Assembly: GCA_031276235.1 (NCBI GenBank) | Contig: JAISNL010000182.1 | Coordinates: 1 to 36,642 of the forward strand | Source of the DNA: Prevotellaceae bacterium | GTDB lineage: Bacteria > Bacteroidota > Bacteroidia > Bacteroidales > UBA932 | Direction of reading: 5' to 3' | Length of the DNA stretch: 36,642 nt | Shown: one piece after another, positions 1 to 36,642 of the stretch | Position numbering within the stretch: the first letter of the stretch is position 1 | Layout: every line of letters starts with the position of its first letter | Made by a program: the position numbers and the translations under genes | Notes under the pieces: generated by a model | What the model saw: only the letters and a program-made list of their open reading frames with translations | The model's database searches: none | Told to the model about the DNA's origin: nothing

Positions 1-176
1 ATCTATCAGAATTAACTATCCGCAGATATTAGGGAAATTAGTTTTAGTTTAGTTCCTCTATTATTTGAATATATCCTTTGATCTTTCTTTTCCGATAACA
101 TTTGTGTAACCGGAATCATAACAATTATCTCTAATTTGCCTCGCTTTTGATGTATGGCTTATCCAAAACTCAGGTT
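1..176. mobile_element. End of an insertion sequence (partial, runs off the window)
   Basis: Positions 158-176 read CTTATCCAAAACTCAGGTT, the exact 19-base reverse complement of 36524-36542 at the other end of the window, where the same sequence stands just before a new ORF. Paired inverted ends of this kind are typical of terminal inverted repeats, so I read 1-176 as the far end of an IS copy whose body lies outside the window. No transposase reading frame can be recognised in 1-157; the frames carry stops throughout. Identity beyond the 19 bases ends abruptly on both sides, as expected for left and right ends of one IS family. The element type is inferred. Confidence 0.45.
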
Positions 177-441
177 AATAAACACGTGGTAGATGATGTT
201 GTCTTTTCCCGTGCAAAAGGGATGTTAAGTCATGATGAATTGGTAAAAATAGATAAAACATTAAAAAATTCCACATTCATTAATTAAATCAACAGTGATT
301 ACTAAAAAGCGTAATGACAATATTGTGAAATTTTATTATTTCAAAAATGTGGAAAAGGAATTGTATTATAATGTAGCAGAAGATGTGGAAAATGGTAGAT
401 TACGTATGTTTCTATATTCAATAACGAAAGCAATAAAATAA
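177..441 (+). pseudogene. Frameshifted remnant, possibly the C-terminal end of a phage-type protein
   Basis: Two adjoining open stretches form what looks like one protein tail of about 90 residues. The first (through 287) includes the segment VNKHVVDDVVFSRAKGML and ends at TAA 285-287. The second, one base out of register (289-441), includes NDNIVKFYYFKNVEKELYY and ends at TAA 439-441. The 5' end is cut off by the IS end at 176, so the gene seems both interrupted by the IS and broken by a frameshift. The alternation of charged and aromatic residues vaguely resembles nuclease-like tails of phage head proteins, and a phage-like gene lies nearby, but this is a guess; the family is not identified. 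Confidence 0.35.
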
Positions 442-509
442 AAAATCGGTAGTCAACAATTTAGGCTTTAGCTACCAGCTATGTAACTCCTACCAATTTC
501 AAAGGACTG

Positions 510-540
510 CAAAGATATAACAAATTATTTAAACACAAAA
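510..540 (-). promoter_or_regulatory. Bacteroidetes-type promoter pointing left
   Basis: On the minus strand TTTTG (536-540) is followed after 18 bases by TATCTTTG (510-517), close to the Bacteroidetes TTTG / TAnnTTTG consensus. Transcription would run leftwards, antisense to the gene remnant at 177-441, and no intact gene is visible there. It may be an orphan promoter of a lost gene. The call rests on the motif alone. Confidence 0.35.
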
Positions 541-570
541 AAATATCATTTAAATTTCATTTAAAACAAA

Positions 571-598
571 GCAGCCCCGCCGAAAATGGCGGGGTTGC
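571..598 (-). terminator. GC-rich hairpin after the phage-like gene
   Basis: An 11-bp stem with one mismatch (571-581 with 588-598) and loop GAAAAT lies 24 bases beyond the stop codon of the minus-strand gene at 622-1089. On the minus strand it is followed by the T-rich TTTGTTTT. It is by far the most GC-rich local sequence, so an intrinsic terminator is the simplest reading. Confidence 0.6.
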
Positions 599-621
599 TT
601 GCTTAATTAATCAGGATAATT

Positions 622-1089
622 TTAAATAAATTCAGGTTTTGGCGCATCGCCCGGCGCGTCAGTAATTTCGGTGTTCCACATTTGCGTAAGGCATTCCCAG
701 CGTTGCAGTGCTCTGTAAAAGCCATCCTCCTGCTTTTCTACAGTTTCGCTGATAAGCGTTGTACCGGCAATAAATTCGCTCTGATAATTCGTAATCGATT
801 GGCGAATATCTTCAATTAACTTAAAATTATTTTCCAAATCAACTATTACGGGACTCAATGGCTTTACTGTGCTGCTTTTGTAGGGTTTGATCCATACTTC
901 AACCGAAAAGGCGACAGAGGCAATTCCGTTCATGCCGCCAAGCGGATTAAGTGGCGTCTGTTCGTCAACACCGATATAGGCGGCAGGGTATGCGTTTGTG
1001 TGGCTATCCAAGCGCGGGGAGATGTCTATCCACTTCAATTCTTCTATTTCCTTTATAGCGTTTGCTATTTCTGCGTGAATATGTATCAT
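622..1089 (-). CDS. Hypothetical protein, phage-tail-like (155 aa)
   Basis: I do not recognise a named family with certainty. The protein has no signal peptide or membrane segment and alternates predicted helix and strand. The N-terminus (IHAEIANAIKEIEELKWID), the middle segment VAFSVEVWIKPY and the overall length of about 150 residues resemble the small tail-terminator or head-tail joining proteins that Bacteroidetes prophages carry between capsid and tail genes. There are no other phage structural genes here, so if it is phage-derived it is an isolated relic. It ends before a GC-rich hairpin terminator (571-598). It reads as an intact gene and its GC content is higher than the flanking sequence. 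A non-phage conserved hypothetical is the alternative. Confidence 0.55.
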   Translation of the reverse strand: MIHIHAEIANAIKEIEELKWIDISPRLDSHTNAYPAAYIGVDEQTPLNPLGGMNGIASVAFSVEVWIKPYKSSTVKPLSPVIVDLENNFKLIEDIRQSITNYQSEFIAGTTLISETVEKQEDGFYRALQRWECLTQMWNTEITDAPGDAPKPEFI

Positions 1090-1259
1090 TGCTGTTGTGT
1101 TATTTTGTTAAGATGTAATTTTTTTTCTACGCATATTTTTTAATTTTTTTGAGAAAGTGCGTAGTGTAAATTCATAACTGTATCTAAACTGTATTTAATT
1201 GTATCTAATAAATTTCGCATCAATACAATTTGTTTATCTTCAACAACTTATTTCATCTG

Positions 1260-1332
1260 TCGGGGTGAGATGACTCGAACATCCGACCTCTACGTCCCGA
1301 ACGTAGCGCGCTACCAACTGTGCTACACCCCG
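1260..1332 (-). tRNA. tRNA-Pro (anticodon CGG)
   Basis: On the minus strand the sequence folds as a full cloverleaf: acceptor arms CGGGGTG and CACCCCG, anticodon stem CTACG/CGTAG with loop TTCGGGA giving anticodon CGG, and T arm GGATG-TTCGAGT-CATCT. The discriminator base is A. CCA is not encoded, as is common in Bacteroidetes. Anticodon CGG reads the proline codon CCG. It is a single tRNA, not part of a visible cluster. Confidence 0.95.
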
Positions 1333-1393
1333 AATTTGAGCCGCAAAAGTATGAAAAAAATACGAATAAATATCATTACTGTAAAAAAAACAC

Positions 1394-1401
1394 TAAATTT
1401 G
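1394..1401 (+). promoter_or_regulatory. Promoter -7 box for the DUF2851 gene
   Basis: TAAATTTG matches the Bacteroidetes -7 consensus TAnnTTTG and ends 19 bases before the ATG at 1421. A convincing TTTG box is not seen at the expected upstream distance, so the call rests on the -7 element and position. Confidence 0.45.
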
Positions 1402-1420
1402 TATTACAATAAATAAATTA

Positions 1421-2689
1421 ATGAACGAAGATTTTATTCAGTTTATATGGCGGTTTGGTTTGTTTTACAAAGATGCGGCAGAAACAACCGATAATCAAAA
1501 AATTACTGTTATTAATTCAGGAATGATAAACCACGATTCGGGACCTGATTTTTTCAATGCCAAAATAAAAATCGGCAGTATAATATGGGTTGGAAATATC
1601 GAAATTCATATAAATGCATCCGACTGGAAACGACACAAACACAATATTGACAAGGCATACGACAATGTTATTCTTCATGTTGTAAAAAATGCAGACTGTG
1701 ATATTTTTCGCAACGATGGAAGTAAAATTCCAACTTTACAAATACAGTATAACTCAAATTTGGAAAAACGTTACAGAGAATTATTGTCATCCGACACTTG
1801 GATTGCCTGCCAAAATTACATTGACAATGTAGAATCGTTCAAAATGAAACATTTTCTCAATCGTATATTGATAGAACGACTGGAACAGCGTTCGGCTCAT
1901 ATCAATAAAATTTTGTTGGATACCCGAAACGATTTCAAAGAAGTGTTTTACCGTCTGCTTTTTCGTTCGTTCGGTTTTGGTACAAATACTTTGCCTTTTG
2001 AACTTTTAGCACAAGCCACGCCGCTTGCCGCAATTAACAAACATCGCAATTCGCTGCTGCAAATCGAAGCTCTGCTGTTTGGACAAGCCGGATTTCTAAA
2101 CGAACAGCCTGTTGATGATTATCAATCGCAACTGCAAAAAGAATATAAATTTTTGCAAAATAAATTTAAACTTAAACCTGTTGAAAAACATCTTTGGAAA
2201 TTTATGCGCTTGCGTCCGACAAATTTTCCGACAATTCGTATTGCTCAACTGGCAAAATTTTTGACGCAAACAGACGGACTGCTCGCCAAAATCACAGCAT
2301 TTGAGAAACCTGATGAATTAAATACTTTTTTTGAATTTAATGCATCCGAATATTGGAATACGCACTATAATTTTGGAAAGCAAACAGATAAACGCATAAA
2401 ATCGTTTGGAAAAAAATCGGCGGAAAAAATTATTATCAACCTCATTGTTCCTTATCTTTTTGCTTACGGAAAAGCAAAAGGTGAAGACAAATTTACAGAA
2501 AAAGCATTTGATTTGCTCGAAATAATTTCGCCCGAAAAAAACAATATAATCACAGGTTGGGAAAATACAGGGATTAAGATAGAAAACGCTTTTTATTCGC
2601 AAGCGCTTATACAGTTGAAAACAATGTATTGCAACAATAAACAATGTTTGAAATGTGCAATAGGAGAAAATATTATAAACAAACAATAA
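1421..2689 (+). CDS. DUF2851 family protein
   Basis: A 422-residue protein of the Bacteroidetes family DUF2851, whose function is unknown. The family pattern is clear near the N-terminus: FIQFIWRFGLF, then GPDFFNAKIKI, VGNIEIHINASDWKRH and NVILHVV, with the conserved H and D residues in a strand-rich fold that suggests a nucleic-acid or metal-binding domain. The C-terminus carries a cysteine cluster (MYCNNKQCLKCAIG), typical of the family. No signal peptide is present, so it should be cytoplasmic. The ATG at 1421 sits 19 bases after a good -7 box. The downstream dipeptidase starts 11 bases after the stop, so the two are probably one transcript. Confidence 0.85.
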   Translation: MNEDFIQFIWRFGLFYKDAAETTDNQKITVINSGMINHDSGPDFFNAKIKIGSIIWVGNIEIHINASDWKRHKHNIDKAYDNVILHVVKNADCDIFRNDGSKIPTLQIQYNSNLEKRYRELLSSDTWIACQNYIDNVESFKMKHFLNRILIERLEQRSAHINKILLDTRNDFKEVFYRLLFRSFGFGTNTLPFELLAQATPLAAINKHRNSLLQIEALLFGQAGFLNEQPVDDYQSQLQKEYKFLQNKFKLKPVEKHLWKFMRLRPTNFPTIRIAQLAKFLTQTDGLLAKITAFEKPDELNTFFEFNASEYWNTHYNFGKQTDKRIKSFGKKSAEKIIINLIVPYLFAYGKAKGEDKFTEKAFDLLEIISPEKNNIITGWENTGIKIENAFYSQALIQLKTMYCNNKQCLKCAIGENIINKQ

Positions 2690-2700
2690 ATTAATAAAAT

Positions 2701-4338
2701 ATGAAAAAATTGATTCTATCGCTGACTTTACTGTCAGCAATCGCGTTAAATATTAGAAGCCAATGCGATGATAAAGAATTTTACGGAAGTTGTACAAGCA
2801 TTACAGTCGGCAAAAAAGCAAGCGCCGATGGTTCTGTCATCACAAGCCATACCTGCGATGGACGTTATCGAACATGGATGAATATCGTGCCTGCCCAAAA
2901 ACACAAAAAAGGCGATGTTACCAAAATATTAAAAGGAACATTATTCACCGAAAGTATGGACGAAATTACGCAACTGCAACTTGCTGAAAATAAACATCAA
3001 ACAAGCGCAACTGCAGATTTTGAAGTTCCGCTGGGAATAAAAGGCGAAATCCCAGAAGCCGAAGAAACATTTGCTTTTCTATATACAGCCTATCCGTGCA
3101 TGAACGAAAAAAATCTGGCAATAGGCGAAACTACTATCGAAGGGCGTAAGGAACTTGAAAACGAAAACGGAATGTTTTATATCGAAGAACTGCAACGTAT
3201 AGCGTTGCAACGCTGCACTACTGCACGTCAGGCAATTCTGATGATGGGACAGCTTGTAAAAAAATACGGATATGCAGATACGGGCGAATGTCTTACTGTT
3301 GCCGATAAAAACGAAGTATGGCATTTCGAAATTTTTGGCGAAGGCAAGGAAAAAACAGGCGGAGTGTGGGCGGCGCAACGCATTCCAGACGACCATGTGG
3401 GAATATCTGCAAATATTCCTCGAATTGCAGAAATAAATACGGAAGATAAAGATAATTTTATGGCATCGGATAATGTGTTTGAAGTTGCAAAAAAATTGAA
3501 TCTTTGGGATGGGAAATCAATTTTCAAATTTTGGAAGGCATACGGAGGCAAAAAACCTTTTTCAATACGCGAATGGTTTGTTTTGAGTTCAGTTGCTCCA
3601 TCGTTGAAATTATCGTTGCAAGATGAAGAACTTCCATTTTCGGTGAAGCCTGAAAAACTTGTATCGGTGCGGGATGTATTGAAATTCTTTCGTTCAACAT
3701 ACGAAGATACGGAACATGATATGACAAAAAATCTGCTGGTAACACGCAAAAAACCGAATAGCGAAGAAACAGAACTTGTAAAAAGCGATTATGCCAATCC
3801 ATGGATGTCCACACAAATGATTGCAAGCATAAACAAGATTAAGGACAGTACTGTTGTCAGAGTTCGCAATATTGCCGTTCCTCAATGTTCGTATGCCCAC
3901 GTTATTCAAATCCGCAATGAAGTGCCAGATGAAATTGCCTGTGTTGCTTATTTTGCAAACGACAATCCTGCCCAAAGTCCGCGTTTTCCTGTTTATGCGA
4001 ATATTTTGCAAACGCCGAAACCTTTTCATCTTTCGGGACATAAACGCTTTACTGACGATGCCGCCGCATGGATATATCGACAGGCAAACAAATTAGCCAC
4101 AATTCGCTGGCAGGAATCGCGCAAAAAACTTGAAAAAATCAGAGATGATTTTGAAGATAAAATGTTTGAAGAACAAGCCACCGTGGATGCAGAATCGATG
4201 AAAATATTGAAAGCGCATGGACAACAAGCTTTTCAGGAATATTTAACACAATATCTTGACACATTCTCAACCGAAACCATCAATGCGTGGAATAAACTGC
4301 GCGAAGAATTATGGTACACGCTTATCAGAGGATTATGA
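2701..4338 (+). CDS. C69 family dipeptidase (U34), exported
   Basis: A 545-residue member of peptidase family C69 (PepD-like, N-terminal nucleophile fold). Residues 1-20 form a signal peptide (KKLILSLTLLSAIALNIRS). The family's catalytic region follows directly, in the segment GSCTSITVGKKASADGSVI, with Cys31 the likely nucleophile after processing. Further family marks are the AIGETTIEGRKEL segment and GECLTVADKNEVWHFEIFG. It would hydrolyse dipeptides in the periplasm, fitting an organism that ferments peptides. It is preceded closely by the DUF2851 gene (11-base gap) and ends in front of the convergent BACON lipoprotein gene. Length and motifs look intact. Confidence 0.88.
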   Translation: MKKLILSLTLLSAIALNIRSQCDDKEFYGSCTSITVGKKASADGSVITSHTCDGRYRTWMNIVPAQKHKKGDVTKILKGTLFTESMDEITQLQLAENKHQTSATADFEVPLGIKGEIPEAEETFAFLYTAYPCMNEKNLAIGETTIEGRKELENENGMFYIEELQRIALQRCTTARQAILMMGQLVKKYGYADTGECLTVADKNEVWHFEIFGEGKEKTGGVWAAQRIPDDHVGISANIPRIAEINTEDKDNFMASDNVFEVAKKLNLWDGKSIFKFWKAYGGKKPFSIREWFVLSSVAPSLKLSLQDEELPFSVKPEKLVSVRDVLKFFRSTYEDTEHDMTKNLLVTRKKPNSEETELVKSDYANPWMSTQMIASINKIKDSTVVRVRNIAVPQCSYAHVIQIRNEVPDEIACVAYFANDNPAQSPRFPVYANILQTPKPFHLSGHKRFTDDAAAWIYRQANKLATIRWQESRKKLEKIRDDFEDKMFEEQATVDAESMKILKAHGQQAFQEYLTQYLDTFSTETINAWNKLREELWYTLIRGL

Positions 4339-4362
4339 TTAAAAACGGCAAAACTTTGACTG

Positions 4363-4446
4363 AAGATTTCAGAGGATATTTATGAATATAAAGATGAAAA
4401 AAACGGTGCTTATGGAAATTGGTACTTCAACCAGTTTGAGACGTAA
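4363..4446 (+). pseudogene. Short 3' gene remnant
   Basis: A 27-codon open stretch without a start codon ends at TAA 4444-4446 and would encode a tail including YEYKDEKNGAYGNWYFNQF. An in-frame stop lies just upstream (4357-4359). The composition looks protein-like, but it is too short to name. The adjacent palindromic element overlaps its stop codon, which suggests insertion at the end of a decaying gene. It may also be chance. Confidence 0.22.
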
Positions 4447-4515
4447 CAAAATTCTGGATTAGCATCATTGATACAGCCTAAGCGTATATCAACAATGCTA
4501 ATCCAGAAAACAAAA
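4445..4515. repeat. Small palindromic insertion element with 7-bp direct repeats
   Basis: A perfect 14-bp inverted repeat (TTCTGGATTAGCAT at 4452-4465, its complement at 4495-4508) continues inward after two mismatches with six more pairs, leaving a 13-base loop. It is bracketed exactly by AACAAAA at 4445-4451 and again at 4509-4515. Such a 7-base duplication abutting both arms is what transposition leaves. The outer motif TCTGGATT is shared with the elements at 18604 and 35390. It lies between convergent genes and could also separate their transcripts, although neither side has a long T-run. Confidence 0.7.
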
Positions 4516-4552
4516 TCACAAATTTATACTGCGTTAAATATAATGGTTGAAT

Positions 4553-6214
4553 CTACTGTACAATACTTATTACCGGACTCGTGCCGTCTGCTGCGCCTAC
4601 AATACGCGATGTTCCTGTATTGGGTGCGGCTAATGTTCCTCCTTGCGCCCTCCAGTTTGCCATGCAACGAAATCTGAATTGTACATCTCCGCTTATAATC
4701 GGGTTTGTAAATGTATATGTAGAATTGACCTGCACGTTAGTACTGCCATCTGCATTCATCGCATGAGTGTATGTAACTTCTCCCAATCCCGAAACGTTTT
4801 CTATTGTTGTTTGTCCTACAACTTTCCATTCATTTCCGTCATAACATTCAAGCATCCAATATTTATGACCTGTTGCAGATGTTCGCGTCAAATATTTTAT
4901 ATTTATTTTGATACCGGGACGTAAATTTGTAACAGGAACTTTGAATAACCAGTAATCGCCGGGCCAGCCGCCGTTAATATACGGATGTCCTGTTGTTCCT
5001 ATTATTCTTACTCCTACATTAGCGTTATTCGGGAAATCGGCTAAACCGCCTTCAGGCATATAACTTATTGTGCTTATACCTGTTGCCGTAGCAGAGCCTG
5101 TTCCCGATTTAAGAGCGTTAGAATTTACAAATTGAGAAATATATGTACCAGCATTGTAATGATCAGCAGAAAATTCCCATTCTACGGGAGTTTCAAAGCC
5201 TGTCAGTTCTCCTAATTCATCCTGATTAACGGTAACTGTAAATGTAAACCTGACAGGATCGACAGGCGATGAAATTGTAACCGTTCCTGCGCGAATTGTT
5301 CCCGTTGTATTTTCATCGATAGCAAGTACAACTGCAGTTTCAGTTGTTGATGATATATTAATCCAACTGTCATTTGAAACTGCTGTCCACGGAATATTTG
5401 CATCTACAGGACAGTTTATTATTTTACTTGATTTTGATGTTCCGAATAATAAAACAGGAACTTTCAAATAACTTCCTGCTTCTTGATGAACAACAATTTC
5501 GCGTCTGATATTAGGATTTTCAGTATTAAAAAATGTTACTGTTGCAGACCTGTCAGTATCGCTTATGTTTTTTTGCGCTGCAATATGAACGCTATCTCCT
5601 TCTACCCGCGTGGCAGTTAGCCAGTCGATATCAGAATTTTCGTCGCCATCTTCACCGCTTCCTGTATTATCGCCTGCAGTTACATCCCACTGCACATTTG
5701 ATTTTACAAACATATAAAATGTTTGATCGTTAACACCCTCTATATTAACGATATCTTTAGATTCTTTTGCTCCCTGTTCGTTTCTTACGGTAACTGTAAT
5801 ATAAGGTTCGTTGGCTTTTTGAGTAAGGGTTATCCAAACCGGCTGTTCTGCGCCTCCCGCAATAATTTTGAAATATGCCATGCGTTGTGTCAGAGCATCG
5901 TTTGCCTTTGCTATAATTCTGAACAAACCTTCATCTTTTCCTCTGTCCGGAAATGCTTGACACCAGTCGTATTCCTCAACAGGAATAATTTGCCATTCGC
6001 CGATTGCACGTACAGTATAATAACTATATGGAGATGAACTGTTATATGCCGTATGTTCTATTATTAAATTTGAATAGTCTTCTTCGATATAGAAGTATGG
6101 CTGTTCGGCTTTCACATCATCCGATTCGCACGATGTAAATACGGTTGCTGATACAAATAAAATTGCAATCAGCAGTATATTGACTTTTTGTGTTAATAAA
6201 TTAATCTGTTTCAT
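4553..6214 (-). CDS. BACON-domain surface lipoprotein
   Basis: A 553-residue lipoprotein; the lipobox VFTSC puts the lipidated cysteine at residue 29. Three Ig-like beta-sandwich units of BACON type follow (about 37-150, 155-250, 250-335), marked by the recurring end pattern of the family (WITLTQKAN, EIVVHQEAGSY, FTVTVNQDE) and by the W-aromatic segments DWCQAF, DWLTAT and SWINIS. Residues 340-553 form a separate strand-rich domain that looks like a jelly-roll ligand-binding module. BACON proteins usually accompany SusC/SusD systems and bind glycans or mucin, or act as spacers holding an enzyme off the surface. It is the last gene of the operon, nine bases after the phosphoesterase-GDPD stop. 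No catalytic motif is visible; ligand unknown. Confidence 0.8.
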   Translation of the reverse strand: MKQINLLTQKVNILLIAILFVSATVFTSCESDDVKAEQPYFYIEEDYSNLIIEHTAYNSSSPYSYYTVRAIGEWQIIPVEEYDWCQAFPDRGKDEGLFRIIAKANDALTQRMAYFKIIAGGAEQPVWITLTQKANEPYITVTVRNEQGAKESKDIVNIEGVNDQTFYMFVKSNVQWDVTAGDNTGSGEDGDENSDIDWLTATRVEGDSVHIAAQKNISDTDRSATVTFFNTENPNIRREIVVHQEAGSYLKVPVLLFGTSKSSKIINCPVDANIPWTAVSNDSWINISSTTETAVVLAIDENTTGTIRAGTVTISSPVDPVRFTFTVTVNQDELGELTGFETPVEWEFSADHYNAGTYISQFVNSNALKSGTGSATATGISTISYMPEGGLADFPNNANVGVRIIGTTGHPYINGGWPGDYWLFKVPVTNLRPGIKINIKYLTRTSATGHKYWMLECYDGNEWKVVGQTTIENVSGLGEVTYTHAMNADGSTNVQVNSTYTFTNPIISGDVQFRFRCMANWRAQGGTLAAPNTGTSRIVGAADGTSPVISIVQ

Positions 6215-6223
6215 AGTATTTTT

Positions 6224-8455
6224 TCAATATTTTCTGATTTTTTCTAAAACAATGTCAGGATAATTACTTATAATTGCATCTACTTTGAAGTTTATCATTT
6301 TTTCGATATCTTCAGGTTTATCCACTGTCCATACTACAATCTTCATCCCCGATTGCTTGCATTTTCTAATAAGACTTTCATTAACAAGATTAAAATTGGG
6401 GCTGTAATATGCGGGAATGAAATTCAGTTTTGCTATATTTTCTTCAAAATTATCATTTCCGGCTTCTACGTTATATGACAGTTTCAGGTCGGGATATTTT
6501 TTGTTCAAATAATTCAAAGCGCGTGTATCGAAACTTTGAACTATAAGCCTGTTGCCGATATTTTTTGACAGCAAAACTTCCATAACCAAGTCGCAAAATT
6601 CTTCGTATGCGGGAGAAAAAACATTATCTTTACCTGTTGCCGATTTTATTTCGATATTATAAAATATCGGCGAAAGTTTGTTCCTTTCTGTATAATTTTC
6701 AACGGAATCAATCAAATCGGCAACAAGCGGAATATGGGTTTTTATTTTCTTTTGGTTAGGAAAATCAGGATGAGGTTTAAGCCCTGTTTCGTATTTTGCA
6801 ATTGAATCGTATGTCATTGAATAAAGATTATAGTTTTTTGTTTCATTTTTTGCGATTTCCTTTCCGTCTGGACGGGTTACAAACGTATAATTCATCCACG
6901 GGTCATGCGATACAATAACTTTCCTGTCTTTTGAAATATTCAAATCAATCTCGACAGTATTTACTCCCAAATTAATTGCGTTAATCATTGCTTCAACAGT
7001 ATTTTCAGGCATTATGCCTGTTCCGCCTCTGTGAGCCTGCACGTCTGGCGCATAATCAAGTTTTAAAGAGTCGGTAAAAACATTCCCGAAATTATCTTTT
7101 GCTATTACTGTTATTTGTCTGGCATCTTTGTCAGGATTGGCTGCAAAATACCAGAATGTGCGCAAGTCATCGTCAATCATATTTTTAGATCTGTTATTGT
7201 TTTTTGCTTTCAGTTCACGGAAAAAATTAGGCGAAGCATCATAAACCCTGTCAATATTTATTTTTTTACCATCCTGATAACATTCTACCTGCCATTTTTC
7301 ATTCCAGTCCCAAACTGCTGCAATAACACTGTTTGGATGATATTTAGACATGCCCCTGTTGAATATTTCCATCTGATAATTCATTGGCTTGTTTATTGAT
7401 TTGTAATACCATGAAAATTTTTTTCCAGCAGATTCAAAAATTTTATATCCGCGGGGACTACCATCGTTATTGTGATTTCCAATCCACAAAGCGCCATTCG
7501 GAGCGGCAATATTATGTTCAAAAAAATCAGGTTTTATTTCAATATTATGATTTCTGTGCATGTGTCCAGATAAGATATTAACCTTATAATCCCTGCAAAT
7601 TTCCAGCAGTTTTTCGCCGTTTTTCATGGTTTTGTTTTTTGTGTCTTTCCATCTCACAAACGGAGCATGCATTGCAACAATAAGGTGAGAACCTTTCGGA
7701 ACGTAAGCAAGATATTTTTCCAGCCATTCTAATTGATTTTGCGTTATTGACGTCTGATAATCTTTTCTGGTACTGTAAATAATATTGTCCAATACTATAA
7801 AATAATCGTTACCCATGTTGAAAGCATAGTAAGTCGGACCGAATGCTTCGCGATAGTTCGCAGCAGATGCATGATCACCTTTTATATTTTGATTGTGATC
7901 ATGATTTCCTATAACGGGATAAATCGGGATTTGAGCCGTTGAATTGAGTTTTTTCATTGGTTCAAACAGTTCAAGTGCATCCCACACAATATCGCCGAGC
8001 ATAATTCCTGCCAATGTTGTATTGGCGTTTTTACGATATTCATCAATAGTATTTTTTATATCCGGGAATATCAGTGTTTTATATTCATCAAAATGCTCGG
8101 ATTTTGGTTGCGGGTCTGCAATTGCTACAAGCGTATATGTTTCGGTATTTCCCCATTTTATCAAATCAAAATCGTATTTTTTGATTTCAGGATTAAATTT
8201 TTTATAAAAAACGGGAGCGCCGCCATCAAATGATGCCACATAACCGCTTGGAGTTATTATATATATAAAATCGGCTACGGAATCGACATCAAGTATAAAA
8301 TGTCCTTTTTTGTCGGTTTTGGCAAAATTTTTACCATCCGTAACAACAACATTTTCGATGTTTGTTTTGCCTGATTTTACAACTCCTGATACTTGCTGCG
8401 AATACACATTTGCAACAAATACAATTAATAATAATACAGTTACAATTTTTTTCAT
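6224..8455 (-). CDS. Exported metallophosphoesterase fused to glycerophosphodiester phosphodiesterase
   Basis: A 743-residue protein with a cleavable signal peptide (1-19). Domains in order: a carboxypeptidase-like beta domain (about 21-100); a calcineurin-like metallophosphoesterase (about 105-310) with DPQ at 114-116, GD at 154-155, GNHD at 183-186, H263 and GHMH at 297-300; a C-terminal beta domain (about 360-468); and a GDPD domain (about 472-743) with HRG at 475-477, PEN at 483-485, E502/D504 and HD at 517-518. All GDPD metal and catalytic residues are present. The first metallophosphoesterase motif has Gln instead of His, as in some CPPED1-like enzymes. The product could cut both a phosphodiester and the resulting monoester in the periplasm or at the surface. 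It follows susD in the operon. Substrate unknown. Confidence 0.88.
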   Translation of the reverse strand: MKKIVTVLLLIVFVANVYSQQVSGVVKSGKTNIENVVVTDGKNFAKTDKKGHFILDVDSVADFIYIITPSGYVASFDGGAPVFYKKFNPEIKKYDFDLIKWGNTETYTLVAIADPQPKSEHFDEYKTLIFPDIKNTIDEYRKNANTTLAGIMLGDIVWDALELFEPMKKLNSTAQIPIYPVIGNHDHNQNIKGDHASAANYREAFGPTYYAFNMGNDYFIVLDNIIYSTRKDYQTSITQNQLEWLEKYLAYVPKGSHLIVAMHAPFVRWKDTKNKTMKNGEKLLEICRDYKVNILSGHMHRNHNIEIKPDFFEHNIAAPNGALWIGNHNNDGSPRGYKIFESAGKKFSWYYKSINKPMNYQMEIFNRGMSKYHPNSVIAAVWDWNEKWQVECYQDGKKINIDRVYDASPNFFRELKAKNNNRSKNMIDDDLRTFWYFAANPDKDARQITVIAKDNFGNVFTDSLKLDYAPDVQAHRGGTGIMPENTVEAMINAINLGVNTVEIDLNISKDRKVIVSHDPWMNYTFVTRPDGKEIAKNETKNYNLYSMTYDSIAKYETGLKPHPDFPNQKKIKTHIPLVADLIDSVENYTERNKLSPIFYNIEIKSATGKDNVFSPAYEEFCDLVMEVLLSKNIGNRLIVQSFDTRALNYLNKKYPDLKLSYNVEAGNDNFEENIAKLNFIPAYYSPNFNLVNESLIRKCKQSGMKIVVWTVDKPEDIEKMINFKVDAIISNYPDIVLEKIRKY

Positions 8456-8491
8456 ATTTTTTTATTGTTAAAATTAAAAATTAATTTATTT

Positions 8492-10033
8492 TTACCAGTT
8501 TCCTGTTATAGATTTCAAACTCCACCATACAGGCGTTTTCATATTATTTTCACCACCCATTCGCTGTAATGCTTCGTGTGCATTTGCCGAATTTGTTGCC
8601 ATTGTTGTATTGGGGTAAGCAAAACGGGTAGGAAGAATATGATCGTTCAGAGTACCTGTGCCGATAACTAAATCAGGATAGCCTGTGCGACGATATTCGT
8701 GCCATGCTTCCATACCTGTCCAAAACAGCGCAAGGTATTTTTGACAGGCAATAAGTTTTTCAAGTTCGGCATCATTTTTTGCAATATCAAATGCTACTTC
8801 GGGATGCGCAAGATACACAGTAATATCGGCATCGGTAATTGTATAAGGAACAGTCATATATGCTCCGTAAGACGACCATTTTTGTAATGATGCCTTAATG
8901 GCATTGTCGTAATAACTTTTTGCTGCGGTTCTGCCTCCGCTGATAAGCCCTTTGAGTGCCGCTTCAGCAAATATAAACTGCACTTCTGCATAATCCATAA
9001 AAGTATAATCTCCATCGTTGCGAACAAATACTTCAAAATTCAATCTTGCTACTCCTGACGTTTTTCTTTCGGATATAGGACAGCCGGCAACCGCTCCTTT
9101 CCATCCTCCCGGTTTCATAACGCCATAAACGGGAAGACGGGGGTCAGTATAAGTTCCCTCATCAAAAACAGTCATTTTTATAATTTGTTCCGTAAGATGG
9201 CGTCCTCCAGATGTAAAGGAAGGTTCGTCGAAATCATTTCTGTTGAAATAATACAAAAATGGAGTTGCGCCCGAAAATACGCATTTGGCATTATCGTCAT
9301 TCGATTCAAAAACAGGGTAAGCAGACGGATTATCCAAAATTTCCTGTATTTTTGCTCCTGCATTCATTTCGTTTCGTCCGCTTACACGCATAAGCAGGCG
9401 AAGGTAGAGGGAATTGTTGAATTTGCGCCATTTTGCAGTATTTGCCCCATACATAATGTCGAGTGGAGATGTAAAATTCAGGCTGCTTGACTGATAAAGC
9501 GTATTTGCTTCTTCGAGTTCGGCAAACATTTGCTCAAATACTTCTTTTTGCGAATCAAATTTGGGTCGAATAAGCCCTATATTGCCTTTAAATGCTTCGG
9601 AATATGGAATATCTCCAAACATTTCGGTCAGTTCAGCAAGGTAAAATACCTTCAATGTATGTCCCAACGCTTTGAAAATGTCGTCGTTTTCTTCTTCTGC
9701 AAGCTGAAGCATGTGGTTTGCATTATTCGCATACTTTGAATAGAAATTCCAACGATTTGCCCAGTTTCCATCTGCTATGCTGTAAATATTTTCGTTACGG
9801 GTTGTTCCTCCTGCAAATGTGGTATATTGAATCAGTTCTCCGTTCCAGAACCATGTTGTATATGCCCAGTCGTTAGCGCCTCCGACAAGTATGGGGACAA
9901 ACATGTCGGCAGGTCTCGCATTACCCACATTAAATGTATTGGGATTTTCATTGGTATTTAGAAAATCTTCGGTACATGCTACAAAACAAAGTGTTGCAGC
10001 AATAATTAGTAATATTTTTTTGATTTTTTTCAT
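8492..10033 (-). CDS. SusD/RagB-like nutrient-binding lipoprotein
   Basis: An outer-membrane lipoprotein of the SusD-like_2 type that caps the SusC channel and binds ligand. I start it at the ATG at 10031-10033: the resulting signal peptide KKIKKILLIIAATLCFVAC ends in a lipobox. The longer start at 10063 would put ten residues before it and overlap the end of susC. Family marks are EDFLNTNENPNTF near the N-terminus, the TPR-like LKVFYLAELTEMFGDIPYSEA segment and the C-terminal WTGMEAWHEYRRTGYPDL. It lies directly after susC, with a 10-base gap from this start, and before the phosphoesterase-GDPD fusion. Length (513 residues) is normal. Ligand cannot be read from the sequence. Confidence 0.92.
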   Translation of the reverse strand: MKKIKKILLIIAATLCFVACTEDFLNTNENPNTFNVGNARPADMFVPILVGGANDWAYTTWFWNGELIQYTTFAGGTTRNENIYSIADGNWANRWNFYSKYANNANHMLQLAEEENDDIFKALGHTLKVFYLAELTEMFGDIPYSEAFKGNIGLIRPKFDSQKEVFEQMFAELEEANTLYQSSSLNFTSPLDIMYGANTAKWRKFNNSLYLRLLMRVSGRNEMNAGAKIQEILDNPSAYPVFESNDDNAKCVFSGATPFLYYFNRNDFDEPSFTSGGRHLTEQIIKMTVFDEGTYTDPRLPVYGVMKPGGWKGAVAGCPISERKTSGVARLNFEVFVRNDGDYTFMDYAEVQFIFAEAALKGLISGGRTAAKSYYDNAIKASLQKWSSYGAYMTVPYTITDADITVYLAHPEVAFDIAKNDAELEKLIACQKYLALFWTGMEAWHEYRRTGYPDLVIGTGTLNDHILPTRFAYPNTTMATNSANAHEALQRMGGENNMKTPVWWSLKSITGNW

Positions 10034-10043
10034 AATAAATATT

Positions 10044-13000
10044 TTAGAATTGAAGTTTAACATTAATGCCGTAAGTACGGGTCATTGGAAAAGTCATAGG
10101 CTCTATGCCTTTTATGATATTAGTGCCGTTCACAACGGCAGTTTCGGGGTCGTATTGGGGAAAATCGGTTATGCAGAAAATATTTGTAGCAAATATACCA
10201 ACGTTTGCACTTTGAAGAATTTTAAGTTTTTTACACAATTTTTGAGGTATGACATAATCCAGACGCAGTTCCTTGAATTTGAAATAAGATGTGCTGAATG
10301 TATTTTCGCGCGTATTGTCGCGAATCCACTTGTAATTTGCATAATAATCACGTGCATCGGCTATAGTCGTATTTTTTTTGTACGATACGCTTCCATCGGG
10401 ATTTTTTATTGCGTTAACTCCTTCAATCGCCAGACCGTCATAACGACCTTCAATAGAATTTTTAAGTTTACCCGTATAACTCAAAGCAAAATTTGTTACC
10501 GAATAGCAGTTCCCGCCTTTTTGCCATGCAAATGTCATGCCGAGAATGAAATCCTTATATCTGAATCTTTGGGTCATTCCCGCTTTCCAGTCAGGATTTA
10601 CTTTTGCTATTCTGGAAGTCGGGCTTTGGTCTAAAACAGGATTACCCGTACTTTCTGTTATAAGTTTCATGCCCGAACAATCAATACGATTCCCGTTTTC
10701 ATCAACATAATATGAATTTTCTGGCGCTCTCTGGTAATCGCGTCCGTAAATCCAGTAATCGCCTTCGCCTATGTATGAATAAATATAAGTACGGCTGCCT
10801 ATTGTAGTTGATGTCGGTGCCTGATACGGCTGGGCAGGAGCCCAGTCATCCGTCATTTTTTTAATGACAAAATTATTTTTCGACCAGTTTGCATTGATAC
10901 TCCATGTAAAATCTTTTGTCTTTACAGGTGTATATGCTGCTTCAATTTCAATACCTTTGTTCACAACTTCTCCTATATTTATAACCATACTTGTAGAGCC
11001 TGTAACCTGGTCAACAGGCGTTGAATATATTTGATCGGTTGTTGATGTATAATAATATGAAACATTTAAATCAATACGGTTTGACAGTAATTTTGTTTCG
11101 ATGCCTACTTCATAATTTTCTATATTTTCGGGCTTTATCAGTAGATTTTTTCTTGAGCCGGGTAATTGATAACCGCCGGGAAATGCTGTTGAGGAATACT
11201 GATCTTCAAGGTTAAACGGATCTGTTGCATTGCCGACATTAGCCCATGCTAAACGTAATTTGAGAAAATTAATCGCAGGGAATTTTTCTTGAAAATCGAA
11301 TACATTATTCAACAATACGCTTGCCGTAACCGAAGGATAAAAATATGACCAGTTATCCACATACAAGGTACTCGACCAGTCGTTACGACCTGTTATGTCG
11401 AGAAAATATGTATCAGCCCAGCTTAATGATACCAGCCCGAATATACTGTTTTTCTTTTCCTTGCTTCGGAAAGGCGTAATTGTGGCGGGAGATTCGGGCG
11501 TATCATTATTCAGTGAATACCAGCCATTCTGGTTAAGCCCGTTAACTACGCCTTTTGTGGTAAAATATTTATTTGCGAAGTGAATACCTCCAATGTATGC
11601 GTTTACGTCAAGTTTGTCGCCTATAAATTTCCCCCCGTACCTGAACATGAAATCAAGGTTAAAATCGAAATCCCTGATTGTTTGCTCGCTGTAATAGCCG
11701 TTTAAATATGAAATAGTGAATTTAGGTCTGATTTTTTGCCTGAATTCATTGCCTATATCGGTGGCGCCTTTTAATTCAAGTTCAAGTCCTTTGGCAAGTT
11801 TTATAATGAGCCTTGCATTTGCTGTAATACGGTCTCTGTCCACAGGATTAATCGCCTCGTATAAAGTTTGATATGGATTCCACGAATCGGAAGTTACAGG
11901 ATAAACCAAAGAACTGTTTTTCAAGTTTGTTTCGGTATATCGCCCATTGAAATATTCCGCTTTCCATGCTTTGTTTATATCATTAACGTTGTATCCCCAA
12001 GCCAACTGATACATAACGCATGATTCATCGTAACCGCTTATTGGTATATTATCGGAATAACGACGCGTATAAGTAATCCTTGTATCCAAAGTAATGTATT
12101 TGTTTAATTCCTGCTGCATGTTTGCCGCAAAAACCTGATGAACAGTGTTGGTATTGGGCATTATCCAGTCGGTACGGGTATCCGTGAATGAGAACCGTCC
12201 CATAAAACCGTTCCCGTTGTTACCGTCTATGGAAATATTGTTTTTCAAAGTAACGCCTGTTTGAAACAGTCCTGTGTACCAGTTATCGGCATATACAAAG
12301 GGAAGTTTTGTATAGGTATCGTTTTCCCAGTCGCGCGATGCGTAAAGATAACGCATCTTTTTAGGGTCAAATTTTTCACCCCAAGCCCCACGAGATGTAG
12401 AATTACGGCTGGCGGCTATTCCATCCATGGCTTTATCGGCAGGAACAGTCCAGAAGCAATAGGGATTTACAGCATCGCTACTTGGTCCGTATTCTGTCTG
12501 GAAATCTGGCCACCAACCTGCTTGTTCAAACGAAACGGAAGAGTTGATGGTTACTCCTATTCCTTTTTTCATGCGTCCTTTTTTGGTAGTGATAATAATA
12601 GCGCCGTTAGAAGCAAGAGAACCGTAAAGAGCAGAAGCTGCAGCTCCTTTCAATACAGTAGCGCTTTCAATGTCTTCGGGATTAATATCGTTCATTCCGT
12701 TGCCGAAGTCAACAGAAACATCCGCATTTGCATAATTTGCCCCGCTGCCGCTTGCTGTAGGTCTTGCACTTGCAATAATTCCATCTATAACATACAGCAC
12801 ATTGTTCTTTGAATGGTTCAAAGAATTCTCACCACGCAGAATAACGCGGCGACTGCCCATTGGTCCTGTATTTCCTGACTGTATTTCCAAACCTGCAACC
12901 TTGCCTGCCATGGCATCAATCCAGTTGTTTTCTACTGCCTGAGTCAGTTCTTCTCCATTGAATTTTGTTACAGCATAGCCAAGTGATTTTTTTTCGCGGG

Positions 13001-13337
13001 TAATGCCCATAGCAGTTACTACCGATTCGTTTATCTGCTCTGCATCGGATTCCATTGTAACATTTACCACGCTTTGCCTGCCAGAGGCAATTTCCACGGT
13101 TTTGTATCCGAGAAACTGAAAAATCAAAACCGCATCATCAGGAACATTTCGCAGCGTATATTTTCCATCCATATCGGAAGATGCTCCAATATTCGCATTT
13201 CCCTTTACCGAAATATAAGCTCCGGGTAAGCCGGTTGCGCCATCGCTGTCGTAAATGACGCCTGTAACAACATTTTGCGCAGTTGCCACTGTCGCCAGAC
13301 AAAGTAAAATAATAAACGTTGTAAATAATTTTTTCAT
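10044..13337 (-). CDS. SusC/RagA TonB-linked outer-membrane transporter
   Basis: A roughly 1,097-residue TonB-dependent transporter. The preferred start is ATG 13335-13337, giving signal peptide KKLFTTFIILLCLATVATAQ; ATGs at 13340 and 13355 would add residues. It has the carboxypeptidase-like domain (VVTGVIYDSDGATGLPGAYI), the TonB-box/plug region (SVVTAMGITREKKSLGYAV, then GLEIQSGNTGPMGSRRVIL), the DIESATVLKGAAASALYGS motif that marks SusC proteins, and a long beta-barrel ending in NVKLQF with the terminal Phe needed for outer-membrane insertion. It would import an oligomer too large for porins, energised by TonB, together with the downstream SusD. It lies 36 bases after the first phosphoesterase. 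No frameshift is seen. Confidence 0.95.
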   Translation of the reverse strand: MKKLFTTFIILLCLATVATAQNVVTGVIYDSDGATGLPGAYISVKGNANIGASSDMDGKYTLRNVPDDAVLIFQFLGYKTVEIASGRQSVVNVTMESDAEQINESVVTAMGITREKKSLGYAVTKFNGEELTQAVENNWIDAMAGKVAGLEIQSGNTGPMGSRRVILRGENSLNHSKNNVLYVIDGIIASARPTASGSGANYANADVSVDFGNGMNDINPEDIESATVLKGAAASALYGSLASNGAIIITTKKGRMKKGIGVTINSSVSFEQAGWWPDFQTEYGPSSDAVNPYCFWTVPADKAMDGIAASRNSTSRGAWGEKFDPKKMRYLYASRDWENDTYTKLPFVYADNWYTGLFQTGVTLKNNISIDGNNGNGFMGRFSFTDTRTDWIMPNTNTVHQVFAANMQQELNKYITLDTRITYTRRYSDNIPISGYDESCVMYQLAWGYNVNDINKAWKAEYFNGRYTETNLKNSSLVYPVTSDSWNPYQTLYEAINPVDRDRITANARLIIKLAKGLELELKGATDIGNEFRQKIRPKFTISYLNGYYSEQTIRDFDFNLDFMFRYGGKFIGDKLDVNAYIGGIHFANKYFTTKGVVNGLNQNGWYSLNNDTPESPATITPFRSKEKKNSIFGLVSLSWADTYFLDITGRNDWSSTLYVDNWSYFYPSVTASVLLNNVFDFQEKFPAINFLKLRLAWANVGNATDPFNLEDQYSSTAFPGGYQLPGSRKNLLIKPENIENYEVGIETKLLSNRIDLNVSYYYTSTTDQIYSTPVDQVTGSTSMVINIGEVVNKGIEIEAAYTPVKTKDFTWSINANWSKNNFVIKKMTDDWAPAQPYQAPTSTTIGSRTYIYSYIGEGDYWIYGRDYQRAPENSYYVDENGNRIDCSGMKLITESTGNPVLDQSPTSRIAKVNPDWKAGMTQRFRYKDFILGMTFAWQKGGNCYSVTNFALSYTGKLKNSIEGRYDGLAIEGVNAIKNPDGSVSYKKNTTIADARDYYANYKWIRDNTRENTFSTSYFKFKELRLDYVIPQKLCKKLKILQSANVGIFATNIFCITDFPQYDPETAVVNGTNIIKGIEPMTFPMTRTYGINVKLQF

Positions 13338-13373
13338 CATTAAAAATTTTGTCATATAAATATTTTTTAGAAT

Positions 13374-15341
13374 TTATTGCATTGAGGTTGAAAATTCTTT
13401 GGGTCTCGTCATAGTTTCGGTATATTCGTTCCCAAATCCATCCGTTACTTTTATATTTATTGTTGATTCGGGGCTGGATGCCTGCACGCGAAACATGTGA
13501 GTAGTGGTGTTCGTTACGAATGCACTTGTAGGCGCTTGTTGTCCCACTTCAAAACGTTTGGCTTCGTAAGAGATAATGTGCAAAGGGTCTTTTGTACTTA
13601 TGCGTGTTACTGGCAACACGGTTTCGCCTTCTTTTACTTCAATATTCCAGTTTGGGTCGTAATTCCAGATATTTATAAGGATATAATTGTCGGCGCTTTG
13701 ATTTTTATATTCGCCCGCATAAGTATTTTCAAACAAAATTTTATGTGTATCCGAAGCATGTGGAGTATATTTTTCGGCAGTTATATGTATTGTATTCCTG
13801 TCATAAGTGCGGAACTGTTTTTCTTTGGGATAACCAATACTTTTGTAATACCATTTAATATTGCGTCCTGATATTTCGTAAACGCCATAGCCGCCGGGTT
13901 CTCCATCTTTACAGATATGATTTCCGGCATATCCGTTTTTGCCTGTCCACCACCATGTAGCGCAGACAGCGCCGGTATTGTGTTCAAAGGTGTTGCCATC
14001 TGACACATTGTAATTCAAATGAGTATGTCCGGTAAGGTAATGTACGGTTGAGAATTCGGAGAAACAGTTTTTAAGTTCCGTTCCATTTTGCAGAGATATT
14101 GAATGTGTCTGGTTTTCACCGCTTATATTCACACTGTACAACGGACAATGCATTGCCACTATAACAGGCGCTGTTTTGTCGGTAACTGTTGCAAGGTCTT
14201 TCTTAAGCCATTCTATCTGGGCTGTAACAACTTTTTGGTTATAATTTCTATCGCCTATAATGCCAATTGAGCCGCCTTCATTAATATATTCAACATTATC
14301 AAGGACAACATAATGGATTTCGCCTATATTAAACGAATAATACGTAGGTCCGGCAACCGTTTTGTAAGTTTTTTCGGCAAGCCAGTCGTTTGCAAAATAA
14401 GGATCGTTATCGTGATTACCTATTGTGTTAAACAGCGGGCATCCAATACTTTTTATTGCATTTATGTATTCTGGTAAAGCATAACTGTTTTGATACCAGT
14501 AAAGTTCCCAACTCATATCGCCAAGCGTGATGCCGTAAATTTTTCTGTTCAATATGCTGTACTGAGCGCACATAGCCTTTGTTTCTGCAAGAAAATTAAG
14601 TTCAAACTGGCTTATGTCGTTGTTGCGGTTTGCCAAATGCAAATCAGCCATAGCCAAAACAGTATATTCGCTCTGGTCTGACTGCACAAGGCTAAAATCC
14701 TTTTGCTCTACAGCGGTTTGCGGTTGTGTTAAGTAGGCAAAAAACTGTACCATCCCGTTTTTAACAGGCGCTTCGTATCCTGAAGGCACGGAAATAAATA
14801 CATAACCGTTTTCCTTTGCTGACGACAAGTAATAAATGCCGTTTTCATCTGTAACCGTTACATCGAATCCATCTGAAACAACTACATCTGCTACACCTTC
14901 GCTACCACAATACACAACGCCTTTAATGTTTTTGCCTGCAACGTCTGGAATACTCAAATTTGCAATAATTACAATATTCAAATAACTGAGCGACTCTGAA
15001 ATATCTCCGCGAGTTACCGAAAAAGCGTAAAGCCCCGTATTTAATTCCGCAGGAACGATAAATGTAACAGAATTATCACTAACGGCAGTAACAGTAATAG
15101 TATAAACCGTACCGTCATTTGCCTTTAAGTCGAGAATATCGCCCATTTCAAAGCCATTGCCTTTGACTGTTACTTCTGCTCCTCTGTAAGTTTCAATCAA
15201 AGGAGGAATTATAACTCCGGTGATATTCAGAGTACTTAATTTTAAAGGTTCTTTTTCCTTTTCGCAACTCATAAATCCAACCGAAACAGCAATGGCAATT
15301 ATGACCATCGCAATACATGATTTTAATTTTAGTCTTTTCAT
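13374..15341 (-). CDS. Calcineurin-like phosphoesterase lipoprotein (IPT/TIG plus MetallophosN/C)
   Basis: A 655-residue lipoprotein; I use the ATG at 15339-15341, which gives a normal signal peptide ending in GFMSC, lipidated at Cys26. Domains: an IPT/TIG-like Ig domain (about 35-125), a carboxypeptidase-like MetallophosN domain (about 137-215), a calcineurin-like phosphoesterase (about 225-450) and a MetallophosC beta domain to the end. Counting from the upstream in-frame Met at 15353 (subtract 4 for the start used here), the metal ligands are DLH 237-239, GDM 278-280, GNHD 312-315, H402 and GHTH 442-445, all present. It should remove phosphate from an external or periplasmic ligand. It is the first gene of the Sus-like operon; the IPT domain may hold it on the cell surface. 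Substrate unknown. Confidence 0.88.
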   Translation of the reverse strand: MKRLKLKSCIAMVIIAIAVSVGFMSCEKEKEPLKLSTLNITGVIIPPLIETYRGAEVTVKGNGFEMGDILDLKANDGTVYTITVTAVSDNSVTFIVPAELNTGLYAFSVTRGDISESLSYLNIVIIANLSIPDVAGKNIKGVVYCGSEGVADVVVSDGFDVTVTDENGIYYLSSAKENGYVFISVPSGYEAPVKNGMVQFFAYLTQPQTAVEQKDFSLVQSDQSEYTVLAMADLHLANRNNDISQFELNFLAETKAMCAQYSILNRKIYGITLGDMSWELYWYQNSYALPEYINAIKSIGCPLFNTIGNHDNDPYFANDWLAEKTYKTVAGPTYYSFNIGEIHYVVLDNVEYINEGGSIGIIGDRNYNQKVVTAQIEWLKKDLATVTDKTAPVIVAMHCPLYSVNISGENQTHSISLQNGTELKNCFSEFSTVHYLTGHTHLNYNVSDGNTFEHNTGAVCATWWWTGKNGYAGNHICKDGEPGGYGVYEISGRNIKWYYKSIGYPKEKQFRTYDRNTIHITAEKYTPHASDTHKILFENTYAGEYKNQSADNYILINIWNYDPNWNIEVKEGETVLPVTRISTKDPLHIISYEAKRFEVGQQAPTSAFVTNTTTHMFRVQASSPESTINIKVTDGFGNEYTETMTRPKEFSTSMQ

Positions 15342-15381
15342 CGTTTTTATCATTCGTTTACTTATATAAAAAAAATTTTCG

Positions 15382-15389
15382 CAAAAATA
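15382..15389 (-). promoter_or_regulatory. Promoter -7 box for the Sus-like operon
   Basis: On the minus strand TATTTTTG fits TAnnTTTG and lies 40 bases before the start codon at 15341. The upstream TTTG box is not clear. No binding site for a hybrid two-component or anti-sigma system is recognisable, and neither regulator type is encoded in the window. Confidence 0.4.
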
Positions 15390-15735
15390 AATTAATAATT
15401 ATTTGCATTTTGTATTGTTATATCATTGTAATTGATATTTCATTATTTCGTTACAGAGCCAGCGGAAGACGATGCACACGATACTGTGAAAATGACAGAC
15501 TTAAACTGCAGCACAGGCTGACCATTTGCATTGGCAGAATTATTATTAATGTACTTTAATAAATAATATTCAGAAACCTTTGCAAGGCGAAAACAGTGTC
15601 GGGTACATGTGCCGAGCATTGGTAGAATACAGTAAAAATGCGCACAATCAACATGATAATTTCTGTTTTTTTGCGGTTGCTTGTGGCTGCATACATTGTA
15701 TTAGGCTGCAAAAAAAAATAATTTCTGTAAACATA
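15390..15735. other. Gene-free stretch between divergent operons
   Basis: About 350 bases with no convincing gene. A short open stretch (15441-15513) could encode an acidic tail with TEPAEDDAHDTVKMTDLN, ending at TGA, but has no start or partner, and an 80-codon frame starting at 15317 looks random. No long inverted repeat or tRNA is seen. It holds the upstream parts of both promoters and probably decayed sequence. Confidence 0.4.
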
Positions 15736-15767
15736 TTTTGAAAAAAAGTTTTTTGTATGTAACTTTG
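15736..15767 (+). promoter_or_regulatory. Strong Bacteroidetes promoter for carA
   Basis: TTTTG (15736-15740) is followed after 19 bases by TAACTTTG (15760-15767), the best match to the TTTG-N19-TAnnTTTG consensus in this window. Transcription would start near 15774, leaving a leader of about 120 bases before carA that contains a short ORF and an intrinsic terminator. Confidence 0.75.
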
Positions 15768-15789
15768 CAAAGTTTTAAAATATGATTGT

Positions 15790-15897
15790 ATGAATGTCGA
15801 ACATTATAAATTACTCGATTATAATAAATCAAACGGTACAAGCGTTTGCCTGTGCCGTTTTTTTATGTTTGCAACTTTTTATCCGTATAAAAAATGA
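15790..15897 (+). CDS. Candidate 35-residue leader peptide of carA
   Basis: An ATG 16 bases after the predicted transcription start opens a frame that runs without a stop through the terminator hairpin (15831-15864) and ends at TGA 15895-15897, overlapping the carA ATG as ATGA. The peptide begins MNVEHYKLLDYNKSNG and is rich in aromatic residues in its second half. The start has no clear ribosome-binding site, which is common in this phylum. The geometry resembles the E. coli pyrBI leader, where translation through the terminator prevents its folding, and the ATGA overlap would allow translational coupling to carA. Whether it is translated is inference. Confidence 0.4.
   Translation: MNVEHYKLLDYNKSNGTSVCLCRFFMFATFYPYKK
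15831..15864 (+). terminator. Intrinsic terminator in the carA leader (attenuator candidate)
   Basis: AAACGGTACA (15831-15840) pairs completely with TGTGCCGTTT (15851-15860), with one G-T wobble, around a 10-base loop, and seven Ts follow at 15858-15864. This is a textbook intrinsic terminator, yet it lies between the promoter at 15736 and carA at 15894, with no gene ending before it except the leader ORF that reads through it. That arrangement implies premature termination as a control of carA. Confidence 0.75.
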
Positions 15898-16976
15898 AAG
15901 CAAAATTAATCCTTGAAAACGGAAATCAATTCGATGGAATATCGTTTGGCTATCAACAGCCGACTTCGGGCGAAGTGGTTTTTAATACAGCAATGTGCGG
16001 ATATCCCGAAAGCCTTACCGACCCATCGTATATAGGCGAAATTCTGACGCTGACATATCCGCTGATTGGAAATTACGGAATACCGGAAAATAATATCGGC
16101 AACGACGGGCTGTCTCAATTTTTTGAATCCGAAAAAATACACGTGCGTGCGCTTATCGTATCCGATTATTCAGAAAACTATTGCCACTGGAATGCCCGCG
16201 AAAGTTTGAGCTACTGGCTTAAACAGCAACAAATACCCGCAATATCCAACATCGACACTCGCGCTCTTACAAAACTTTTGCGCGAAAAAGGCAGCATGCT
16301 CGGACAAATTGTGTTTGGCATCGATTCTCCATTTGCGCAAATTTACAATCCTGCCGCCGAAAACCTTGTAGAGCAGGCTTCATGCAAAAATATTATACGG
16401 TACAACGAAGGCGGCAAATATAAAATAGCGCTTGTTGACTGCGGAGTAAAGCACAACATTATACGCTGCCTGCTTAAACGCAACGTTGAAATTATACGCA
16501 CGCCATGGGATTACGATTTTACTGAAATTGATTATGACGGACTGTTTATTTCAAACGGGCCTGGCGATCCTGAACACTGCACAAAAACAGTAGAAAATAT
16601 TCGTAAAACGCTGAACGGAGACAAACCGGTTTTCGGAATTTGCATGGGTAATCAACTGCTGGCGCTGGCAAGCGGAGCAAAAACCTACAAACTGAAATAC
16701 GGACATCGCAGCCACAATCAGCCTGTGCAAATGCTTACCGACAAGCGCTGTTTTGTAACTTCGCAAAATCATGGCTACGCTGTTGACAATACAACATTAG
16801 GCAACGACTGGCAACAACTTTTTGTGAACCTCAACGATGGAACAAACGAAGGAATATGCCACAAAACAAAACCTTTCTTTTCGGCGCAGTTTCATCCCGA
16901 AGCGGCAAGCGGTCCCGTTGATACGGAATTTCTGTTTGATGAATTTTTGAAAAAAATAGCCGAATCGTCAATATAA
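15894..16976 (+). CDS. carA: Carbamoyl-phosphate synthase small (glutaminase) subunit
   Basis: A 360-residue CarA. The N-terminal CPSase small domain is marked by GYQQPTSGEVVFNTAMCGYPE and SNIDTRALTKLLREKG; the class I glutamine amidotransferase domain has SNGPGDP, the nucleophile in FGICMGNQLLALA (Cys250), and FHPEA (His334, Glu336). It hydrolyses glutamine and channels ammonia to CarB for carbamoyl phosphate, feeding pyrimidine and arginine synthesis in the cytoplasm. The start is ATG 15894, overlapping the stop of the leader ORF. Unusually for a bacterium with adjacent car genes, carB lies 2.4 kb downstream, past a repeat array and three unrelated genes. Confidence 0.97.
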   Translation: MKAKLILENGNQFDGISFGYQQPTSGEVVFNTAMCGYPESLTDPSYIGEILTLTYPLIGNYGIPENNIGNDGLSQFFESEKIHVRALIVSDYSENYCHWNARESLSYWLKQQQIPAISNIDTRALTKLLREKGSMLGQIVFGIDSPFAQIYNPAAENLVEQASCKNIIRYNEGGKYKIALVDCGVKHNIIRCLLKRNVEIIRTPWDYDFTEIDYDGLFISNGPGDPEHCTKTVENIRKTLNGDKPVFGICMGNQLLALASGAKTYKLKYGHRSHNQPVQMLTDKRCFVTSQNHGYAVDNTTLGNDWQQLFVNLNDGTNEGICHKTKPFFSAQFHPEAASGPVDTEFLFDEFLKKIAESSI

Positions 16977-17028
16977 TGTGTTATGCTGGAATACTGTAAA
17001 AAGATATGGAAATCAAATATAAGTTCCC

Positions 17029-17274
17029 AAAATCGGAACGAAAGATGCACATCGGATTTATTCATTCGGAAATCCCGAACAGGAGATGCACATCGGATTT
17101 GTTCTTTCGGAAATCCCGAACGAAAGATACACATCGGATTTGTTCATTCGGAAATCCCGAACAAGAGATGCACATCGGATTTGTTCGTTCGGAAATCCCG
17201 AACAAGAGATGCACATCGGATTTGCTCATTCGGAAATCCCGAACAAGAGATGCACATCGGATTTGTTTATTCGG
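17029..17274 (+). repeat. Tandem array of six 41-bp units
   Basis: Units start at 17029, 17070, 17111, 17152, 17193 and 17234, each exactly 41 bases; a seventh begins with TCGGAAAAA but diverges at 17275. Each unit holds two small inverted repeats, GATG-CA-CATC and TTCGG-AAATC-CCGAA. Units differ by a few substitutions, the first being the most diverged. Because 41 is not a multiple of three and the unit lacks TAA, TAG and TGA in every forward frame, all three forward frames are open across the array. There are no variable spacers, so it is not CRISPR. It separates carA from the DUF6261 gene. Function unknown. Confidence 0.9.
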
Positions 17275-17340
17275 AAAAAATATATTGGGAAATATAATGT
17301 TTTATATAAAATTTAATTTATAATCAAAAATAAAAAAATT

Positions 17341-18063
17341 ATGAAATCAATTATTACAAAAATCGATTTATCGAAATTGAAAAATGAAACTCACGTTGAG
17401 TTTAACGAAAGTATTAAAAGACTTTTTATTAAATTTAATCCTCAAACTGTGGGGATTGATGCCTTGTACAATCTGTACTCAGCTGCGCTTGACAAAGAAC
17501 TCGACTCGCTCGACTTTATCCGCAAAAGCGAGATTACGAGCATAATTAGCGAACAGGATCGCGTGCGCGACAATATTTACGGCGGGCTTGTAGATTCATT
17601 AAAGGGCGCAACCCGACATTTTGACCCCGCTTACAGCGCTGCGGCAACTTTGTTGCTTGATGTTTTTAAGCATTACGGCAATATACCGCGCAAAACGCTT
17701 GATGATGAAACGGCAGCCATCAAAGATTTGCTGCGCGAACTGCAACAGCCTGCGCTTGCCGCGGCGCTCGAAACGCTTGGATTTACCAACTGGGTGGACA
17801 AACTTGCAGCCGAAAATGCGGCATTTGAGCAGTTGATGATGCAACGCTATGAACAAACTGCCGATAAAACGCAGTACAGAATGAAGGATACGCGCAAGGA
17901 AACCGACAAATACTACCATGCCATCGTCAGCCAAATTGAAAATATGGTGCTGGTTGGCAATGCCGCCGTTGATGCTTTGATAAGGGAAATGAACACGGTT
18001 ATCAGCCGTTTCAAGCATATTTTGGCACAGGAAAAAGGCGAACGGAAAGAGGGAAATTTATAA
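17341..18063 (+). CDS. DUF6261 family protein
   Basis: A 240-residue, almost wholly helical protein resembling the Bacteroidetes family DUF6261, function unknown. Typical parts are the N-terminal KIDLSKLKNETHVEFN, the SEQDRVRDNIYGGLVDSLKG segment, HYGNIPRKTLDDETAAIKDLL and the C-terminal KETDKYYHAIVSQIENM. No signal or membrane segment is visible. Genes of this family often occur in several copies next to repeats and mobile DNA; here it directly follows the 41-bp array. The start ATG at 17341 is preceded by AT-rich DNA without a clear promoter box. GC content is higher than that of its flanks. Confidence 0.75.
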   Translation: MKSIITKIDLSKLKNETHVEFNESIKRLFIKFNPQTVGIDALYNLYSAALDKELDSLDFIRKSEITSIISEQDRVRDNIYGGLVDSLKGATRHFDPAYSAAATLLLDVFKHYGNIPRKTLDDETAAIKDLLRELQQPALAAALETLGFTNWVDKLAAENAAFEQLMMQRYEQTADKTQYRMKDTRKETDKYYHAIVSQIENMVLVGNAAVDALIREMNTVISRFKHILAQEKGERKEGNL

Positions 18064-18124
18064 TTTTAATCTTTAGTGATTAAATGGTAATGGATAGAAA
18101 AATAAAAAATAAAAAATAACAGAT

Positions 18125-18592
18125 ATGAAATTAAAATTATTTATTGCTGCCATAATTACATCGCTCGTATTTACAGGTTGCAGCAAAGACGACATTATTA
18201 TTCCACAGGAATTAATAGGCACATGGAAAGCTATCTATGTTGGCATACTCGAATATGAAACTAACTACGACGACAACGGTTATTCGGCTTGGTTAATTGG
18301 CTCCTTATACACAAAAGACTATGAGGAAGGGGAAGATGCTCCCATATTGATAATTAACGAGAATCGCACTTATGAGCAAAGACAGCCCGACGAAGAAGCG
18401 GTTACAGGAACATGGGAATCAACAAATGGACACAATTTCATTACAGTTCGCAATGACACGAAAGAAAAAGCAGAATGGGAATGGACAATTTCTTCTGACG
18501 TAATATCAATGTTTCATATTCTTTCAGAAGATAGAAATGCGAACAAGATGATAATGGAGCAATATAGTTATAAGAAAGTAATAACAGAATAA
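18125..18592 (+). CDS. Small lipocalin-like lipoprotein
   Basis: A 155-residue lipoprotein: signal peptide KLKLFIAAIITSLVFTGC with lipidated Cys19. After it, the pattern ELIGTWKAIYVGILEY, ILIINENRTYEQRQ and VTGTWESTNGHNFITVRN resembles lipocalin-like domains common in Bacteroidetes, in which GTW begins the first strand and a later TGTW repeats it. It probably forms a small beta-barrel anchored in a membrane; the ligand is unknown. The gene is 61 bases after the DUF6261 stop. Family assignment is by motif only. Confidence 0.65.
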   Translation: MKLKLFIAAIITSLVFTGCSKDDIIIPQELIGTWKAIYVGILEYETNYDDNGYSAWLIGSLYTKDYEEGEDAPILIINENRTYEQRQPDEEAVTGTWESTNGHNFITVRNDTKEKAEWEWTISSDVISMFHILSEDRNANKMIMEQYSYKKVITE

Positions 18593-18603
18593 CCGTTGAT
18601 AGT

Positions 18604-18709
18604 TTCTGGATTGGCTACGCCGAACCCTTCGGGTTTCGCTGACGCTCGCAATGACGGCACAATCACGCAAAGAGTCATTGAGAGAAGCGCAGCTACGAAG
18701 CAATCCAGA
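18604..18709. repeat. REP-like palindromic element
   Basis: The element begins TTCTGGATTGGC and ends GAAGCAATCCAGA, with internal inverted pairs (AACCC-TTC-GGGTT; CGCAATGAC against GTCATTGAG). Its core, with CGCAATGACG and ACGAAGCAATCCAG, matches the GC-rich dispersed repeat often seen between genes in many bacteria. It sits between the small lipoprotein gene and the membrane protein gene. A partial relative is at 35350-35390. Confidence 0.7.
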
Positions 18710-18779
18710 GAATTAAAGGTAGGAGTAAACCTGTGTGTTTGCCGCCCAGAATAACAACAAATAAATAATTGGTAAAAAT

Positions 18780-19391
18780 ATGGAACTTAATAATTTTTTG
18801 GAATATGTCAGGCAAATGACGGATGAAGACTTGGCATATATTTACAGCAAACAGGGCGAGTATGCAGAAGAATACATCGCCACTGTTGAAGAAGAATTAA
18901 TAATAAGAGGTTATGATCCGTCAAAATTTAATTTATGGGAAACGGGACAGCAGCTACTTCTTAAACAAAAAACAGATTTTGAACTGTTAGAACTGTTGAA
19001 TAACAAAAAATCATTATATGCACCCGATTTTGTGCGCATGGAAATAGAAAACCGTCAATTAACAGAAGATATATTGAGCGACCGTTATATATTGCAAGGC
19101 ATGCAGGGCAACACAGTTGTGATGATTGTACTGGCTGTTGCAGGCGTTGTGATTTTTCCTGTTTGTAGAATAATTTTTCGTTTTCATTCACCAGCATTAT
19201 CAGGCTCTGTTATGGCATTGATTGCTTTCATCATGTCTGCATATTATTGTGCGGCATATAAAAGATTATCATCAGGCAAAACAGTTAAGAAATATAATCG
19301 CAAAACACGCGGAGTAGCAGAAATTGTACTGATAATTATGTCCATAATTATATTGTTCAATATCGGATTAGGATTAATGGTTATATTATAA
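18780..19391 (+). CDS. Hypothetical membrane protein (203 aa)
   Basis: I do not recognise the family. Residues 1-105 are acidic and helical, apparently cytoplasmic, and contain EEYIATVEEELIIRGYDPS and DFELLELLNNKKSLY, a pattern seen in Bacteroidetes membrane proteins that sense or regulate. Three hydrophobic segments follow at about 112-134, 138-160 and 179-202, separated by the basic loop RLSSGKTVKKYNRKTRG. The gene precedes carB by 35 bases and so could share its transcript, but nothing links it functionally. Codon use and length look normal. Confidence 0.6.
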   Translation: MELNNFLEYVRQMTDEDLAYIYSKQGEYAEEYIATVEEELIIRGYDPSKFNLWETGQQLLLKQKTDFELLELLNNKKSLYAPDFVRMEIENRQLTEDILSDRYILQGMQGNTVVMIVLAVAGVVIFPVCRIIFRFHSPALSGSVMALIAFIMSAYYCAAYKRLSSGKTVKKYNRKTRGVAEIVLIIMSIIILFNIGLGLMVIL

Positions 19392-19426
19392 CGAAAGATT
19401 GACTGTTAAGTAAATATAATAAATAT

Positions 19427-22400
19427 ATGAATAAACACAATATAAAAAAGGTACTGCTCATTGGTTCGGGGGCATTGAAAATAGGCGAAGCCGGCGAGTT
19501 TGACTATTCAGGTTCGCAAGCTCTGAAAGCAATGAAAGAGGAAAATATAGAAACAGTGCTTATCAATCCCAATATTGCAACAGTGCAGACATCGGAAGAT
19601 GTTGCCGACAAAATTTATTTTTTGCCTGTAACTCCCTTTTTTGTCGAAAAGGTAATTGCAAAAGAAAAGCCTGACGGCATAATGCTTGCATACGGAGGAC
19701 AAACTGCATTGAACTGCGGAGTGGAACTGTACAGAAAAGGAATTTTTGAAAAATATAATTTAAAAGTTCTCGGCACTCCCGTACAGTCAATTATTGACAC
19801 CGAAGACCGCGAAAAGTTCAATCAAAAATTATCCGAAATCAATGTAAATTATATCAAAAGCGAGGCTGTTACAACCGTTGAAGATGCCCGCCGCGCCGCG
19901 CAAACGCTGGGCTATCCTGTGATTGTGCGCGCAGCTTATGCACTTGGCGGTTTGGGCAGCGGCTTTTGCGACAATGCGGATGAACTCAACATGCTTGCAG
20001 AACGGGCTTTTACTCATTCGCCGCAGGTGCTTATCGAAAAATCGCTGAAAGGATGGAAAGAAATAGAATACGAAGTTGTGCGCGATGCTTACGACAACTG
20101 CATAACCGTGTGCAATATGGAGAACATGGATCCGCTCGGAATACATACAGGCGAAAGTATTGTTGTTGCGCCGTCTCAAACTCTTACAAACAGCGAATTT
20201 CACAAACTTCGTGAAATTGCAGTCAGAATAATTCGGCACATAGGCGTTGTTGGCGAATGTAACGTACAGTATGCGCTTGACCCTAATTCTGAAGATTATC
20301 GGGTTATTGAAGTTAATGCGCGGCTTTCGCGCTCGTCGGCTCTGGCTTCAAAAGCAACGGGCTATCCGCTTGCGTTCATCGCTGCAAAACTCGGACTCGG
20401 CTACAGCCTGTCGGAATTGAAAAATGCCGTAACTCGCGATACATCCGCTTTTTTTGAACCCGCGCTCGATTATGTAGTTTGTAAAATTCCGCGCTGGGAT
20501 ATGGGAAAATTTCACGGAGTAAGCAAAAAATTGGGAAGCAGTATGAAAAGCGTTGGCGAAGTTATGGCGATAGGTCGCACATTTGAAGAAGCCATACAAA
20601 AAGGATTGAGAATGATTGGTCAGGGAATGCACGGCTTTGCTGCAAACAAAGAATTAATCGTAAACAACATCGAAAAATCGCTTTCCGAACCTACCGACAT
20701 GCGTATCTTTGTTATAGCACAGGCGCTCGAAAGAAATTTTTCTATTGACGATATTCACAATCTGACAAAAATTGATAAATGGTTTTTGTATAAATTAAAA
20801 AACATAAACGATATAGCGCACAAACTGCATAACTGCAAAAGCATTGAAGAAGTTGACAATGAACTGATGATAACGGCAAAACAGGCAGGTTTTTCCGATT
20901 TTCAAATAGGACGTCTGGCTGATAAATCAAAAATGACAACAGATGATGCAATGCTTGCCGTACGCAGACTGCGCAAACAACGAAATATTTTGCCTGTTGT
21001 GAAACAGATTGACACGCTTGCCGCCGAATATCCTGCACGTACAAATTATCTTTACATTACCTATAGCGGAATGGAACATGATGTTGATTTTGCGGATGAC
21101 AAACCCGTAATTGTGCTTGGTTCGGGAGCATATCGCATAGGCAGTTCGGTGGAATTTGACTGGTGTTCTGTTAATGCAGTGAAAACCGCGCGAAAAGCAG
21201 GATACAAATCAATAATGATAAATTATAATCCCGAAACAGTTTCTACCGATTACGACGAATGTGATCGCCTGTATTTTGAAGAACTTTCGTTTGAGCGGGT
21301 AATGGATATTATTGATTTTGAAAAACCCGAAGGCGTAATAGTATCCGTTGGCGGACAAATACCCAATAACCTTGCAATGCGTCTGCACAGTCAAAACGTT
21401 GCTATACTCGGCACGTCGCCCGTAAGTATCGACAGAGCCGAAAATCGACATAAATTTTCAAGCATGCTTGATACGCTCAAAATCGACCAGCCCGGATGGC
21501 AAGAATTGAGCAATATGGATGACATTTACAGATTTGTTGATAATGTCGGATTTCCCGTTATTATTCGCCCATCATACGTTTTGTCGGGCGCAGCAATGAA
21601 CGTATGTTCCAATAAAGAAGAAATGGAATATTTTTTGAAACTTGCAGCAAACGTATCCAAAGAATTTCCGGTTGTGGTATCCGAATTTGTTCAAAGCGCA
21701 AAAGAAATAGAATTTGACGGCGTTGCAAAAAATGGAGAAATTATGATTTATGCAATTTCCGAACATGTTGAATTTGCCGGCGTTCATTCAGGAGATGCAA
21801 CACTGGTTTTTCCCGCTCAAAAAATTTATTTTGAAACCATAAGACGATTAAAAAAAATAAGCAGACAAATAGCAAAAGAATTACAGATAACAGGACCTTT
21901 CAATATTCAATATCTTGCAAAAAACAATGATATAAAAGTAATAGAATGTAACCTTCGCGCATCGCGCACGTTTCCGTTTATTTCAAAAATACTGAAAACA
22001 AATTTTATTGACATTGCAACAAGGCTGATGCTTGGCAAAGTATTTGTGAAACCCGAAAAAACGGAATTTGATATTGATTACGTGGGAGTCAAAGCATCGC
22101 AATTTTCGTTTACGCGCCTGCAAAAAGCCGATCCCGTGCTTGGCGTAGATATGGCTTCAACAGGCGAAGTAGGCTGCATTGGCAACGATGTGAACGAAGC
22201 GCTGCTGCTGGCAATGCTGTCCGTAGGATACAATATTCCCGAACGCGGAATTATGATTTCTTCGGGCGAAGCAAAATCCAAATTGACTTTGCTTGAAGCC
22301 TGCCGCATGGCGCATGCAAGAGGATTGAAAATTTATGCAACTCACGGCACAAAGGCATTTTTGCACGAACACGGAATAGAAGCAATATCGGCAGGCTGGC

Positions 22401-22645
22401 CCGATGAAAAAGGAGATAACAATGTTATAAAATTGATAACCGAAAAAGCATTTGACCTTGTTATCAATATTCCGAAAAATTTAACAAAAGATGAACTTGA
22501 TAACGATTACGAAATACGCCGCAGCGCCATCGACCACAATATTCCTTTGCTTACCAATGCCCGACTTGCAGCGGCATTTATTGAAGCCGCTTGCAGTTTA
22601 AGCATTAACGATTTGGAAATTCGCAGTTGGAAAGAAATAAAATAA
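19427..22645 (+). CDS. carB: Carbamoyl-phosphate synthase large subunit
   Basis: A complete 1,072-residue CarB, close to the usual 1,070. It contains the two homologous ATP-grasp halves: carboxyphosphate half about 1-400 (LLIGSGALKIGEAGEFDYSG, LAYGGQTALNCGVELY, EVNARLSRSSALASKATGYP) and carbamoyl-phosphate half about 550-935 (VIVLGSGAYRIGSSVEFDW, IECNLRASRTFPFISK). The oligomerisation domain lies between them and the MGS-like allosteric domain at the C-terminus (about 935-1072), ending with LTNARLAAAFIEA. It makes carbamoyl phosphate with ammonia from CarA. A promoter is not obvious in the 35 bases before it, so it may depend on upstream transcription. A hairpin terminator follows at 22721. 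Confidence 0.97.
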   Translation: MNKHNIKKVLLIGSGALKIGEAGEFDYSGSQALKAMKEENIETVLINPNIATVQTSEDVADKIYFLPVTPFFVEKVIAKEKPDGIMLAYGGQTALNCGVELYRKGIFEKYNLKVLGTPVQSIIDTEDREKFNQKLSEINVNYIKSEAVTTVEDARRAAQTLGYPVIVRAAYALGGLGSGFCDNADELNMLAERAFTHSPQVLIEKSLKGWKEIEYEVVRDAYDNCITVCNMENMDPLGIHTGESIVVAPSQTLTNSEFHKLREIAVRIIRHIGVVGECNVQYALDPNSEDYRVIEVNARLSRSSALASKATGYPLAFIAAKLGLGYSLSELKNAVTRDTSAFFEPALDYVVCKIPRWDMGKFHGVSKKLGSSMKSVGEVMAIGRTFEEAIQKGLRMIGQGMHGFAANKELIVNNIEKSLSEPTDMRIFVIAQALERNFSIDDIHNLTKIDKWFLYKLKNINDIAHKLHNCKSIEEVDNELMITAKQAGFSDFQIGRLADKSKMTTDDAMLAVRRLRKQRNILPVVKQIDTLAAEYPARTNYLYITYSGMEHDVDFADDKPVIVLGSGAYRIGSSVEFDWCSVNAVKTARKAGYKSIMINYNPETVSTDYDECDRLYFEELSFERVMDIIDFEKPEGVIVSVGGQIPNNLAMRLHSQNVAILGTSPVSIDRAENRHKFSSMLDTLKIDQPGWQELSNMDDIYRFVDNVGFPVIIRPSYVLSGAAMNVCSNKEEMEYFLKLAANVSKEFPVVVSEFVQSAKEIEFDGVAKNGEIMIYAISEHVEFAGVHSGDATLVFPAQKIYFETIRRLKKISRQIAKELQITGPFNIQYLAKNNDIKVIECNLRASRTFPFISKILKTNFIDIATRLMLGKVFVKPEKTEFDIDYVGVKASQFSFTRLQKADPVLGVDMASTGEVGCIGNDVNEALLLAMLSVGYNIPERGIMISSGEAKSKLTLLEACRMAHARGLKIYATHGTKAFLHEHGIEAISAGWPDEKGDNNVIKLITEKAFDLVINIPKNLTKDELDNDYEIRRSAIDHNIPLLTNARLAAAFIEAACSLSINDLEIRSWKEIK

Positions 22646-22720
22646 AAATATCGGCAGCCTTTGATTGATGAAAAATACATAAGGTATAACAAACAAACTT
22701 CATTTTACCTTATTTCCCCG

Positions 22721-22753
22721 GCAAAACAGCCTCTGTACTGTTTTGCTGTTTTT
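22721..22753 (+). terminator. Terminator after carB
   Basis: GCAAAACAG (22721-22729) pairs perfectly with CTGTTTTGC (22738-22746) around an 8-base loop and is followed by TGTTTTTG. It lies 75 bases after the carB stop and ends the rightward transcript. Confidence 0.75.
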
Positions 22754-22881
22754 GAATCAGGAGAAAATCAGGTTTTATCATCCCCTGTTAAACATTAGGA
22801 GTTGTTATATTATTAATTTGTCATCCCTGTAAATTTTGCCAAACATTTTGATGCGTCTGCATGTAATTGAAAATTTAATGC

Positions 22882-22889
22882 TAACTTTG
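22882..22889 (+). promoter_or_regulatory. Promoter -7 box for the S9 peptidase
   Basis: TAACTTTG matches TAnnTTTG and ends 33 bases before the ATG at 22923. A TTTG box at the expected spacing is not clear. With the terminator upstream, it makes the peptidase a separate unit. Confidence 0.5.
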
Positions 22890-22922
22890 ACACATGAAAT
22901 AAACTAATAACAAGCATAAATT

Positions 22923-25031
22923 ATGGCACAAATAAAATTAATCGCATTGCTTATGTCAATAGCAGTTATCACAGCATGTTCGGCGGATGAAAAGCAAACC
23001 GCCGAAAAATTGAATATCAATACTGAACTTACAGAGGCTGAAATTTCGGCAGGAATTTTTACTCCTGAAGTCATGTGGAAAATGGGACGGATAGGCACAA
23101 GCCTGATTTCGCCCGACGGTAAAAACGCAGCATACACTGTTACTTTCTACAGCGTAGAGGCTAACAAAGGCGTAACAAGCGTTTGGATTATTTCGCTTTC
23201 CGATAACGGAAAAACCGTAAAATTGGCGGATGATGTTTCTGACCCTGTATGGAATAAAACAGGCGACAAACTGTATGTGATGAAAGACGGACAGATTTTT
23301 ACCGCAGATATTGCATCCGGTTCTCTTGCACAGGTATCGTTTATCGATGGCGGTATCGAAGGTTTCGGCATCGCGCCTGCCGAAAACAGACTTTTTTACA
23401 CAAAAAAAGTTGCCGTAGAAAAACGTAATTCCGCAGAAATATATCCAGACATGGAAAAATCGCAGGCAAAAATTTACGATGATTTAATGGCGCGTCACTG
23501 GAATTATTGGGACGAAGGAAAATATTCCCATATTTTTGTTGCCGAAATCAAAGACGGAAAAATTGCAAACGGCAAAGATATAATGGAAGGCGAAGCTTGG
23601 GATGCGCCAATGGCGCCGTATTTCGATATTGCCGAAATTGCATGGAACGGCAGTGGAACGCAACTTGCCTACACATGCAAAAAACAAACGGGAACAGAAT
23701 ATGCAGTATCTACACAGTCGGATATTTTTGTGTATGACGTCCAAAGCGAAACCACAAAAAATATTTGCAGAGAATATAACGAAAGTAAAAACCTCCAAGA
23801 ATTTCAAGGTTATGATAAATATCCCGTATGGTCGCCAGACGACACAAAAATTGCCTTCCGCAGTATGCGCCGCGCAGGCAACGAGAGCGACAGGGAACGG
23901 CTGTTTGTGTGGAATAGCAGCGACAACTCCATGACAGACCTTACGCCAACATTCGACTATAACGCAACAAATGTGGTGTGGGATGGAAATGACATGATTT
24001 ATTTTATTGCCCCCATCGAGGCTACTCATCAAATATGCCGCGTGAATTGCAACACTCAAAAAGTTGAAGTACTTACATCCGGCGACCACGATATAAATCA
24101 TTTCACCAAAAAGGATGATATAATCATTGCCGAAATAACAAAAATATCGATGGCAACCGAAATTTTTAAAATAAATATTAACGATAACTTAAATATTTCA
24201 CAAATCAGTTTTGTAAACAAAAACATTTACGACAATATCAAAATGGGCGAAGTGCAAAAACGTATGGTACAAACCACCGATGGCAAACAAATGCTTACAT
24301 GGCTTATATTTCCGCCCGATTTTGATGCCACAAAACAATACCCTGTACTGCTTTATTGCGAAGGCGGTCCACAAAGCGTAGTGAGCCAGTTTTGGAGTTA
24401 TCGATGGAACTTCCAGTTAATGGCAGCGCAGGGTTATGTTATAGTAGCGCCTAACCGCCGCGGCGTTCCATCATTCGGGCAGGAATGGTTAGACCAGATT
24501 TCGGGCGATTACAGCGGGCAAAACATCCACGACTATTTAAGCGCAATTGACAACGCGGCAAAAGAACCGTGGTGCGACAATACACGCTTGGGCTGCGTGG
24601 GCGCAAGCTACGGCGGATATTCGGTTTTCTTCCTTGCAGGCAATCACAACAAACGGTTCAAGGCATTTATTTCACATTGCGGAATATTCAATTTTGAAAG
24701 CATGTACGGACATACCGAAGAATTATGGTTTGTAAACAATGACTACGGCGGGTCATACTGGAGCGAAAATCCCGTTGCAAAACGCTCGTACGCAAACTCA
24801 CCCCACAAGTTTGTCGCTAAATGGGATACCCCGATATTGATAATTACAGGATTAAACGATTTCCGCATTCCATATACTCAAAGTCTGGAAGCATTTACAG
24901 CAGCGCGGCTTCGCGGAATAGATGCACGTCTGGTTGCGTTTGAAAATGAAGCGCATCAGGTTTTCAAACCCCAAAACAATTTAGTCTGGAATCGTGAATT
25001 TTTCGGATGGCTCAATAAATATCTGAAATAA
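22923..25031 (+). CDS. S9 family prolyl oligopeptidase-type peptidase (DPP-like), lipoprotein
   Basis: A 702-residue serine peptidase resembling dipeptidyl-peptidase 5 and related acyl-peptidases. A lipobox VITAC (Cys19) suggests membrane anchoring in the periplasm or outer membrane. Residues about 50-430 form a beta-propeller with WD-like repeats (SDPVWNKTGDKLYVM, YPVWSPDDTKIAFRS). The C-terminal alpha/beta hydrolase has the triad Ser562 in GASYGGY, Asp646 in GLNDFRIPY and His678 in ENEAHQVF; the WLIFPPDFDATKQYPVLLY entry and GGPQSV oxyanion segment are present. It would release dipeptides from oligopeptides, consistent with the C69 dipeptidase elsewhere in the window and a peptide-using lifestyle. 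Monocistronic, with a terminator at 25058. Confidence 0.92.
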   Translation: MAQIKLIALLMSIAVITACSADEKQTAEKLNINTELTEAEISAGIFTPEVMWKMGRIGTSLISPDGKNAAYTVTFYSVEANKGVTSVWIISLSDNGKTVKLADDVSDPVWNKTGDKLYVMKDGQIFTADIASGSLAQVSFIDGGIEGFGIAPAENRLFYTKKVAVEKRNSAEIYPDMEKSQAKIYDDLMARHWNYWDEGKYSHIFVAEIKDGKIANGKDIMEGEAWDAPMAPYFDIAEIAWNGSGTQLAYTCKKQTGTEYAVSTQSDIFVYDVQSETTKNICREYNESKNLQEFQGYDKYPVWSPDDTKIAFRSMRRAGNESDRERLFVWNSSDNSMTDLTPTFDYNATNVVWDGNDMIYFIAPIEATHQICRVNCNTQKVEVLTSGDHDINHFTKKDDIIIAEITKISMATEIFKININDNLNISQISFVNKNIYDNIKMGEVQKRMVQTTDGKQMLTWLIFPPDFDATKQYPVLLYCEGGPQSVVSQFWSYRWNFQLMAAQGYVIVAPNRRGVPSFGQEWLDQISGDYSGQNIHDYLSAIDNAAKEPWCDNTRLGCVGASYGGYSVFFLAGNHNKRFKAFISHCGIFNFESMYGHTEELWFVNNDYGGSYWSENPVAKRSYANSPHKFVAKWDTPILIITGLNDFRIPYTQSLEAFTAARLRGIDARLVAFENEAHQVFKPQNNLVWNREFFGWLNKYLK

Positions 25032-25057
25032 AGTTTATACAAAATAATTTACAAACA

Positions 25058-25110
25058 GGGGAGTGAAAAATCAGCAAGTTTGAGCAATGGTTTTTCACTC
25101 TCCAGTTTTT
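25058..25110 (+). terminator. Long terminator after the S9 peptidase
   Basis: A 15-bp stem (25058-25072 with 25089-25103), fully paired if two G-T wobbles are allowed, with a 16-base loop and GTTTTT after it. It starts 26 bases after the stop codon. Its right side overlaps the gene remnant at 25067-25234. Confidence 0.75.
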
Positions 25111-25234
25111 AAATGCCAATGAGAGATTAAAGCCGTCGCCGCACAGTATATTCCCGGGCGCAAAGGCTATTTATGAGGAACTGAAAAACCGTTTCCCGAG
25201 ACACAAACGCAAAAAACAGAAAGACAGAGAATAA
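25067..25234 (+). pseudogene. 5'-truncated gene remnant (about 55 codons)
   Basis: Directly after an in-frame TGA (25064-25066) runs a 55-codon frame without a start, ending at TAA 25232-25234. It contains FEQWFFTLQFLNANERLKP and AIYEELKNRFPRHKRKK, plausible protein sequence with a basic tail, resembling C-termini of small Bacteroidetes proteins that I cannot name. The same frame continues beyond the stop into the 21-bp repeat at 25253. I read it as a decayed gene's end. It has been partly taken over by the terminator hairpin. Confidence 0.4.
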
Positions 25235-25252
25235 GAATCAGCAGTCAAGGCA

Positions 25253-25336
25253 AAAAGCCTCAAACTTGATGCTAAAAGCCTAAAACTTCACTCTAAAAGT
25301 CTAAAACTTCAGGATAAAATGTTAAAACTTGACAGT
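25253..25336 (+). repeat. Four tandem 21-bp repeats encoding a heptad
   Basis: Four 21-base units begin at 25253, 25274, 25295 and 25316. They stay in one reading frame and would encode KSLKLDA, KSLKLHS, KSLKLQD and KMLKLDS, followed by TGA (25337-25339). The frame is that of the preceding remnant, separated from it only by the stop at 25232. The unit length of exactly seven codons and a conserved K-L-K-L pattern suggest that it once was a coiled-coil-like or basic tail. Just after it come nagB's 3' end and stop on the other strand. Confidence 0.8.
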
Positions 25337-25342
25337 TGATAG

Positions 25343-26158
25343 TTATTTTTTCAGCATTTCATTTGCATCGAGGTTGTTTTTTTCAATATCCTTGAAATAA
25401 TTTACCGTTCCAACTTTCAGTTCAACGGTAGCAGCATCGTCGCAAACAATAATTCCTTTTGGGTGAGTTTGCAAAGCTGTGATTGTCCACATTTGGTTCA
25501 GGCTTCCTTCTATGCCTTGCTGCAATGCTCGCGCCTTGCCGTGTCCGCTGGCTATTATCACAACTTCTTTTGCGTCCATTATTGTGCCTACGCCTACGGT
25601 GAGCGCAGTTTTGGGAACTTGGTTTACATCATTGTTGAAAAAGCGCGAATTGGCGATTATTGTATCTGTTGTAAGAGTTTTGATGCGTGTTCTCGAAACA
25701 AGCGATGAGCCGGGTTCGTTGAATGCTATGTGTCCGTCAGCGCCTGTGCCGCCAAGAAATAAATCTATTCCGCCGTATGATTTTATTTTTGCTTCATAAT
25801 TATCACATTCTTCGGTAAGATTTTTGGCATTTCCGTTTAAAATATTTACGTTTTTTTCGTTTATATCTATATGATTGAAGAAATTAGTCCACATGAAAGA
25901 GTGATAGCTCTGTTCGTGATTTTGCGGGATGCCTATATATTCATCCATATTGAAAGTAACTACGTTTTTGAACGAAATTTTTTTGCTGTTATACAGTTTT
26001 ATCAGTTCTTTGTAAGTTCCAAGGGGAGAGGAGCCTGTGGGCAAACCAAGCACAAACGGTTTTAAAGATGTCGGTTCAAAAGCATTGATTTTTGCCGCTA
26101 TATAGGCTGCCGTCCATTTTGATACATTTTGATAATCGGGTTGAATAATTAATCTCAT
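25343..26158 (-). CDS. nagB: Glucosamine-6-phosphate deaminase
   Basis: A 271-residue NagB that converts glucosamine-6-phosphate to fructose-6-phosphate and ammonia, linking amino-sugar use to glycolysis. The active-site residues fall at the same numbers as in E. coli NagB: Asp72 in NMDEYIG, and Asp141, His143 and Glu148 in [15 protein letters not shown]. The phosphate-binding segment [13 protein letters not shown] is present. Allosteric control as in enterobacteria cannot be judged. It is the last gene of the bamD operon, 18 bases after recN, with which it has no known functional link. Length and ends are normal. Confidence 0.96.
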
Positions 26159-26176
26159 AAAGTTTATTTTTTTATT

Positions 26177-27835
26177 TTACTGCTTTTTCAGCAATTCTTT
26201 TGCGTTGTCAATAGCGGCTTTGGTAATGTCGCTGCCGCTGAGCATTTTTGCGATTTCCATAATACGCTCGTCAGGCGTCAGCAAACGTATGTTTGTTGTG
26301 GCGGCTCCGGATGATTCTTCCTTGTAAACAAAATAGTGATTATTGCCTTTGCTTGCAATTTGGGGCAAATGCGTGATATTTATTATTTGCGAATTTTTTG
26401 CAAGATTATTTATTATTTCTCCTGTTTTGTCGGCTACATCTCCTGAAATTCCTGTATCGATTTCGTCAAAAATTATTGTTGGAAACGTGCCGTTTTCTAT
26501 TACAAGCGATTTCAAACTCAACATCAACCGTGATATTTCGCCGCCTGAAGCGACTTTTGCAATTTCCTGCGGAGCGATTTCTCTGTTTGCCGAAAACAAA
26601 AATGCAACATCATCTTTTCCGCTATGACTGAACGTTTCGTTTTCGGTGAATCGAATATTAAGGGCGGCATTCGGTATTCCAAGCGACTGCAGCATTTGCA
26701 CTACGTGTTTTTCTATGCCTTTTATAACTTTTTTGCGCGATTGGCTAAGATTTTCGGCTGCGGATTTCATTATATCGAAACGTTTCGTCTTTTCTTTTTC
26801 CAACTCTTCCATGCGATTGTCAAAATTTTCGGCGACAACAAGTTTTTGTTTAATATTTTCGTGAACAGTCAGCAGTTCGCTTATTGTAGAAACTCTGTGT
26901 TTCTGCTGCAAATCGTAAATGACATTCAGGCGATTTTCGATGAACTGACGGCGTTCCGAATCAAAATTTACGTTTTCGTTAAGTCTGTCAATTTCATCTG
27001 ATATATCGCGAAGTTCAATTCTGCATGATTCTATTCGAGCAACAAAATTTTCTGCCTGTTTCAGCAGTTTTTCAATTTTTTTCATTGCCGATATGCTTTC
27101 GCGAAGCATTGCGTTTACAGATGTTTCGTTGCCGTCAAGCGCGGATAATACGTTTGTATATGCCGTTTTTATTTCTTCGGCATGAATTATTCCGTTAAGT
27201 TCGTTTTCCAAATCTTCCTGTTCATCGGCTTGCAGTTTTGCCGATGAAAACTGTTCGTTTTGAAAACTTAAATAATCGCAGTCGCTTTTAGCCTGTTCGG
27301 CTTGGATTTTCAATTCCGACAGTTGTTTTTCTATATCTCTGTATGCGGCAAAAGCGGATTGATATGTTTGTAAAAGTTCTTTATTTTTTGCAGCCGTATC
27401 AACTATTTCCATTTGGAAAGCCGTGTTCGACAATAACAGGTTTTGATGCTGGGAATGAATATCAACAAGATGTTCGCCTATGGTTTTAAGTTGAGAAACG
27501 TTTACGGGGACATCGTTTATAAATGCCCGCGATTTGCCGTTGCCGCTTATTATACGGCGAAAAACCGAAAGTTCGTCAAATTCGGCATCGCTGGTTTCGA
27601 ATACTGGTTTGAATCTTTTTTCGTCAAGTTGAAATACAACTTCTATAACGCAATTTTTTTCGGGATTTTTTATTACATTGGTTTCGGCACGCTGCCCTAA
27701 AGCCAATGATAAAGCTCCAAGCAGAATTGATTTTCCTGCGCCTGTTTCTCCTGTGATAATACTCAAACCTTTGTCGAAATCAATTTGCAACGAATTGATT
27801 ATTGCATAATTTTCGATATTTATTGATTTAAGCAT
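26177..27835 (-). CDS. recN: DNA repair protein RecN (SMC-like ATPase)
   Basis: A 552-residue RecN, which acts in double-strand break repair on DNA ends. It has the Walker A GETGAGKS (residues 29-36), a long coiled coil (about 150-370) rich in E, K, L and Q, the ABC signature VASGGEISRLMLSL and Walker B TIIFDEIDTGISG near the C-terminus, then ITHLPQIAS containing the switch His. It starts 11 bases after the DUF4835 stop and nagB follows it. The order bamD, rpoZ-like, DUF4835, recN is the usual one in Bacteroidetes. Confidence 0.95.
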   Translation of the reverse strand: MLKSINIENYAIINSLQIDFDKGLSIITGETGAGKSILLGALSLALGQRAETNVIKNPEKNCVIEVVFQLDEKRFKPVFETSDAEFDELSVFRRIISGNGKSRAFINDVPVNVSQLKTIGEHLVDIHSQHQNLLLSNTAFQMEIVDTAAKNKELLQTYQSAFAAYRDIEKQLSELKIQAEQAKSDCDYLSFQNEQFSSAKLQADEQEDLENELNGIIHAEEIKTAYTNVLSALDGNETSVNAMLRESISAMKKIEKLLKQAENFVARIESCRIELRDISDEIDRLNENVNFDSERRQFIENRLNVIYDLQQKHRVSTISELLTVHENIKQKLVVAENFDNRMEELEKEKTKRFDIMKSAAENLSQSRKKVIKGIEKHVVQMLQSLGIPNAALNIRFTENETFSHSGKDDVAFLFSANREIAPQEIAKVASGGEISRLMLSLKSLVIENGTFPTIIFDEIDTGISGDVADKTGEIINNLAKNSQIINITHLPQIASKGNNHYFVYKEESSGAATTNIRLLTPDERIMEIAKMLSGSDITKAAIDNAKELLKKQ

Positions 27836-27846
27836 GTCTGCGCAGT

Positions 27847-28767
27847 TTAAAATTCGCTTGTTGATTCTTTTATTGTTTTATATTTTGATTCGTTGGCATT
27901 GTCAACTTCTGCCAGAATATTGTAAACTCTCACTTTGTCGGGCATTGGTCCTTGCGAATATATGTTTACTATTTCATCGGCTTTGGCATCAAAAAACAAT
28001 TTCAAATAAGCAAGGTATGGGTCTGGTTTATCGCGAAACACTTTTTGTATGTCCGTCAATGCCTGAGCAACCTGTTCGCGTGCTTCGCTTGGGCGTTCCG
28101 ACAGTCTGTCCAATCCCAGTCGGTGATATGTATGATAAGCAGATCGTACATTGCTGTAGCGCGAATTAAGAATATTATTAACAATCCAGTATCTGTTGCG
28201 TCTGTTGCCATCAAAGGCTTTCCAGCCGGGTCCTATTTCGTTTTGCGCGTTTGATACTATTTTTTGCGCTTTTTGAAAATATTCCGTGCCGCCGCGCGGT
28301 GAAAACGAATCGTAATCCAAACCTAAAATCAAATATACGTAATAGGCTATAAGCGATGAAAGATTGGATGTGTGCGTATTTTCATTAAATTCTATCTTGT
28401 CGTATTCGTTGTATTTGAACTGTATATCGTTGTCGGAAAAATTAAACATTACCGTATGGTAGGATGAGCCGAAAACAGGTCGTTGCGACTGTACTTGCAT
28501 AGTGCCTTTAAACTCGCCCGAATTTATTTCTTCCGTAATGTTTATTAATATCGAACATTCAATACGTTCCTGCTGTGTATAAACATGATTTGTCCAGTTT
28601 GTATTGTTCACAAATTCGTACAGCGATTGCTGCAATGTGCTGAAAATAGTACGATTGGTAGAACCTTGTATGCGTTGAGATGATACGCTGATTCTGCAGA
28701 ACAGTTCCTGTGCATTGCACGTGAATGCCGTAAAAATCAGACATAATGAAATCAGTGTTTTTTGCAT
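27847..28767 (-). CDS. DUF4835 family exported protein
   Basis: A 306-residue secreted protein of DUF4835, found almost only in Bacteroidetes and next to recN. A signal peptide (QKTLISLCLIFTAFTCNAQ) is followed by ELFCRISVSSQRIQGSTNR and later YYVYLILGLDYDSFSPRGGTEYFQKAQKI, both typical of the family. It has no lipobox cysteine at the cleavage point and no membrane segments after the signal, so it is probably periplasmic or outer-membrane-associated. Function unknown; its constant position beside bamD and recN suggests an envelope role. It starts after the rpoZ-like gene. Confidence 0.88.
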   Translation of the reverse strand: MQKTLISLCLIFTAFTCNAQELFCRISVSSQRIQGSTNRTIFSTLQQSLYEFVNNTNWTNHVYTQQERIECSILINITEEINSGEFKGTMQVQSQRPVFGSSYHTVMFNFSDNDIQFKYNEYDKIEFNENTHTSNLSSLIAYYVYLILGLDYDSFSPRGGTEYFQKAQKIVSNAQNEIGPGWKAFDGNRRNRYWIVNNILNSRYSNVRSAYHTYHRLGLDRLSERPSEAREQVAQALTDIQKVFRDKPDPYLAYLKLFFDAKADEIVNIYSQGPMPDKVRVYNILAEVDNANESKYKTIKESTSEF

Positions 28768-28815
28768 GGCATTTACGTTTTTTTTGATTAAATATAAAAC
28801 AATTTTAGATGTTCT

Positions 28816-29175
28816 TTAATTTGCTTTTTCTTTTTCTTTATCTTTATCCTTGTCTTTATCTTTCTTTTCAACAAGCCGATAGTAAATCCTGTCGTTAAAA
28901 AATTCTTCGATAGCCAAAAGCGTTGGTTTAGGCTGTTTTTCGTAGTATCTTGAAATTTCTATCTGTTCATGATTTTCAAAAACTTCTTCAACAGTATCGT
29001 TCATCGAATTAAATTCTTCAAGTTTGCGGCTTAATTCCTGTTTCTGCTCTGCGGCAATTTGATTTGCTCGTTTTGTAATAATCATTACGGTTTCGTAAAT
29101 ATTATTTGTTTTGCTTGACAAATCCGTAATATTGCGTGTTTGTGTTGTAGTTGAGATTGTCTTTTTTTTGTCCAT
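28816..29175 (-). CDS. rpoZ: RNA polymerase omega subunit-like (Rpb6 family)
   Basis: A 119-residue member of the Bacteroidetes omega/Rpb6-type family. The segment NIYETVMIITKRANQIAAEQK (about 25-45) is the family's core, the part that clasps the RNA polymerase beta-prime subunit in related proteins. The C-terminus is a low-complexity KDKDKDKDKEKEKAN tail encoded by AAAGAT/AAAGAC repeats. It lies between bamD and DUF4835, the usual place. The coaBC gene that often stands between this gene and DUF4835 in Bacteroides is absent here. I am fairly sure of the family, less of the symbol. Confidence 0.8.
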   Translation of the reverse strand: MDKKKTISTTTQTRNITDLSSKTNNIYETVMIITKRANQIAAEQKQELSRKLEEFNSMNDTVEEVFENHEQIEISRYYEKQPKPTLLAIEEFFNDRIYYRLVEKKDKDKDKDKEKEKAN

Positions 29176-29195
29176 ATTTATATTTGTGATTTTTA

Positions 29196-30041
29196 TTATT
29201 CATCTGTATTTGGTTTCTCTGAATTATTGGCTGACTTGCTGCCAAATTGAGTTGCTTTTACGGCAACTGCATACATGTTTTCAACTTCTTTTTTGTATTC
29301 CGATACAGGAAATTCGCTTGTAAAATTCAGATATTCGTCTATAGTATTTTGATAACGTTCTCTGCGCTTGTCGTATTTGCTGTGCGTGGCATACAGATAG
29401 CTTGATTTCAGAATTAAAAATAACGACTCTTCCCGATGATTTGAATCAGGATAATCTTTCAAATGATTTTTAAATGATTCGACAGCCGAGCGGTAATCTT
29501 CTATTTTGAAATATAATTGTGCCGCCATAAATGATTTGTCAACCAGCCGCTGTTGCAGTTCTTGCAATACTTCTTCGCTTTTCTTTATGTGTTCGGGATT
29601 TCCGTTTGGAAACGAATAAAGGTATTCGTTCAATGCAGTTATGCACTTGATGGTTGGTATCTGGTCAAGTTCAGGACGATGTGACTGAGAATACAGACAT
29701 GCCGCATATAAAAAGGTTGCTTCTTCGGCAAACACACTGCGCGGAAAAGTTCTTTTGAACATATCAAAATAATATTCTGCCGTATAAGGATCGCCTGACA
29801 TGTAATACGCTTTTGCAAAATAGAAATTTACGCTGTCGTCGCGTTCCGTTCCTCTGAGATAAAGTAAAACAGGTTCAAAAAACTTGGTGGCGTAACGATA
29901 TTTACCATTGTTATAACATTCCATCCCCAATTTGTACTTGGTTTCGTTATCCGATTTTTTCAAAAGTTTTTCATATTTGCTGCACGATGACAATGCAACC
30001 ACAGCAACAAACAAAACCGTAATTATTCTTATTTTTTTCAT
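29196..30041 (-). CDS. bamD: Outer-membrane assembly lipoprotein BamD
   Basis: A 281-residue lipoprotein (VALSSC, Cys20) with TPR-like helical pairs throughout: KYKLGMECYNNGKYRYATKFF, NFYFAKAYYMSGDPYTAEYYF and AAQLYFKIEDYRSAVESF. It is the BAM-complex partner that helps BamA insert beta-barrel proteins such as the SusC-like transporter in this window. It is the first gene of the operon, with a clear promoter 32 bases upstream (30074-30081). The rpoZ-like gene follows after 20 bases. Sequence and length are complete. Confidence 0.93.
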   Translation of the reverse strand: MKKIRIITVLFVAVVALSSCSKYEKLLKKSDNETKYKLGMECYNNGKYRYATKFFEPVLLYLRGTERDDSVNFYFAKAYYMSGDPYTAEYYFDMFKRTFPRSVFAEEATFLYAACLYSQSHRPELDQIPTIKCITALNEYLYSFPNGNPEHIKKSEEVLQELQQRLVDKSFMAAQLYFKIEDYRSAVESFKNHLKDYPDSNHREESLFLILKSSYLYATHSKYDKRRERYQNTIDEYLNFTSEFPVSEYKKEVENMYAVAVKATQFGSKSANNSEKPNTDE

Positions 30042-30073
30042 TTTTTACAAAAAAATTATGTGCTTTGAACCCG

Positions 30074-30081
30074 CAAAGGTA
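30074..30081 (-). promoter_or_regulatory. Promoter -7 box for the bamD operon
   Basis: TACCTTTG on the minus strand is a perfect TAnnTTTG and is followed by CGGG, with the start codon 32 bases further on. The region around 20 bases upstream (TTAGTT) is only a weak TTTG match. Confidence 0.6.
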
Positions 30082-30265
30082 AAATTTTTATTTGACTTAT
30101 AACTAACACCGATATTATAAATAATTAAAAAACTTTAAAAAGCGACTTTGGTTGAATTGACAGCAAGGAACGGTTGAATAAAATATGTCATCTTCCGCAA
30201 AACACTCAAATTGATATTTTTTCTTATTTTTTTTGCAATTTAACGATTTTTTAAAAAATAATTAT

Positions 30266-30273
30266 TAATTTTG
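30266..30273 (+). promoter_or_regulatory. Promoter -7 box towards the fimbrial operon
   Basis: TAATTTTG fits TAnnTTTG and is followed by CGCC, a common context in this phylum. The predicted start near 30280 is about 25 bases before the inverted-repeat element (30306-30464), so the transcript would include the whole element before reaching the first gene. The upstream box is not clear. Confidence 0.45.
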
Positions 30274-30305
30274 CGCCATCTTTTAACACTCTGCTCAAAA
30301 GATTA

Positions 30306-30464
30306 TTTGTCCCATAATTTACATTATGTTAACTTTCGACACACAGAAGTAATTAAATTCTAATAAATTACAAATTCTCTAAAAAAATTATTTTTCTTAA
30401 AATTACAGCTAATTTGCTGATAATCTGTTCCTGAAACTTAACATAATGTAAATTATAGGACAAA
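30306..30464. repeat. 159-bp element with 32-bp terminal inverted repeats
   Basis: The left arm 30306-30337 and right arm 30433-30464 match as inverted repeats at 30 of 32 positions; the core ATAATTTACATTATGTTAA (19 bases) is identical. The 95-base spacer is AT-rich with no ORF. ATTA occurs directly outside both ends (30302-30305 and 30465-30468), a possible 4-bp target duplication though AT-rich. The right arm ends five bases before the ATG of the DUF3575 gene. Either a MITE or an invertible regulatory segment, as used to switch Bacteroides surface genes. No clean TAnnTTTG box is inside, which weakens the promoter-inversion idea. Confidence 0.85.
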
Positions 30465-30469
30465 ATTAA

Positions 30470-31270
30470 ATGAATGTAAATGACGCAATAAAAAATTTTT
30501 TTTACAAAAACAAAGGTACAAAAATAAACAATACAACTGAATGTAAAAAACCAGAAAATAACTGTTTTTATCAAAAAAAATCAAATCACTTGACTAAAAT
30601 CACTGTATGCTGGTGTGCGTGTATTGTTATTTGCGGTTCGTTTGCATTGCAGGCGCAAACTGTTGTCAATATTGATAACGAACATAAAATTATTGACAAG
30701 CCCGACACAATCCTGCAAACAGAACAAATTTCTGTTGACACTAATATTGAAATAAACCATAAAACATGGCTACTTAAAACAAATCTTTTGTACATGTGCG
30801 CAGGAGTATTCAATTTAGCCGCAGAATATTCTTTTTCGAACAGGCTTTCTGTTGATATTCCCGTTACATATTCTCCTTACTCCATAAGCCGCACCTACAA
30901 AATACGAACATTAAGCATACAACCTGAATTGCGATGGTGGATGAAAGAACCGTTAACAGGACATTTTTTGGGATTTCACACGCATTTGGCTTTTTATAAC
31001 ATTGCGCTTGATACGTACAACCGTTATCAGGACAAAGATGGAAAAACGCCGCTCTGGGGAGCGGGATTCAGCTACGGATACGTTTTGCGCGGCAAGGGAA
31101 AATGGAATTTTGAATTTACATTAGGAATAGGCTATGCGCATTTGAATTACGATATTTTTTACAACGTAGATAACGGATCGGTTTACAACAGCAAAATCAA
31201 AAATTATTGGGGACTTACAAAAGCAGGAGTTACCGTATCTTACAGACTGACAAAAAATGATGAAAAATAA
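30470..31270 (+). CDS. DUF3575 protein, fimbrial operon
   Basis: A 266-residue exported protein. The DUF3575 domain (about residues 100-262) begins with WLLKTNLLYMCAGVFNLAAEY, then IQPELRWWMKEPLTGHFLGF and LGIGYAHLNYDIFYN: an amphipathic beta-barrel pattern ending in VSYRL, probably outer membrane. DUF3575 genes commonly start Mfa-type fimbrial operons. The signal peptide (TVCWCACIVICGSFALQAQ) begins only near residue 44, so about 40 extra lysine-rich residues precede it. A TTG at 30590 (codon 41) would give a normal signal start; the ATG at 30470 may be an artefact of the neighbouring inverted-repeat element. It overlaps the next gene by 14 bases. Confidence 0.75.
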   Translation: MNVNDAIKNFFYKNKGTKINNTTECKKPENNCFYQKKSNHLTKITVCWCACIVICGSFALQAQTVVNIDNEHKIIDKPDTILQTEQISVDTNIEINHKTWLLKTNLLYMCAGVFNLAAEYSFSNRLSVDIPVTYSPYSISRTYKIRTLSIQPELRWWMKEPLTGHFLGFHTHLAFYNIALDTYNRYQDKDGKTPLWGAGFSYGYVLRGKGKWNFEFTLGIGYAHLNYDIFYNVDNGSVYNSKIKNYWGLTKAGVTVSYRLTKNDEK

Positions 31271-32282
31271 AATACATAAAATATTATTATCCGTATGTGC
31301 ATGTCATATTTTCTTTTTGAGTTGTGATACTGTACACGAATTTCCGGATGACAATTCATCCAATCCATACATGATTGATGTAAATTTATCAATAGCAATT
31401 GACATGAACATGGATGCCGACACCATATTTCAAACTTATGCAAATATGCTTGGAGGCGACTATGACATTAGATATATAGTTGATATATATGAATCTGATC
31501 CCGACATACAGACCAGAGTTGATAACCGAATAAAAAGAATAGTAAAAACCGAAAACAGCATCATAACACAGGGAATATATAAAATACAGGAAAAATTAGC
31601 GCTTCCGCAAAAAAAATATAAAATTATGGCATGGATTGATTTTGTTGAAAAAGGAACAACAGCAGATAAATATTATACTACCGACAATCTTCAAACAATA
31701 ACCGTTATTCAGCAACCTTTGCAGCACGGATACGATGTAACCAAAGATGCATTTGCAGGAAATACGGATATGGATTTAACCGTGTACGAAAATCAACGGT
31801 TTATACATCATGATGCCGTTGTGGATGTAATGCGTCCGTTTGCTGTTTATCAGATTATAACAACAGATGTAGAAGAATACATAACTTATCATCCCGAACG
31901 TTCGTATTCATCCATTATGCCAAGCACAACAAGGCTTGTATATAATCTCTTTTTTCCGCTGGGATATAACGAATTTTTGCAAGTCCCCGACAACTTTAAA
32001 ACAGGGATAAACTATACTTTTAATATTACAGAATTAACGCCGCAGAAAGAAGCGCTGGTAGCATCCGACATCGTTTTTGTAGGAGATGACACATTCTATT
32101 CTGTAGATTTTGAAATGCTTTCGGCTGAAGATGAACATATAAATACAATACAGGGATTACACATAAATTTGAAACGAAACAAACTGACAATAATAAGAGG
32201 AGAATTTCTTACCAAAAACATTAACGATGGCTCGGTAGGAATTGACGACGATTTTGGAGATGAAATAATTATTAATTTATAA
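31257..32282 (+). CDS. FimB/Mfa2-type fimbrial anchor lipoprotein
   Basis: A 341-residue lipoprotein (lipobox FFLSC, Cys23) resembling the FimB/Mfa2 family that anchors and limits fimbriae in Bacteroidales, overlapping DUF6562-like proteins. Family-like segments are VNLSIAIDMNM, RYIVDIYE, YKIMAWIDFVEKGTTADKYY and, after the central strands, VMRPFAVYQIITTDVEEYI. The ATG at 31257 or the adjacent one at 31260 overlaps the end of the DUF3575 gene, indicating translational coupling. The product would sit on the outer membrane, with the next gene's product as fimbrial or adhesin subunit. Assignment by pattern and context. Confidence 0.75.
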   Translation: MMKNKIHKILLSVCACHIFFLSCDTVHEFPDDNSSNPYMIDVNLSIAIDMNMDADTIFQTYANMLGGDYDIRYIVDIYESDPDIQTRVDNRIKRIVKTENSIITQGIYKIQEKLALPQKKYKIMAWIDFVEKGTTADKYYTTDNLQTITVIQQPLQHGYDVTKDAFAGNTDMDLTVYENQRFIHHDAVVDVMRPFAVYQIITTDVEEYITYHPERSYSSIMPSTTRLVYNLFFPLGYNEFLQVPDNFKTGINYTFNITELTPQKEALVASDIVFVGDDTFYSVDFEMLSAEDEHINTIQGLHINLKRNKLTIIRGEFLTKNINDGSVGIDDDFGDEIIINL

Positions 32283-32326
32283 TAACACACAGATAACATT
32301 TTATTTACAAACAAAAAATTACTTAT

Positions 32327-35236
32327 ATGGTAAAAAAAATTAACTTAATTTTGGCAGCAGTAACAATGCTGGCTGCTATCTCATGCTCAAATGAAGACAT
32401 GAGTACGTACAACGAAGGAATGGTAGATTTTACAGTGAAAACATCCATCCCTCATGCTATTCAAACCTACGCTTCACATAATGGCGGCGCTACAAATGTG
32501 GATGCGAGCACTCACAATCTTCGATATATTCTCGAAGTATGGACAAAAGAAACTCCTCGCCGACTGGCTTATCGCGCCTACGAAGTTGTTGACGACAACT
32601 TTACAGGGCAAGGCGTGACTTTCAGCGCCCGTTTACTGGCTATGGAGTATGATTTTGTATTCTGGGCTGATTTTGTTGAGAACACAGTTACAAAAGCAAA
32701 TGCAGCAAGCGGCGACTATTTTTACAAAACAAACAATGGAGAAACAGCTGATGACATCAAAGCTGCCCCAACTGCCTATCCCGGTCTTAAAGAAATAGAA
32801 CTGAAGTCAGCTGATGCTTATGAGATTTCTGATGATGCCCGCGATGCATATTATGCTGTTAAATCTGTTGATTTAAGAACGCAAAGCCAGATAGGCAGCG
32901 TAACCCTGAAACGCCCGTTCGGTAAATTCCGTTTGGTGTCGCTTGATGCTGTAGATGGTTATATTGCAACGCCTCCTGCAAAAGCGAAAATCAATTATAC
33001 AACAGCATCTTTCCCATCAGGATTTAACGCTTTAACAAGTGAAGCGACATCTCCAAATCTTAATCTTACTGAGAAAAATTTGATGTCTATTGTTAAAACA
33101 GAAAATGCGGTTGTTGGAGGTGTTACATACAGCAATGCTAATATCTTAGCTGTAGATTATCTTTTTGCCGCTCCCGCACAAACGGCAGCGTTCAACGTAA
33201 CGGTTTACAACAGTACTTCTGAGCAAATAGGCTATAAAGAAATTTCCAATATTCCTGTTGTGGCAAACAAACTGACCACAATAATAGGACATTTCTTTTC
33301 AAATGCAGCAGATTATACTGTTATTGTAGATGATGAGTTTGATGATTACGAAGATGTAGATGTAACAGACGAAATAAACGGAGATATTACCGCAGATTAT
33401 ACGATTACTGTTCCTGAAAATACGACAACGCCTGTTCTTACTTACATATTTACAGGAACAATAGCTAACAATGTTACGATAAGTATATTAGATGAAAACA
33501 GCAGTAATCCATACACTGGCACAGTACAGCTATTAATTCAAAAAGATACCGAAGCATCCGTAGATATTAATCTGCCCGGAGCATCTGTAATATTCAAAGG
33601 CAAAGTTGGCTCTATGTCAGCTGTAACTTCCGACAATACGCTTACTATTGCAAAAGGAGCAAAAGTTTCAACTCTTGCGGCAAACGGCGGAAATGTGAAA
33701 ATCTACGGAACAGTAAACAGTCTGACAAAATTAAATTCCACAGATAAGATTTACCTTGCTATCGGACTTCACTCAGACAGGCTTATAAGCAATACTGTTG
33801 TAAAAGATGCTCTTGCCGTTGATTTTGCAGATGGACTTATATTTACAGAAGGCCATTATCCTTTAAATCGCAATATTTATGTAAATATTAAGGATCAAAA
33901 TTATTACATGCCTGTTACTAAAGAAGGTTATCATATAATAGGCGAAGGAAATGTAAATAATATAGTAGTTTACGGAGACGAATATACGGCAAATGCAGCG
34001 CATGGCACACAAAATCTTGTTACAGTTTTCGCACCTGATGTAACCATCGAAAATATCACATTCATGCCCAAATCAGATCCTAATAAAGTTTTGGAAGTTA
34101 TTTCTGGCGCTGATAATTTTAAGTTGTCTGGATGTAAATTTATTCCAAATATTATAAAAGGTTATGGAAACTGTGCAGGAAATATATGGGTAGATGGTAA
34201 TAATTCCGAATTAGACGGTAATACATTCACTTATGCAGGTATAACTGTACGTGAAAACAAAACAAGTACCATAACAAACAACACGTTCAATTATGGGTCA
34301 TCAAGTTGGGCAGAAAAATCATGTATTTCTGTTAGAGGAACAGCGACCGTAGAAAATAATACATTCAATGACATACGTCCGATATCTCCACTTTATACAG
34401 ACATGCCTATATTTGCTCATGTCGGGGGTACTATAAATCTTAATATAAATACATATCCGACTACTGATGAAATTTATTGGACGGCAGTAGAGGGCGGCAC
34501 AATAATCTTAAACGGAACAGAAATTTCTTATACTGATGTTGCTGATTTGCAAGATAAAATAAATGGAGGAGGTACTGTATTTTTACGCAAGGCGCAGTAT
34601 GATATTACAAATCTTGTAATAAGCAATGATGTTGTTATTTTAGGCGGCGGCGCCAAACTTTCGGCTGTATCTCCTGCCGCACAGACAGTACCTGTAAATG
34701 GCGCAAATCCTGCAATTTTCATCATAGAAGGAAACGTAACATTAAAAGGGCTTGCTATCACAACAGCAGGAACTCCTCTACACAAATCGGTAGATGGAGT
34801 TACAATATTAAATGGAACATTAACTGTTGAAGATGTAATCTTTGATGGCATTATATCAACCAATCCAACTGGAGACCAGTACGGACGCTGTATCACTGCT
34901 TATGGAAACAGTCAGTTGACCGTTACAAACAGCATATTCAAAAGATATAACAAAAATGGCATTCATTTATACGGCACAAGTGATGCTCAAATAAGCGGAT
35001 GCTCTTTTATTGGAAATAATATCCTTAATGTAAACGGACAAAACGGCATTGTATTTATGCGCAATGGCTCTAACGTAACAACAGGAAAAGTTTCTAACTG
35101 TATCTTCAAGGATATTATATATGATAGCGCAATAGCTTGCGCTGTATTGATATATGGTACAAACAGTAATGATGTAGTTGATGGCGGTGGAAATACTTAT
35201 GATAACTGTGATCGAAATTGGTATGCTGGACTATAG
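32327..35236 (+). CDS. Fimbrillin-like lipoprotein with C-terminal parallel beta-helix
   Basis: A 969-residue surface lipoprotein (LAAISC, Cys20). Residues about 22-330 are a DUF6562/fimbrillin-like domain, similar in layout to the preceding anchor protein (LRYILEVWTKE, YDFVFWADFVEN, LKRPFGKFRLVS, VVANKLTTIIGHFF). A strand-rich spacer (about 340-480) with EINGDITADYTITVPENTT follows, then right-handed parallel beta-helix repeats (about 480-969): ENITFMPKSD, FKLSGCKF, SELDGNTFTYAGI, STITNNTFNYGS, ATVENNTFNDI, LTVTNSIFKRYNKNGIHLY, AQISGCSFIGNNI. Such helices bind or cut polysaccharide, but no lyase motif is seen. Probably a long adhesin displayed by the fimbrial system. Ends before a strong terminator. 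Confidence 0.8.
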   Translation: MVKKINLILAAVTMLAAISCSNEDMSTYNEGMVDFTVKTSIPHAIQTYASHNGGATNVDASTHNLRYILEVWTKETPRRLAYRAYEVVDDNFTGQGVTFSARLLAMEYDFVFWADFVENTVTKANAASGDYFYKTNNGETADDIKAAPTAYPGLKEIELKSADAYEISDDARDAYYAVKSVDLRTQSQIGSVTLKRPFGKFRLVSLDAVDGYIATPPAKAKINYTTASFPSGFNALTSEATSPNLNLTEKNLMSIVKTENAVVGGVTYSNANILAVDYLFAAPAQTAAFNVTVYNSTSEQIGYKEISNIPVVANKLTTIIGHFFSNAADYTVIVDDEFDDYEDVDVTDEINGDITADYTITVPENTTTPVLTYIFTGTIANNVTISILDENSSNPYTGTVQLLIQKDTEASVDINLPGASVIFKGKVGSMSAVTSDNTLTIAKGAKVSTLAANGGNVKIYGTVNSLTKLNSTDKIYLAIGLHSDRLISNTVVKDALAVDFADGLIFTEGHYPLNRNIYVNIKDQNYYMPVTKEGYHIIGEGNVNNIVVYGDEYTANAAHGTQNLVTVFAPDVTIENITFMPKSDPNKVLEVISGADNFKLSGCKFIPNIIKGYGNCAGNIWVDGNNSELDGNTFTYAGITVRENKTSTITNNTFNYGSSSWAEKSCISVRGTATVENNTFNDIRPISPLYTDMPIFAHVGGTINLNINTYPTTDEIYWTAVEGGTIILNGTEISYTDVADLQDKINGGGTVFLRKAQYDITNLVISNDVVILGGGAKLSAVSPAAQTVPVNGANPAIFIIEGNVTLKGLAITTAGTPLHKSVDGVTILNGTLTVEDVIFDGIISTNPTGDQYGRCITAYGNSQLTVTNSIFKRYNKNGIHLYGTSDAQISGCSFIGNNILNVNGQNGIVFMRNGSNVTTGKVSNCIFKDIIYDSAIACAVLIYGTNSNDVVDGGGNTYDNCDRNWYAGL

Positions 35237-35274
35237 ATTATAGTATTACCAAAATAAAATTATAATTAATTGAT

Positions 35275-35308
35275 AAAACGCCGAGTGTTAAACTCGGCGT
35301 TTTTTTTG
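35275..35308 (+). terminator. Strong terminator after the fimbrial operon
   Basis: ACGCCGAGT (35278-35286) pairs perfectly with ACTCGGCGT (35292-35300) around the loop GTTAA, extended by A-T pairs on the outside (from 35275), and followed by a run of Ts to about 35307. It ends the operon 40 bases after the last stop. Confidence 0.9.
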
Positions 35309-35349
35309 GGTCAATGCAATCCAATGTATGATGTTCTCAACCACCGCAA

Positions 35350-35390
35350 AACGTCATTGCAAGGAACGGAGCAACGAAGCAATCCAGAAA
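35350..35390. repeat. Partial REP-like element
   Basis: Contains CGTCATTGCAAGGAACGGA and ACGAAGCAATCCAGAAA, the right half of the dispersed repeat whose fuller copy is at 18604-18709. The left arm is missing, so it is a fragment. Confidence 0.6.
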
Positions 35391-35404
35391 AACAATTAAT
35401 TGTG

Positions 35405-35492
35405 TACTTTTGCACTCTACCTTGATATTGTTTGTTTTCATTGTAATTGATTGTAAATAAAGCACAAAGATACAAAATATCAAGGTTTTTTC
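35405..35492 (+). ncRNA. Candidate small RNA with paired ends and T-run
   Basis: TACTTTTG (35405-35412) is a -7 box on the plus strand. It is followed at the expected start site by ACCTTGATATT (35419-35429), which pairs perfectly with AATATCAAGGT (35476-35486), and TTTTTT follows (35485-35490). A transcript of about 70 bases starting and ending at this stem would be a self-contained small RNA. No ORF is present. On the minus strand, TATCTTTG at 35465-35472 is another promoter-like box inside the loop. Sequence only; expression unknown. Confidence 0.3.
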
Positions 35493-35533
35493 AAAATAAA
35501 ATTGTGTTATAATTAGCTAAAAATAGGATAGTT

Positions 35534-35562
35534 ACATGACAAATTTATGTTTTTTGTCATGT
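35534..35562. other. Ten-base-pair stem-loop next to the IS110 relic
   Basis: ACATGACAAA (35534-35543) pairs perfectly with TTTGTCATGT (35553-35562) around a 9-base loop. It lies just outside the direct repeat at 35573, so it may belong to the insertion site or to an IS end. It lacks a T-run. Confidence 0.5.
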
Positions 35563-35572
35563 GGTAAAATGT

Positions 35573-36379
35573 AAACATAGGAAGAACTGTGTTAATAAGC
35601 AAATTTTTGTTGAAAAAAGTTATCAACATACACAGATTTATTTTTGATAATAGCGAATGCCTGTTTGAGTAATTTGTTTGCTATGGCTATCAGTGCGAGT
35701 TTTTTTGATTTGCCCTGCTGCACAAGTCTGTCATAAAGTTCTCGACACGCTCGGTTGTATTTTTTTGCAGACAGCGCACATAAATATAGCATTCTTCTGA
35801 CCGTTGACATGCCCATTTTACAGATTTTGGCTTTCCTCTTACACTTGTTCTCGACTCGTATATACCGTTTAGCCGAAAATGGATTTACAACGCTTACTTT
35901 TATATTATTTTCGAATAAAAACTGGCTAAACGACAATGATATGTACCTGTTGATTCCATTACGCACCAACTTTGTGAAGGTATGAAATTCAAACATGATT
36001 TCATGCCTGCTTCTGTGTATTAAAATTCTTTTGATTGAATTTTTCCATCTTTTTCAATCGCAACGTTAAAACTTGTTTTGCTAACGTCAATTCCTGTAAA
36101 ATTTTGTACTTTTGTCATACTCAAATTAATTAATAAATGGACAGAATAATCTTGTTTGTAACTTATCAATCCTGAATGCAGGCTCTAAGCCTAAAGAACA
36201 GTTCAAGTTTACAACAAGAGGGAAAGGAATTAGCTTTGCGACCGGCATCTTTGTGCCTATGACGGTGATAATTTTTTTTCTTTCCATTTGTTCTGTCGTT
36301 TATTATTATTATTATTTTTTGCATTTTTATTTCCGCGAATTTAGTGTTTATCTTTTGTGCAAACATAGGATAGAACTGT
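35573..36379. repeat. Near-identical direct repeats bracketing the IS110 relic
   Basis: AAACATAGGAAGAACTGT at 35573-35590 and AAACATAGGATAGAACTGT at 36361-36379 differ by one extra T. They lie one base beyond the transposase stop and 242 bases beyond its start codon, a spacing that would leave a normal left-end non-coding region for an IS110-type element. They may mark the ends of the insertion or a repeated target. Confidence 0.55.
35592..36118 (-). pseudogene. Decayed IS110-family transposase
   Basis: Reading the minus strand from ATG 36118: TKVQNFTGIDVSKTSFNVAI, the RuvC-like DEDD start of IS110 transposases, then an early stop after KEF; after a frame change NTEAGMKSC and CVMESTGTYHCRL; after another, NNIKVSVVNPFSAKRYI. 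Then the sequence jumps directly to the C-terminal transposase domain (CKRKAKICKMGMSTVRRMLY, LKQAFAIIKNKSVYVDN) up to 35592. So at least two frameshifts and an internal deletion of most of the middle are present; the usual length is over 300 residues. It cannot be active. The longest open part is 35592-35996. Confidence 0.88.
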
Positions 36380-36523
36380 ATAATCCACGTAGTCCTCATT
36401 GGGCGTTGAAGTTCAAGAAGTTCATGAAGCTGTGGGTTGATTAAAAAAATAATAAAAATGAAACGTATAAAAATAAATAACAAAAATTTAGTATTAACAT
36501 GTCAACTTTTTTAGGGCGTGACA
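36119..36523. other. Gene-free stretch, including the IS110 left-end region
   Basis: About 400 bases without a credible gene. 36119-36360 would be the non-coding left end of the IS110 relic, where intact IS110 elements encode their bridge RNA; a small hairpin (AGGCT-CTA-AGCCT) is present near 36180. A (TTA)n tract lies at about 36300-36317. A 63-codon frame at 36253-36444 ends in PHWALKFKKFMKLWVD but is otherwise low-complexity and probably not a gene; its end may be a remnant. Confidence 0.4.
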
Positions 36524-36642
36524 AACCTGAGTTTTGGATAAGAAGACAAAAAAGCAAGTATTCTACAATTTTTTGTAATTTTATACTTGATTAATTAATA
36601 AATAATTACATGTGATTATGAGTATACTTACCGACGACAAAA
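36524..36642 (+). mobile_element. Start of an insertion sequence, transposase partial
   Basis: AACCTGAGTTTTGGATAAG (36524-36542) is the inverted copy of 158-176 and would be the left terminal repeat. After a 75-base AT-rich leader a frame starts at ATG 36618 with MSILTDDK and runs off the window. This opening resembles that of IS982-like transposases in Bacteroidetes, but eight residues cannot prove it. With 1-176 it means that two copies of one IS flank the window. Confidence 0.5.

Follow-up and report, generated by a model that had tools for sequence, protein, structure and literature searches.

Few nutrient systems are as common as SusC/D pairs in the Bacteroidota of gut, soil and sea, and such pairs are routinely taken for glycan importers. 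In classical Sus loci, SusC and SusD are accompanied by a surface binding lipoprotein and by surface and periplasmic hydrolases. The Escherichia coli glp regulon (glpT-glpQ, glpD, glpF-glpK, glpR) follows a logic that leads from a GDPD through GlpT to GlpD, and relies on general porins and a single soluble GlpQ. Closest to the locus described here are PUSI and PUSII of Flavobacterium johnsoniae, in which SusC/D-like pairs (PusCD) are clustered with phosphodiesterases and phosphomonoesterases and no CAZymes are present (PMC8115612). PUSI combines PusCD1 with an enzyme of family PF00149 and another phosphodiesterase, and it is induced by low phosphate only, low-phosphate induction being a demonstrated feature of PUS (PMC8115612); PusD1 and PusD2 are PF07980/PF14322 proteins (PMC8115612 Table 1).

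The window, that is the whole stretch of 36,642 nucleotides of Prevotellaceae DNA that was analysed, carries a minus-strand operon running from 15353 to 4553. Its five genes all point in the same direction and encode, in order of transcription, a metallophosphoesterase lipoprotein (MPE-TIG), SusC, SusD, an MPE-GDPD fusion and a BACON lipoprotein. The intergenic gaps of 18, about -20, 36 and 9 bases are operon-like, the negative value before the SusD gene going with an alternative start at SusD. This confirms the close, one-directional arrangement that an earlier note on this DNA had described for positions 4553 to 15341; the left end of that stretch holds, whereas at its right end gene 1 has a first in-frame ATG at 15353, and 15341 marks the second. 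The same five genes recur in a same-genus genome at 74.5% DNA identity, and their association is thus not due to chance. DNA similarity between the window and genome G040, from the same genus, spans 4554-15354 with nothing outside, and the five genes therefore form one unit, which in the window's genome is differently placed and lacks Glp genes. The region between gene 1 and the divergent carA (15354..15893) is the expected home of the operon promoter. Blastn and tblastn searches of this region against the relatives gave no significant match to glpT, glpD or a regulator gene, and we rejected the idea of an upstream glpT/glpD remnant. The flanking genes, DUF2851 and a C69 peptidase on the left and carA, DUF6261, carB and an S9 peptidase on the right, are unrelated to the operon.

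Like PUSI, which also has a PF00149-type enzyme, the operon unites SusC/D and phosphoesterases in one cluster without CAZymes. Pfam and NCBIfam searches of the operon and the scanned flanking open reading frames detected no glycosidase, lyase or sulfatase, and the phosphoesterases are, as the earlier note had it, the only enzymes. The carbohydrate-active enzyme by which a polysaccharide utilisation locus is recognized is absent from the same region, and in this the locus differs from classical Sus loci, whose remaining components it shares. Gene 2 (10044..13355) encodes a SusC-type TonB-dependent transporter of 1103 residues that scores 530 bits against TIGR04056 (cut-off 368) and carries the TIGR04057 signature. 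The adjacent gene 3 (8492..10063) encodes a SusD-type lipoprotein of 523 residues (PF12771, 291 bits), so that the two genes stand side by side as in Sus-like uptake systems. Membership of PF12771 distinguishes this SusD from PusD, and neither Glp genes nor a BACON protein nor an MPE-GDPD fusion has been described for PUS.

Gene 1 (13374..15353; 659 residues) combines the MetallophosN and MetallophosC families (PF16371/PF16370) with a TIG domain that scores 20.8 bits, just under the 20.9-bit cut-off, and retains all five metallophosphoesterase motifs (ADLH, GDMSW, GNHD, MHCP and GHTH). By sequence alone it gives weak matches to purple acid phosphatases. The top PDB fold match of its AlphaFold2 model (pLDDT 89) is the glycerophosphodiesterase GpdQ from Enterobacter aerogenes (2dxl, E 2.7e-8, target TM 0.62; see also 2zo9), but Rv0805 comes next and matches almost as well, and GpdQ itself resembles other phosphodiesterases. 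The two proteins have the metallophosphoesterase fold in common at 15% identity, and gene 1 differs from GpdQ in being a lipoprotein with added TIG, MetallophosN and MetallophosC parts.

Gene 4 (6224..8455; 743 residues) joins a metallophosphoesterase (residues 24-460) to a GDPD domain (residues 470-740), with the Pfam order PF16371, PF00149, PF16370 and PF03009 (112 bits). All five metallophosphoesterase motifs are present (ADPQ, GDIVW, GNHD, MHAP and GHMH), the first being D-x-Q rather than D-x-H, as in most relatives aligned with it; the GDPD motifs are likewise complete (HRGG, PENT, EID, SHD and EIKS). In the AlphaFold2 model (pLDDT 90), the GDPD domain best matches a Cytophaga hutchinsonii GDPD (3ch0; TM 0.94, 41% identity), followed by other GDPDs including Bacillus subtilis GlpQ (5t9b). 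The C. hutchinsonii protein differs in consisting of a single domain, with no metallophosphoesterase fused. Full-length fusions in six genomes of the family, the window's included, and in Gaoshiqia sediminis led us to reject an assembly or gene-calling artefact.

Gene 5 (4553..6214; 553 residues) encodes a BACON-repeat lipoprotein with three PF13004 domains and PF19190 (Pfam), which presumably binds the ligand; the last ~200 residues at its C-terminus matched no assigned domain. The signal peptides of genes 1, 3 and 5 end in a lipobox Cys. This residue is invariant across 40 aligned relatives of gene 1 and in 24 aligned SusD sequences, and it is followed by EKEKE in gene 1, TED in SusD and ESDD in gene 5. 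In lipoproteins of Bacteroidota, acidic residues after the lipobox Cys suggest surface display, and these signals suggest that all three proteins lie on the cell surface, where gene 1 is probably displayed. The signal peptide of gene 4 is of the plain kind, without lipobox Cys, and the protein is therefore probably periplasmic. With these predicted locations, a surface enzyme, a surface binder, SusC/D and a periplasmic enzyme would reproduce the classical Sus layout.

Within the genus, SusD is 76% identical, and it retains 51-59% identity to most relatives from other families and orders. As determined from a tree of 94 SusDs (support given as SH-aLRT), every row with phosphoesterase neighbours falls into one 72-row clade (support 99), which holds 6 rows without such neighbours; none of the 22 rows outside is linked. 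The window's SusD belongs to a 43-row subclade (support 100) that has no unlinked row. Many rows had entered the tree by way of gene 1, and a fair comparison is therefore confined to the rows found through SusD, among which linkage amounts to 10/16 inside the clade and 0/22 outside.

In a same-genus relative (G040/L060, the latter being the locus of Prevotellaceae MAG Kf353_bin101), a gene for a DeoR/GlpR-family regulator is followed by divergent glpD, a glpT-like gene, MPE-TIG, SusC, SusD, MPE-GDPD, BACON and an SGNH esterase. A GlpT-like gene also lies upstream of MPE-TIG in G117, again of the same genus, and in three genomes of other genera (G011, G090 and G003) a stand-alone metallophosphoesterase occupies the position of the fusion. 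The earlier note would have been contradicted by glycosidases throughout the relatives; most of these have none in the operon, and a GH31 gene adjoins the fusion gene in three (G117, G108 and G042), one of which has GH89 as well.

An alignment of gene 1, used to scan GTDB genomes, yielded 80 named loci (L060-L139), which are therefore linked to gene 1 by construction; the fusion protein by itself gave no matches in a scan of genome contigs. Related SusC/SusD occur in 60 of the 80 loci, from Bacteroidales, Flavobacteriales and Sphingobacteriales. Strong matches to GlpD, GlpT-like proteins, GlpK or GlpF are found in 34 of these 60, and a GDPD in 36. A regulator assigned to the level of the DeoR/GlpR family is encoded in 18/60, and ECF sigma/FecR in others. 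As a control, we took the neighbourhoods of 38 SusD proteins from among the best matches in an even draw of 296 genomes of the phylum, leaving out the window's own. Around these nearest SusD paralogues, Glp genes occur in 2/38 loci, against 34/60 (nominal Fisher p 9e-8, and 8e-6 without loci cut by contig ends, both uncorrected for shared ancestry). On example loci, Pfam and NCBIfam confirmed GlpK over its cut-off, a MIP channel and DAO + DAO_C, whereas the GlpT-like proteins score under the cut-off of the GlpT equivalog TIGR00712.

The Glp genes are arranged in several ways, and their linkage is therefore not one inherited order. They lie upstream as glpD-glpT with a divergent DeoR/GlpR-family gene (L060, L068, L071 and L126), upstream as glpD-K-F with GDPD-glpT downstream (L103, L106, L131, L132 and L135), or as glpD-K-F either downstream (L080 and L086) or upstream (L067 and L082). 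Divergent glpF-K-D (L081, L087, L088 and L090) and divergent glpT-glpD (L069, L129 and L130) occur as well. Sphingobacterium yanglingense and Arenibacter certesii are two species that carry a Glp-linked locus. In some orthologous loci, from gut Bacteroides and Phocaeicola (L064, L091, L094, L104 and L113), neither Glp genes nor a GDPD are nearby.

Because relatives carry the operon beside glycerol-3-phosphate genes, this SusC/D pair seems devoted to a phosphodiester, and we propose that the operon probably serves to take up and digest glycerophosphodiesters in the manner of a Sus system. The ligand could be phospholipid head groups, for example free glycerophosphocholine, or a glycerol-phosphate polymer. 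Gene 1, as a GpdQ-like surface enzyme, would trim this ligand, the BACON protein would bind it outside the cell, and SusC/SusD would import it with energy from TonB. In the periplasm, the GDPD domain of the fusion would cut the diester into sn-glycerol-3-phosphate and an alcohol, and its metallophosphoesterase domain probably removes phosphate. In the relatives, a GlpT-like antiporter may then take in glycerol-3-phosphate for oxidation by GlpD, or dephosphorylation may be followed by uptake of glycerol via GlpF/GlpK; the simplest reading is that glycerol-3-phosphate is the central product. The scheme resembles the E. coli glp regulon in that the relatives cluster Glp-like genes; it differs in that a TonB-dependent SusC/D, a surface esterase and a binding lipoprotein, in their predicted roles, would come first. 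The ligand with phosphodiester and phosphomonoester groups that the earlier note envisaged is supported, at the level of gene content, by the Glp and GDPD neighbours in relatives. Among the candidates named there, glycerophosphodiesters, listed first, are favoured by the GlpD, GlpT-like, GlpK, GlpF and extra GDPD neighbours and by the model of gene 1, nearest to GpdQ, whereas a phosphorylated glycan is disfavoured.

The window's own genome departs from the E. coli scheme, as protein and family queries that were positive in relatives recovered neither GlpT nor GlpD, GlpK or GlpF from its assembly (93% complete). The one match resembling a glycerol kinase shares 23% identity and probably represents a different sugar kinase. 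The Glp genes may lie in the ~7% that is missing; if they do not, this member may retain just phosphate or the alcohol, or products that it uses by some other route. This lack of genes for the carbon part is also what would be expected if the operon served PUS-like scavenging, in which the diester would chiefly supply phosphorus when phosphate is limiting and PhoBR would be in control, and the low-phosphate induction of PUSI is in line with such a role. We nevertheless regard it as a possible but rather unlikely alternative, because in relatives the system stands with genes for glycerol-3-phosphate catabolism and for a DeoR/GlpR-family regulator or ECF sigma/FecR, a setting that looks like carbon control, and because the SusD family is not that of PusD1/PusD2.

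A second alternative, which we consider unlikely, is that the natural ligand is the poly-glycerol-phosphate teichoic or lipoteichoic acid of Gram-positive gut neighbours rather than free glycerophosphodiesters. The combination of SusC/D with a surface enzyme and a binding lipoprotein would suit oligomers, and B. subtilis GlpQ is among the structures that the GDPD domain resembles, although the closest one is a different protein. Alpha-glucose and alpha-GlcNAc are common decorations of teichoic acids, and the GH31 genes beside the fusion in the three relatives, joined by GH89 in one, favour a glycosylated polymer there; most relatives, however, have no glycosidase, and many are marine or soil bacteria. 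Moreover, a Sphingobacterium operon (L127) contains a phospholipase C gene, which favours phospholipids there. The more specific proposal, that Bacteroidota have a dedicated outer-membrane system which draws carbon and phosphorus from glycerol-phosphate polymers, namely the teichoic acids of Gram-positive neighbours, and in which the MPE-GDPD fusion acts as periplasmic teichoic-acid hydrolase, we hold to be distinctly doubtful. A conventional glycan locus with glycosidases elsewhere, whose phosphoesterases strip phosphate from a phosphorylated glycan, would agree with GH31 and GH89 in some related loci and with members of the gene 1 family that adjoin other types of SusC/D at loci lacking Glp genes (L107, L111, L112, L115-L117 and L120), but is very improbable given the Glp linkage, the GDPDs in 36/60 loci and a SusD clade apart from phosphoesterase-free loci.

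The pairing of SusC/D with phosphoesterases has already been published for PusCD (PMC8115612), and, judged from the literature searched, the PF12771 SusD clade and its link to glycerol-3-phosphate catabolism are new. Beyond PusCD and an iron-stimulon table that lists B. theta BT4724-25/BT4727, the open-licence literature does not describe SusD together with glycerophosphodiester, teichoic acid, glycerophosphocholine or GlpK. If the glycerophosphodiester reading is true, a clade spanning three orders would give SusC/Ds a non-glycan ligand that is predictable from sequence, and these bacteria a possible way of recycling the head groups of phospholipids or the wall polymers of Gram-positive bacteria. 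Sphingobacterium, Arenibacter, Gelidibacter and Flagellimonas are among the cultured members of the clade.

The metallophosphoesterase-GDPD fusion (gene 4) also occurs at three loci in other genomes of the window's family, L038:2134-19901 in G108, L040:4321-10767 in G042 and L035:141-8266 in G117, where it is accompanied by GH31 and, in one of the three, by GH89 (NAGLU) too. SusC and SusD at these sites are of a different family, and BACON is also present; all three are candidates for acting on a glycerol-phosphate polymer with alpha-glycosyl substituents. In Gaoshiqia sediminis, a member of a different family from the window, the fusion (L102:11663-13894) comes after MPE-TIG, the metallophosphoesterase lipoprotein of gene 1, and not after SusD.

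In several Bacteroidales (L063, L065, L069, L077 and L139), the Glp-linked cluster, a SusC/D locus holding genes for glycerol-3-phosphate use, contains or adjoins a gene of the sulfatase family whose C-x-P-S/T-R motif is intact, and therefore the ligand there may include a sulfate ester. The Sphingobacterium chuzhouense operon includes phospholipase C (PF04185 + PF05506; L127:12176-14662), with MPE-TIG to one side of it and the second metallophosphoesterase to the other. In Sphingobacteriaceae (L103, L106, L131, L132 and L135), a DUF5689 lipoprotein, probably a replaced ligand-binding protein, takes the place of the BACON lipoprotein, which is found in other orders.

Relatives of gene 1 (about 45-55% identity) also adjoin another SusC/D type, beside which Glp genes are absent (L107, L111, L112, L115-L117, L120 and L121), pointing to a putative second ligand.

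Mutually similar secreted proteins of about 300 aa, assigned to no Pfam family, are encoded in or adjoining the clusters of L035 (5682-6539) and L085 (8811-9779). Within the window, two DUF6562 proteins lie side by side (31257-35236), the second of which (969 aa) weakly matches a right-handed beta-helix. Upstream of carA, the gene divergent from gene 1, a short palindrome that leads into a T run (15760-15890) looks, by eye, like an attenuator.
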